Shown: positions 1 through 39,433 of the stretch, piece after piece
Layout of the letters: each line of letters starts with the position of its first letter
Numbering within the stretch: the stretch's first letter is position 1
IMG/VR virus record: IMGVR_UViG_3300042922_000281
Location: 1-39,433 of that record
DNA: 39,433 nt
Source: a virus
Direction: 5' to 3' (one strand)
Translations under genes and position numbers: made by a program
The notes under the pieces: generated by a model
The model's database searches: none
What the model was told of the DNA's origin: nothing
What the model saw: the letters and a program-made list of their open reading frames with translations, nothing else

Positions 1-127
1 GAACAATCTCCTGCTGTTGCGGGTTCATGCCCTGAACGGCAGGAGGTGGCGCCTGAAGGGCTTGGGCCAGAGGATTGGCCTGTGCTACCCGAACGGGGGC
101 GGATGCCGCCTGTGGGGCTCCCTGTGC
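1..127. repeat. Terminal direct repeat, left copy (circular overlap)
   Basis: Bases 1-127 are identical to 39307-39433. The overlap lies inside an open reading frame that stays in frame across the join, so it shows the contig is a closed circle of 39,306 bp. A length of 127 matches a common assembler k-mer, which makes a biological terminal repeat less likely. The true physical ends of the packaged DNA cannot be read from this. Confidence 0.95.
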
Positions 128-1240
128 CGTTGGCGAGGCGAGCGAGTTCTGGCCCCCGCCGAAGTTGTTGGCGGGCTTGCCATCCCTCGACCAATCCACT
201 GCGGTCGGAATGGCCTCGGCAGCCTGCGGGGCTGTCTTGGCGAGTTGTTCCTGCGCCCAAGCCCTTTGGGGCTCCGGGGTCAGCGGATTGTCAATCATCG
301 CCTGGAAGTTAGCGGCCTCCGAGTTGCTCGCGCTTGCAATGCCGATGCTGGGATCGGTGCTTGCGACCTGAACCGGCCTCGCCGGCTGTGCCTGCTGCAC
401 GGGGGCAGGCTGATTGACACTTGCCACCAGAGCCGCGTCATCCATGACAGGCTGGCGCTGGCCATAGCGCGACAAGTTAGCCGCGAACTTGCCGACGTAA
501 TCCCTGCCGGATGTGCCGAGGCTGTCTCTAGCTTCGTCTGCCGAGCCACCACGCGGGCGCCCGGTGAACCATACGGAAGCGGCGTCCTCGGGAGCGCCGT
601 ACTTCTGAATGCTCTGCGAGAACTTGGCGTCAAAGATCCGGTCTTGAAGCTCTGGGCTCTTCAGGAACTCGTCAGCCGATACCTCACGCCCGAGAACCTC
701 CTTCGACCATGAAGGGAGGTTCGCTTCCATGACCTGATAGGCACCAAGCGCACGGCCATATTTCTCATGGGTCGGGCCGACGATGCCGTAATTTCCGCCG
801 CTTTCAATGTCTTTGATGGCCTGACGGTAACTGGCCATATCGGTGCCGCCGCCCGTGTATGGGTCGCCGCCAAAGGCAGAGGTTGAATAGCCGGTGCCGC
901 CGTCATTCGGGGCAGCGGAGGGAGACGGAGCACCCGGCGTATTCGTCGCCTGCGCATTGGTCACCGCACCGGACGAACCACCCGCCCCGCCCCAATTCAT
1001 AAGGGCATTGGCGAGCAGACCGGAGGCTTTATCGTCAGCCTCCTTCTCATCCCGTGCAATCATGCCAGCGAGCAGACCGCCGAACGCCTTCTCGGCCACC
1101 TTCGCAGCCGCCGCGCCGCCCGAATAGACCGGCCCCACTTGGCCGCCCATCAGGCTTTGCGCCAGAGCCATCTTCTGCTTGGCTTCCTTGGAGGTGTCCG
1201 CGCTGTCCTCATCGAACATTTTCGCGAAGTTAATCGCCAT
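1..1240 (-). CDS. Virion lysozyme (SLT-like)/DNA-ejection protein, N-terminal part; gene split by the contig join
   Basis: This is codons 1-413 of a 748-codon gene. The ATG at 1240 overlaps the TAA of the gene upstream (TAATG). The frame is open through base 1 and continues in frame at 39306 to the stop at 38300. Residues about 135-230 form a lysozyme/soluble lytic transglycosylase-like domain: IESGGNYG carries the likely catalytic Glu146, followed by ALGAYQVM and a helical segment with DEFLKSPELQDRIF. Gln/Ala/Pro-rich linker follows. Position among tail genes fits an ejected virion protein that locally opens peptidoglycan during DNA entry. The family of the lysozyme domain is recognised by motif only. 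Confidence 0.85.
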   Translation of the reverse strand, partial: MAINFAKMFDEDSADTSKEAKQKMALAQSLMGGQVGPVYSGGAAAAKVAEKAFGGLLAGMIARDEKEADDKASGLLANALMNWGGAGGSSGAVTNAQATNTPGAPSPSAAPNDGGTGYSTSAFGGDPYTGGGTDMASYRQAIKDIESGGNYGIVGPTHEKYGRALGAYQVMEANLPSWSKEVLGREVSADEFLKSPELQDRIFDAKFSQSIQKYGAPEDAASVWFTGRPRGGSADEARDSLGTSGRDYVGKFAANLSRYGQRQPVMDDAALVASVNQPAPVQQAQPARPVQVASTDPSIGIASASNSEAANFQAMIDNPLTPEPQRAWAQEQLAKTAPQAAEAIPTAVDWSRDGKPANNFGGGQNSLASPTAQGAPQAASAPVRVAQANPLAQALQAPPPAVQGMNPQQQEIV

Positions 1241-2301
1241 TACAGGCCCTCATAGTTGACGGCATAGAAGCCATTGGGCTGCATCACAGCAATATCCGGG
1301 TTTTCCTGCGCCATCACGCCCACCTCAACGTCATCCGACCAGAGGTAGCGATAGCGGTAGAAGCGGCGCCCGTTGGCTTCATGCGAGAACGAAACATCGC
1401 GCTTGAGACGAGCATCGGACCACTTATAAAGCCCTGCACCCAAGATGTTGCCCGCCGCGCCCGCAATCGCGCCATTGTTCGCGGCCTTCATCTGCTGACG
1501 CTGCGACCAAGCGTTCTGCTCCATCTGAGCCGAGTCATAGATGTACTGCCCCACCGGGGTCTCGCTCATCTGCGAGGACTGGAACGGGGTGAACTGCGGC
1601 ATCGTCACCTGCCCACCGCTCATCAGAGCCGTGATTTCGTTGATGGGCTGATTGCGCAAGGCAACCCGCTCCTGGAACGCCCGCTCGCGGTTGGTGCCCT
1701 GCTGCGCCTGCTCCGCACGGCTCTCCGCACCAGATGCCAGGAACGTCTGCGTCCTTGCATCATTCGCCTGACGGTTGCTCTCGTCCATGGCCTGATTGAA
1801 AGCGTCCGAGCCTCGCACCAAGCCCTGATTGATGAGCTTGCTTTCAAGCGAATTGCGGTCCCGATCGAGCTGCGGGTTCATCCGGGCTTGCAGAGCCTCT
1901 TCCACCTTCTGGCGGTAGGCTTCCGAATTGCCGGGAGCATCAGGCAGGCCGTCCGTGTTGATGGGCTGGCCCATCAGGTCAGTGAGCTTGCTCGTCTGCT
2001 GGATGGCTAGATTGTTGAGGCCCTGACCAAGCTGGTTCTGCTGGTCGTAAAGCGCCTGCTCCTGCGGGGAAAGCTTCTGCGTCCGGGTGTATTTCGGGAC
2101 CGTGTAGGTTTTGCCCGTGGTCGGGTCCCAGATTTTTTCATTCCCCGTCACCTTGTAGTCAACGCTGCCGAGCACACTGCGCTCGTTGGCGTTCGCCATG
2201 GTGGTGTTGGCGCGGGCTGTCGTGACGTTTGAGCCGGTCTGAGCAGCGGCTGTCGCGTATGGATCGGGCGGCGGCGGAGCCTTCGGAACTGACTTCCCCA
2301 C
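1240..2301 (-). CDS. Virion protein with C-terminal peptidase S74-like (tail-spike chaperone) domain
   Basis: The protein has about 353 residues. I prefer the GTG at 2301, which has AGGA eight bases upstream and overlaps the stop of the preceding gene; the ATG at 2328 is an alternative. The N-terminus (KAPPPPDPYATAAAQ) is a common phage virion pattern. The middle is Gln/Asn-rich and helical. The C-terminal 60 residues begin SDARLKRDV, the hallmark of the S74 intramolecular chaperone, and end with GVMAQENPDIAV and a Tyr-rich strand. In fibres this domain trimerises and cuts itself off. Here it sits on a helical protein rather than a beta-rich fibre, so its substrate is uncertain. It is coupled to the lysozyme/ejection gene downstream. 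Confidence 0.75.
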   Translation of the reverse strand: MGKSVPKAPPPPDPYATAAAQTGSNVTTARANTTMANANERSVLGSVDYKVTGNEKIWDPTTGKTYTVPKYTRTQKLSPQEQALYDQQNQLGQGLNNLAIQQTSKLTDLMGQPINTDGLPDAPGNSEAYRQKVEEALQARMNPQLDRDRNSLESKLINQGLVRGSDAFNQAMDESNRQANDARTQTFLASGAESRAEQAQQGTNRERAFQERVALRNQPINEITALMSGGQVTMPQFTPFQSSQMSETPVGQYIYDSAQMEQNAWSQRQQMKAANNGAIAGAAGNILGAGLYKWSDARLKRDVSFSHEANGRRFYRYRYLWSDDVEVGVMAQENPDIAVMQPNGFYAVNYEGL

Positions 2302-2738
2302 TATGAATTTCCTTTCAACCAGCGGCATTCGTCTCGCAACGTGCCGAAAATCATCAAATCTTCTTTGCCGTCCAAACCACGCTTCATGACGCCTTCGAGT
2401 TTGAACCCGAGCCCTTCAGCGAGGCGTCTCATGCGCTTGTTCTTGCGGCCAATAGGAGCGGTCATCCGCACACAACCCAACTGTCCGAACGGGTATGCGT
2501 AGAGTTCCCGTAAGGTCTGCGGCGTGGCCCATCGCGGAGAGTCAAAGGCCATGTGAACGTGAACGTCATGGCCAGAGAATGCCGTGAACACGACACCTCC
2601 AACCAATTCACCATCCACGACCACGCCAAGGGCGGTACAGTCACCAAAACCCTTGTCTCCCACGGACGGGATGCGCGAAGCCACCATGGCGGCAACCTCG
2701 CGGTCAGCGCCGTATAAAATGCGTCCGATGAGTTTCAT
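2301..2738 (-). CDS. GNAT-like acyltransferase, phage type
   Basis: The 145-residue protein has the length and strand pattern of the small GNAT-fold proteins in podovirus late operons. A central GVVFTAFSGHDVHVHMAF stretch is consistent with strands beta3-beta4. It is followed by a helix with ELYAYPFGQL, a strand VRMTAPI, and RMRRLAEGLGFKLEGVMKRG, the usual GNAT end in which a displaced organism-level motif (LGF) precedes the last strand. The substrate is unknown; in related phages the gene also sits beside tail genes. No Shine-Dalgarno sequence is evident before the ATG at 2738. The upstream gap holds a plus-strand CRISPR-like repeat. Confidence 0.7.
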   Translation of the reverse strand: MKLIGRILYGADREVAAMVASRIPSVGDKGFGDCTALGVVVDGELVGGVVFTAFSGHDVHVHMAFDSPRWATPQTLRELYAYPFGQLGCVRMTAPIGRKNKRMRRLAEGLGFKLEGVMKRGLDGKEDLMIFGTLRDECRWLKGNS

Positions 2739-2754
2739 TCGTTTGAGTTTTCGC

Positions 2755-2760
2755 TATAAT
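2755..2760 (+). promoter_or_regulatory. Perfect -10 box (TATAAT) of the solitary-repeat transcript
   Basis: TATAAT lies on the plus strand, with six bases between its end and the first G of the CRISPR-like repeat at 2767. That places the expected transcription start at or next to the first repeat base. The -35 region is weak (TTTCAT at 2733-2738, spacing 16). Plus-strand transcription here would be antisense to the late operon. Confidence 0.6.
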
Positions 2761-2766
2761 AGCTAT

Positions 2767-2795
2767 GTCGTCCTGCGAAGGACGTGGATTGAAAC
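2767..2795 (+). repeat. Solitary type I-C-like CRISPR repeat unit
   Basis: The 29-base element starts GTCG and ends CGTGGATTGAAAC, the conserved ends of type I-C repeats as I know them. Between them is a perfect 6-bp stem, 2769-2774 with 2779-2784, closed by a GCGA tetraloop. Eleven bases (2785-2795) follow the stem, matching the 11-base handle that Cas5 leaves in type I-C crRNAs. It is about three bases shorter than the usual 32-base repeat, all in the stem. No second copy is found nearby and there are no cas genes. Confidence 0.75.
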
Positions 2796-2827
2796 GGTCA
2801 GCTTCCTTGCGTTCGGATAACCGCACA

Positions 2828-2856
2828 GTGGTGGCATCTGTGATGGATGCCACCAC
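2828..2856. terminator. Strong hairpin after the tail nozzle gene and the solitary-repeat transcript
   Basis: An 11-bp perfect inverted repeat (2828-2838 with 2846-2856, 7-base loop) lies three bases past the nozzle stop on the minus strand. It could end or protect transcripts from either side. Neither strand has a good T-run, so factor-independent termination is uncertain. Confidence 0.5.
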
Positions 2857-2859
2857 CTC

Positions 2860-4419
2860 TTAGAAAAACCCGCCCGGTTCCGTCAGAACGTCAATCGAGT
2901 TGAGAACGAAGGTCTGGGAGAGCGAGCCCGCAATGGCGACCGAGCCAACCTGCCCCATACCCTGAATGGACTGCCACACAGCGGCAGGGGTGCTTTCCGC
3001 CTGCCAGGAGGCCACATCCCATTCCGCCACGTCCCAGATCGCGCCCGCATCGGTAATCATCGGCGCACCCGAGATGATGGGCGGTGTCGTGTCGTAGTCT
3101 ACCTTGAGGTCAATGCTGACCGTGTAGCCTTCCGGCGCCCGCACAAGAGGCCGCGCTGCGATAAACCGCTTGGTCTGCGGGGTTTTCAGGTCGGTGAATG
3201 CCGTCTGCATGGTGAACGAGATCGAGGCCCCGTTGTCCAGATACTCACCGCCGAACCTGTAGACCGTGCCGCTGTGAGACCCGAAGTAGAGCCCGGAGCC
3301 GAGAAGCGACCAGCAGCCGGCGTCCATGCCCTTGAAGCGGCACCAGCCGCCCGTATCCAGGTCCATGACGTATTGGTGAGCGGTGCCCCGCTCGGCCACC
3401 GGCACATTGACAATGAGCAGCTTGCCGGCCGGATAATCCAGCACCTGCCAGCCGAAGTAAGTCCCGCTCGCGGCGTAAGCCTGGGCAAAGGCACCTGAGA
3501 TAGCATCGGTGATCGCCACCTTGCTTTGACCCGAGACGTTCAGATCGAGCAGCGTGGAGAGCAGAGCCACGCCCTGAGAGGTGATGATGCCGAGATCCCC
3601 GCCGACCTTGATGAGACAGCGCTTGCCGATGGGCTCGCCAATGCGGAAGGTGCCAACCTTGCTCCAGGTCGAAGCGTCTGCCGGGTCTGTGCCCTGATAG
3701 ACAACCACCTGCCCCTTGGAGGTGATGAACGCGGCGTAATCGTCCATGCCGTCGCCACCGTCATGGGTCCATGTGCCAATGGCAACCAACTCGCCCCCGA
3801 GATTGCACAGGGGGCCGAGGGGAAACTTGGTGGCTGCGCCCTGAACGGCAGCAACGTCGAGATACCACGCATCCAGCGTCCCGCTCTGTGTGAACCACAA
3901 CCGGGAGGCATGAACAGCGATGTTGGAGAAGGTGGAGGCGGTTGCTCCCGTGACATCCGGGGAGCGATCAACCCAGGTCGTGCCGTCATAGGTGCGAAGG
4001 CCGTTCGCTCCGTTCACCGCGCAGAGGAAGTTACCGCCCGTGGCGCCGAAGTTGACATGCTGCCAGCGGCCATTGGTGAGGGAGGAGACCGCAACCGCCC
4101 CGACTGCGCCGGGATTGGTTACGTTGTAGATAGCGGTTGGCGTTGCGGCAAAGAGCCGGTTGCTGCCAGATGGCGGCGCATACTCCATCAGGCTTTCGAT
4201 GTAGGTGCCCAGACCCGTCACATGGGAGGCGCAGCCCTCCCGAAGAACCACCCCGCCCGTGGTCGGGATCATGTTGTCGAGGGTGATGGCATATTCCGGC
4301 TTCATGGCCGGAAGGGGGTCTCGGGCATTCCAGCCCTTAGAGGGTGCCGGGATGGTTTTCAGTTGCGCATTCTGTGCGAGGGAGGCGCGGCCCTTCCGTT
4401 TAGCCGGGGGTCGTGCCAT
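2860..4419 (-). CDS. Tail nozzle / tail tubular protein B-like
   Basis: The 519-residue protein has a basic N-terminus and then a long succession of short beta strands with aromatic and glycine turns, as expected for a beta-propeller-like tail tube tip. NARDPLPAMKPEYAI and DNMIPTTGGVVLREG near the start are typical of the P22 gp10/T7 gp12-like family in alphaproteobacterial podoviruses. The start ATG overlaps the last base of the adaptor stop (TAATG). Pairing with a gp4/gp11-like adaptor directly upstream supports the call. A solitary CRISPR-like repeat and hairpin follow its stop. I infer the role from family resemblance and order, not from a catalytic motif. Confidence 0.65.
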   Translation of the reverse strand: MARPPAKRKGRASLAQNAQLKTIPAPSKGWNARDPLPAMKPEYAITLDNMIPTTGGVVLREGCASHVTGLGTYIESLMEYAPPSGSNRLFAATPTAIYNVTNPGAVGAVAVSSLTNGRWQHVNFGATGGNFLCAVNGANGLRTYDGTTWVDRSPDVTGATASTFSNIAVHASRLWFTQSGTLDAWYLDVAAVQGAATKFPLGPLCNLGGELVAIGTWTHDGGDGMDDYAAFITSKGQVVVYQGTDPADASTWSKVGTFRIGEPIGKRCLIKVGGDLGIITSQGVALLSTLLDLNVSGQSKVAITDAISGAFAQAYAASGTYFGWQVLDYPAGKLLIVNVPVAERGTAHQYVMDLDTGGWCRFKGMDAGCWSLLGSGLYFGSHSGTVYRFGGEYLDNGASISFTMQTAFTDLKTPQTKRFIAARPLVRAPEGYTVSIDLKVDYDTTPPIISGAPMITDAGAIWDVAEWDVASWQAESTPAAVWQSIQGMGQVGSVAIAGSLSQTFVLNSIDVLTEPGGFF

Positions 4420-5129
4420 TAAACGCTCCAGTTGCCGTCAGGAATGCCGGGATCGGAAAGCGGGTCTTCGCAGCCGCCGCCCATGTTGAGCTTGCCGCCT
4501 CCGAGATCAGTTGCCACAAGACGATCACGCCTCGCCTCGTATTCCTCGCGGAGAGGATCGGCATACATGCCCTTGGCGGCCATGAACTTGGTCTTGATGC
4601 CGTCCACGATGAGACGCCCCGGCCAGATGGTCGTATCCGTATCGGCTGCGAACTCTTCACGGGCTGCCCCGCCCGAGGCTCGCGCCCAGGCACTCGAGAC
4701 GTATTCATAAACCAGCACTTCCCCATCAGCCGAGGGCGTCGGGTTAATGCGGATCACATCGCCCAGGATGCGGAAGCGACGATAGGTCGGGTCAACCATG
4801 CCGCTTTCACGAATGGCGCGGTCTGCCTGCGGGGTTTCCGGGCCGATCAACCGCCACTGGTTCGTGCGGTCCCATCCGGTATCCGAGATGAAGCCCGCGA
4901 AGTCTGCCGGCAGGGGGTAATCAGACTGACCGTTGACGGTCGAAACCGTGGCAAGGGTCTGGAGTGCCGTCCAGGGGTGATGTTCTGCGAGATCAGCCCC
5001 GGTGGCATTGGCGAAGTCAAAGAGTTGCTGCGTTTGAATATCAGCATTGCCGACTACTGCGGCAGGGCGCGGGATGCCCATTTCGCCCGCAGCACGCCGG
5101 ACGATTTCAAGAAGCGTATTGAGGGCCAT
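4419..5129 (-). CDS. Head-to-tail adaptor (gp4 / tail tubular A-like)
   Basis: The 236-residue mostly helical protein has LFDFANATGADLAEHHPW near residue 40, the pattern seen in adaptor proteins that dock below the portal ring. A strand-rich centre (VNGQSDYPLPADFAGFISD) follows, then a C-terminal helix with EEYEARRDRLVA. Length and position next to the nozzle gene match podovirus adaptors. It would join the portal dodecamer to the nozzle. Its stop is shared with the start of the nozzle gene, so the two are probably translationally coupled. Confidence 0.7.
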   Translation of the reverse strand: MALNTLLEIVRRAAGEMGIPRPAAVVGNADIQTQQLFDFANATGADLAEHHPWTALQTLATVSTVNGQSDYPLPADFAGFISDTGWDRTNQWRLIGPETPQADRAIRESGMVDPTYRRFRILGDVIRINPTPSADGEVLVYEYVSSAWARASGGAAREEFAADTDTTIWPGRLIVDGIKTKFMAAKGMYADPLREEYEARRDRLVATDLGGGKLNMGGGCEDPLSDPGIPDGNWSV

Positions 5130-5143
5130 TCAGGTTCTTTCGA

Positions 5144-6475
5144 TTAAACAAGAGTTGCAGCCCAAGCCTGGACGGCTTGTCGCGCCCTGTGATGCCCTGC
5201 GGCATTCGGGTGAACGCCATCAGCGGTCAAAGCCCCGGCGTCGGTTGCCCACTTGCCGGGGTTGGCTGGGTCTTCCACATAGGGATTGGGGTCAATCACA
5301 GCATCAAGCAGACCTTGCCCCACCTGGGCCTTGATCCAGGCGTTGATCTGGTCCCGCAGGCCGCCTACCCCAAAGCCGGTGAGAGGCGTCTGCCCTGCCG
5401 GTGTCGCGTAGGTGCCGGACACACGCGGCATGATGAGCGATTGGGCCGTATACTTGCCCCGTTTCTTGGCAAATCCCCACAGTCGGGTGTAGCGGTCCTG
5501 CAAGGCCGTCAGGGTCGGAGCGCCGACAACATCGTTTGTGCCAATGGCAAACAGAACGTGCGTGGCATAGTTCAGCAGGGACAAACGGCGATGAATGTCG
5601 AGCCCGTTCAACGTGGCTGACCAGTCCATAGACTGACCACCTCGTGACAGGTTCACGAACGGGAGGAGGGTATCGTCCGCAAGGCGTAAGCCCCGCGCCG
5701 CGAACCCCAGCCCTTGCCCAAGCAGGAGGTTGGAAACGGCGCTGTCACCGCTTCCGTCCGCAATGCTGTCCCCGAAGATCGCAACAGACGCAGCCGGCGC
5801 ATCGGTTTCGCCCAGGATCGCCAGAGGGCCATAACCCGGCACCGTTGTCCCGGTGATTGCGCCCGTGTTGTAGACGACGCTTGCCGTCGTGTTGCGGATT
5901 TGGTTCTCACCAATGTTGCTCTCGCCCGCAAGCAAAGAGCCAGAGGCGTTGGTATAGCCCACGGGGAACTGCTGCCCCGTGCTGACAACGACATTCGACC
6001 GCACCGCAAAGAGCTGGCCGGGGGCAAGGGTGACGCCCACCGGATCAGACACGACAATCCCGGAGCGCCCATTGATGACAACGGACAGCGAACCATTGAA
6101 CGAGACCGGAACCGTTGTTCCACCAAGCTCAATCGCAGCCGAGACCGTGATTGGGTTAGGCCCGTCCGTATCGACGGAGGCACCCGCATAGAAGTTCCCG
6201 AAGACAAGGCGGATATTCGAGGCAGACGCGCGGCCATTGCGGGCGGCAATGCGTCCGTCAGCATTGGTAAAATTGCTGTCTGACGCGCCGCCCCCGAGGG
6301 CATTGTATAAGTCGCCTTTGCCTGCGATGATGCTGGGCGAACGGTTGGCGGAATTGATGCTTTGCAGCCAATTCCCCAGCGGCTTCTCAACTCCCACGAC
6401 CGTCACGGGCATTTCATGCGGTTGGTCTGCGACCGGACCCGTAGGCGCCCCGATCAGCGGCAGGTAGTAGGTCAT
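5144..6475 (-). CDS. Tail protein with SGNH/GDSL esterase domain
   Basis: The 443-residue protein has an N-terminal virion-anchoring region and a beta-rich domain up to about residue 220. The SGNH hydrolase follows: block I GDSIADG (Ser237), block II NLSRGG near 275-280, block III GTND (312-315) and block V DGVHPN (Asp419, His422). All four catalytic blocks are intact. Such domains in tail spikes remove O-acetyl groups from host surface polysaccharide. The first residues (MTYYLPLIGAPT) resemble those of the second esterase (MTVYLPIAVAPT), suggesting a shared attachment peptide. Confidence 0.85.
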   Translation of the reverse strand: MTYYLPLIGAPTGPVADQPHEMPVTVVGVEKPLGNWLQSINSANRSPSIIAGKGDLYNALGGGASDSNFTNADGRIAARNGRASASNIRLVFGNFYAGASVDTDGPNPITVSAAIELGGTTVPVSFNGSLSVVINGRSGIVVSDPVGVTLAPGQLFAVRSNVVVSTGQQFPVGYTNASGSLLAGESNIGENQIRNTTASVVYNTGAITGTTVPGYGPLAILGETDAPAASVAIFGDSIADGSGDSAVSNLLLGQGLGFAARGLRLADDTLLPFVNLSRGGQSMDWSATLNGLDIHRRLSLLNYATHVLFAIGTNDVVGAPTLTALQDRYTRLWGFAKKRGKYTAQSLIMPRVSGTYATPAGQTPLTGFGVGGLRDQINAWIKAQVGQGLLDAVIDPNPYVEDPANPGKWATDAGALTADGVHPNAAGHHRARQAVQAWAATLV

Positions 6476-6508
6476 TCGTCACTCTCAGGAAGGGGGAGGC
6501 GGAGGGGG

Positions 6509-7279
6509 TTAGGCTGGATCAGCCGGCGTGATATCAAGCCCGTAAGTCTCAACGAAATCACGCTCGATCATCGACAGAAATTCACGGTTGGCGATTAGGT
6601 CCTGCGTAACCATGAGCCAGTCAGAGACAAGCCCCTTGAACTGAATGCCCGCCAACCCTGGACGCGGCCCACCGATTGAAAGCGGCTGCGTGGTCCCCGG
6701 CGTGTTGTTGTTGGCGACCGGAACTGCCTCCATGCCGTTGGCGCGGAACCGTGTGACCACACCATCCGTAGACAGGATGGCAAGACACCAATTCCCAAGC
6801 CCTATGCCTGATATCGTGCATTCGCCCGAACCGTGCTTTCCTTTAACGGCCCCGGCTGTCGTGATTGCAATACGGGCGTTCGCACTTGAGGAGGTGTATT
6901 TACTGACGACTTGCCCCTCTACTGCGAGGGTGGGGTCGGCTTTGAACAGAACCACCCACCCGTAAGGGCTCGTCAGGGGGTATTCTGTCGTTCCGGCCCA
7001 TGTGTAGATATCATCCGTCCCGTCGAAGGAAGCCGCAGAGAACCCGGCAATAGCCGCATCCACAAGAGGACCACGCAGGGTGCTTGTCGTCTGCCTCATA
7101 AGGGCGGCTGAACCCTTCAGGTCGTTGAACTGCGAGATGGCCCCACTTGCTTGCGTCACATTCAGCGGGTCTGCCCTGAACCATGCCAAAAGACTAGGAT
7201 CGGAGAGGATTTGCTGACGGAGTGGGGTCGCTTTCGGCAGATTGGGATTACTGAACGTCGTCGCTACGTGAAGGGTCAT
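6509..7279 (-). CDS. LamG/concanavalin-like tail protein
   Basis: The 256-residue protein looks like a laminin-G/concanavalin-type jelly roll: DPSLLAWFRAD and NDLKGSAALMRQ near the start, a central ASFDGTDDIYTW, then alternating strands with GWVVLFKAD, GNWCLAIL and DWLMVTQDL. These domains bind glycans in phage tails. Its start overlaps the stop of the second esterase gene by four bases, so it lies between the two esterases in one unit. A receptor-binding role is inferred from fold and location. No enzymatic motif is visible. Confidence 0.6.
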   Translation of the reverse strand: MTLHVATTFSNPNLPKATPLRQQILSDPSLLAWFRADPLNVTQASGAISQFNDLKGSAALMRQTTSTLRGPLVDAAIAGFSAASFDGTDDIYTWAGTTEYPLTSPYGWVVLFKADPTLAVEGQVVSKYTSSSANARIAITTAGAVKGKHGSGECTISGIGLGNWCLAILSTDGVVTRFRANGMEAVPVANNNTPGTTQPLSIGGPRPGLAGIQFKGLVSDWLMVTQDLIANREFLSMIERDFVETYGLDITPADPA

Positions 7280-8886
7280 GGTACGATCTCCTGGAAGCGA
7301 ACGGCGTAGTGACGGACGGTCGCTGGCGCATTGCCGAGCCCGAGGCTAGAAACAAGGCTGCTGCGGGTTGTCGGCGCATAAAGCTGCCCACGGCCAGACG
7401 CCCAAAGATTATCGCCTACCGGCCCCTGCCCGAGAGCATATTGCACCTTGCGGTTTGCGCCGGTTGGCGTCGATGCAAGGGTAATCCGCACCGTGTCAGA
7501 GCCAACAATGGCAACATTGGTGATGGCAGGAGGAGCGCCGCTGTCATCGGTATAGACAAAGCCGTAATTCGTCGCGGCTCGCACCCAATCTGCATCGAAT
7601 GCAAGACCGGTCGTTCCGGGAGGAAGCTGGAACTTCACGTCAATCACGTTGGTCGTGCGGGTCACGGCACCAGAGGCCAGAGGCCACAGCGGGTTAAACG
7701 AGCCAGCCCGCAAGTATTCGTCAGCAAGAGCCACGCTCTCCCCGAACATGAACTTTCCGATTTCGGTCGGGTGCAGGCCGTCATCGGCTTGCAGCGGGTA
7801 CTGATACATCGGGCCAACCATCGTCATTTCTGACGGACGGCTGCGCACCACGGACAGAAGGTCAAGCGGCTCCTGACGGAAGCCAGCCTCGCTTGCAATC
7901 GTGTTGATCTGCGCCACAAGCCACTTGGGGGCCGCGCCACCTGTTGCCGCTGCAATGTCCGCGTTGGCATTCGTGACCAGCATATTGAAGTCCGCCGCAT
8001 AGTTGGCCGAGGACGTTTCGCCCTGAACCCATAGGATGCGGTCAAGGACCGGCTTGCGGCCATACTTGGCGGCGACATCCACGAACTTGCCTGCCGCATA
8101 GATCAGGTTGTTGTAAGTCGTGGTTCCTTTCTGGAACTGCGCAATTGCCTGCCCACCGTAGGACACAGAGAAATGGAACCGGCCCTGCGTCCGTTCACCC
8201 TTCGACCGTGCCCATGCCTCTGCCGCAATACCGGACGAGGTGGCGACGAATAACTCTGCTGCCGTGTTATACAACCCCACAAAATCGGTGCAGGAGCCCG
8301 CAGGCGCTGCCGTTTGCGTCAGGATTGCGCCAGGGAACGTCAGGCAATGGTAAGGGTACCGAGCGGCTTGCAGGGACGTAATGAACGAACCACCCCCACC
8401 CGCGTTGCTCTGCCCATAGACAAACAGCCCATGGAGCGGATCGACACCATCAACCACTGCTGTTCCGGTGGGCATCTCTACAGGCTGGCGGACATCTGAC
8501 ACGCGCCCATCGGCTTCCTGCACGGTTGCCAGAAGCGCTCTCCCATCCCGGCGAACGTTCACAGCCTGTTTCTGGAGGGCAGCCCCGCGCAAGATGGAGG
8601 GCGATAGATATAAAGCCTTGCGAACCTCGTCTACGGTGCCCAAGGACGGCAAAAAGTGCAAACCTCCGTCACCTTCCGCCGAGAGAAGGACGCTCCCGCC
8701 TTCATCTTCGATGATTGGGGTTCTGCTTTTAGGACTACGGGCAATGGGTTCCGCCGCTGGTAGGCCTAGAATGTCCCCCAACGCTCTTGGGATTGCCGAA
8801 CCGGATGGGGTGACAAGTACATCTTGGGCATCGTCAACGGTTCGCGCATCGGTAGGCGCAACAGCAATAGGCAGATAAACGGTCAT
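7276..8886 (-). CDS. Tail protein with sialate O-acetylesterase-like (SASA) domain
   Basis: The 536-residue protein carries an N-terminal attachment region of about 150 residues. A SASA/SGNH-type esterase follows: FVYGQSNAGGG (Ser160), WVQGETSS (286-293) and DDGLHPTEIG (Asp369, His372). The C-terminal 130 residues are beta-rich and look like an added carbohydrate-binding module. The N-terminal peptide resembles that of the SGNH protein encoded at 5144-6475. The likely role is removal of acetyl groups from capsule or O-antigen during adsorption. Confidence 0.85.
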   Translation of the reverse strand: MTVYLPIAVAPTDARTVDDAQDVLVTPSGSAIPRALGDILGLPAAEPIARSPKSRTPIIEDEGGSVLLSAEGDGGLHFLPSLGTVDEVRKALYLSPSILRGAALQKQAVNVRRDGRALLATVQEADGRVSDVRQPVEMPTGTAVVDGVDPLHGLFVYGQSNAGGGGSFITSLQAARYPYHCLTFPGAILTQTAAPAGSCTDFVGLYNTAAELFVATSSGIAAEAWARSKGERTQGRFHFSVSYGGQAIAQFQKGTTTYNNLIYAAGKFVDVAAKYGRKPVLDRILWVQGETSSANYAADFNMLVTNANADIAAATGGAAPKWLVAQINTIASEAGFRQEPLDLLSVVRSRPSEMTMVGPMYQYPLQADDGLHPTEIGKFMFGESVALADEYLRAGSFNPLWPLASGAVTRTTNVIDVKFQLPPGTTGLAFDADWVRAATNYGFVYTDDSGAPPAITNVAIVGSDTVRITLASTPTGANRKVQYALGQGPVGDNLWASGRGQLYAPTTRSSLVSSLGLGNAPATVRHYAVRFQEIVP

Positions 8887-8911
8887 TCACGCACTCACAA
8901 TCAAATGGGCA

Positions 8912-9328
8912 TCAGGACGCCTTGCGGGCGCGTTTCTTGGGCTCTGCATCGGCAAGGAGCGCCTTCAGGGCGTCAGCCTCGCGGGCTTTGAGCAGGGTTC
9001 GGGCATGGGTGCGGTGGTCTATGGCGGCCAGGATGCCAAGTCCCTTCACGGCGCCATCATCGAGGGCGGCCAGTTCTTCGACCGTGCGGACCTTCTTGAA
9101 GCGATAGGCGCGGATCACATCGGCACCAATGCCGGGAATTTCGGTAAGGGCTGTGCCCTCGGGATCGGGTTCGGACTGACCGGCCTCGAAGGCTTCCCAT
9201 TCACGGGGGAAGTTGGCCTGATCTTCCGGGGTTGCCTTGCGCTCCACGATGTTGGGATCACCCACAATGGAGATTGTGACCCAGACGGAGTTATTGGATT
9301 TCGTGAACTCGGCGCGAAGGTTGGACAT
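8912..9328 (-). CDS. Small virion-region protein with helix-hairpin-helix-like motif
   Basis: The 138-residue protein has a strand-rich N-terminal part (NNSVWVTISIVGDPNIVE). A segment, LTEIPGIGADVIRAYRFKKV then LDDGAVKGLGILAAID, then resembles paired helix-hairpin-helix turns. It ends in a basic tail (PKKRARKAS). It lies between the capsid terminator and the tail esterases. A head-completion or DNA-contacting virion role is possible, but I do not recognise a named family. Confidence 0.5.
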   Translation of the reverse strand: MSNLRAEFTKSNNSVWVTISIVGDPNIVERKATPEDQANFPREWEAFEAGQSEPDPEGTALTEIPGIGADVIRAYRFKKVRTVEELAALDDGAVKGLGILAAIDHRTHARTLLKAREADALKALLADAEPKKRARKAS

Positions 9329-9338
9329 TCATAACCTC

Positions 9339-9372
9339 AAAAGAAAAAGGGCGAGAGCCGAAGCCCCCGCCC
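9339..9372 (-). terminator. Intrinsic terminator after the major capsid gene
   Basis: On the minus strand a 10-bp stem (two G-T pairs) with a TTCG tetraloop, 9349-9358 with 9363-9372, is followed by TTTTTCTTTT. It starts nine bases after the capsid stop and is the best intrinsic terminator in the window. Partial read-through would give high capsid and lower tail expression. Confidence 0.9.
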
Positions 9373-9380
9373 CTGTTGGA

Positions 9381-10328
9381 TTAAGCGCAGATGACGCCCT
9401 GGAGGCCACGGTTGGAAACCGTCATGTTGCCAGCCCATACGACCGGCATCACGAGAGCGTCCTGGTTGACCGAGGACTTCTCACCGAGCGGCACGAACTC
9501 ACGGCCCTTGGCGGGACGCAGGAAGATGTAGTCGGTGTTCAGCGCGTACATATGGTCAGTCGGGCACTGATCGTCATAGAACACAGTCGAGCCCATGAAC
9601 TTGAGGTTCAGGAAGCCCGCGCCGGCCTTCTTGTCGTCGGTGAAGCGCTGCTGAGCCTGGAGCGACTCCAGATAGAACGTGTAGTAGTTCTTGTCGGCCA
9701 CCCACACGTCGGGCTTGTCGGCGCCACGGGTGAGGCGGATGTAGGTGTCGTTCATCGCAGCCTGGATGGTGTCCTTGCTCGCGGTGATCGTCTTAGCCGA
9801 GAAGTCATAGACCTTGTTGGCCCACCAAGCGTAGGTCGCAGCGTTGATGCCGCCAACCGTGCCCGTGCCAGCGTCAGAGACGAGGAGGCGCAGGCCGCCA
9901 ATCGCCTTGCCGGAAGCCGCCGTGCCGTCGCCGTAGATGGCGGAAGCAACGGTGTTCTTGAGAGACTTCTCAAGGTTCTTGATGCGGCTCTTGACGAGGT
10001 TGTGAACGGCTTCCTTGCCGCTGTTCTGGATCTCTTCGAGACCGTTGACAACGACGTTGCCGGCAAGCTGCTTGTAGTTGAACTCGGCAGCCGTGAACAC
10101 TTCGCCGGGGCTGATGTTCAGGGTCTCGGAGCCCGAGTACCACATGACGGTGGAGTTCTCGCCGTATTCCAGTTCCTGCACGATGGTGCGGCCGGTGGCG
10201 GTCTGCTTGTTGCCCTTCTCGTTGATGACCGAGAGGAGAGCGTTGGACTTGGAGATGTTGTCCGCCAGGACACCGGAGTAGCCCTGGAGGGTGGTGGCGA
10301 CGATTTCGGTAAAGTTCGGGTTAGACAT
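9381..10328 (-). CDS. Major capsid protein (HK97-fold, BPP-1/podovirus type)
   Basis: The 315-residue protein has the features of podovirus capsid proteins of the Bordetella phage BPP-1 group: LADNISKSNALLSVINEKG near residue 20 and GRTIVQELEYGENSTV as the N-arm and first strand. SGKEAVHNLVKSRIKNLEKS forms the long spine helix, and the C-terminal domain contains FMGSTVFYDDQCP. Placement directly after the scaffold gene and before a strong terminator is classical. The start at 10328 has AGGAAA upstream. Confidence 0.9.
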   Translation of the reverse strand: MSNPNFTEIVATTLQGYSGVLADNISKSNALLSVINEKGNKQTATGRTIVQELEYGENSTVMWYSGSETLNISPGEVFTAAEFNYKQLAGNVVVNGLEEIQNSGKEAVHNLVKSRIKNLEKSLKNTVASAIYGDGTAASGKAIGGLRLLVSDAGTGTVGGINAATYAWWANKVYDFSAKTITASKDTIQAAMNDTYIRLTRGADKPDVWVADKNYYTFYLESLQAQQRFTDDKKAGAGFLNLKFMGSTVFYDDQCPTDHMYALNTDYIFLRPAKGREFVPLGEKSSVNQDALVMPVVWAGNMTVSNRGLQGVICA

Positions 10329-10357
10329 CGTGTCTATTTCCTATGAGGGATAGACGC

Positions 10358-11449
10358 CTAGCCGAGCCCCGCCTTTGCGATGGACTGAGACAGGATCGCG
10401 TCAAGGTCCGCACCCGCTGTCACGGCGCCATTGGGCTGGGAGCCCATGGAGCGGACGGGAGCGGCCCGTTTCGCCTTGTCGAGTGCTACCTGGCGCTGCT
10501 TCTCTGCCTCTTGTGCTTTCGCTGAGAGGGCTGCCGCAATACGGTCCTCGATGGGCTTTGCGGCGAGAGCATAGGCGTCTTCCATTGTCGAGGCTTCACC
10601 GTTCGCCAGCAATTGCCCCATGGCGGCCCGGACCACATTGAAATGTGGATATTTGGGCTGGCCGTTGGCGTCCTGTGCGGAGGCGAAAGACTCGATCTGG
10701 GATGACACCTGCCGGGAGTGCTCGGCTTCGGTCGTTGACTTGATCTGCCCCAGTTCCTGCTGCAACGTGGCAACGGTCTGGCGCAACTGATTGATGACCG
10801 GATCGGGCGCGGGCTGCGCTTCTCCGGTTGCGATGGCGCGAAGGTCAATCCCGTATGAGCCTGCGATGTCCTGAAGGACTTCCGCCTTCTGCTCCGGTGT
10901 CCCCAGACGCAGCACCCTCTCAAAGCCGATCACCTGTCCGACCAGCTGTGCGGGATGCACACCGATCTGCGGGGCGATGGCGTTCAGGTACTCTTCATGG
11001 GGTTGGACCGCAGCAAGAAGGGGTTCAGCCTGTTTCCGAACCTCTGCAATCTCTTGGGTCTTGCGCGTGTAATCCGCATCCGTCGCCTTCACCCGCTCAA
11101 GAAGGATCTCTTGGGCTTCTCGCGGGAGAGCGGCAAACTTCTGCTTGTCTGCCTCGGACCATCTTGCCGGGGGCTCGATAGGCTGCACAGTGGCAGGTTC
11201 GGCCTCGGTCGTAATCTCTGGCTGGGTTGCGTCGTCGATGGCTCCCTCTTCGGAGGTCTCAGACGCGGGGGTCTTGGGGGCAAAGCGTCCCCGCTCATCG
11301 CGGATACGTTCTGCTGTCTCTGCGGCAGTCTCGCCCTCGACAGGTGCCTCGTCGGGCACCGATGTGTCATAGGCTTGACTGATGATCGTATCCAGATCCG
11401 TGGCAACAGGTTCCGAGGACGGAAGGTCGCCGGTTTCGTTATCGATCAT
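10358..11449 (-). CDS. Scaffold protein
   Basis: The 363-residue protein is acidic, with a disordered N-terminus rich in Glu, Pro and Thr. A long helical middle follows (ALPREAQEILLERVKA and KTQEIAEVRKQAEPLL), then coiled-coil segments and a basic C-terminal stretch (KQRQVALDKAKRAAPVRSMG). This charge layout, with an acidic start and basic end, is typical of scaffolds that hold capsid subunits during assembly. The ATG at 11449 has a good AGGAG five bases upstream. It sits between portal and capsid genes in the usual order. Confidence 0.85.
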   Translation of the reverse strand: MIDNETGDLPSSEPVATDLDTIISQAYDTSVPDEAPVEGETAAETAERIRDERGRFAPKTPASETSEEGAIDDATQPEITTEAEPATVQPIEPPARWSEADKQKFAALPREAQEILLERVKATDADYTRKTQEIAEVRKQAEPLLAAVQPHEEYLNAIAPQIGVHPAQLVGQVIGFERVLRLGTPEQKAEVLQDIAGSYGIDLRAIATGEAQPAPDPVINQLRQTVATLQQELGQIKSTTEAEHSRQVSSQIESFASAQDANGQPKYPHFNVVRAAMGQLLANGEASTMEDAYALAAKPIEDRIAAALSAKAQEAEKQRQVALDKAKRAAPVRSMGSQPNGAVTAGADLDAILSQSIAKAGLG

Positions 11450-11461
11450 AAAAACTCCTGG

Positions 11462-11698
11462 TTAGCGCCGGTTGATGCCGAAGTGCGAGTTGAAGTCGTT
11501 GCCGACCTGTCGCACTCCATGCTTGATCTCGTATTCCCGCAGCGCAGAGCGGGAGGAGATTTCAACGCCTTCGACTGTTCGGAAAGGCGTGATGTCACCG
11601 ATCACCACGGGGGCTTTCCCGCTCTTGATGTCGATGACATAGGCTTCAGCCTTCGGGACGAGTTGACCGTCCCGAAGCACATAGGTTTCACGGGCCAT
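11462..11698 (-). CDS. Small conserved late protein between portal and scaffold
   Basis: The 78-residue protein (MARETYVLRDGQLVPKAEAY...) is a mix of short strands and one helix. Genes of this size with a YVLRDGQLVPK-type start often separate portal and scaffold in podoviruses of this type. The function is unknown. The ATG overlaps the portal stop by one base (TAATG), so it is coupled to portal translation. Confidence 0.7.
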   Translation of the reverse strand: MARETYVLRDGQLVPKAEAYVIDIKSGKAPVVIGDITPFRTVEGVEISSRSALREYEIKHGVRQVGNDFNSHFGINRR

Positions 11699-13614
11699 TA
11701 CTGGATCACCTGTGGCTGTTGCATCTGTGAAGCGGCTAGGCGCTCCATCTCGCGGGCGTGTTTGGCTTGGTCGCGCTCTTCCTCGCGGTCCATCTTGCCC
11801 ATCTCGACTTCGTTCTTGCGCTCGGCTGCGATCTGTCCCGGATCAGGCTGCGGAGGCATCTGAGCGGCCATCTGGGCTTGCTGCTCGGCCATGGCAATCT
11901 TCTGCTCAATGGCCTCTCTGGTCTGCTCAATCACGTCCTCAAGGCGCTTGCCCTGCTTGAACGTGCGAACACCCATGGACAGCATTTCGAACAGCAGCGG
12001 AGCCATTTCTGGCGCCTGCGGGATCGAGGCAACGGCCTGTTGCAAGAACCCGCCCACAGCCGTTAGAAGCTCAATGGTGGTGCGCTTCTCGCCCTCGGCA
12101 TCCTCAAAGACGGTGCTATCCGTCTCGATGTCGATGCGGTAGCTTCTCAGCTTGTCGGAGCGCAGAAGCTCGATGACTTCGGGCGTGATCTCCTGTCCGG
12201 TCATCTCCGAGAGAACCTGCGGCTCGAAGTGCTCCGCGATGATCTCGGCCTTCAGCTTGTAAAGGTCCCTGATCCATTTCTGGACAGCGCGTTGACGCTT
12301 CTTGAGCCTCTGTGAGCCAAACTGAGCCTTGAGCTGCTGCGCTCCTAGCGTTTCGTTCGGATCGGACGAGCCGCGCATGATGTCGGCAATGCCTGACACC
12401 TCGTAGATGCCCTGCACCAGCATATCACGCTGCTTGTAGAGTTCGTTCAGGACGGAGGCGATAGCCGTCACATCTTCGGTCTGGAACGCCGCCTGGAGAC
12501 CGCCCTTCTGCGAGAGCGCAGCATAGTTCTCAACCGGGATAAACTCATTATCACCAGCACGAGCAAGACGCTTCAGCTCCTTGATGGCTTGATCGTACAC
12601 ACCACGGCGCTTCAGGGCTTTGGTAAGCCTGCTGATGCGGGCGGTGATTTCGTCCAGGTCGTCGGCTTGGTCCTTGTAGACGAAGAACTCAGGCTGGGGG
12701 ATGGTGGTTTCCGTGTCTGCGAGAGCCACCAGCGGCTCCGGCAATGGGAAGAAGTCAGCCAGCCCATACGGGTCAGGATCGACCCTCAGAGCCTTCGTGT
12801 GGCCCTTGACGATCCACACACGCTCGCGGCGGCTCTTGTCCCAGATTTCCCAGACTTCAGCCTTCTTGAGATGCTCGGGGACTTCCTTCTTGCCGTCGCC
12901 TACGTTGGGCGCCCAATTGAGGGGAACAGCGTCCGCATCCTCAAACTGGTTCTCGCGCAGATCCTCGCGGCTCATGGAATGGCGGAAGGCTCTCCACCAT
13001 ACATCGCCCTCTTGACGGGCTGGTGCCTGTAGATAGTCCTTCCAATAGACGTATTGCAGGAACAGCTTTTGGTCCTGGATCACGTCCCGCATCATGGGCT
13101 GACCATCAGGGCCAACCGCAGGCATCATGGTCATGGGATCAATGACAGGCTCTTGCCCGAACACCGGCTCATAGACCACACGCACCACGCCACGTCCCGG
13201 CAGGAGGTGATCGTGCAGACCAGCCTCTAGCGGCTTGTCAACGTCATAGGTCTCGGCGCAGAACAGCAGGCCCCGCTCAATGACTTCCGCAGCCATGCGG
13301 GCAGTCGGGTCCTTGTCGCCAAAGCGCCGGCGCACGTCAGGCTTTGCGGCGCGTCCATACAGGGCGGCCTTCAGCGTCTCGACGTTCGAGAACAGGATGT
13401 TAAAGGATTTGCTGTTGTCCTTCTTGAGCGCCCGTGCCCGCTCGTTCTTGTAGCGGTCAACAACGCTCTGCCCGTCCTGGTGCCAGGTCTGGTGGTCCTT
13501 TTCAGCGAGGGCGAGCTGTACTTGCCAGAACGACGAAGCCTGCTCGGGAGTGCGGTCGTTGCGCTCCTCCTCCTGCTGTGCGGTGGTGGCTTCAGTCATC
13601 ATCGCTTTGCTCAA
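11698..13614 (-). CDS. Portal protein
   Basis: The 638-residue protein is the length of P22/BPP-1-type portals. The N-terminal third has SFNILFSNVETLKAALYGR and DVRRRFGDKDPTARMAAEVI, typical of the wing. The centre has GLHDHLLPGRGVVRVVYEPV and an MLVQGIYEVSGIADIMRG stem region. A long C-terminal helical, Gln/Met-rich barrel or tail follows. It forms the ring through which DNA is packaged. It overlaps the terminase gene by 23 bases, which suggests coupled synthesis. Confidence 0.92.
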   Translation of the reverse strand: MSKAMMTEATTAQQEEERNDRTPEQASSFWQVQLALAEKDHQTWHQDGQSVVDRYKNERARALKKDNSKSFNILFSNVETLKAALYGRAAKPDVRRRFGDKDPTARMAAEVIERGLLFCAETYDVDKPLEAGLHDHLLPGRGVVRVVYEPVFGQEPVIDPMTMMPAVGPDGQPMMRDVIQDQKLFLQYVYWKDYLQAPARQEGDVWWRAFRHSMSREDLRENQFEDADAVPLNWAPNVGDGKKEVPEHLKKAEVWEIWDKSRRERVWIVKGHTKALRVDPDPYGLADFFPLPEPLVALADTETTIPQPEFFVYKDQADDLDEITARISRLTKALKRRGVYDQAIKELKRLARAGDNEFIPVENYAALSQKGGLQAAFQTEDVTAIASVLNELYKQRDMLVQGIYEVSGIADIMRGSSDPNETLGAQQLKAQFGSQRLKKRQRAVQKWIRDLYKLKAEIIAEHFEPQVLSEMTGQEITPEVIELLRSDKLRSYRIDIETDSTVFEDAEGEKRTTIELLTAVGGFLQQAVASIPQAPEMAPLLFEMLSMGVRTFKQGKRLEDVIEQTREAIEQKIAMAEQQAQMAAQMPPQPDPGQIAAERKNEVEMGKMDREEERDQAKHAREMERLAASQMQQPQVIQ

Positions 13615-14938
13615 ACTCGCTCATAAGGTCGTTGAATGTCTTGGGGCGGATCATCTCCGCGATGGGGTCTTTGGGGGTGTCTTCCGGTGTGATCTCTCGC
13701 CATGCTTGGGAGAGGTACTGGAACGCCTTGGAGCCGTGCGAGGACCAGTCATGGACCGCGCTAGCCTTGAAGGTCTTTAGGTTGTCGTCCCACTCTCGGC
13801 GGTAGCTCTCCAGGGCTGCCATGCCCTGCTCTTCCGTCCGAGGATGAAAGACACAGTGCGGCAGCGTGGAGCGGATGGCTTGGTGTCCGTCTGCATCACT
13901 TGAGCGAGGCACCACCCGAGGCTTGAGGCCAAGGGCCAGCATCGTCTCGACGCGGGTTCTGTCCGTGCCCCACTCTTTCACGCGGGCATCGTGCGGCACA
14001 AAGTCAGTGCCGGGGCTGTAGCCCCTTTGCTCGATCACTTCCGCGTAATGCTGGACGCCCACACCATGAGCCGCATAATAATCCAGAACATGGACCCGGC
14101 GCCCCACCACCTGAAACCACCAGATAGCCGTGCTATCCCGTACACCGATGTCCCACGCCCGATGAACAGGCAGACCGGGAACCGGCTTAATCTCGTCTAG
14201 CCGCCCCTGCTGACGAACCGCCAGCATCTCGCGAGCATAGAACGCACCCAGGATGGCCGCGTTGAAGGAGCATTCGTACTCCTGCTCAAACTGAGCCCGA
14301 CCCAGATCCTCGCCATAGAGGGCGACATATTCTTTCTGGCTCTCTTCTAGCTGCTCTGGCGAGAGCGCCCCGGTATTGTGAACCGTGGAGACCTCGGCAA
14401 ACCAGCGCGGGTTGGTCTTCGCCATGTCGTACATGGCTTTGGCATGGTTCCTGCCGCGCGGCGTGGTGATGAACGCCGCCCAGCCGTCGTTCTCCTCCAG
14501 CATCGGGCGGATGTAGCCCCAGGCTGACGGGTTAGCGAGCGCCCATTCAGAGAACACCACACCAGCCACACCAGCACCCACGAGGCTGTTATAGCGGTCA
14601 GAGCCCACGAGCTGCCATGTAGACCCGCACTTGAAGCGGATGAACATTTCCTGCTCGTTGGTCGTGTCCCTGATCTCGGGCGGGAAAGCCTCGTCAATGC
14701 GGCGCTTGCCGGTATGGGGGTTGACCGCAGACCACAGGGCTTTGCGGGCCTGTGCGTATTCCGGCAGACAGTGCCAGTAGGAGCCAACACGCTTATGTGC
14801 CAACTCACAGGTAGCCCCTAGTGTGATCTCGTCCTTGCCCCAACGTCGATGGGCAATCTCAATGGCTCTCTTGCCACCGTTGACAAGATACTCATGGAAC
14901 GGGCGCTGATACCAGCGGATGCGGCGCTCAATTTCCAT
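13592..14938 (-). CDS. terL: Terminase large subunit
   Basis: The 448-residue protein contains the packaging ATPase and nuclease. The Walker A-like motif is RRWGKDE at 31-37. Walker B with its catalytic acid is VVFSEWA at 127-133, and the coupling motif region is ITTPRGR at 157-163. The RNase H-like nuclease begins with AWDIGVRDST (Asp263). The length and lack of an extended N-terminus fit podovirus terminases. The start overlaps the small-terminase candidate by 11 bases. Confidence 0.95.
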   Translation of the reverse strand: MEIERRIRWYQRPFHEYLVNGGKRAIEIAHRRWGKDEITLGATCELAHKRVGSYWHCLPEYAQARKALWSAVNPHTGKRRIDEAFPPEIRDTTNEQEMFIRFKCGSTWQLVGSDRYNSLVGAGVAGVVFSEWALANPSAWGYIRPMLEENDGWAAFITTPRGRNHAKAMYDMAKTNPRWFAEVSTVHNTGALSPEQLEESQKEYVALYGEDLGRAQFEQEYECSFNAAILGAFYAREMLAVRQQGRLDEIKPVPGLPVHRAWDIGVRDSTAIWWFQVVGRRVHVLDYYAAHGVGVQHYAEVIEQRGYSPGTDFVPHDARVKEWGTDRTRVETMLALGLKPRVVPRSSDADGHQAIRSTLPHCVFHPRTEEQGMAALESYRREWDDNLKTFKASAVHDWSSHGSKAFQYLSQAWREITPEDTPKDPIAEMIRPKTFNDLMSEFEQSDDD

Positions 14939-15203
14939 CCTTGGACTCGTACACCGTCTTAAAGCCGATCTGGACAGCCCCGCCGCCTTCGCCGGATACC
15001 TGGAGAGGCAACAGCTTGGGATAGATCGAGACCCAAAAGGCCTTCTCGTTATCTGGATCTGATTGTGCCCAAGCAGTCAGCCGGTTCACACCACCCAAGT
15101 TATCAGCCACCTGTGCGATGGCTTCCTTGGCGATGACGGTTGACTTATTCTGTTGGCCCTTCTTGCGGCCACCTGTTTTGGGCAGTCCTTTGGGACGCGC
15201 CAT
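14928..15203 (-). CDS. Candidate small terminase subunit
   Basis: The 91-residue protein has a Lys/Gly-rich start (KGLPKTGGRKKGQQNKST) and a helical middle (EAIAQVADNLGGVNRLTAWA). Short proteins with this start are common just upstream of terL and are probably DNA-recognition subunits. The assignment rests mainly on position and this N-terminal pattern. The gene overlaps terL. Confidence 0.6.
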   Translation of the reverse strand: MARPKGLPKTGGRKKGQQNKSTVIAKEAIAQVADNLGGVNRLTAWAQSDPDNEKAFWVSIYPKLLPLQVSGEGGGAVQIGFKTVYESKDGN

Positions 15204-15354
15204 CGTTTCTATCTCTATCTATTTTTGATAATCCCGCAGCCAGAATGTGCTGAAGGAGAGCATTCCGGCCTGTGATGGCCTCAATGTCGATTTCCCGCTC
15301 ACGCCTGCTGGCCGTGCCCTTGGAGAAGTCGTAGCGGATAACCTCAACCTTCAT
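15145..15354 (-). CDS. Small late-leader protein, unknown function
   Basis: The frame encodes MKVEVIRYDFSKGTASRRER and then a helix with GRNALLQHILAAGLSKI, 69 residues in all. The ATG at 15354 overlaps the stop of the preceding gene, and GGGG lies nearby. Its 3' end overlaps the small-terminase candidate by 59 bases in another frame, which is unusual, so only the first part may be conserved. No family is recognised. Confidence 0.45.
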   Translation of the reverse strand: MKVEVIRYDFSKGTASRREREIDIEAITGRNALLQHILAAGLSKIDRDRNDGASQRTAQNRWPQEGPTE

Positions 15355-15568
15355 ACTCATCCCCATAATCGCGGGTCATAAACCCGATAGCATTGCCCCA
15401 ATCGGTCTCTGCTCGTCTCCGCAACTCCTGACGGGTGCTGGAGAGCCATTTAATAGCGGCCTTGTAACGAGGGGAACTGACGGAGTGATCAAGACACTCA
15501 TCATGGAGACGCTCTATGGCGAGGAGGAGCTGACCATCAGAGGCTGTGCGGATGCCTTCGTATGTCAT
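15344..15568 (-). CDS. Small helical late-leader protein, unknown function
   Basis: The 74-residue protein is mostly helical: QLLLAIERLHDECLDHSV and YKAAIKWLSSTRQELRRRAE. The ATG overlaps the stop of the 27-residue gene upstream (ATGA). Its stop overlaps the next start. It forms part of the tightly coupled chain that leads into the terminase genes. No family is recognised. Confidence 0.6.
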   Translation of the reverse strand: MTYEGIRTASDGQLLLAIERLHDECLDHSVSSPRYKAAIKWLSSTRQELRRRAETDWGNAIGFMTRDYGDEYEG

Positions 15569-15648
15569 GATTGCGGATCTTCCACATCACAGCGCCGGCG
15601 CCCGTTGCTGTCTCTCTCAGTGTAGATGTCAAACTCAGAACCACTCAT
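15565..15648 (-). CDS. 27-residue mini-gene in coupled chain
   Basis: The frame encodes MSGSEFDIYTERDSNGRRRC and seven more residues. Start and stop both overlap their neighbours by four bases (ATGA), which is the main support. It may be a real micropeptide or a reinitiation bridge. No family is recognised. Confidence 0.4.
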   Translation of the reverse strand: MSGSEFDIYTERDSNGRRRCDVEDPQS

Positions 15649-15740
15649 CTCGGCTTTATCCCTGATAGGGTGATGGTGATGTATTGGCCTGTGAGAGGGT
15701 CAAAGACAGTCATTGGGGTGACATCCTTCGCTTCGCTCAT
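15645..15740 (-). CDS. 31-residue mini-gene in coupled chain
   Basis: The frame encodes MSEAKDVTPMTVFDPLTGQY and eleven more residues ending in ITLSGIKPR. The TVFDPLTGQYITITLSG pattern looks like a beta-hairpin, and the sequence is not low-complexity. Its stop overlaps the next start. A 41-base gap separates it from the gene before. Confidence 0.45.
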   Translation of the reverse strand: MSEAKDVTPMTVFDPLTGQYITITLSGIKPR

Positions 15741-15781
15741 CTTCGCCGTGAGGACCGTTGAAGCGAACTGGCTAGGGGCGG

Positions 15782-15922
15782 CTACACAGCCTCCCAGAAC
15801 CATTTCCATACCGAATGAGACGGCCAGCCCTCGCCATAAGCGTATTCAATCCGAAAGTGGCTTCCCCAATCATCACCGCGAATGAGCGGGTTGCCTGTGG
15901 GGTAGTGCTTAGGACCGCCCAT
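15782..15922 (-). CDS. 46-residue small protein, unknown function
   Basis: The frame encodes MGGPKHYPTGNPLIRGDDWG and continues with an aromatic-rich end (WPSHSVWKWFWEAV). The start overlaps the stop of the gene upstream (TGATG), which indicates coupling. The many Trp and Tyr residues and absence of low complexity suggest a real protein. No family is recognised. Confidence 0.55.
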   Translation of the reverse strand: MGGPKHYPTGNPLIRGDDWGSHFRIEYAYGEGWPSHSVWKWFWEAV

Positions 15923-16107
15923 CACTGCACAGCCTCCTCAAAGCCCTTAACCACCTGATCGACAATGCGAGAGGCTTCGGAGCCCTCGTCCGTCGTGGCG
16001 TCAATCGTTGCGCTGCCGTCAGCATGGAAATACATGACGAGGTATCCGACGATCTCGCCGTGCTGCTCTTCAGCCTCATCAAAGCCTGCGGTCAGATCGT
16101 CATACAT
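15922..16107 (-). CDS. 61-residue acidic small protein, unknown function
   Basis: The preferred ATG at 16107 has GGGGGA upstream and overlaps the preceding stop. The protein (MYDDLTAGFDEAEEQHGEIV...) is acidic, with a strand pair, VGYLVMYFHADGSATID, and a C-terminal helix. No family is recognised. Confidence 0.55.
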   Translation of the reverse strand: MYDDLTAGFDEAEEQHGEIVGYLVMYFHADGSATIDATTDEGSEASRIVDQVVKGFEEAVQ

Positions 16108-16333
16108 CGTCTTCCCCCTCAAAGAATTCATGCAGGAACCCGATTGGCTCCATGCCGCCCACAAGGGCCTCTATCGGCTGTCCGTCAGGGCCAAGGATGC
16201 CTATGGGCTCCCAAGCGGCGTCTGACTCGTAGACCGTGATGTCTTTGCTCATGTAGTTCCAGTCATCGTTCCAGCCGTCATCACTCCGTAAGCGCTTGGC
16301 TTGCAGAGGAGGCTTGGAGCGATACCGCTTCAT
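16100..16333 (-). CDS. First gene of the late operon, small protein of unknown function
   Basis: With the ATG at 16333 the protein has 77 residues: a basic start (MKRYRSKPPLQAKRLRSDDG), then YESDAAWEPIGILGPDGQPI and an acidic end. An internal ATG at 16252 with GGAAC upstream would give 50 residues and is also plausible. The 3' end overlaps the next gene. It is the first gene after the candidate late promoter and terminator. Confidence 0.45.
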   Translation of the reverse strand: MKRYRSKPPLQAKRLRSDDGWNDDWNYMSKDITVYESDAAWEPIGILGPDGQPIEALVGGMEPIGFLHEFFEGEDDV

Positions 16334-16574
16334 GGGCGTCTCAGAATGAATTGGGCGCACAGCTCCCCGCCTTTTACGCGATATACCGGGAGGTTGCGGG
16401 GCAGGCCCAAAGGGGATGATGCAGGTTAGCGGCACACAATGAGAGAGGAAGGCTCGCTGCTTACCGACGCCTTATAGGCTGTCGCACTAACTACCGGAGC
16501 ACGGCACGGCAGCCGAAGAGAGGAAGCGGCGCCGCTGCATCAATGGGGATAAGAGGGAATGATTAGGTAACGTG

Positions 16575-16606
16575 CAAAAGAAAAGCCCTGCAGCCTTTGT
16601 GGGGCT
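16575..16606 (-). terminator. Terminator directly downstream of the candidate late promoter
   Basis: On the minus strand a 5-bp GC-rich stem (16602-16606 with 16584-16588, 13-base loop) is followed by TTTTCTTTT. It would stop transcripts coming from the left early operon and from the promoter at 16631-16659. Confidence 0.6.
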
Positions 16607-16630
16607 CCGGGCATAAATCTGACTACGCGC

Positions 16631-16659
16631 ATACAACCATTTTACCGATTGCCTGTCAA
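16631..16659 (-). promoter_or_regulatory. Candidate late promoter
   Basis: On the minus strand a perfect TTGACA (16654-16659) is separated by 17 bases from TTGTAT (16631-16636). The -10 match is only moderate. A start near 16624 would be about 18-20 bases before the terminator hairpin, so only a short RNA would be made without antitermination. Confidence 0.5.
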
Positions 16660-16665
16660 GCTATA

Positions 16666-17244
16666 TCAACGCACGAACTGAAAATATCTCGCGAGGATGT
16701 TGAGCGCTGTCCTCAAGGCGGCGACATTGGCTGGCGTCAGGGCGATCTCTCGGTCGTAAACCGTCACGCGGTCCAATAGCTCCTCGATCTTGAAGTGCTT
16801 GGCGTTCAGGTCTCCGATGGCGTCAATGTCCTTCAGCTTCGTCATCATGCCGTCGTGGTAGTCGGTCTTGGCCTCTGCGGTCCTAGTGGACATCTCAGGA
16901 GCGGTGGAGCGCCCCGTGCCGAAGACCATGGCGGCAAGCTGGCAACTTTCGGTCGGCTTCTGTTCGGTCTTGATCTGGAGGTGTTCGCTGCGGATCTCGC
17001 CATATCGCTCGGCAGCGTCGAATTGGGTTAGGCTGATAACACCCTGGAGAGACAGCCTGCCGATTATGGAGCCATACCGCCTATCGGTCGCCGGTTCGCC
17101 GGGGGCGGCTAGGTAGCGCATGAAGTGCTGTTGCCGGTGCTTGAGGACGGTTTGCATCCTCACCGCCTCTGCGGCTGCCTTCGAGAGAGGTTTAGCCCTG
17201 CCGCTTGCATAGCGCGGCCTGTCTTTCAAACGCTTCTTAGCCAT
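16666..17244 (-). CDS. Phage protein of unknown function, last gene of the left early operon
   Basis: The 192-residue protein is largely helical: a basic start (MAKKRLKDRPRYASGRAKPL), a core YGSIIGRLSLQGVISLTQFD then AAERYGEIRSEHLQI, and a C-terminal helical region with ALRTALNILARYFQFVR. Its location at the end of the early operon, just before the late promoter and terminator, is where lambdoid phages carry their late antiterminator. That role is a position-based guess only. A 13-base motif upstream (17247-17259) recurs at 21683-21695. Confidence 0.6.
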   Translation of the reverse strand: MAKKRLKDRPRYASGRAKPLSKAAAEAVRMQTVLKHRQQHFMRYLAAPGEPATDRRYGSIIGRLSLQGVISLTQFDAAERYGEIRSEHLQIKTEQKPTESCQLAAMVFGTGRSTAPEMSTRTAEAKTDYHDGMMTKLKDIDAIGDLNAKHFKIEELLDRVTVYDREIALTPANVAALRTALNILARYFQFVR

Positions 17245-17268
17245 GGTTGCCCCTACGGACTCTGGATA

Positions 17269-17517
17269 TCAGGTTGGATCGGCGGTCATTCCGCTCTCTT
17301 TGAGTTCTTTGATTTGGTCTTCAAGCTCATCGATGACGACGCAGCTTTCGCATTCTTTGTGTTCGTTCAGGATCGAGAGGACGCGGGAATAAGCGCCCCT
17401 CTCTGCGTCGCGTTCAGCCTCTTTAATTGCCCGTGCAATGACATCAGCAGGAGTGACCGTGATTTCCACGTTCCACATATCTCTGACTGCTCTGCGGGCG
17501 CGATCATCGGGGGTCAT
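17269..17517 (-). CDS. Small early protein with coiled-coil end
   Basis: The ATG at 17517 overlaps the stop of the membrane protein gene (ATGA), giving 82 residues. The sequence is helical and charged (DVIARAIKEAERDAERGAYS) and contains an ECESC pair, then DELEDQIKELKES, a probable coiled coil. No family is recognised. Confidence 0.55.
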   Translation of the reverse strand: MTPDDRARRAVRDMWNVEITVTPADVIARAIKEAERDAERGAYSRVLSILNEHKECESCVVIDELEDQIKELKESGMTADPT

Positions 17518-17840
17518 GCTGCCGGCATCCACTGAAGGGCGATCCAGCCGATGAGCAGGCACACCAAGGAAATGAAGACGCTGCGACTGAGAGCCACGAA
17601 CAAAGACTTGAAGGGAGCGTCCTTGTCCTCAGACTTTCGCGCCTGCGGCGGCCTGATGGCATCGACTAGGATGATGACGCCAGCCGCCCACGCGACGGTG
17701 ATTGGCGGCAACCCAAGACGGACGAAGAACCAGCCCCACAGGACCGAAACCACGTAAGCCCGCAGGGCGATGGCAGGGATCAACATAAGGACGGCGAGTC
17801 CAAGTGACCCGAAGATAACCCCGAGGCTCATCAGCGCCAC
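17514..17840 (-). CDS. Small membrane protein of the early operon
   Basis: The 108-residue protein has three probable membrane segments: residues about 5-25, 38-60 and 84-106. A charged loop lies near 62-78 (RPPQARKSEDKDAPFKS). Early phage membrane proteins often alter host entry, division or superinfection, but nothing here identifies which. The gene overlaps both neighbours by a few bases. Confidence 0.6.
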   Translation of the reverse strand: MALMSLGVIFGSLGLAVLMLIPAIALRAYVVSVLWGWFFVRLGLPPITVAWAAGVIILVDAIRPPQARKSEDKDAPFKSLFVALSRSVFISLVCLLIGWIALQWMPAA

Positions 17841-18115
17841 TCCATCATGAACGGAATGTCATCCCCGCCGAGATCATCCTTGTAGCCACGACCGCCGCCC
17901 TGCTGCTGCGGAGCCTGCCGGCCCTGCCCGTCATTCTCACGCGGCACGAAGGCGGAAATCCAAACCTCGCCCTCGGCATTCGGAAGCGGGAGCGCCTCAA
18001 GCTTGATCGAGAAGCCTTCGCCCTGCTTGCTCGGGAACATGACCCCCAGTTTTGTCCAACGGGTCTTGCCGTCTTTGTCCTTCTTGCCGGACATCAGGTC
18101 ATATCGTGTCGTCAT
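17831..18115 (-). CDS. SSB-like early protein with DDIPF tail motif
   Basis: The 94-residue protein starts with a beta-rich core (KTRWTKLGVMFPSKQGEGFS and LEALPLPNAEGEVWISAFVP). A Gly/Gln-rich linker follows, then GGDDIPF close to the C-terminus. That layout mirrors bacterial single-stranded DNA-binding proteins, whose acidic DDIPF tip recruits repair and replication proteins. Here the tip is followed by six more residues (MMEWRstop region), so it is not at the exact end. The OB-fold is inferred, not certain. Confidence 0.5.
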   Translation of the reverse strand: MTTRYDLMSGKKDKDGKTRWTKLGVMFPSKQGEGFSIKLEALPLPNAEGEVWISAFVPRENDGQGRQAPQQQGGGRGYKDDLGGDDIPFMMEWR

Positions 18116-18546
18116 GCTACTTTCCTTGTGATCTGGCCCCTATGGCCCTTTGAACGGGGCTTGATGCCCGATTGAAGCAGTTGATCCCGTGCCCATGAAT
18201 AGGATCGTCCGAACCGCTCTGCGATTTGAGGCATGGACAGCCCGTCACGTTCGTAGAGGGCGCGAAGCTCTTCCAGGCTGACCGGTGTTCCATCCACTGC
18301 GGCGGGAACAGCCGGCACAACAGGCGATGGCTTTGAACGCCTCTGGTGATTACGGCGCGGCCTTCTCGGACGCATGGTCGGGCCTTCCTCGATATCGGTA
18401 TCCAGCCAGCGTTCGATTGTGACGATGCTGATGTCCATTTCGTCCGCGATGGCGTCCTCATCCCAGCCGATATCGAAGTAGTAGACGCGGGCCTGATTGC
18501 GGGGAGACAGGTTCAGGAAGTCGGGGCTTGCAGGATCGACCATCAT
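18112..18546 (-). CDS. Two-HTH DNA-binding protein, paralogue of the next gene upstream
   Basis: The start lies at the ATGATG overlapping the stop of the paralogue (18543/18546), giving about 144 residues. The N-terminal domain (DPASPDFLNLSPRNQARVYY then GWDEDAIADEMDISIVTIERW) aligns with the preceding gene product. A basic linker (MRPRRPRRNHQRRSKPSP) joins it to a second HTH (GLSMPQIAERFGRSYSWARD). It is probably a phage transcription factor or replication accessory. Confidence 0.6.
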   Translation of the reverse strand: MMVDPASPDFLNLSPRNQARVYYFDIGWDEDAIADEMDISIVTIERWLDTDIEEGPTMRPRRPRRNHQRRSKPSPVVPAVPAAVDGTPVSLEELRALYERDGLSMPQIAERFGRSYSWARDQLLQSGIKPRSKGHRGQITRKVA

Positions 18547-18758
18547 GCGGCTGCCCTCTGCTTGCGGCGGTTTGCCGTGTTGTAAGCCTGCCGTGCGGCA
18601 TACTGCTTGGAGCTGGTCCAACGGCGGGCCAAATCCCGGCCAATTTCAAACTCGTCCATGATGGCCTCAAGCGACCATCCCAGGCTGCGATAGATTTGGG
18701 CCTGCTGATAGCGTGGAAGCTGAGCGAAAGCATCGGATGCGGGATCAATGTTCATCAT
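18543..18758 (-). CDS. Small HTH protein, paralogue of the following gene
   Basis: The 71-residue protein (from the ATGATG at 18758) has DPASDAFAQLPRYQQAQIYR then GWSLEAIMDEFEIGRDLARR. It matches the first domain of the next protein at DPAS, Q-A, Y, GW, AI, DE, I and RW. The shared gene-boundary sequence (GCATGATG) at both starts supports a tandem duplication. Confidence 0.6.
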   Translation of the reverse strand: MMNIDPASDAFAQLPRYQQAQIYRSLGWSLEAIMDEFEIGRDLARRWTSSKQYAARQAYNTANRRKQRAAA

Positions 18759-19036
18759 GCGGCCTCCTCGATAAGGGCAATCCTTCGAATGCCCGTACCG
18801 CGACCGCACAACCGCTCTACGCCCTGGACGTGATAGCTGATCGTATTTTGTGCGACCCGGTACTCCAGAGCGAGAGCGCTTTGGAACTCGCCGTGGGCAT
18901 AGCGGAATTTGATCTGCTCAATCTGGCGAGGGGACAAAGGAAGCTTGCCGACAGGCTTGCTCGCCATGTCGTCGTAAAGCGCTTCTCTCATCGCTCTCCA
19001 GAACATCACTTCCTTTTGTCCCCCCTTGGACTTCAT
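18755..19036 (-). CDS. Small HTH protein, third of the trio
   Basis: The 93-residue protein has LPLSPRQIEQIKFRYAHGEF then QSALALEYRVAQNTISYHVQ, a good HTH pattern of the sigma-70 region 4/LuxR type. It shares the overall plan of the two genes after it but lower similarity. Start and stop overlap its neighbours, so all three are probably translated together. Confidence 0.6.
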   Translation of the reverse strand: MKSKGGQKEVMFWRAMREALYDDMASKPVGKLPLSPRQIEQIKFRYAHGEFQSALALEYRVAQNTISYHVQGVERLCGRGTGIRRIALIEEAA

Positions 19037-19248
19037 GCCGCGATCCTCTCTTCAGAGGTGGCATCCTTCGTGTGCCAGCGCAGTTGACGCTCAGCCGTCA
19101 GCCTTGCTCTGTACTCGTCTATGGCGATCCCGGTACGCTTGCCATAGACCTTGTTGAAGACATTCTTGGCACGCTTCTGTGGAACTTCGACTTTCCAAGC
19201 CCACATGCCTTTATTCGGACCCTTGGCGATCTGAAAAACTTCGTACAT
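19033..19248 (-). CDS. Small basic early protein of unknown function
   Basis: The 71-residue protein (MYEVFQIAKGPNKGMWAWKV...) starts with a beta-hairpin-like segment and ends helical and basic (ARLTAERQLRWHTKDA). It lies between gapR and the HTH trio and overlaps the next start. No family is recognised. Confidence 0.5.
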   Translation of the reverse strand: MYEVFQIAKGPNKGMWAWKVEVPQKRAKNVFNKVYGKRTGIAIDEYRARLTAERQLRWHTKDATSEERIAA

Positions 19249-19250
19249 CG

Positions 19251-19502
19251 TCAGATCCCCAAAGCAGAACGGTAGAGATCGAGGATGGCTTCTTCTTCCT
19301 GGCGAGTGGCAAAATCTTTCTTACGCAGGTTTATTATCTTACGGATTGCCTGTTTATCGAAGCCATTTCCTTTGGCTTCAGCATAGATATCCTTGATATT
19401 CACAGATAATTCCGACTTCTCTTCTTCAATGCGTTCGATCCTCTCGACAAATGCCTTGAGCTGATCGGCTGCGATGGTGTCTACGCTGAAATTGTCGTCC
19501 AT
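19251..19502 (-). CDS. gapR: GapR/DUF2312 nucleoid-associated protein
   Basis: The 83-residue protein contains the family signature: IAADQLKAFVERIERIEEEK, then DIYAEAKGNGFDKQAIRKII, then LRKKD and EEEAILDLYRSALG at the end. Length and the two helical segments match alphaproteobacterial GapR throughout. The chromosomal protein clamps overtwisted DNA ahead of replication and transcription forks and supports topoisomerase action. Its place between replication genes suggests the phage brings its own copy to help replication or to shift host nucleoid structure. The exclusive association with Alphaproteobacteria is the best host clue in the window. Confidence 0.9.
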   Translation of the reverse strand: MDDNFSVDTIAADQLKAFVERIERIEEEKSELSVNIKDIYAEAKGNGFDKQAIRKIINLRKKDFATRQEEEAILDLYRSALGI

Positions 19503-19506
19503 TTTC

Positions 19507-20151
19507 TTAGGCCCCTTGTTTCATTGCTTCGAGTTTCTTGAGAAGATCGCCGCCGATAGCGAAAGGCTCCCCGGTTTTTGCTGACAGCCGCTCCAGTGCT
19601 TGTTCCGGCGTCTCTTGCGCCTTCTGCCTGGCGATCTCGTCGTGCCAGGCCTTCAGCTCCGGGCGGATGTTCTGCTCGTAGTGCTCGACGGCCTTGGCGC
19701 GTTGTTCTGCGGTTGGCGGCTGGTCGGTGATGGCGACAACGGGAGACGGACGCTCGGAGAGTTGGCGCACGAAGTTGAGAAGCGATTGGCGACGGTCGGA
19801 ACGCTTCTGCAATTCCGCCTGGACCTCGTGCCATGTCGGCCACCATTGGCCGTTGGGGCGGGTCGTCCACGTCTTGAGAACATCGAGCGCTATATCGCCG
19901 GGATATGTGCGGAGCTGTTCAACCCAGATGGTCGCCTCTGCTTCCATCATCTCCTCCGACTTCTGCTCGCGGGCTCTGGTCATGATGCGGAGCCGGAAGA
20001 GGGCTTCTGCAAGCTTGCCACCAGGAGCGGAGCGGAAGGCGCCTTCAAGCACTGTGACGACCTCGGGAAGCCTCTCGCGGGGACAATCCCAGCGAACCTG
20101 ATCCACGACCGAGTAGGACGGCCCGTCATTGGGCATCATCAGCCGGGTCAT
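19507..20151 (-). CDS. Replication accessory protein, candidate helicase loader
   Basis: The product has about 214 residues from the ATG at 20151; ATGs at 20139 and 20136 are alternatives. It is helical, with RLRIMTRAREQKSEEMMEAE, IWVEQLRTYPGDIALDVLKT and WWPTWHEVQAELQKRSD near the middle, then a charged C-terminal half. This pattern occurs in phage proteins downstream of DnaT/O-like proteins and fits a lambda P-type loader or replisome organiser, but there is no ATPase motif. The call rests on context. Confidence 0.45.
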   Translation of the reverse strand: MTRLMMPNDGPSYSVVDQVRWDCPRERLPEVVTVLEGAFRSAPGGKLAEALFRLRIMTRAREQKSEEMMEAEATIWVEQLRTYPGDIALDVLKTWTTRPNGQWWPTWHEVQAELQKRSDRRQSLLNFVRQLSERPSPVVAITDQPPTAEQRAKAVEHYEQNIRPELKAWHDEIARQKAQETPEQALERLSAKTGEPFAIGGDLLKKLEAMKQGA

Positions 20152-20872
20152 CAAAGCGGGCCGCCGTCCGCTGATACGCTCTAAGGAGACTTCCACCCTG
20201 TGATCCGTATCCGCCGGTCTGAGTTCGGCCAGTGCGGCGCTGGCGGTCAGCGGCTTCCCGCACCCAATTGCGGAAAGTCGCGTCCCAATCCCGCTTGGTT
20301 GCGTTTCGGCCAGCTGCTGCCAGCCAGTGGTCACGGAAGCGGGCAAGTTCGCGCTCAATTTGTGCATCGCTAAGGCCCTCCTTACGGGCGGTTTCGATCA
20401 GCTTTTCGGAAGGCTGCCAGTCGGCCGGCAGGCGGGTTCCCCGCTTCGGGGTCTCGGCAAGGTGCTCATTCAGGTCGATGACCGTTGCCGTGGGCTCGTC
20501 GTCAACCGGTTCGGCTTCGACGTTTTCGATCCCATCCGATCCAAAATCGCACTCGCCCGCACCCTCAGCGGGTGTGGTGGTGGGGGGATTAAGGGGGGAT
20601 AGGTTAGGGGTTTGGGGGAAGGAAAGGGGACCATGAAGGGGGGAGGAGGTGCATTGCGCCTTTCCAGACGATTCCGCGCTTTCCTTGGAATCCGCAGATT
20701 CCGCGGAATTCCGCTTCATGTTCCTTTTGCGTTCACGATCCTTTGCCCTTCTGCGCTCGGCAGTCTCGTCCTTGCCAAGACCAGCTTCCATCTCCGCAAC
20801 GGCGGCCAGAATGGCTTCCTGCGTCATGCCGGCGGCGAGCATGTGCTTCAGGGCTGATGCGATGATGCTCAT
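20126..20872 (-). CDS. Replication protein with DnaT-like C-terminal domain
   Basis: The 248-residue protein has a short helical N-terminus, a basic stretch (ERRRAKDRERKRNMKRNSAE) and a disordered Ser/Pro-rich middle. The C-terminal segment has RLPADWQPSEKLIETARKEG, ELARFRDHWLAAAG and KRDWDATFRNWVREA. The last part is the DnaT/primosome ssDNA-binding signature shared by many phage replication-initiation proteins. It probably helps load the host DnaB helicase at the phage origin. It overlaps both neighbours, so replication genes form one translational unit. Confidence 0.7.
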   Translation of the reverse strand: MSIIASALKHMLAAGMTQEAILAAVAEMEAGLGKDETAERRRAKDRERKRNMKRNSAESADSKESAESSGKAQCTSSPLHGPLSFPQTPNLSPLNPPTTTPAEGAGECDFGSDGIENVEAEPVDDEPTATVIDLNEHLAETPKRGTRLPADWQPSEKLIETARKEGLSDAQIERELARFRDHWLAAAGRNATKRDWDATFRNWVREAADRQRRTGRTQTGGYGSQGGSLLRAYQRTAARFDDPADDAQ

Positions 20873-21219
20873 GACCGCACCTCACGGGAAGGAAGGTTCC
20901 AAGCCTGCATGCAGGCCAAAGCGTCATCGACAGAGCGGACAACGGCGTAATCAATGCCGTTCTTCTCCAACTTGCCGAGGAACATCTTCTGCGTGGGCTG
21001 GAGGCGGCCCGACTTGGATTTGACCTCCATGAAGTAGACCTTGCCGCCGCCAATGATGGTCAGGTCGGGAACGCCAGCAACGACGCCCAGGCCCTTCATA
21101 TGGGCGCCTGTGATGGCATCGCGGGAACCACCGTTGGGCGTGTGGTAGACGATCCAATGATTAGGCAGGAGCGCCCGAAGGTTCTTGAGAATGCTGCGAT
21201 GGATGGCGTCTTCAGTCAT
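20869..21219 (-). CDS. VRR-NUC domain nuclease
   Basis: The preferred ATG at 21219 has GGAGG five bases upstream and overlaps the preceding stop, giving 116 residues. The domain is complete: WIVYHTPNGGSRD, GVVAGVPDLTII with the metal-binding Asp, YFMEVKSKSG with the E-x-K pair, and LQPTQKMFLGKL. VRR-NUC enzymes cut branched or structured DNA. In phages of this size they serve in recombination and resolution of replication intermediates. Confidence 0.85.
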   Translation of the reverse strand: MTEDAIHRSILKNLRALLPNHWIVYHTPNGGSRDAITGAHMKGLGVVAGVPDLTIIGGGKVYFMEVKSKSGRLQPTQKMFLGKLEKNGIDYAVVRSVDDALACMQAWNLPSREVRS

Positions 21220-21503
21220 ACGCGCCTCCATGCGCGGCCTGATTGGATGTTCTGGACGGTTCCCACTGAGACGCCGAAGCGGCTGGCGATCTTCGCTTGG
21301 GCGAACTGTCCTTTCAGGGCTCTGATGATCCGAACGTCATCAGGTGTCAGGCCAGCTCTTGACCGCATGACCACCGTAGGAGCTTCGCCCTTCAGACGGG
21401 CCGCAGTAGCCGACTTGCTGAGCCCAATCATCTCCGCGATTTCACGGAATGAGTGGCCCTGACTGCGCAGTTCGCGAGCGCGTTGAGTGATGGCATCAGT
21501 CAT
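21216..21503 (-). CDS. HTH protein with two motifs
   Basis: The 95-residue protein shows one HTH at residues 12-35 (QGHSFREIAEMIGLSKSATA) and another in the C-terminal half (FAQAKIASRFGVSVGTVQNI), like resolvase-type HTHs. It probably regulates early or replication genes. The ATG overlaps the stop of the preceding small gene. Confidence 0.65.
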   Translation of the reverse strand: MTDAITQRARELRSQGHSFREIAEMIGLSKSATAARLKGEAPTVVMRSRAGLTPDDVRIIRALKGQFAQAKIASRFGVSVGTVQNIQSGRAWRRV

Positions 21504-21679
21504 TGGCCTACCTCCAAAGAGAACTCGGGCGAAGTACCCCAGGAACCCAAGTGCGAGACCTGCGTTGACGTGCGAAATTTGTCGAAAGCCGCAACTTCTG
21601 CGGTCGGGGACACCTGCGTCGAAGCTACTCGGCGCGGGCGATGACTCTTGTGCGGTGAAGTCGCGGCTTTCGGGTCCAT
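21500..21679 (-). CDS. 59-residue basic protein of unknown function
   Basis: The frame encodes MDPKAATSPHKSHRPRRVAS and continues Ser/Thr-rich without clear structure. AGGGGC lies five bases before the ATG, and the stop overlaps the next start (ATGA). The same 13-base upstream motif occurs before the gene at 17244. Low structural content makes the product doubtful. Confidence 0.4.
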   Translation of the reverse strand: MDPKAATSPHKSHRPRRVASTQVSPTAEVAAFDKFRTSTQVSHLGSWGTSPEFSLEVGQ

Positions 21680-21708
21680 AGTTTGCCCCTACGGATTGGT
21701 TGAACGGG

Positions 21709-21990
21709 TTAGGCGTGAAGCGTTGAAGCAGGTTGACGCTTGGACTTCATGCGAGCGGCAGCCTTCGTGATGCCGAGAGACAGCATCAGGATTGCGGTCT
21801 GGCTCACCGCCTTGAACTGCACATCGCCGTAGCCATTCACGGCCCGATAGATCGAAGCCGGCGACATGAAGACATGACGGGCGATCTTGGAGATGGCGGC
21901 CTTAGCGCAGCCGAGCTGCTGGCGCTCTTTCTCGACAAGCCGCTTGAGGCGGGCACGAAGCTTTTCATGAACGCGTGATGCGAGGCTCAT
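21709..21990 (-). CDS. HTH early regulator
   Basis: The 93-residue basic protein has CAKAAISKIARHVFMSPASI then YRAVNGYG, an HTH. GGGAGAGA precedes the ATG, which overlaps the TAA of the previous gene (TAATG). It could be a CII-like or replication-control protein. No finer family is recognised. Confidence 0.55.
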   Translation of the reverse strand: MSLASRVHEKLRARLKRLVEKERQQLGCAKAAISKIARHVFMSPASIYRAVNGYGDVQFKAVSQTAILMLSLGITKAAARMKSKRQPASTLHA

Positions 21991-22268
21991 TATTCTCTCC
22001 CTGAGAATGTAAGCGTGGCAGTGTGTCCATCATGAGAGAGGGACAGATCGTGATTTACCTTGGAAGAAAAGGCCCGGTGGGGTTCATGGCCCCGACCGGG
22101 CAAGGTGTGTGGACTGGGGTATTTCAAAACCGAGGAGCCGCACGAGGCCGCTTTATCCACGACAATGAAAACAGGAGCCTCGATCAGAGATTTCCTGCTT
22201 GGAGATCCACTCTCCAAGGGCTGAAGGGTGTCATCACCCGAAATAGAAATTGAGAGACGCGGGGTCAT
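21990..22268 (-). CDS. Early protein of unknown function after the Cro-like gene
   Basis: The 92-residue frame (MTPRLSISISGDDTLQPLES...) has beta-like ends (RLSISISGDD and HTATLTFSG) and a Ser/Pro-rich middle. It is supported by coupling on both sides: its ATG overlaps the Cro-like stop and its TAA overlaps the next ATG. No family is recognised. Confidence 0.5.
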   Translation of the reverse strand: MTPRLSISISGDDTLQPLESGSPSRKSLIEAPVFIVVDKAASCGSSVLKYPSPHTLPGRGHEPHRAFSSKVNHDLSLSHDGHTATLTFSGRE

Positions 22269-22498
22269 GCAGACCTCCGCTGGGAAGGCTCTTCAACACC
22301 CCAGAGGGTAGCCGGAGCCTTCAGGCCTCTCTCTCTGAGGGCCGCCTGAATAATCAAGAACGTCCAGGCGGGGAACTTGCCACGCTCGGCACCGCGCCAG
22401 TGATTGACACTTTGCGGGGTCCGACCGACCAAACGACCGAGGGCAGAGCCACCGCCGAGGGCGCGAATAACGTCATCTGTGGTGAGGAGCTTCGTCAT
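22265..22498 (-). CDS. Cro/YdaS-like HTH regulator
   Basis: The 77-residue protein has TTDDVIRALGGGSALGRLVG then RTPQSVNHWRGAERGKFPAW, the pattern of Cro/YdaS-type repressors in which the HTH is followed by IPxW-like text. It is transcribed away from the CI-like gene. The ATG is only 11 bases from the -10 box of the facing promoter, so the transcript is short-leadered. AAGGGGG precedes the ATG. It probably commits the phage to lytic growth. Confidence 0.75.
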   Translation of the reverse strand: MTKLLTTDDVIRALGGGSALGRLVGRTPQSVNHWRGAERGKFPAWTFLIIQAALRERGLKAPATLWGVEEPSQRRSA

Positions 22499-22507
22499 GC
22501 CCCCTTT

Positions 22508-22533
22508 GTATTATACGCTCAGTACAATGTCAA
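22508..22533 (-). promoter_or_regulatory. Leftward early promoter/operator (copy 1 of a duplicated element)
   Basis: This 26-base minus-strand element ends with TATAAT (22510-22515) and matches the plus-strand element at 24088-24113 at 21 of 26 positions. A TTGACA lies 12 bases before TATAAT, too close for a normal sigma-70 pair. The conserved TACTGA-x-CGTATAAT core may therefore be an operator overlapping the -10 box. It faces the Cro-like gene. Confidence 0.65.
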
Positions 22534-22553
22534 CAGGGTTCTACTCATTGTAC
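22522..22553. promoter_or_regulatory. Candidate repressor operator between the divergent CI-like and Cro-like genes
   Basis: A perfect 8-bp inverted repeat, GTACAATG (22522-22529) and CATTGTAC (22546-22553), is separated by 16 bases. The same half-site occurs in the pseudo-palindrome at 24041-24057. It overlaps the leftward promoter. Confidence 0.55.
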
Positions 22554-22628
22554 GATATGAAGATTGTTGCTTTCATATTTGTTGAATAGGTTCATGACAC
22601 TAAGCAACAAAAACAACATCGGGCACCA

Positions 22629-22931
22629 ATGGACCAGCCGCAGCAAATAGCCGTGCGCCTCAGACGCCTACGAGAAGCCCTCGGGTTTGACTCGGCCCGC
22701 GACTTCGCGGCCTTCCTCGATATTCCCGAACAGACTTGGTATCACCTGGAAAAAGGGCGCCGTTCCATCCTGCCGCCCGATGCCGTCAAGGTCTGCGCCA
22801 GAACCGGCGTTTCAATGGACTGGATCTACAGGGGCATGGAAGACACTCTGCCCCTGCACGTCTTTAAGAAAATTCAGGCCGTCCCCGAAGATCACGAGGT
22901 GTCCCAAGACAGGCGCCGAAAAAGCGCCTAG
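22629..22931 (+). CDS. CI-like HTH repressor (short form)
   Basis: The 100-residue XRE-family protein has RLRRLREALGFDSARDFAAF then LDIPEQTWYHLEKGRRSILP, with a clear HTH, and ends in a charged tail. It is divergent from the Cro-like gene. It lacks the S24 self-cleaving domain of lambda CI, so induction would not use direct RecA-mediated cleavage. No Shine-Dalgarno sequence is evident. The 3' end overlaps the convergent gene by four bases. Confidence 0.75.
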   Translation: MDQPQQIAVRLRRLREALGFDSARDFAAFLDIPEQTWYHLEKGRRSILPPDAVKVCARTGVSMDWIYRGMEDTLPLHVFKKIQAVPEDHEVSQDRRRKSA

Positions 22932-23308
22932 TAGTCGCCGGAAACCAGACGAATAAGATTGCCCTTGTTGATCTCGTCGGCAATCGCCTTGGCTGGCTGA
23001 TGTTGCGCCATGCGCTCGTCAGCCGCCCAACGCTTGATAACGTTCTCAAAAATATCGCGGATAATCAGGCACTTTCCAATATCATCGTGCGGCAATTGCA
23101 GCACGAGCTGCATGGCAATTGCCTCAAGCTTACGGTAGCAGGCGGCTTCGACCTCGGGTCGAGGAATGGCGTCTAAATTCATTGCGTGTGGCCCCAATGC
23201 CTCTTCGGGGTTAATTCTTCCGAAAGGCAAAGGAAGGTACTTTGCTGGCTTTGGTGCGTCCACTAGGTTAGTGCCCAAAATGGGCATGAATGGCAGAAAT
23301 CCTGCCAT
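22928..23308 (-). CDS. Immunity-region protein of unknown function
   Basis: The frame gives 126 residues from 23308. An internal ATG at 23182 gives 84 residues and covers the more protein-like part: EVEAACYRKLEAIAMQLVLQ, then HDDIGKCLIIRDIFENVIKR. It converges on the CI-like gene. No strong ribosome-binding site marks either start. No family is recognised. Confidence 0.5.
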   Translation of the reverse strand: MAGFLPFMPILGTNLVDAPKPAKYLPLPFGRINPEEALGPHAMNLDAIPRPEVEAACYRKLEAIAMQLVLQLPHDDIGKCLIIRDIFENVIKRWAADERMAQHQPAKAIADEINKGNLIRLVSGDY

Positions 23309-23367
23309 GTGCGTGGGACTCTATGCCATTTTTAAGTATTATCCCTTAGCGTGACCCGGTTGCCACA

Positions 23368-23643
23368 ATGCCTCGCTTGACATCCTGCCAGATCAGGGCA
23401 GCTCGCGGCATGCTCCGTTGGAGTATGGCGGACCTTGCCGAAAACAGCCTCATCTCAGAACGCACCATCGCCCGCCTGGAGGCCGGCTGGGGCCGCCCCA
23501 AGAACACACACGTCGAAACCCTCTATCGCCTGATTGACTGCTTCGAGGCGCAGGGGATCACGTTCATCTGGGATGACGGCTCACCGGAGGGGCCTGGGGT
23601 CCGCTGGGGGCGCTATCCAGGTCGGCAGCAGCCCGCCGAATAA
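23368..23643 (+). CDS. XRE-family HTH regulator
   Basis: The 91-residue protein has SCQIRAARGMLRWSMADLAE then ISERTIARLEAG, and later FEAQGITFIWDDG and GPGVRWGR. This is a widespread alphaproteobacterial small XRE family found on chromosomes and mobile elements. Its 3' end overlaps the convergent winged-helix gene by 80 bases. Confidence 0.75.
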   Translation: MPRLTSCQIRAARGMLRWSMADLAENSLISERTIARLEAGWGRPKNTHVETLYRLIDCFEAQGITFIWDDGSPEGPGVRWGRYPGRQQPAE

Positions 23644-24046
23644 GTCCCGAGACCTTATCCGTAATCATGTCGGCAGCAGGGCTGTTGATCCGCTCCGGGT
23701 TGGGGACATAGCTGCCGCTGGGCTTCCGCATAATGTACCCCTTCTCCACCAGATCTGCGAGCCGCCGCTGTACTGTACCGCGCGGCATCTTCAGATAGTT
23801 CGCGAGTTTGGTGACTGTAAAAGGCCGCCCCTCCATTTCCCCGAGAGAGATGGCCGCCAAGGTCAGGACGCCCTCGATGCGATCTCCTGACGGCAATGGG
23901 TCCACCCCCGTCAAAATCTGCATCAGGTCCAGAATGAAGCGGAAGTGCACCTTCCTCTCAGCCGCGCGCTCGATCATCAACAGCAATCCTCGCGCCCCAT
24001 GAACCGGAAATGAATTTCTGCAATTTTTTGTTTCCGTTTTGTACAT
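23564..24046 (-). CDS. Winged-helix (MarR-like) regulator
   Basis: From the ATG at 24046 the protein has 160 residues. The core, GEMEGRPFTVTKLANYLKMP then RGTVQRRLADLVEKGYI, is a winged helix of the MarR/IclR type, followed by the wing (RKPSGSYVPNP) and a C-terminal helix. A 17-base pseudo-palindrome overlaps the start codon (24041-24057), so the gene is probably regulated by the CI-like protein or by itself. An alternative start is 23979. Confidence 0.65.
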   Translation of the reverse strand: MYKTETKNCRNSFPVHGARGLLLMIERAAERKVHFRFILDLMQILTGVDPLPSGDRIEGVLTLAAISLGEMEGRPFTVTKLANYLKMPRGTVQRRLADLVEKGYIMRKPSGSYVPNPERINSPAADMITDKVSGLIRRAAADLDSAPSGPQAPPVSRHPR

Positions 24047-24057
24047 TGCGATTGTAC
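24041..24057. promoter_or_regulatory. Operator-like pseudo-palindrome at the winged-helix start
   Basis: The 17 bases GTACATTGCGATTGTAC read almost the same on both strands. The half-site matches the inverted repeat at 22522-22553. Its overlap with the start codon at 24046 suggests repression. Confidence 0.5.
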
Positions 24058-24087
24058 GAATTGTCCAATATTTTTTCTGGACGGGGA

Positions 24088-24113
24088 TTGCTATTCTACT
24101 GAACGTATAATAG
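24088..24113 (+). promoter_or_regulatory. Rightward early promoter/operator (copy 2 of the duplicated element)
   Basis: This is the plus-strand partner of 22508-22533, with TATAAT at 24106-24111. It lies 21 bases before the first gene of the rightward operon. The pair faces outward from the immunity region, as lambda pL and pR do. Confidence 0.65.
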
Positions 24114-24134
24114 ATTGGGTTCATCGGAAACGGG

Positions 24135-24380
24135 ATGAACCCCATGGCAACAGTCATCACCACGCTCTACACCCTGCCCCGCCGCAAGGAATGGCAGGCC
24201 ATCGACAGCACCGGCAAGCACGACACCTGGAACGACGTTGTGAACGTCCTCTGTGACTATGCCGACTGCCCCCGCTCTGCGGTCTACGTCGATGACAATG
24301 ACCTGTTCTGTGTCGAGGGCATCGGCCCTGTCGGCTTCATCGAACGCGAATACGTTCCGATGCTGATGGCTGCGGAGTGA
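24135..24380 (+). CDS. First gene of the rightward early operon, unknown function
   Basis: The 81-residue protein (MNPMATVITTLYTLPRRKEW...) looks like a small alpha/beta domain with VYVDDNDLFCVEGIGPVGFI. GGAAA lies upstream of the ATG at 24135; the in-frame ATG at 24144 is also possible. No family is recognised. Confidence 0.6.
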   Translation: MNPMATVITTLYTLPRRKEWQAIDSTGKHDTWNDVVNVLCDYADCPRSAVYVDDNDLFCVEGIGPVGFIEREYVPMLMAAE

Positions 24381-24385
24381 CAGCG

Positions 24386-24739
24386 ATGAGCCTACCCATC
24401 ATGAGCACATCGGAAGCCGAGCGGATCGCATGGATGGCCGGAATTTGGGAGGAGGCAGCCGCCTTCTGCGCAGCCGCCCGAGACGGCGTTGACTTCGCCA
24501 GCCTGACTGAAAGCACCGCCAGACAGGAAGGCGCGTTTGATATGGCCGACCACCTCACGGCGACATTCAAGCAGATGGCCGAGAGTGCTCGCCGTAGGGA
24601 ATTCCTAGCAGAGTTCCCGACCCTTGCTGAAATGCGGCTCCGCGAAGCCCTCATCCGCATCCGCAACCACTGCGCCGACAATGACAGTGAAAACTGGATC
24701 TGGCGCACCGCAAACCAAGCCATCACCGCAGCTCTTTAA
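24386..24739 (+). CDS. Helical early protein of unknown function
   Basis: The ATG at 24386 has GGAG eight bases upstream, giving 117 residues. The protein is almost entirely helical (AERIAWMAGIWEEAAAFCAA, DMADHLTATFKQMAESARRR, LREALIRIRNHCADN). It may be an early host-takeover factor. No family is recognised. Confidence 0.6.
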   Translation: MSLPIMSTSEAERIAWMAGIWEEAAAFCAAARDGVDFASLTESTARQEGAFDMADHLTATFKQMAESARRREFLAEFPTLAEMRLREALIRIRNHCADNDSENWIWRTANQAITAAL

Positions 24740-24750
24740 GGGGGGAAACC

Positions 24751-24948
24751 ATGGGAGCGCATAAGATCATCGCAATCGACACTGAGGCATCAAAACTCCT
24801 CGCCCTGTGCTCGGAACTCTCCAACGCCCGCGATGAATACCGCGAGGAAGCGTATCGGCTTCGCGAAGAGCTGGCGGCCAGTCAGGCATGGGCTGCGCAA
24901 CTTCTCTCGGCCCTGCTCGTCCGCGCACTGAACGAGGTGGAAGCATGA
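24751..24948 (+). CDS. Small coiled-coil protein
   Basis: The 65-residue protein follows a strong GGGGGGAAA site. It is helical with heptad-like spacing (LLALCSELSNARDEYREEAY then RLREELAAS). No family is recognised. Confidence 0.6.
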   Translation: MGAHKIIAIDTEASKLLALCSELSNARDEYREEAYRLREELAASQAWAAQLLSALLVRALNEVEA

Positions 24949-25205
24949 GCCATACAACCGGACCATGGACACTCTGGACGCAGACTGATGCCGATATCAG
25001 CGAACCGTCCGCTCACATAGCCCTCGTCAGCCATATCTTCGTAGTCGGCTCAGGCGAGCTTGCTTCACCGCACGCAGACGCCCGTCTTATCGCAGCCGCT
25101 CCTGAGATGCTGGAAGCCCTGAAGGATGCCGAAAAGCACTGCGGCGTCATCCCGCTCGAAACACTCCGCGCCATCATCGCTAAAACAGAGGGCTCCAATG
25201 ATTGA
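24945..25205 (+). CDS. Small early protein with DARLIAAAPEML motif
   Basis: From the ATG at 24945 (overlapping the preceding stop) the protein has 86 residues: a GPWTLW start and a strand pair, then ADARLIAAAPEMLEALKDA. That motif is extremely common in small phage proteins of unknown function across Proteobacteria. It is used here only as evidence that the gene is real. Confidence 0.65.
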   Translation: MSHTTGPWTLWTQTDADISEPSAHIALVSHIFVVGSGELASPHADARLIAAAPEMLEALKDAEKHCGVIPLETLRAIIAKTEGSND

Positions 25206-25362
25206 GTTCGCTTTCCTCCTCGCCTACCCGCTCATCATCGGCATCGCCTTACTGGCCTGCGTGCTCGTCTTCATTGCCGTTCTTCCGGCTCCCATCGTGC
25301 CCTCTGACGACGAGCCCGAAATCTACGGCGACGCGTCAACCTTCGGCCGGGAGGTGGAATGA
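25198..25362 (+). CDS. 54-residue single-span membrane protein
   Basis: The frame starts MIEFAFLLAYPLIIGIALLA and continues hydrophobic to about residue 30, then becomes acidic (SDDEPEIYGDAS). It overlaps the preceding gene by eight bases. Early single-span proteins of this type may affect the host envelope, but the role is unknown. Confidence 0.55.
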   Translation: MIEFAFLLAYPLIIGIALLACVLVFIAVLPAPIVPSDDEPEIYGDASTFGREVE

Positions 25363-25469
25363 TGGATGAGAACGAAACCATCTTCGGCTCTCGCTGGGAA
25401 GAGATCCTCGAGGAGATCACCCGCGATCTAGCCGGCGAACCGTCACCCTCCGATGAGGCCGCAGAATGA
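25362..25469 (+). CDS. 35-residue acidic micropeptide
   Basis: The frame encodes MDENETIFGSRWEEILEEIT and fifteen more residues. GGGAGG lies upstream; the ATG at 25359 is also possible. Both ends overlap their neighbours. A negatively charged helix is likely. Confidence 0.5.
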   Translation: MDENETIFGSRWEEILEEITRDLAGEPSPSDEAAE

Positions 25470-25705
25470 GCGATCCCGTCCTCTGTCGTGACTGCGATCA
25501 CGTCCACTCAGATACGCGTAAAGCGCCGCCATACAAATGGAGGTGCCTCCGCCATCCGATCAAGCTAGAGCCGCCTCGGGACACTCTTTTCGTCGATCCC
25601 GATTGGCGCCCCGATCCCCCGTATCTCTTGTGTTACGCCGCAAATCAAAACGGTGATTGCACACACTTCCAGCCCCGCCGAACCGCTCCGACAGGAGAAG
25701 CATAA
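25466..25705 (+). CDS. Small Cys/His-rich protein
   Basis: The 79-residue protein has VLCRDCDHVHSDT, RCLRHP and LLCYAANQNGDCTHF, five Cys and several His that could bind zinc. It overlaps the previous gene by four bases and the next start by one. No family is recognised beyond a possible zinc-binding module. Confidence 0.6.
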   Translation: MSDPVLCRDCDHVHSDTRKAPPYKWRCLRHPIKLEPPRDTLFVDPDWRPDPPYLLCYAANQNGDCTHFQPRRTAPTGEA

Positions 25706-26331
25706 TGACCGAACAAGAAATCCGCGACCTCTTCAAGAGCAAGAACGTTCCGCTGGATCGTGATGACGTGTGGAGCGTTCAGGCTGCCCGCGTCGTAAAG
25801 CACAAGGCGCTTGAGCGGCTGGCGGCACAACTGAACATCTCCTATGACGCCCCGCAGATCCTGCGCAACGAACGCGACGAGGCTGTCATCCTCGTAACCG
25901 GACGGCTAGGCGACCGCTCCGAGTGGTCGATTGGCGAGGCGCTGACAACGGACGGCACCCGCCCCGGCAATTACAAGGTTGTCGGCAAGCAGGCTCCCTA
26001 TGTTTACGCCATGGCCGAGAAGCGCGCGAAAGACCGCGTGATCCTGAAACTGGCTGGACTCCATGGCGCCTATTCGGAAGATGAAGCCGACGACTTCAAG
26101 CAGCCGGCACCGCGCCAGGAAGCCGCTAACTCGGTTGAAGTCGATACGACCTCCGACCGCACCCTTGCCAACGCTCTCAAGTCAACACTGGCAAAGGCCA
26201 AGACCACGGCGGATCTCGCAAAGTGGTTTGCAGACAACCAGAGCGCCGTTGAGGGCCTGCCGGAAAGCCTGACGGACGAGGTGCGCTCTGCCTATGCCGC
26301 CCGCCTGCATGAGCTGAAGAGGGCTGCATGA
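25705..26331 (+). CDS. Candidate ssDNA-annealing recombination protein
   Basis: From the ATG at 25705, with AGGAGA upstream, the protein has 208 residues. The core, KHKALERLAAQLNISYDAPQ, VILVTGRLGDRSEWSIGEA and YVYAMAEKRAKDRVILKLAG, is shared by phage proteins located next to NinB and HNH genes. It fits a Rad52/ERF-type annealing protein by fold pattern and gene order. I am not certain of the family. Confidence 0.5.
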   Translation: MTEQEIRDLFKSKNVPLDRDDVWSVQAARVVKHKALERLAAQLNISYDAPQILRNERDEAVILVTGRLGDRSEWSIGEALTTDGTRPGNYKVVGKQAPYVYAMAEKRAKDRVILKLAGLHGAYSEDEADDFKQPAPRQEAANSVEVDTTSDRTLANALKSTLAKAKTTADLAKWFADNQSAVEGLPESLTDEVRSAYAARLHELKRAA

Positions 26332-26705
26332 CACGCCGCAACCTCGTCCTCAACACCCCCGAAGTGCGGGAGACAGCCGCCAAGTGGTGCGCCAATGCGC
26401 CGGACGGGACGCGCTTTGAGATCAAGGCTCCTCGTCGCAGCCTCAACCAGAACGATTTGCTTTGGTTGAGGCTCACGGAGATTTCCCTTCTGGTCGAGTG
26501 GTACGGCGTCTACCTCTCCCCAGAAGACTGGAAGGACGTTTTCACCGCCTCTCTTCGGAAAGCCCGCGTGGTGCCTGGGATTGATCCCGGCACTTACGTT
26601 CCCCTCGGAATGCGCACCTCTGACATGACCAAGGACGAGATGACAAACTTGCTTGAACTTATCAGTGCATTCGCGGCTGAGCGAGGCGTGGAGTTGACGG
26701 CATGA
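26328..26705 (+). CDS. ninB: NinB/Orf family recombination mediator
   Basis: The 125-residue protein shows the family pattern: FEIKAPRRSLNQNDLLWLRL, SPEDWKDVFTASLRK, YVPLGMRTSDMTKDEMTNLL and FAAERGVEL. NinB helps load recombinases on SSB-coated ssDNA and can replace host RecFOR. The neighbours on both sides overlap it by four bases, so recombination genes are coupled. Confidence 0.9.
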   Translation: MTRRNLVLNTPEVRETAAKWCANAPDGTRFEIKAPRRSLNQNDLLWLRLTEISLLVEWYGVYLSPEDWKDVFTASLRKARVVPGIDPGTYVPLGMRTSDMTKDEMTNLLELISAFAAERGVELTA

Positions 26706-27064
26706 GCAAGCGCAAGTCCCGCAACGCCAAGGAACGCGCCCGCCTGTTCAAGCTCTTCGCCGGCAAGTGCTACCTCTGCGAAGGCAGCATCGACGGCACC
26801 AAGGAGGCCTGGGAGATCGAACACGTAATCCCGATAGCCATGGGCGGGGATGACGAGGACAGCAACCTCCAGCTTGCCCATGCCAAATGCCACAAGAGCA
26901 AGACGGCAACCGATATTCCGCAGATTGCCAAGGCCAAGCGTCGGGAGGCCAAGCACACAGGCGCAAGGGTTCCGCAGGGGCGCATTCCGCAGCCGCCACG
27001 GGCGCCGAAGAAACCTGGAAAGCAGCCACTTCCTCCGAGGCCGCTTTTCAAGGCTGTCGGTTAG
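26702..27064 (+). CDS. HNH endonuclease
   Basis: The 120-residue protein has the HNH fold: CYLCEG (Cys23, Cys26), WEIEHVIPIAMGG, DEDSNLQLAHAKCHKSKT. The C-terminal third is basic and Pro-rich. In phage early operons such enzymes cut host or recombination substrates, or act beside the terminase. The overlap with ninB suggests the recombination role. Confidence 0.88.
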   Translation: MSKRKSRNAKERARLFKLFAGKCYLCEGSIDGTKEAWEIEHVIPIAMGGDDEDSNLQLAHAKCHKSKTATDIPQIAKAKRREAKHTGARVPQGRIPQPPRAPKKPGKQPLPPRPLFKAVG

Positions 27065-27066
27065 CA

Positions 27067-27092
27067 ACCGTTCGTTTGAAGACGTTGATTAA
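27067..27092 (+). repeat. Intergenic repeat class A, copy 1
   Basis: A 26-base element beginning ACCGTTCGTTTGAA lies three bases past the HNH stop. Two further copies follow after the next two genes. All share ACC, TCGTTTGAA and a terminal AA at the same spacing. Confidence 0.6.
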
Positions 27093-27121
27093 CCGCTACA
27101 ACATCTCACCCGAGGTATAAC

Positions 27122-27379
27122 ATGACGCCAGAGCAGCAAACAGAACTCACCCGCTACCGCTCAACCATTACAGACGGTCGCGGCCTGACAGCCGGGGAGT
27201 GGCGCAGGTTTGATTGGCTGGAAAAGTCGTTCGATCCTGACGCCTACAAGCAGCGAGAAGCAGCGGGGCGCCGCCGCTATCTCATGGACTTGGCGCGGCA
27301 GCTCAGTGCTGAGGACTTGAGGGCACTTTTAGTCGAGAAAGAAGCGGAGCAATCCACTCCCGCCAAGGCCAGCGCATAG
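27122..27379 (+). CDS. Small helical protein of unknown function
   Basis: The 85-residue protein starts MTPEQQTELTRYRSTI and carries AGEWRRFDWLEKSFDPDAYK and a C-terminal helix with RQLSAEDLRALLVEKEAE. GAGG precedes the ATG. It is the first of the genes flanked by class A repeats. No family is recognised. Confidence 0.6.
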   Translation: MTPEQQTELTRYRSTITDGRGLTAGEWRRFDWLEKSFDPDAYKQREAAGRRRYLMDLARQLSAEDLRALLVEKEAEQSTPAKASA

Positions 27380-27387
27380 CGCCCTCA

Positions 27388-27413
27388 ACCGATCGTTTGA
27401 ACGCAGCATCCAA
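27388..27413 (+). repeat. Intergenic repeat class A, copy 2
   Basis: The element begins ACCGATCGTTTGAA and lies nine bases past the previous stop. It is the least conserved of the three after the 9-base core. Confidence 0.55.
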
Positions 27414-27429
27414 CACAACGAGGAAGAGA

Positions 27430-27606
27430 ATGGCCGAAGGTAGTGACACAGAGGTTGCGGTTCGACACCCCTATTTCCTGACCCAATGCGAGCATTGCGG
27501 CTGGAAGGGATCGTCCGAGGAGTGCCACCTGTCGCGCAATATGGATGACGCCGACGTGGTCTGTCCGAAGTGTGAACGCATCTTCCTCTGCAATGAGGTC
27601 GAATAA
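27430..27606 (+). CDS. Small zinc-ribbon protein
   Basis: From the ATG at 27430, with GAGGAAGAG upstream, the protein has 58 residues. CEHCGWKG and CPKCERIF are separated by about 28 residues, making a zinc ribbon. It could bind DNA or a partner protein. Confidence 0.65.
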   Translation: MAEGSDTEVAVRHPYFLTQCEHCGWKGSSEECHLSRNMDDADVVCPKCERIFLCNEVE

Positions 27607-27631
27607 CCCATCGTTTGAAAACGTAGATCAA
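27606..27631 (+). repeat. Intergenic repeat class A, copy 3
   Basis: The element begins ACCCATCGTTTGAA and starts at the last base of the previous stop codon. It also shares AAACGTAGAT with an inverted copy at about 28240. Confidence 0.55.
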
Positions 27632-27647
27632 AGATAGGAACGCCAGA

Positions 27648-27929
27648 ATGGCCGATAATACCAGTGATATAGTGGATCGCTTGAGGGGTGGAGCAATCTA
27701 CTCTGGCACTGAAGCCCATTGGGAAGTCGATGAGTTCAAGACCGACGAACTGATGGGAGAGGCCGCTGACGAGATCGAGCGGCTGCGGGAAGAGGTTGAA
27801 CAACTCCGCCTTGAACAATCTCTGATGCTCCGCAGCGCAAAATACAGAGGCAGACGCATGGAGTGGCTTGAGGCGCTGGTGCGGAAATACAAGGCCTTAG
27901 CAACTAAATCCACTTCTCACCAAAATTGA
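27648..27929 (+). CDS. Small coiled-coil protein of the DIVxRLR type
   Basis: The 93-residue protein starts MADNTSDIVDRLRGG and contains AADEIERLREEVEQLRLEQS. The pattern recurs in the gene at 28267 and in many phage early proteins of unknown function. AGGAACG lies upstream. Confidence 0.65.
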   Translation: MADNTSDIVDRLRGGAIYSGTEAHWEVDEFKTDELMGEAADEIERLREEVEQLRLEQSLMLRSAKYRGRRMEWLEALVRKYKALATKSTSHQN

Positions 27930-27940
27930 CGTTACGCGAA
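27907..27940 (+). repeat. Intergenic repeat class B, copy 1
   Basis: AATCCACTTCT (27907-27917) and TTACGCGAA (27932-27940) are separated by exactly 14 bases. The same pair with the same spacing occurs at 28484-28517. The first half overlaps the end of the gene before. Confidence 0.6.
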
Positions 27941-27959
27941 TTAGCAGGAGGAAAATCAC

Positions 27960-28214
27960 ATGAGCACAGGTAACGCCGTAGAGGTCGTGGCTAAAATCCT
28001 ACAAAAGTCGCTTGAGCGGCGCGAGTGGCCTGCCGATCCAAAGACGGTCGTGGACATTGCCGAAGTCATTGTCGAGGGACTGCGGGAGCCCACAGAAGAC
28101 ATGCTTGAGATGGCAGAGGGCCTACATGACCCTGATGCTGGGTTCTTCGTGGATCGTGTCGCTGCGGCGAAGGTCTGGGAAGCCATGTTGTCCGACTTAG
28201 CCGGTGCCCATTAA
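27960..28214 (+). CDS. Small early protein of unknown function
   Basis: The 84-residue protein follows a strong AGGAGGAAAA site. It is mostly helical (AVEVVAKILQKSLERREWPA then TVVDIAEVIVEGLREPTEDM) and has the look of the many phage-encoded small acidic proteins. No family is recognised. Confidence 0.65.
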   Translation: MSTGNAVEVVAKILQKSLERREWPADPKTVVDIAEVIVEGLREPTEDMLEMAEGLHDPDAGFFVDRVAAAKVWEAMLSDLAGAH

Positions 28215-28266
28215 CCCAGTTCCATAAGGCATCTTATCGGAATCTACGTTTACCATGGAGGCTCAA

Positions 28267-28485
28267 GTGACTGATATCGTTCAACGCCTAAGAGACGGTG
28301 GGCCCACTTGGGGGCAGGAAATCTTCGACACCGCTGCCGATGAGATTGAGGAGACGCGGAAGGAGCGGGATCACTACCGCAAGGAAGCTGCCGCGCTGAT
28401 GAAGACGCTGACCATTGTGAGGTCACGGATTTACGACGACCCGAAGTATGCCGACCTGCGCCAGTTTATCGACGGCGCAACCTAA
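28267..28485 (+). CDS. Small coiled-coil protein, paralogue of the 27648 gene
   Basis: I prefer the GTG at 28267, with GGAGG five bases upstream, over the ATG at 28255. The product starts VTDIVQRLRDGGPTWG (Met in vivo) and has AADEIEETRKERDHYRKEAA. It matches the earlier gene in DIV-x-RLR and AADEIE. The class B repeat overlaps its end. Confidence 0.65.
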   Translation: MTDIVQRLRDGGPTWGQEIFDTAADEIEETRKERDHYRKEAAALMKTLTIVRSRIYDDPKYADLRQFIDGAT

Positions 28486-28517
28486 TCCACTTCTTGTCAG
28501 AACGGTCCTTACGCGAA
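28484..28517 (+). repeat. Intergenic repeat class B, copy 2
   Basis: AATCCACTTCT (28484-28494) and TTACGCGAA (28509-28517) are again 14 bases apart, while the 14 bases differ. Conservation of two words and their distance suggests a two-part protein site or promoter. Confidence 0.6.
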
Positions 28518-28532
28518 ATTGGGAATAGAAAC

Positions 28533-28979
28533 ATGACAGACGAGATCGTGCAGCCGATCATTGACCGCCTGATTGCAGCGGTTGATTTGAATGCACAGAA
28601 GCAGGCCGCTGAGCGCATCAAAGAGCTTGAGGCCGAACTGGCAGAGGAGCGCAGCGAACACCGCAAGCTGAAAGAGGACGTAGACGCTCTGATCGAGGAA
28701 GCCCGCGAGGAAGAGCGCGACGAAGCCGCGACCCTCTGGCCGGAATGGGCTGACAAGCTGCTCAAGATCCTGCGGGCCTATGGCGTCCCCTGCGATGATG
28801 AAGAGGGCGTGGATCTGCCAGAAGAGCTACGCGAGTGGCTGTCCGACTATAAGCATGAAATCCGCCAAGCCGCACTCAAAGGTGGGGAACGCGGTGGGGA
28901 AGCGCCCGACTACGGCAAACTCATCAGCGAGTTTCAAGGGCAATTTCCCGTGACCCGCAAATACCTTAGCGAGAACTAA
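28533..28979 (+). CDS. Coiled-coil early protein, last gene of the rightward operon
   Basis: From the ATG at 28533 the protein has 148 residues. A long charged coiled coil (KQAAERIKELEAELAEERSE then HRKLKEDVDALIEEAREEER) is followed by a compact end with WADKLLKILRAYGVPCDDEE. No family is recognised. Confidence 0.6.
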   Translation: MTDEIVQPIIDRLIAAVDLNAQKQAAERIKELEAELAEERSEHRKLKEDVDALIEEAREEERDEAATLWPEWADKLLKILRAYGVPCDDEEGVDLPEELREWLSDYKHEIRQAALKGGERGGEAPDYGKLISEFQGQFPVTRKYLSEN

Positions 28980-28991
28980 CAGCACGGCATG

Positions 28992-29014
28992 ATGGCGGAC
29001 GCGGTCTCCGCCAT
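28992..29014 (+). terminator. Hairpin after the rightward operon
   Basis: A perfect 8-bp stem (28992-28999 with 29007-29014, 7-base loop) lies 13 bases past the last stop. No T-run follows, so it may work with the stronger hairpin at 29108-29129. Confidence 0.4.
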
Positions 29015-29107
29015 ACTGGACTGGCGCGGACCCTCGACCCAAACCGCCCCGCTGACCGTAGCTAAGCCATGGTTATGTTCGTCTACAGGGGAAACGCAAA
29101 GGAATGG

Positions 29108-29132
29108 CGGGGCTTTAACGATAGCCCCGTTT
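29108..29132. terminator. Bidirectional hairpin between convergent operons
   Basis: CGGGGCT (29108-29114) pairs with AGCCCCG (29123-29129) and TTT follows on the plus strand. The WGR stop codon lies in the loop. It would end both the rightward operon and the WGR transcript. Confidence 0.5.
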
Positions 29133-29339
29133 CACCTTCAAGCTGATGGTCTTCTTCATGGCGTGAGTGGCAGCCTCTTCCGTGTCATGCGGCTCCAGGG
29201 CCACCCTCCCCGGCTTCCCGATCCGTCCCCATGCTTTGACAAGCACGGTCTGTCCGAGGAGATCCCTCTCCACGGATAAACTGTAAAACCGGCGCATGTT
29301 GATGGCGGGATTAACCCGCTTCAGGGTCACAGAGGACAT
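29115..29339 (-). CDS. WGR-domain protein
   Basis: The 74-residue protein is a stand-alone WGR domain: LKRVNPAINMRRFYSLSVER, LVKAWGRIGKPGRVALEPHD and ISLKVKRGYR. The WGR core is AWGRIG. Such proteins are very common on plasmids and phages of Hyphomicrobiales, often near partition or replication genes, and probably bind nucleic acid ends or nicks. The domain is best known from PARP-family proteins. Confidence 0.85.
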   Translation of the reverse strand: MSSVTLKRVNPAINMRRFYSLSVERDLLGQTVLVKAWGRIGKPGRVALEPHDTEEAATHAMKKTISLKVKRGYR

Positions 29340-29350
29340 GCGTCTAGGAT

Positions 29351-29366
29351 GGAGTCTCGGGACTCC
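29351..29366. repeat. Short hairpin between the WGR and par genes
   Basis: GGAGTC (29351-29356) and GACTCC (29361-29366) form a 6-bp stem with a TCGG loop. It may end the par transcript. No T-run is present. Confidence 0.4.
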
Positions 29367-29414
29367 GCGTCAAGAGTCTATTTCGAGTGTCAGCCTGCAG
29401 ACGTGCCCACAGGC

Positions 29415-29427
29415 TGACACGTGGTCA
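29415..29427. promoter_or_regulatory. Par-flanking site 1
   Basis: TGACACGTGGTCA is a near-palindrome with a CACGTG centre. It ends on the stop codon of the RHH gene. The same motif with one change lies upstream of parA (30445-30457). Confidence 0.5.
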
Positions 29428-29739
29428 TGATGCCAGCCGCGTTACGCCTCGCTTGGCGAACAGCGCATTGATGGCTTCAATCATCAGATCCTGCAGGGCG
29501 AAGTCTGGATCATCGCCCTTGGCTTCGAAAACCAGCTTGTCGAGCTGCCGTTTGGTTTCCGGCTCCACATAGACTGTGACGGCTTTCCGCCCCTGACGAG
29601 TTGTTGCCTTCGGGTATGGCTGGCGTGCTGGCGCGTCCACGTGCTGGCCTGCAGGCAGGCTGACGGGTTGGCTTGTTGGCGTGTCATCCTGCAGGACTTC
29701 TGCAGGCTTGGGGGCGAAGAAGCTTGCTCTCTTGGTCAT
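29425..29739 (-). CDS. Ribbon-helix-helix partition partner of ParA
   Basis: The 104-residue protein has a disordered N-terminal half with Pro, Thr and Ser and a C-terminal RHH: GRKAVTVYVEPETKRQLDKL then DFALQDLMIEAINALFAKRG. Small RHH proteins next to a ParA-type ATPase are the DNA-binding ParB substitutes of many plasmids. The ATG lies five bases after the parA stop. The unstructured N-terminus would be expected to stimulate ParA. Confidence 0.8.
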   Translation of the reverse strand: MTKRASFFAPKPAEVLQDDTPTSQPVSLPAGQHVDAPARQPYPKATTRQGRKAVTVYVEPETKRQLDKLVFEAKGDDPDFALQDLMIEAINALFAKRGVTRLAS

Positions 29740-29744
29740 GATTG

Positions 29745-30410
29745 TCACCGTGCCATCACGCCAGCCAGCATACCTGCAGGCATGTTGACCTGCTGACACG
29801 CCCACGTAAAAAGGGATCGCAATTCCCTTGCCGCCTTGCCCTTCGGCTCCAACTCCAGCGCTGTGCGCCCGTCATTAACCGCATGAGTGAATGCGGCCCG
29901 CTGCTCAACCACTTGGGGCGCGATAGCTGCAGACTGTTCGCCAAGCCAACGGATCGCGTCATTGACGGCCGGATCGGGGAGCCCGTTTCTGCCATGCGGC
30001 GCCGAGTTGATAACAACTGCAGCGGGCTTCTTAGCGATTGCCGCCACGTCTAAAGTCGCCTGGATGGCCTCTAGGTCGAATTGCGCCGGCCTGCAGGGGA
30101 TCAGGATGAAGTCTGCAGCCTTCGCGGCCAGGAGTGAAGTTCTGTCGGCATATGGCGGGGTGTCGATAATCAGCAGCTCGCAACCGTTGGCCTCTGCAGC
30201 ATCCTTCAGCCGGGACAGTTGCTCCGCATGGTCGCCCACTACTTCAGGATCAGCGCCGCGCCTCTCGCCCCATTTGCGGGCGTTCCCTTGCGGGTCAAGA
30301 TCAATGATGGCTGTACGGATGCCTGCCAGAACGGCTGCAGCCCCAAGGTGAACGGTTAGCGTCGTCTTCCCGCTCCCGCCCTTTTGTGATGCGACGGTGA
30401 TTGTCCGCAT
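29745..30410 (-). CDS. parA: ParA-type partition ATPase
   Basis: From the ATG at 30410 (GGGAG seven bases upstream) the protein has 221 residues. It has the deviant Walker A KGGSGKTT (10-17), motif A' DLDPQGNA (37-44), Walker B IIDTPPYAD (81-89) and LIPCRPAQFDLEA. It lacks an N-terminal HTH, so it is a small ParA of type Ib that depends on a partner for DNA binding and operon control. It would move genome copies over the nucleoid before division. The in-frame ATG at 30458 has no good site. Confidence 0.92.
   Translation of the reverse strand: MRTITVASQKGGSGKTTLTVHLGAAAVLAGIRTAIIDLDPQGNARKWGERRGADPEVVGDHAEQLSRLKDAAEANGCELLIIDTPPYADRTSLLAAKAADFILIPCRPAQFDLEAIQATLDVAAIAKKPAAVVINSAPHGRNGLPDPAVNDAIRWLGEQSAAIAPQVVEQRAAFTHAVNDGRTALELEPKGKAARELRSLFTWACQQVNMPAGMLAGVMAR
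29780..29800 (+). repeat. Par-region direct repeat, copy 1
   Basis: The 21 bases from GCATGTTG to CTGACACG, inside the 3' part of parA, match 30431-30451 at 19 of 21 positions. Confidence 0.45.
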
Positions 30411-30430
30411 GATGGCACTCCCACGTGGTG

Positions 30431-30457
30431 GCCTGTTGGCCTGCTGACACGTAGTCA
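30431..30457. promoter_or_regulatory. Par-flanking site 2 and direct repeat copy 2
   Basis: The region upstream of parA combines the direct repeat (30431-30451) and TGACACGTAGTCA (30445-30457). The latter matches site 1 at 12 of 13 positions. A CCACGTGG palindrome lies close by at 30421-30428. This is a good place for par operon control or the centromere. Confidence 0.5.
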
Positions 30458-30500
30458 TGCCTGCGACTGGTTAAGGCATGGTTAACCTCAAATATACCCG

Positions 30501-30529
30501 TTGACAGATAGGAACAATGGCCCTATCTT
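30501..30529 (+). promoter_or_regulatory. Strong rightward promoter
   Basis: TTGACA (30501-30506) and TATCTT (30524-30529) are separated by 17 bases. It reads toward three small genes at 30571-31218 and lies back to back with parA. Confidence 0.7.
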
Positions 30530-30570
30530 CATATTCATCGAAGGGCAATCAAGCCCGCGAGGAGAGACAG

Positions 30571-30786
30571 ATGCTCGTTAGAGAGAAACCCGAATTCGAG
30601 AAAGTTCAACGCTCCTTTGAGCGTCGGTTTGGAAAATCGAAAATTCCTCTGAGCTTCCATGAATTCACCCACCCCAACGGGGCCAAGTGCGTGAAGGTCA
30701 TCAACATGGAGAATGGCTTTTGGGCGGATTACAACGTGAGTTGGTCCCGCATTAGCCTGATGCGGAGCAGTAATGAACCCAACTGA
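30571..30786 (+). CDS. 71-residue protein of unknown function
   Basis: The ATG at 30571 follows GAGGAGAGAC. The product (MLVREKPEFEKVQRSFERRF...) has a helical basic start and a strand pair with NGAKCVKVINMENGFWADYN. It is the first gene of a small operon with HTH and RHH proteins. No family is recognised. Confidence 0.6.
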   Translation: MLVREKPEFEKVQRSFERRFGKSKIPLSFHEFTHPNGAKCVKVINMENGFWADYNVSWSRISLMRSSNEPN

Positions 30787-30982
30787 GTATCGCGAAGCCC
30801 TCGCAGCTCTTGGCCTCACCCAAGTCGGCGGGGCCAAGTTCTTAGGGGTAGATCCTCGCACCTCACGCCATTGGGCCAGCGGGGACAGAAAGGTTCCCGA
30901 GCCCGTTTCGATCTTCCTGCGCTACCTGATCGCCGCGAAGGTCACACCTGCGGAAGTAATGAGAATTCTCGCAACATCATAG
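30773..30982 (+). CDS. Small HTH protein
   Basis: The 69-residue protein has MNPTEYREALAALGLTQVGG then AKFLGVDPRTSRHWASGDRK, an HTH of the small XRE/YdaS-like type common in alphaproteobacterial phages and plasmids. It overlaps the preceding gene by 14 bases. Confidence 0.7.
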   Translation: MNPTEYREALAALGLTQVGGAKFLGVDPRTSRHWASGDRKVPEPVSIFLRYLIAAKVTPAEVMRILATS

Positions 30983-30990
30983 GAGAAGAG

Positions 30991-31218
30991 ATGAGCAACC
31001 TAGAAGACAAAGTTGAGAAGGCGCGGGCGCTTGCTGAAGCCACCGTTGCGGCACTCTCTGAGGATGCAGCGCCAGGACCGAGCGGAATGAAGCGCCTGAC
31101 CATTGACGTGTCGGAGGATCTTCACCGCCGCATCAAAATGGGCTGTGCGGCCCGAGGCGAGAAGATGGCTGACGTGATCCGCAACGTTCTGGAGAACGTC
31201 TTCCGAGATGGCCGCTAG
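30991..31218 (+). CDS. Second ribbon-helix-helix protein
   Basis: From the ATG at 30991, with AGGAGAAGAG upstream, the protein has 75 residues. A helical N-terminal half (NLEDKVEKARALAEATVAAL) is followed by RHH text, MKRLTIDVSEDLHRRIKMGC and GEKMADVIRNVLENVF, close to ParG and CopG-type proteins. It could be a copy-number repressor or a second centromere-binding protein. Confidence 0.7.
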   Translation: MSNLEDKVEKARALAEATVAALSEDAAPGPSGMKRLTIDVSEDLHRRIKMGCAARGEKMADVIRNVLENVFRDGR

Positions 31219-31295
31219 TTGACATCTTAACCATATCTCGGCCCAATGCCTGATTGCCGGAATCTCCCGGCGATTTGGAAGAAGAGTCGTGAGCT

Positions 31296-31338
31296 AAAAA
31301 GCGAAGAGCCCCGGAAGTCACCACAACTTCCGAGGCCC
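31296..31338 (-). terminator. Terminator at the end of the late operon
   Basis: On the minus strand a 13-bp stem with two wobble pairs (31326-31338 with 31306-31318, 7-base loop) is followed by TTCGCTTTTT. It would end late transcripts that continue past 31823, which means they cross the plus-strand winged-helix gene. Confidence 0.7.
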
Positions 31339-31461
31339 TGATCCGAGAGTGGATAGATTACCTAATCGCAAGGCAATCCTTCCACGACAACCGATGTCTT
31401 GTCAACCGGGAACACCACTCCCGGAACGGGAGCTTTTGCGCCACGGCCCGAGAGGGTCGCT

Positions 31462-32058
31462 ATGTCTGTCTATGTCCAGGCCGAAAGCCTGTTGCGTCGT
31501 CTGTTGGGAAATCGTCGGAACCGGGAAAACTGCGTCCGGCTGGGCCTGTGGCTCTTGCGTCAACACGGGCCGTATGAGGGGAGGGTGTTTCCTGTCCCCC
31601 GCTATGAGCTGGCCGCTGATGAGCGGTTCCAGCGGCAATGCGGTTTGACCTATTCGGAGATCCGAACGGCAACCGAGGCATTGCTTGAGGTTGGGCTGCT
31701 TAAGCGCATCAGCCCGGAGCGCGAGGAGAGGAGGAGGAAAGACCCTCCCACTCAGTTCGTGGTTGGCTCAGAATTTGCTCTTCTCTTTCCGGTAGCCAGA
31801 AATAAGACTCCGAAGAGGGAAGTTAGAGTTCCACTTTTTGTGGCGACTTGGAAGAACCCCCTGCATAGGCCCGTTTGGGGTCTCCACACGCCAGCCAAAA
31901 CGCCCGAGCGTTTAGTTCTTGCTCGCTTAGACGCTCTTCGGTCGGAGCCTCTTCCGAAGCTGTCGGCTTTGGCTCTGGCGTCTCTAGCACCGTCCGTATC
32001 GCCATCTCGCCAGCAATGGCCGCATACGTCGCCATATCGACGAACGTATCCCGCTTAA
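31462..32058 (+). CDS. Winged-helix protein, candidate replication initiator or regulator
   Basis: The ATG at 31462 has GAGGG upstream. The 198-residue frame has a helical N-terminus (VYVQAESLLRRLLGNRRNRE), GRVFPVPRYELAADERF and a winged helix, GLTYSEIRTATEALLEVGLL. The wing with basic residues follows. The location in the maintenance region suggests plasmid-type replication or control. The last 79 codons lie antisense to the 3' end of the DUF6378 gene and may be only partly conserved. Confidence 0.55.
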   Translation: MSVYVQAESLLRRLLGNRRNRENCVRLGLWLLRQHGPYEGRVFPVPRYELAADERFQRQCGLTYSEIRTATEALLEVGLLKRISPEREERRRKDPPTQFVVGSEFALLFPVARNKTPKREVRVPLFVATWKNPLHRPVWGLHTPAKTPERLVLARLDALRSEPLPKLSALALASLAPSVSPSRQQWPHTSPYRRTYPA

Positions 32059-32281
32059 CCTCTGGTCCGGTGATGACCCGGCTCATCTTGGTCAGCACCA
32101 TATCAAGGGCTTCCAATTCGGCAGGGGTTATGTCTCGCGCCATGTAGCGGCGGATCGTGGCCTTCAACTCGCCGGCACAGGTCATGTTCTGCTTGGGGTC
32201 GCCGTATTCCTTGTCACGGTCGCCGCAAGTAAGCTTGATGCCTTCGTGAAGGATGGAGGAGCGGATCGGGTGACCGGTCAT
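31823..32281 (-). CDS. DUF6378 (MazG-like) phage protein
   Basis: The 152-residue protein has ILHEGIKLTCGDRDKEYGDP, ELEALDMVLTKMSRVITGPE and KRDTFVDMATYAAIAGEM, the family pattern found in many phages. Helical bundles with conserved acids here suggest relation to nucleotide pyrophosphohydrolases of the MazG type, but activity is unproven. The C-terminal third is acidic and overlaps the plus-strand winged-helix frame by 236 bases. Its start overlaps the phosphoesterase stop. Confidence 0.75.
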   Translation of the reverse strand: MTGHPIRSSILHEGIKLTCGDRDKEYGDPKQNMTCAGELKATIRRYMARDITPAELEALDMVLTKMSRVITGPEVKRDTFVDMATYAAIAGEMAIRTVLETPEPKPTASEEAPTEERLSEQELNARAFWLACGDPKRAYAGGSSKSPQKVEL

Positions 32282-33267
32282 GCGTATTTAGCCTGCAAGG
32301 TTTGCATAGAAATGCGGGAGAAGTCGTCAATACGACCGTTGCGGATTGTAAGTGAATGGACACCCCAATACCAGCCTGTTTGTGAGAGTTTAGCGTAATT
32401 CTCAACATGTCCGTGCGGAAGAGAGGTGCCGACATCTATGAGGGTGACGCCCCTATCCTCGCCAATCTTGGAGAAAGTCTGATAAGTTGCTCTGTGGCTG
32501 TGGCCTTTTACCAGATCATGCGCTAGATTATTCCCCATGATGTTCGGGCTGCTGTGCGGCTTGCCGATTACGTTGAGGGGAACATGGACGAAGCCAACAC
32601 CACCTATAAAAGCTACCCGTCCAAAGTCGTAGGTACGCCAACGATAACGCGCGAATTCCTGGAGTACGTCGGCCCAAACCGACCCTTCCAGTTCCGAACG
32701 GAGATCCTCATAACGAGCGACGCGCGTTTCATGGTTCCCAAGGGTAATGGTGCGGGGGATCGTGGATGGACCCAACTCTCTGTCGAAGAGGTGCAGGCTT
32801 TCGCTAAGGTTTTCGAAATCCTGGCGAAGCGAGGGGCGCCGGTTCGCTTTGATAGATCCGATAGGGTCGTGAGTGCTGACGCTATCGAATGAAGCCCAAT
32901 CACCGATTTGCACGATGTGATCCGGCTGCGTCTCGCGGATATGCCGTGCAATCCAACGGAGGCGGGAGAGATCCTGCCCCGGCGCGACATGCAAGTCACC
33001 GATCACGCAAACCCGGATAGCCTCATCAGACTCCACAGATGTGTGGACCTTCGGAGCATCAACCGCCGTCCGATAAGGAACACGGATGCGAGGCTTACCA
33101 ACCGGAGTTCTGGCGTTCTCCTGACTACTGGCAGCCAGTAGTCGTTCAATCCGGTTCTGAACGGCACTTCTTGTCAGGCCGAGTTCACGGGCGATAGCCG
33201 CCTTGTTGTCACCGTGTTTAGTCATGGCAAGCTGTGTAGCCGCCACCTGCTCAGGGGAAAGCGCCAT
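32278..33267 (-). CDS. Calcineurin-like metallophosphoesterase with N-terminal HTH
   Basis: The 329-residue protein begins with an HTH at about 22-42 (NKAAIARELGLTRSAVQNRI). The metallophosphoesterase motifs are GDLH (90-93), GDW (122-124), GNHE (177-180) and GHSHR (255-259). All metal ligands appear intact. A DNA- or nucleotide-directed phosphodiesterase that is guided by its HTH is plausible. It lies late in the late operon, between lysis and DUF6378 genes. Confidence 0.85.
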   Translation of the reverse strand: MALSPEQVAATQLAMTKHGDNKAAIARELGLTRSAVQNRIERLLAASSQENARTPVGKPRIRVPYRTAVDAPKVHTSVESDEAIRVCVIGDLHVAPGQDLSRLRWIARHIRETQPDHIVQIGDWASFDSVSTHDPIGSIKANRRPSLRQDFENLSESLHLFDRELGPSTIPRTITLGNHETRVARYEDLRSELEGSVWADVLQEFARYRWRTYDFGRVAFIGGVGFVHVPLNVIGKPHSSPNIMGNNLAHDLVKGHSHRATYQTFSKIGEDRGVTLIDVGTSLPHGHVENYAKLSQTGWYWGVHSLTIRNGRIDDFSRISMQTLQAKYA

Positions 33268-33293
33268 TCAGAGGTTCCGGATTGTGAGAAGGA

Positions 33294-33506
33294 TTAGCGA
33301 GGGGAGAAGGGCAGGTACTTGGCGAGCATTCCCGACAGGAAGCCGCCAATGGCAATCAGGATGCCGATCACCCAGCGAGCGCCCTTTGCTTGTAGGAGAA
33401 GGTCGCGAAGCTCTGTCACAACCCTGCTTGTTTTATCGAGGGACTCAGCCAAGTGCTGGACCTGAACCTCTAAGGCCGCGATACGTTCGCGGGTATCATC
33501 ACTCAT
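33294..33506 (-). CDS. XhlA-like holin-associated membrane protein
   Basis: The 70-residue protein has an N-terminal coiled coil (TRERIAALEVQVQHLAESLD) and one C-terminal membrane span at about 44-62 (RWVIGILIAIGGFLSGMLAK). That plan matches XhlA/hemolysin-type proteins that work with holins. The position next to the endolysin supports a lysis role. Confidence 0.65.
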   Translation of the reverse strand: MSDDTRERIAALEVQVQHLAESLDKTSRVVTELRDLLLQAKGARWVIGILIAIGGFLSGMLAKYLPFSPR

Positions 33507-33531
33507 GATACGCCCTCCAGGGCTGGAGGGG

Positions 33532-33717
33532 TTAGGTCTTTGCCTTGCGCGAGATCAGACCAGCAAGATACTCAAGAGCCTTGTAACCCTTGCCCAAGAC
33601 TTCATCGTCCTTCGGGGTCGGCGTTGCGTTGACAATCACCAGAGCGGCCAGATGCAGTGCGAAGAGAAAGTCGAAGGCCTGGTCCTTGTAGGCCCAGGCT
33701 GCGGTTAGGTATTCCAT
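33532..33717 (-). CDS. Small holin candidate
   Basis: The 61-residue protein has one hydrophobic segment (FDFLFALHLAALVIVNA), then a charged turn (TPTPKDDEV) and a basic C-terminus (ISRKAKT). Size and location ten bases after the endolysin suggest a holin, or an antiholin to the XhlA-like protein. Confidence 0.5.
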   Translation of the reverse strand: MEYLTAAWAYKDQAFDFLFALHLAALVIVNATPTPKDDEVLGKGYKALEYLAGLISRKAKT

Positions 33718-33726
33718 AGTCTTTTC

Positions 33727-34260
33727 CTAAGCCTCATTGGTGGAAACAGGCCCCGTCGCGGTGAGGCGAACCGGACGGACGTTAGCGGGCTGCGCAATGC
33801 GCCACTTGGGGCGGCGGGCAGCGTAAAGGCGGCTCTTGGCGATCCGGGTCACGTTGACTTCATCAGATTGGTTGCCACCAAGGACATGGTAGTAATCCTT
33901 GTCCTCACCGACGTAGAAACCGACATGGCCGCCACCTAGGCGCTTGAAGGTGAGAATGTCGCCAAGGGAGGGCTTATCGGACGCCTGCCCGAACTTGGAC
34001 CAGTTGAGTGCCCAGAGCGGGTTCTTGACCGGCTCCCAGCCTCCTCGTTTCACCACCACGGCGGCGAAGAGGCCGCACCACGGGGTGCTATCGGCAACGT
34101 AAACGTCATCAACGTTTACCTCGTCAGCCCATTTGAGGATGGCAGCGGTATTCTTTGGGCCGATAGTTTCTTTGACGCCGAAGAGCTTGATGGCCTCAAC
34201 AAGATGTTTGGGCGCGTCAACGCTCCCCAGCCACGCATAACGCGACGGCAGGTTTGCCAT
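33727..34260 (-). CDS. Endolysin (NlpC/P60 or CHAP-like, TIGR02594 type)
   Basis: From the ATG at 34260, with GGAAAA upstream, the protein has 177 residues. TPWCGLFAAVVVKRGGW holds the catalytic Cys62, and LGGGHVGFYVG the His112. An acidic or Asn partner lies in HVLGGNQSDEVNVTRI. This matches the TIGR02594 cysteine peptidase family used as endolysins by alphaproteobacterial phages. A terminator lies just upstream, so expression depends on read-through or on another promoter. Confidence 0.85.
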   Translation of the reverse strand: MANLPSRYAWLGSVDAPKHLVEAIKLFGVKETIGPKNTAAILKWADEVNVDDVYVADSTPWCGLFAAVVVKRGGWEPVKNPLWALNWSKFGQASDKPSLGDILTFKRLGGGHVGFYVGEDKDYYHVLGGNQSDEVNVTRIAKSRLYAARRPKWRIAQPANVRPVRLTATGPVSTNEA

Positions 34261-34272
34261 TGTGGATTTTCC

Positions 34273-34298
34273 AATAAAAAACCGCCTCGAAGGGCGGT
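34273..34298 (-). terminator. Intrinsic terminator between tail-fibre and lysis genes
   Basis: On the minus strand a 6-bp stem (34293-34298 with 34281-34286, loop with TTCG) is followed by TTTTTTATT. It ends 13 bases before the endolysin start codon and would limit lysis gene expression. Confidence 0.75.
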
Positions 34299-34357
34299 GA
34301 ACGGTTGCCGTCAATCTGCCGGGGCAACTTCGGCATCTATATATTGTGGTAGCAGAT

Positions 34358-34381
34358 TACAGGCTTGAATAAAAGCCTGTA
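34358..34381. repeat. 9-bp inverted repeat upstream of the plus-strand micropeptide
   Basis: TACAGGCTT (34358-34366) and AAGCCTGTA (34373-34381) enclose six bases. TTGAAT inside the repeat and TATGAC 16 bases later could be the promoter of the plus-strand gene, with the inverted repeat as an operator. Confidence 0.45.
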
Positions 34382-34412
34382 GATGATATGACGCCCTAAG
34401 AGGAGAGGCACC

Positions 34413-34532
34413 ATGATTGCAAAGGTTCTGGCATATACGGCTCTAGCCGTTGGCGGTCTTGTGGCCCTTGGCCTGATTGGCGCCGCCCTGACGATGATGG
34501 GCGGCGCCACAGGAACAGCGCTCGGCATTTAG
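34413..34532 (+). CDS. 39-residue membrane micropeptide encoded against the late operon
   Basis: AGGAGAGG lies five bases before the ATG. The product, MIAKVLAYTALAVGGLVALG and 19 more residues with LIGAALTMMGG, is a single membrane span rich in Gly and Ala. It fits the gap between tail-fibre and lysis genes and ends three bases before the convergent gene. Such opposite-strand genes in late operons are typical morons expressed from the prophage. Its role could be superinfection exclusion or lysis control. No family is recognised. Confidence 0.55.
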   Translation: MIAKVLAYTALAVGGLVALGLIGAALTMMGGATGTALGI

Positions 34533-34535
34533 GCT

Positions 34536-34784
34536 TCAGAGTCCCAGAAGCGCTTTGACATCGGGATTGGCGGCCAAGAATGCAGCCAGTTTAGCGGCTG
34601 GATCTGCCGCAGGAGCATGAGGCGGCGGGACATAGGGTTCCGGCACATTGCCAGAAGCCGTCCAAGCATCATAGAGCCCCCGGAGATAGCCTTCCTGCGG
34701 AGGCAGGACCGTGGAGTAGTAAATCCCCTCCATCTCGATCACACCCATGCCATTGGCGTCAGTATGGCGAATTGCAATAATCAA
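34536..34784 (-). CDS. Small tail-fibre-associated protein
   Basis: A TTG start at 34784, with GGAG six bases upstream and directly after the fibre stop codon, gives 82 residues. A strand-rich start (IIAIRHTDANGMGVIEMEGI) is followed by a Pro-rich linker and a helix with KLAAFLAANPDVKALLGL. It could be a fibre chaperone or a tip. No family is recognised. Confidence 0.55.
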   Translation of the reverse strand: MIIAIRHTDANGMGVIEMEGIYYSTVLPPQEGYLRGLYDAWTASGNVPEPYVPPPHAPAADPAAKLAAFLAANPDVKALLGL

Positions 34785-35825
34785 TTAAATCTCCGCGCTG
34801 AAACCAAGGCGCTGGGCTGCCAGCTTGAAGCGCAGGGCGCCAGAAGTGCCAACCGGGAGCGTCGTGCTGCTGCCGAAAAGGAGTTCCGTCCGGGTCAACG
34901 CGGGAGCCGTGAGAACCGGGGCAACGCCCGCATTAGCCGTTCCCGATCCGGTAACGAATGTGAAGACATCGCCCGCGTTGACGACGCTCAAAGCCGGAGA
35001 GATCCGCATCGGCACCGGGAACGGCACAGAGATGATATAATCCGTTCCGGTCTGGGCGAAGCCGGGGCCGACAGCCAGCCCGTCTGAGCCCCGCAGTTCC
35101 CAATAGTACCGCTGGCAGAGGGTCAGTTCCAAACCATAGGGGCGACGCTCAAAGGCCGTCGCGGTCCCGCCGCGTTCGAGCTGAACGCGGGTCAACGTCC
35201 CGAGCGTGAACTCTACCGTGATCGTTGCATTGGAGTTGGCCGTGCCCGTGGTGATCGGACCCGACGCATAGGCGCCCGTGGTGGTGCCGCCAGAAATAGC
35301 CGCTCGGGCTTGTGCCGTTCCGACCCACGACAGGGTGTAAATCCCGCCCTCGATGTTGTTGTCTTCGACCACCTGCACCAGGGAACCGGATGTGATGGTA
35401 ACTGTGGTATCAAGCCCCACGGTCGTAAACGTGTACGTGCAACCCGATGCGCCGGCCTTCCAGCGGTCATGCCCATAGGCACCCGCTGCCAGGGTGACGG
35501 TGCCGCTCACGCCCCGCTGATTGATGAAAAGGTTGCCGTTGATGATCTTGTTGCGGTTGCCGCCGAAGGCCGCGCCGTCCACGTAAGCCTTAGTAGCGGC
35601 GTCTGCGTTGTCGGTCGGGGTGCCGAGGCCGGTAATCTTCTTGCTGTTGAAGGGGATGTTTGCCGTGATGGTCGTTTGACCGTCCTTGGTGATGCAGTTG
35701 GACAGGCCGGTGGCAAAGCCGTCCATTTCCGCATCCATTTTGTCGGCTCGGATCTTGATGCCGCCCGCCTTGTCTGCGACCCAAGAGTAGAGGCGGGTAA
35801 ATGTTCCCGACCCGTTAAATGCCAT
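34785..35825 (-). CDS. Tail fibre
   Basis: The 346-residue protein has the usual fibre start: FTRLYSWVADKAGGIKIRAD and KMDAEMDGFATGL, a conserved N-terminal pattern in phage fibres. ITANIPFNSKKITGLGTPTD then NADAATKAYVDGA are typical collar repeats. The rest is beta-rich, with NLFINQRG and a galactose-binding-like domain including YGHDRWKAG and FERRPYGLELTLCQRYYW near the end. AAGGAG precedes the ATG. Confidence 0.85.
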   Translation of the reverse strand: MAFNGSGTFTRLYSWVADKAGGIKIRADKMDAEMDGFATGLSNCITKDGQTTITANIPFNSKKITGLGTPTDNADAATKAYVDGAAFGGNRNKIINGNLFINQRGVSGTVTLAAGAYGHDRWKAGASGCTYTFTTVGLDTTVTITSGSLVQVVEDNNIEGGIYTLSWVGTAQARAAISGGTTTGAYASGPITTGTANSNATITVEFTLGTLTRVQLERGGTATAFERRPYGLELTLCQRYYWELRGSDGLAVGPGFAQTGTDYIISVPFPVPMRISPALSVVNAGDVFTFVTGSGTANAGVAPVLTAPALTRTELLFGSSTTLPVGTSGALRFKLAAQRLGFSAEI

Positions 35826-35871
35826 ATTATTGCTCCTTGAGGGGAACGGGGCCGTCCATCATATTGAGGGG

Positions 35872-36165
35872 ATGGAATCACATTGGCCCCGATGGGGAAA
35901 AACCCTGTATGTTGTCGCCACTCTTGCGCTGTTCGGCGCAATGATGGTGGCCGCTTGGGTATGGTTTGCTCGTCCGCTGGGGGAGGGGTTCGGCCACTGG
36001 TATGCCGAAGCAACCGCAGGGTGGCCCTATCCAGCGCAGATAGGTGTATTAGCGATGATCCCTATCGCGCTTTATGGTCTCGCCTATCTTGCTTACAGGC
36101 GAGACCATCGCAGTGGCTTAATCCACTCTCCGACATTCTGGCGCTACGTCAGAACGGGCCGTTAG
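35872..36165 (+). CDS. 97-residue two-span membrane protein encoded against the late operon
   Basis: The frame starts MESHWPRWGKTLYVVATLAL and has spans at about 11-32 and 57-76. Between them is a Trp-, Gly- and aromatic-rich loop. The ATG at 35872 follows GAGGGG without a gap; TTG at 35830 is an alternative start. It fills the only large gap between fibre and ejection genes and overlaps the end of the ejection gene by four bases. As a lone plus-strand gene among late genes it is a moron candidate. Confidence 0.55.
   Translation: MESHWPRWGKTLYVVATLALFGAMMVAAWVWFARPLGEGFGHWYAEATAGWPYPAQIGVLAMIPIALYGLAYLAYRRDHRSGLIHSPTFWRYVRTGR
36074..36108. repeat. 12-bp perfect inverted repeat inside the plus-strand membrane gene
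   Basis: 36074-36085 pairs with 36097-36108 around an 11-base loop. The stem is long and GC-rich, but no T-run follows on either strand. It may be a transcript end or protection structure for the late mRNA after the ejection gene. Confidence 0.5.
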
Positions 36166-38300
36166 TAACCGAAGAGGCGCGGGGTCTCCTGTGCCACGCG
36201 ACCGCTTTGAGACTGAAGCAGGGCGTTCACAAGCCGATCCGTAACCTGCCCCGCTCTTTCGCCAGATCCCGCCAATGAGGCACGGCGGCCAAGCGCGTTT
36301 AGTACGACATCAAGATCAGGGCCGCTCTGAAGAATGAGGGCTCTTGCAAGTTGCTGATTGCGGGAGATGTCGTCAGCCGCACCGATCAGGTTTGCAGCCT
36401 TCGAGATACCCGCCGCGCCGACCTTGGCACCTGTCGCCAGAGCGGCACCAGGAACACCGCCGACCGCACCAGCAAGCGGGATCATGCCCGCATTGGCAGC
36501 GGCGGGAGATGGCCCTTCGCCCCGTACAGCAAAGCGATCAGCCGAGGTGCTTCGCATGGCGGTCTGAGAGTTTTCGACCACCTTGTTGTAGGCATCTCGG
36601 AAGGCAATCTCACGGTCAACCGACCGCATGATATTGGCGGCCTCGTCTTCCCCGAAGAGTTGAGCGAGCTTCTGCGGGTTCCAATCTCCGTCAGTCATAA
36701 CCTGCTGTCGAACAGCCAGAAGGTCATTGGCTTTCGTGCCAATCACCCGGTCAAGTTCAGCCCTTGCCCCCTGACGGATGCGAAGCGGGGTTGCCGATGG
36801 GCCGACAAGCGTTCCTTGCGGCTGTGCGGCCTCTGTCAGTTCTTGAGCGAACTCCTGCGGGCGGGTTGCCGTCCTTCCTGTATCGAGCACATGAGCCCCA
36901 CGTTCTAGGCCGCCCGACTGACGGGCCAGCTCTTGGAACTGGGCGTCTACGTCCTTGATGCCCGGAACAGCGGTTGCCAATTCAGCATCCACGGCCCGCC
37001 TTGCGTCTCCCAAGATGCGGAGGGCGTTCGTGTCCGCCTCTGTTCCCATTATCCCGTCAATCGCTTCACGGATATTGAGCAGGGTCGCCGGGTTGTTGTC
37101 GAGTGCGCTCGGATCATCAACGCTGTTGAGCATTTGACGAACCTGCATGGCCGCTCTTTGAGCGGGGCCACGTTCCACCGCTGCCGTCTGCTCCAGCGCT
37201 GCCGCCAGAGAGGCAGGATTGACAGGAGCAGCACCGGCAAGCACCCTTCTATATTCAGGGTGTAGCGCGTCTCGCGAGGCCCGCAGCCCCGCCTCTACTT
37301 GAGACGGGATGGGAGCCGGTCCAAGGTTCGCATCAAGGTCCGTCCGAATACGGGCGTTCGTGGTATCATTCCTTGCACGTAGCGGGTTGGTGATGATCTC
37401 CCGCGTTTCCGGCCTGACGCCCAAGCCCTGCGCGCTGCCGAGGTGCGACGGCGAGGCGTCCAGAAGCATGGCCTCCGGGCCAAGTTCACGCATTCGGGCG
37501 TCAATGGCTGATCGCCCGCCCGCATTGCTGAAGTCATCGACCGCCATGTTAGCGGCTGCGTTGCTCATGCCGGGGACAGGGGCGCGGCGGTTAGCGAGTC
37601 CTTGCGCCACTATGTTGATGGCGCGTCCGCCAAGTTGCCCCAGCCCAGGCCCGAGAGCGCCGAAAGTGCCGCCCCCGACAATACCGAGCCCGACCGAAGC
37701 AGGATCTCCTTCGCTGCGGACGACGGCATCAGCGCCACCCATCGCGGCGCCCGTTGCCCCCGACATAAGGGAGCGAGCCAGAAGGCTTCCATTGCCCATG
37801 CCAAAAGCTGCCGGAGCCGCAGCCATCAACGGGAGAGTGCCCACAACCCCGCCGACAGCCTGACCACCCATATCAAGATAAGGGTGATCCGCCTTGGCCT
37901 GTGCGGTGATCTGATTGACGCTTTCCAACGCAGCATCATACGACGGCGCCTTGCCGGCAACGGTTGAGATGCCCGCCGTGACCCGGTTAACCCCACCCCG
38001 AAGGGCAGGACCAACAACGGGGAGACCTTCCATCATGCCGCCTGCGGTCGCAAGGATGCCACCCAGGGCTCCCGAGGTGTCGGCCTTGGCGGGAGTTAGT
38101 ATGGCACTGTTCTGGGCTTCAACCGCCGCCTTGTCGGCAGCACTCAAGTTGAGGTCGAAGGAGTGCCCTGCTGGCGCTTGAGTCTCCGGGGGGCTTTTCT
38201 GCCCCCCGGAGAACCCTTGGAAACCGCTCAATGCGGCGTTAATATCGGGAGCCTCAACCTCGTAGGTCTTGCCGCCATGCTCGATTTCAAAAACGGGCAT
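36162..38300 (-). CDS. Large internal virion / DNA-ejection protein
   Basis: The 712-residue protein starts MPVFEIEHGGKTYEVEAPDI, a common N-terminal tag of such proteins. Gly/Ala-rich hydrophobic stretches follow (GALGGILATAGGMMEG, GVVGTLPLMAAAPAAFGMGN, GLGIVGGGTFGALGPGLG) that could insert in a membrane. Long helical parts with AAMQVRQMLNSVDDPSALDN follow, then another Gly-rich segment near 600. It pairs with the lysozyme/ejection gene, whose stop overlaps its start. Together they probably form the channel through which DNA enters the cell. Confidence 0.75.
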   Translation of the reverse strand: MPVFEIEHGGKTYEVEAPDINAALSGFQGFSGGQKSPPETQAPAGHSFDLNLSAADKAAVEAQNSAILTPAKADTSGALGGILATAGGMMEGLPVVGPALRGGVNRVTAGISTVAGKAPSYDAALESVNQITAQAKADHPYLDMGGQAVGGVVGTLPLMAAAPAAFGMGNGSLLARSLMSGATGAAMGGADAVVRSEGDPASVGLGIVGGGTFGALGPGLGQLGGRAINIVAQGLANRRAPVPGMSNAAANMAVDDFSNAGGRSAIDARMRELGPEAMLLDASPSHLGSAQGLGVRPETREIITNPLRARNDTTNARIRTDLDANLGPAPIPSQVEAGLRASRDALHPEYRRVLAGAAPVNPASLAAALEQTAAVERGPAQRAAMQVRQMLNSVDDPSALDNNPATLLNIREAIDGIMGTEADTNALRILGDARRAVDAELATAVPGIKDVDAQFQELARQSGGLERGAHVLDTGRTATRPQEFAQELTEAAQPQGTLVGPSATPLRIRQGARAELDRVIGTKANDLLAVRQQVMTDGDWNPQKLAQLFGEDEAANIMRSVDREIAFRDAYNKVVENSQTAMRSTSADRFAVRGEGPSPAAANAGMIPLAGAVGGVPGAALATGAKVGAAGISKAANLIGAADDISRNQQLARALILQSGPDLDVVLNALGRRASLAGSGERAGQVTDRLVNALLQSQSGRVAQETPRLFGY

Positions 38301-39433
38301 TACTGCTTCTCCCTAATCCGAATGCCACCCGGGCCAATAACCCAGCCCTCTTTGTCAGTTTGCGGAGCATTCGGGTTCTGCTTCTGCCATTGCCTGAAGG
38401 TGTCGAACGGGTCAGGCAGAGCCTTCATCCGGTCGCTTGCCTCCTTGGCGCTGATTTCACCCATCTGCCAAAGCTGGGCTATCTCGCCGCGCTGGATGCG
38501 GAGTTGAGCCATGCCGCCCAAGGTCTGGGCGATGATCTCGTTGCCGCCCGGTGTGGCCCGCATATTCATGAGAGCCTGCTCAAAGCTCTCCATGTCCTTG
38601 TCGGAGCTTGTCCCAGATCCCGGCACCTTCATGCGGGGCTTCATGTAGTTGACGATAGCCTTGAATGCCTGGACATCATCGGCCTTCGGATCAAGTTGGA
38701 TGCCCGTGCGTTGGCGCAACTCCTCAAAGAATGCGGTTCGCGATCCTGGATCAACGTTGTTGCCGAGGGTGTTCATGCGCTGGATGACGGTCATATCCAT
38801 CACCGCAACATCACCATCCTCTGCAATCTTGTTGAGACGCGATCCGAGGCCCTTGCCTCGCTCCTTTTCTTCTTCCTTCTCGGCAGTGGGCATATTGACA
38901 TTCGTAGTCTGAGCGCCAGCCTTTTTCATGGACTGCTGCCAAGTGCGGAAGTCATCAACAGGCTGCCCCGCTGCCGTCGCCTGATCGACATAAAGCTTGT
39001 ATTCCTTGATGTCGGGCGTGGGCATGGCAATTTGGTGGTCGCGGTCAACCTGCTTGTTGATGTCGTCACGGTTCCAGCCCATGAGCGTCAGGCGTTCTCT
39101 GTGAGCCCGCTCTGTTTCACCCTCTTGGCGCCGGAATGACTGATCCTCCCGCCGAACGCCTGCTTCATATTGGCGCCGGTCCTGCTCCTTGAGCACATCC
39201 CACTGGCGGTCTTGCGCCGTCTTCTGAGCCGCCTGAACCTGCTGTTGATGCTGCTGGAGCAACTGAACGCCGGCTGCGCGGGTGCGGGGATTGCCGAGCA
39301 ACTGGCGAACAATCTCCTGCTGTTGCGGGTTCATGCCCTGAACGGCAGGAGGTGGCGCCTGAAGGGCTTGGGCCAGAGGATTGGCCTGTGCTACCCGAAC
39401 GGGGGCGGATGCCGCCTGTGGGGCTCCCTGTGC
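38300..39433 (-). CDS. Virion lysozyme/DNA-ejection protein, C-terminal part; continues the gene at 1-1240
   Basis: This holds the last 377 codons of the 748-codon gene, with 42 codons repeated in the 1-127 copy. An ATG at 39334 lies in frame, but upstream codons are open and continue the N-terminal part, so it is not the natural start. The region is Gln-rich and helical (QLLQQHQQQVQAAQKTAQDR) and strongly charged (RRQEGETERAHRERLTLMGW). It ends with VIGPGGIRIREKQ. Coiled coils here suit an elongated internal virion protein. Confidence 0.85.
   Translation of the reverse strand, partial: AQGAPQAASAPVRVAQANPLAQALQAPPPAVQGMNPQQQEIVRQLLGNPRTRAAGVQLLQQHQQQVQAAQKTAQDRQWDVLKEQDRRQYEAGVRREDQSFRRQEGETERAHRERLTLMGWNRDDINKQVDRDHQIAMPTPDIKEYKLYVDQATAAGQPVDDFRTWQQSMKKAGAQTTNVNMPTAEKEEEKERGKGLGSRLNKIAEDGDVAVMDMTVIQRMNTLGNNVDPGSRTAFFEELRQRTGIQLDPKADDVQAFKAIVNYMKPRMKVPGSGTSSDKDMESFEQALMNMRATPGGNEIIAQTLGGMAQLRIQRGEIAQLWQMGEISAKEASDRMKALPDPFDTFRQWQKQNPNAPQTDKEGWVIGPGGIRIREKQ
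39307..39433. repeat. Terminal direct repeat, right copy (circular overlap)
   Basis: This is an exact copy of 1-127. Remove one copy to obtain the 39,306-bp circle. Confidence 0.95.

Follow-up and report, generated by a model that had tools for sequence, protein, structure and literature searches.

RNA anti-CRISPRs (Racrs) came to light recently, and tests cover only a few of them. Racrs have been proven for type I-C systems (RacrIC1), and in type I-F a non-targeting crRNA also inhibits (PMC10651486). Type I-C systems are without Cas6, and the hairpin and the 3′ single strand of the repeat are read by Cas5d/c, which cuts at the base; in the processed RNA, a spacer of ∼33 nt lies between a 5′ handle of 11 nt and a 3′ handle that is a 21-nt hairpin (PMC5965380, PMC3890593). 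Here we describe a phage element that is probably a stand-alone small RNA gene carrying one mimic of an I-C repeat, and thereby a candidate Racr.

The window analysed is a whole record, of 39,433 bp, from an uncultivated virus, which is probably a complete genome because it bears a 127-bp direct terminal repeat. The phage genome is podovirus-like, with virion genes similar to ones found in podoviruses of Sulfitobacter, Rhizobium, Stenotrophomonas and Myxococcus. The element is antisense in the late operon, as the earlier note had placed it, and intergenic, in a gap of 121 bp (2739-2859) between two minus-strand virion genes, one encoding a GNAT-like/head-assembly protein (phrog_4470, 2301-2738) and the other a tail tubular B/stabilisation-like protein (phrog_5107, 2860-4419). 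Genes like these two are also adjacent in related phages, but there they abut or overlap, with 4-bp overlaps in BUCT555 and phiGT1 and no more than a few tens of bp in other relatives, and the 121-bp gap had no counterpart in the relatives in which the same gene pair was compared. Hence the element was probably inserted between two virion genes. The G+C content of the gap is 51% (versus 59%). The same element was found in none of the close relatives, use of the neighbouring 145-aa protein as a query for relatives found none, 7 kb of DNA showed no similarity to known phages, and no acr gene was recognised among the annotated neighbours of the element. Elsewhere in the window, a ParA-like partition protein (29745-30458, minus strand) hints at a plasmid-like lysogenic state.

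On the plus strand, the element opens with a TATAAT −10 box (2755-2760), the last base of which is 7 nt before the first base of a solitary type I-C-like CRISPR repeat of 29 nt, GTCGTCCTGCGAAGGACGTGGATTGAAAC (2767-2795). Within the repeat, a 6-bp stem (2769-2774/2779-2784) encloses a GCGA tetraloop (2775-2778) and is followed by the 11-nt UGGAUUGAAAC (2785-2795), before which a Cas5c cut is predicted. When the sequence is set against the published handle length (PMC5965380), UGGAUUGAAAC equals the 5′ handle of I-C crRNAs in length and position; the handle sequence of the element was noted as TGGATTGAAAC. Thereafter come a spacer-length tail of 32 nt (2796-2827), for which no target was found, and a perfect 11-bp hairpin with a 7-nt loop and no T-run (2828-2838/2846-2856, spanning 2828-2856). 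The sequence hallmarks of I-C repeats are present, namely 5′ GTCG, a palindromic stem and 3′ GTGGATTGAAAC/T. The earlier description of these parts, from the −10 box and the start of the repeat through its I-C ends, stem, loop and 11 trailing bases to the 32 bases and the hairpin, was correct in letters and coordinates. As CGTGGATTGAAAC occurs only once in the whole record, the repeat is solitary and no second repeat exists in the 39,433 bp. In isolation it folds with an energy of −9.0 kcal/mol. Its sole match in Rfam was weak, to the CRISPR direct-repeat family CRISPR-DR9 (17.4 bits versus a gathering score of 45), and for the whole window neither Rfam at the gathering score nor a tRNA scan gave a match.

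A scan of IMG/VR in which only the ends were fixed (GTCG-N12-CGTGGATTGAAAC) returned 22 stretches, while the exact repeat of the window was absent elsewhere in that collection. Of 21 distinct 29-mers, one of them from the window, 11 have pairs at each of the four further stem positions, an outcome with a chance expectation of 2% for each 29-mer. When 20 of the 29-mers were aligned, 91.7% of the cells paired and covariation was 0.467 compared with 0.141 in shuffles (0/500), and UA, AU, GC and CG pairs all occur at single stem positions; the stem of the window, UCCU/AGGA, is one covariant among these viral sequences. Because the repeat recurs among viral 29-mers with stem pairing and covariation, we conclude from these alignments that its resemblance to I-C repeats is not due to chance and that the stem is under selection as a stem. 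The similarity beyond chance to which the earlier note appealed is thus found. Among viruses, the repeat is kept and the tails are unrelated, the pattern for which the note had suggested looking in related phages.

A promoter of its own had also been attributed to the element. The −10 box matches the consensus at 6/6 positions and lies at the right distance from the repeat, but the −35 sequence GTTTCA (2732-2737, 17-nt spacer) matches at only 3/6, so that the promoter is weaker than implied, and a simple sigma-70 consensus scan reported no promoter at the element. Across viruses, an exact TATAAT at most 26 nt upstream was found for 5 of 67 solitary hairpin repeats, compared with 0.3 expected. 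By scanning for TATAAT near the repeat, we found three sister units, L138, L145 and L146, all of them between ORFs and in unrelated viruses, in which the layout of the window (TATAAT, repeat, tail, hairpin) recurs. In L146 (2540-2640), TTGACA-17-TATAAT is followed after 5 nt by a 28-nt repeat (CGCUU/AAGCG stem), 31 nt and a strong hairpin; in L145 (2660-2810), TTGACA-17-TATAAT is followed after 9 nt by a 35-nt repeat, which 44 nt separate from a terminator that runs into TTTT; and in L138 (1880-2000), TATAAT stands 6 nt before a 27-nt repeat with the stem CGUAA/UUACG, and 26 nt further on comes an A/T-rich terminator. The tails of the window and the sister units range from 26 to 44 nt and have no sequence relation. 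The promoters or terminators of the three sister units are stronger, which makes them better first candidates for the bench than the window.

A hairpin of at least 11 bp within 95 nt follows 4 of the 7 TATAAT-linked repeats (window included; 0.1 expected) and 6 of the 67 others, a difference with a one-sided hypergeometric p of ∼0.005 that is descriptive only, since the subset was chosen after viewing. Enrichment of the downstream hairpin is confined to this TATAAT-linked subset; as a general trait of solitary repeats it was rejected, the mean downstream folding being equal to background. Direct repeats of 9-21 bp flank 6 of 75 solitary viral repeats (L017:7018, L044:2651, L094, L015, L061 and L021), mostly with one copy at or a few bases from the 3′ end of the repeat, and may be footprints of acquisition; none was seen around the copy in the window. 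Cas5c is encoded in 2 of 5 MAGs with a solitary GTCGTCC..GGAC repeat, which are too few to weigh.

The length of the repeat was compared in a second scan that used the stem pattern with length left free and yielded 72 viral stretches, most with a single repeat. After merging of duplicates, repeats of 27-30 nt made up 19 of 59 solitary viral repeats and 0 of 22 array repeats (Fisher p = 0.001), a limited comparison because the array sample, which includes 274 genomes searched by pattern, comes mostly from one bacterial class and viral contigs. The 22 distinct array repeats are 31-35 nt long, bar one register artefact of 36 nt, and at 29 nt the repeat of the window falls outside this range. Two-repeat I-C mini-arrays in the viral contigs L036, L048, L050 and L071 have normal 32-nt repeats, unlike the short solitary units. 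To be called by the published SRUFinder, a repeat must match a known one with identity and coverage of 90% or more and a score of 41.1 bits or higher (PMC10651486); these cut-offs govern detection and do not define function. Against 20 array repeats (the SRUFinder database holds 17,823), the best score of the repeat in the window was 32.2 bits over 16 nt, and the short units that were tested against the same 20 likewise stayed below 41.1 bits. Thus, as far as 20 repeats can represent that database, short-stem units would probably escape the SRUFinder thresholds.

Perfect 11-bp hairpins occur at three sites in 39 kb, among them that of the element and one at 34478; a very strong, perfect GC-rich hairpin is also located at 38183-38212, near the start of a 712-aa gene (36162-38300, minus strand). 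The hairpin of the element possibly forms the 3′ end of the RNA or, alternatively, the 3′ structure of a minus-strand mRNA, to which it may belong because there is no T-run on the plus strand and the stop codon of the minus-strand gene is 3 nt away. In a 100-nt RNA, the minimum-energy fold disrupts the repeat stem (stem probability ∼0.06), which is recovered to ∼0.46 with a longer 3′ end; disruption was also seen with 16% of shuffled tails. During transcription the repeat stem is predicted to form first, with a probability of 0.99 at 29-40 nt. A tail designed to mask the repeat was considered and rejected, as the energy of the repeat-tail duplex is ordinary and equalled in 21% of shuffles.

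Given the published work on Racrs (PMC10651486), an RNA anti-CRISPR is the best reading of this solitary I-C-type mimic, and the unit is a good Racr candidate, although variant in anatomy. To this extent the proposal of a candidate RNA anti-CRISPR against type I-C is partly supported. The further suggestion that the short stem allows binding but not normal processing has no support, since the features that Cas5d reportedly recognises, the hairpin and the 3′ single-stranded end, are intact (PMC3890593) and processing also takes place in the known RacrIF1. Judging from the −10 box, host RNA polymerase would start at or beside the repeat, and the RNA, antisense to the late operon, would end near the hairpin. 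Based on I-C biochemistry, Cas5c would bind the repeat hairpin and the 11-nt 3′ strand and cut at the base of the stem. The upstream product would be a mere 18-nt hairpin if transcription starts at the repeat, and the RNA downstream of the cut, which comprises the 11-nt handle, the 32 nt and the hairpin, would be like a mature I-C crRNA in shape and size and would have no known target. Cas5c, Cas7 and Cas8c would be taken up by this product into complexes that stay idle, and the real guides of the host would be diluted, so that Cascade is filled by a decoy crRNA whose guide matches nothing. This mode is predicted because, of the two products, the downstream one with the handle alone would offer enough length for Cas proteins to assemble on. 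Later silencing by antisense late transcription might also be imagined.

A rival reading of the same parts is that the unit is an orphan crRNA, in which the 32-nt tail is a genuine spacer used with the host I-C machinery against a rival phage or a host gene and the hairpin replaces the second repeat. The tail is close to spacer length (I-C spacers are 33-36 nt, PMC3890593), the unit has a handle and a 3′ hairpin, and viral mini-arrays exist (PMC11656645), yet the record lacks a second repeat, the tail has neither an exact 20-mer match in IMG/VR nor a good match in 50,697 phages, and the tails of the sister units vary in length (26-44 nt) and are unrelated in sequence; we regard this reading as unlikely. 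With a 15-mer of the tail, 3-mismatch matches within the window showed a weak excess (5 versus 1.4 expected). A crRNA-like regulator, whose handle and short seed would guide host Cascade by partial complementarity to repress a promoter such as that of the cas operon, would elude database searches, as a short seed match suffices, and repeat-like RNAs are known to repress in a Cas-dependent way (noted in PMC10651486); since no seed is shared among the sister-unit tails, however, we hold this to be highly improbable.

Two other rivals were weighed. In one, the element is a non-functional relic, captured as a repeat or left as a by-product of spacer integration or recombination and free of selection, which would agree with the alternative fold that hides the repeat stem and with the flanking 9-21-bp direct repeats that may mark some solitary repeats as recent insertions. 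The covariation of the stem and its association with TATAAT and a hairpin argue for selection, the copy in the window is not flanked in this way, and its stem is unlike that of every array repeat compared, which leaves a relic quite improbable. In the other, the region has its role on the minus strand, where the late operon would use it as a 3′ end or as an RNA structure between genes, and its likeness to a repeat is incidental. The hairpin starts 3 nt past the stop codon of the late gene and minus-strand folding is strong (z = −5.1), but GTCG plus CGTGGATTGAAAC and the matching units elsewhere would be unexplained and relatives have no such gap, so this role has very little chance of being the correct one.

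Returning to the Racr reading, there is a tentative possibility, which we put somewhat below even, that stand-alone short-stem (27-30 nt) I-C Racrs form a distinct class across unrelated viruses, transcribed from the repeat, ended by an unrelated hairpin and acting, opposite to RacrIF1, by a handle-bearing dummy crRNA. Most of such a class would have escaped the published census, since its units lie below the repeat-match thresholds. Should the class exist, solitary type I-C repeats have been undercounted in the literature; its leaderless layout would also allow a direct test of whether a Racr can act via a Cascade that is complete yet idle and built on a decoy with a handle, and, if true, it would offer a very small natural design of inhibitor for type I-C systems.

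Among described systems, viral CRISPR mini-arrays also place a repeat and a spacer-length segment in a virus, whereas the unit in the window has one repeat and no protospacer match. RacrIC1 (Camara-Wilpert et al. 2023, PMC10651486) is likewise a solitary I-C-like repeat in a mobile element that is predicted to engage the Cas5-dependent I-C machinery, but it is co-transcribed with acrIC5, while the present unit has its own −10 box at the repeat, lies between virion genes and differs in its repeat, which is 29 nt long with a shortened stem. The type I-F RacrIF1 resembles it as an intergenic repeat mimic, with a promoter that is its own and strong. RacrIF1 inhibits via RNA upstream of the cleavage site, through Cas6f and Cas7f with no 5′ handle, and a handle-less Cas6-Cas7 filament has been described; in our unit almost nothing lies upstream, and the handle-bearing downstream product would have to act instead. 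With mature type I-C crRNA this product would share the 11-nt handle, a middle of ∼32 nt and a 3′ hairpin, but here the hairpin is not derived from a repeat and the unit would be transcribed singly.
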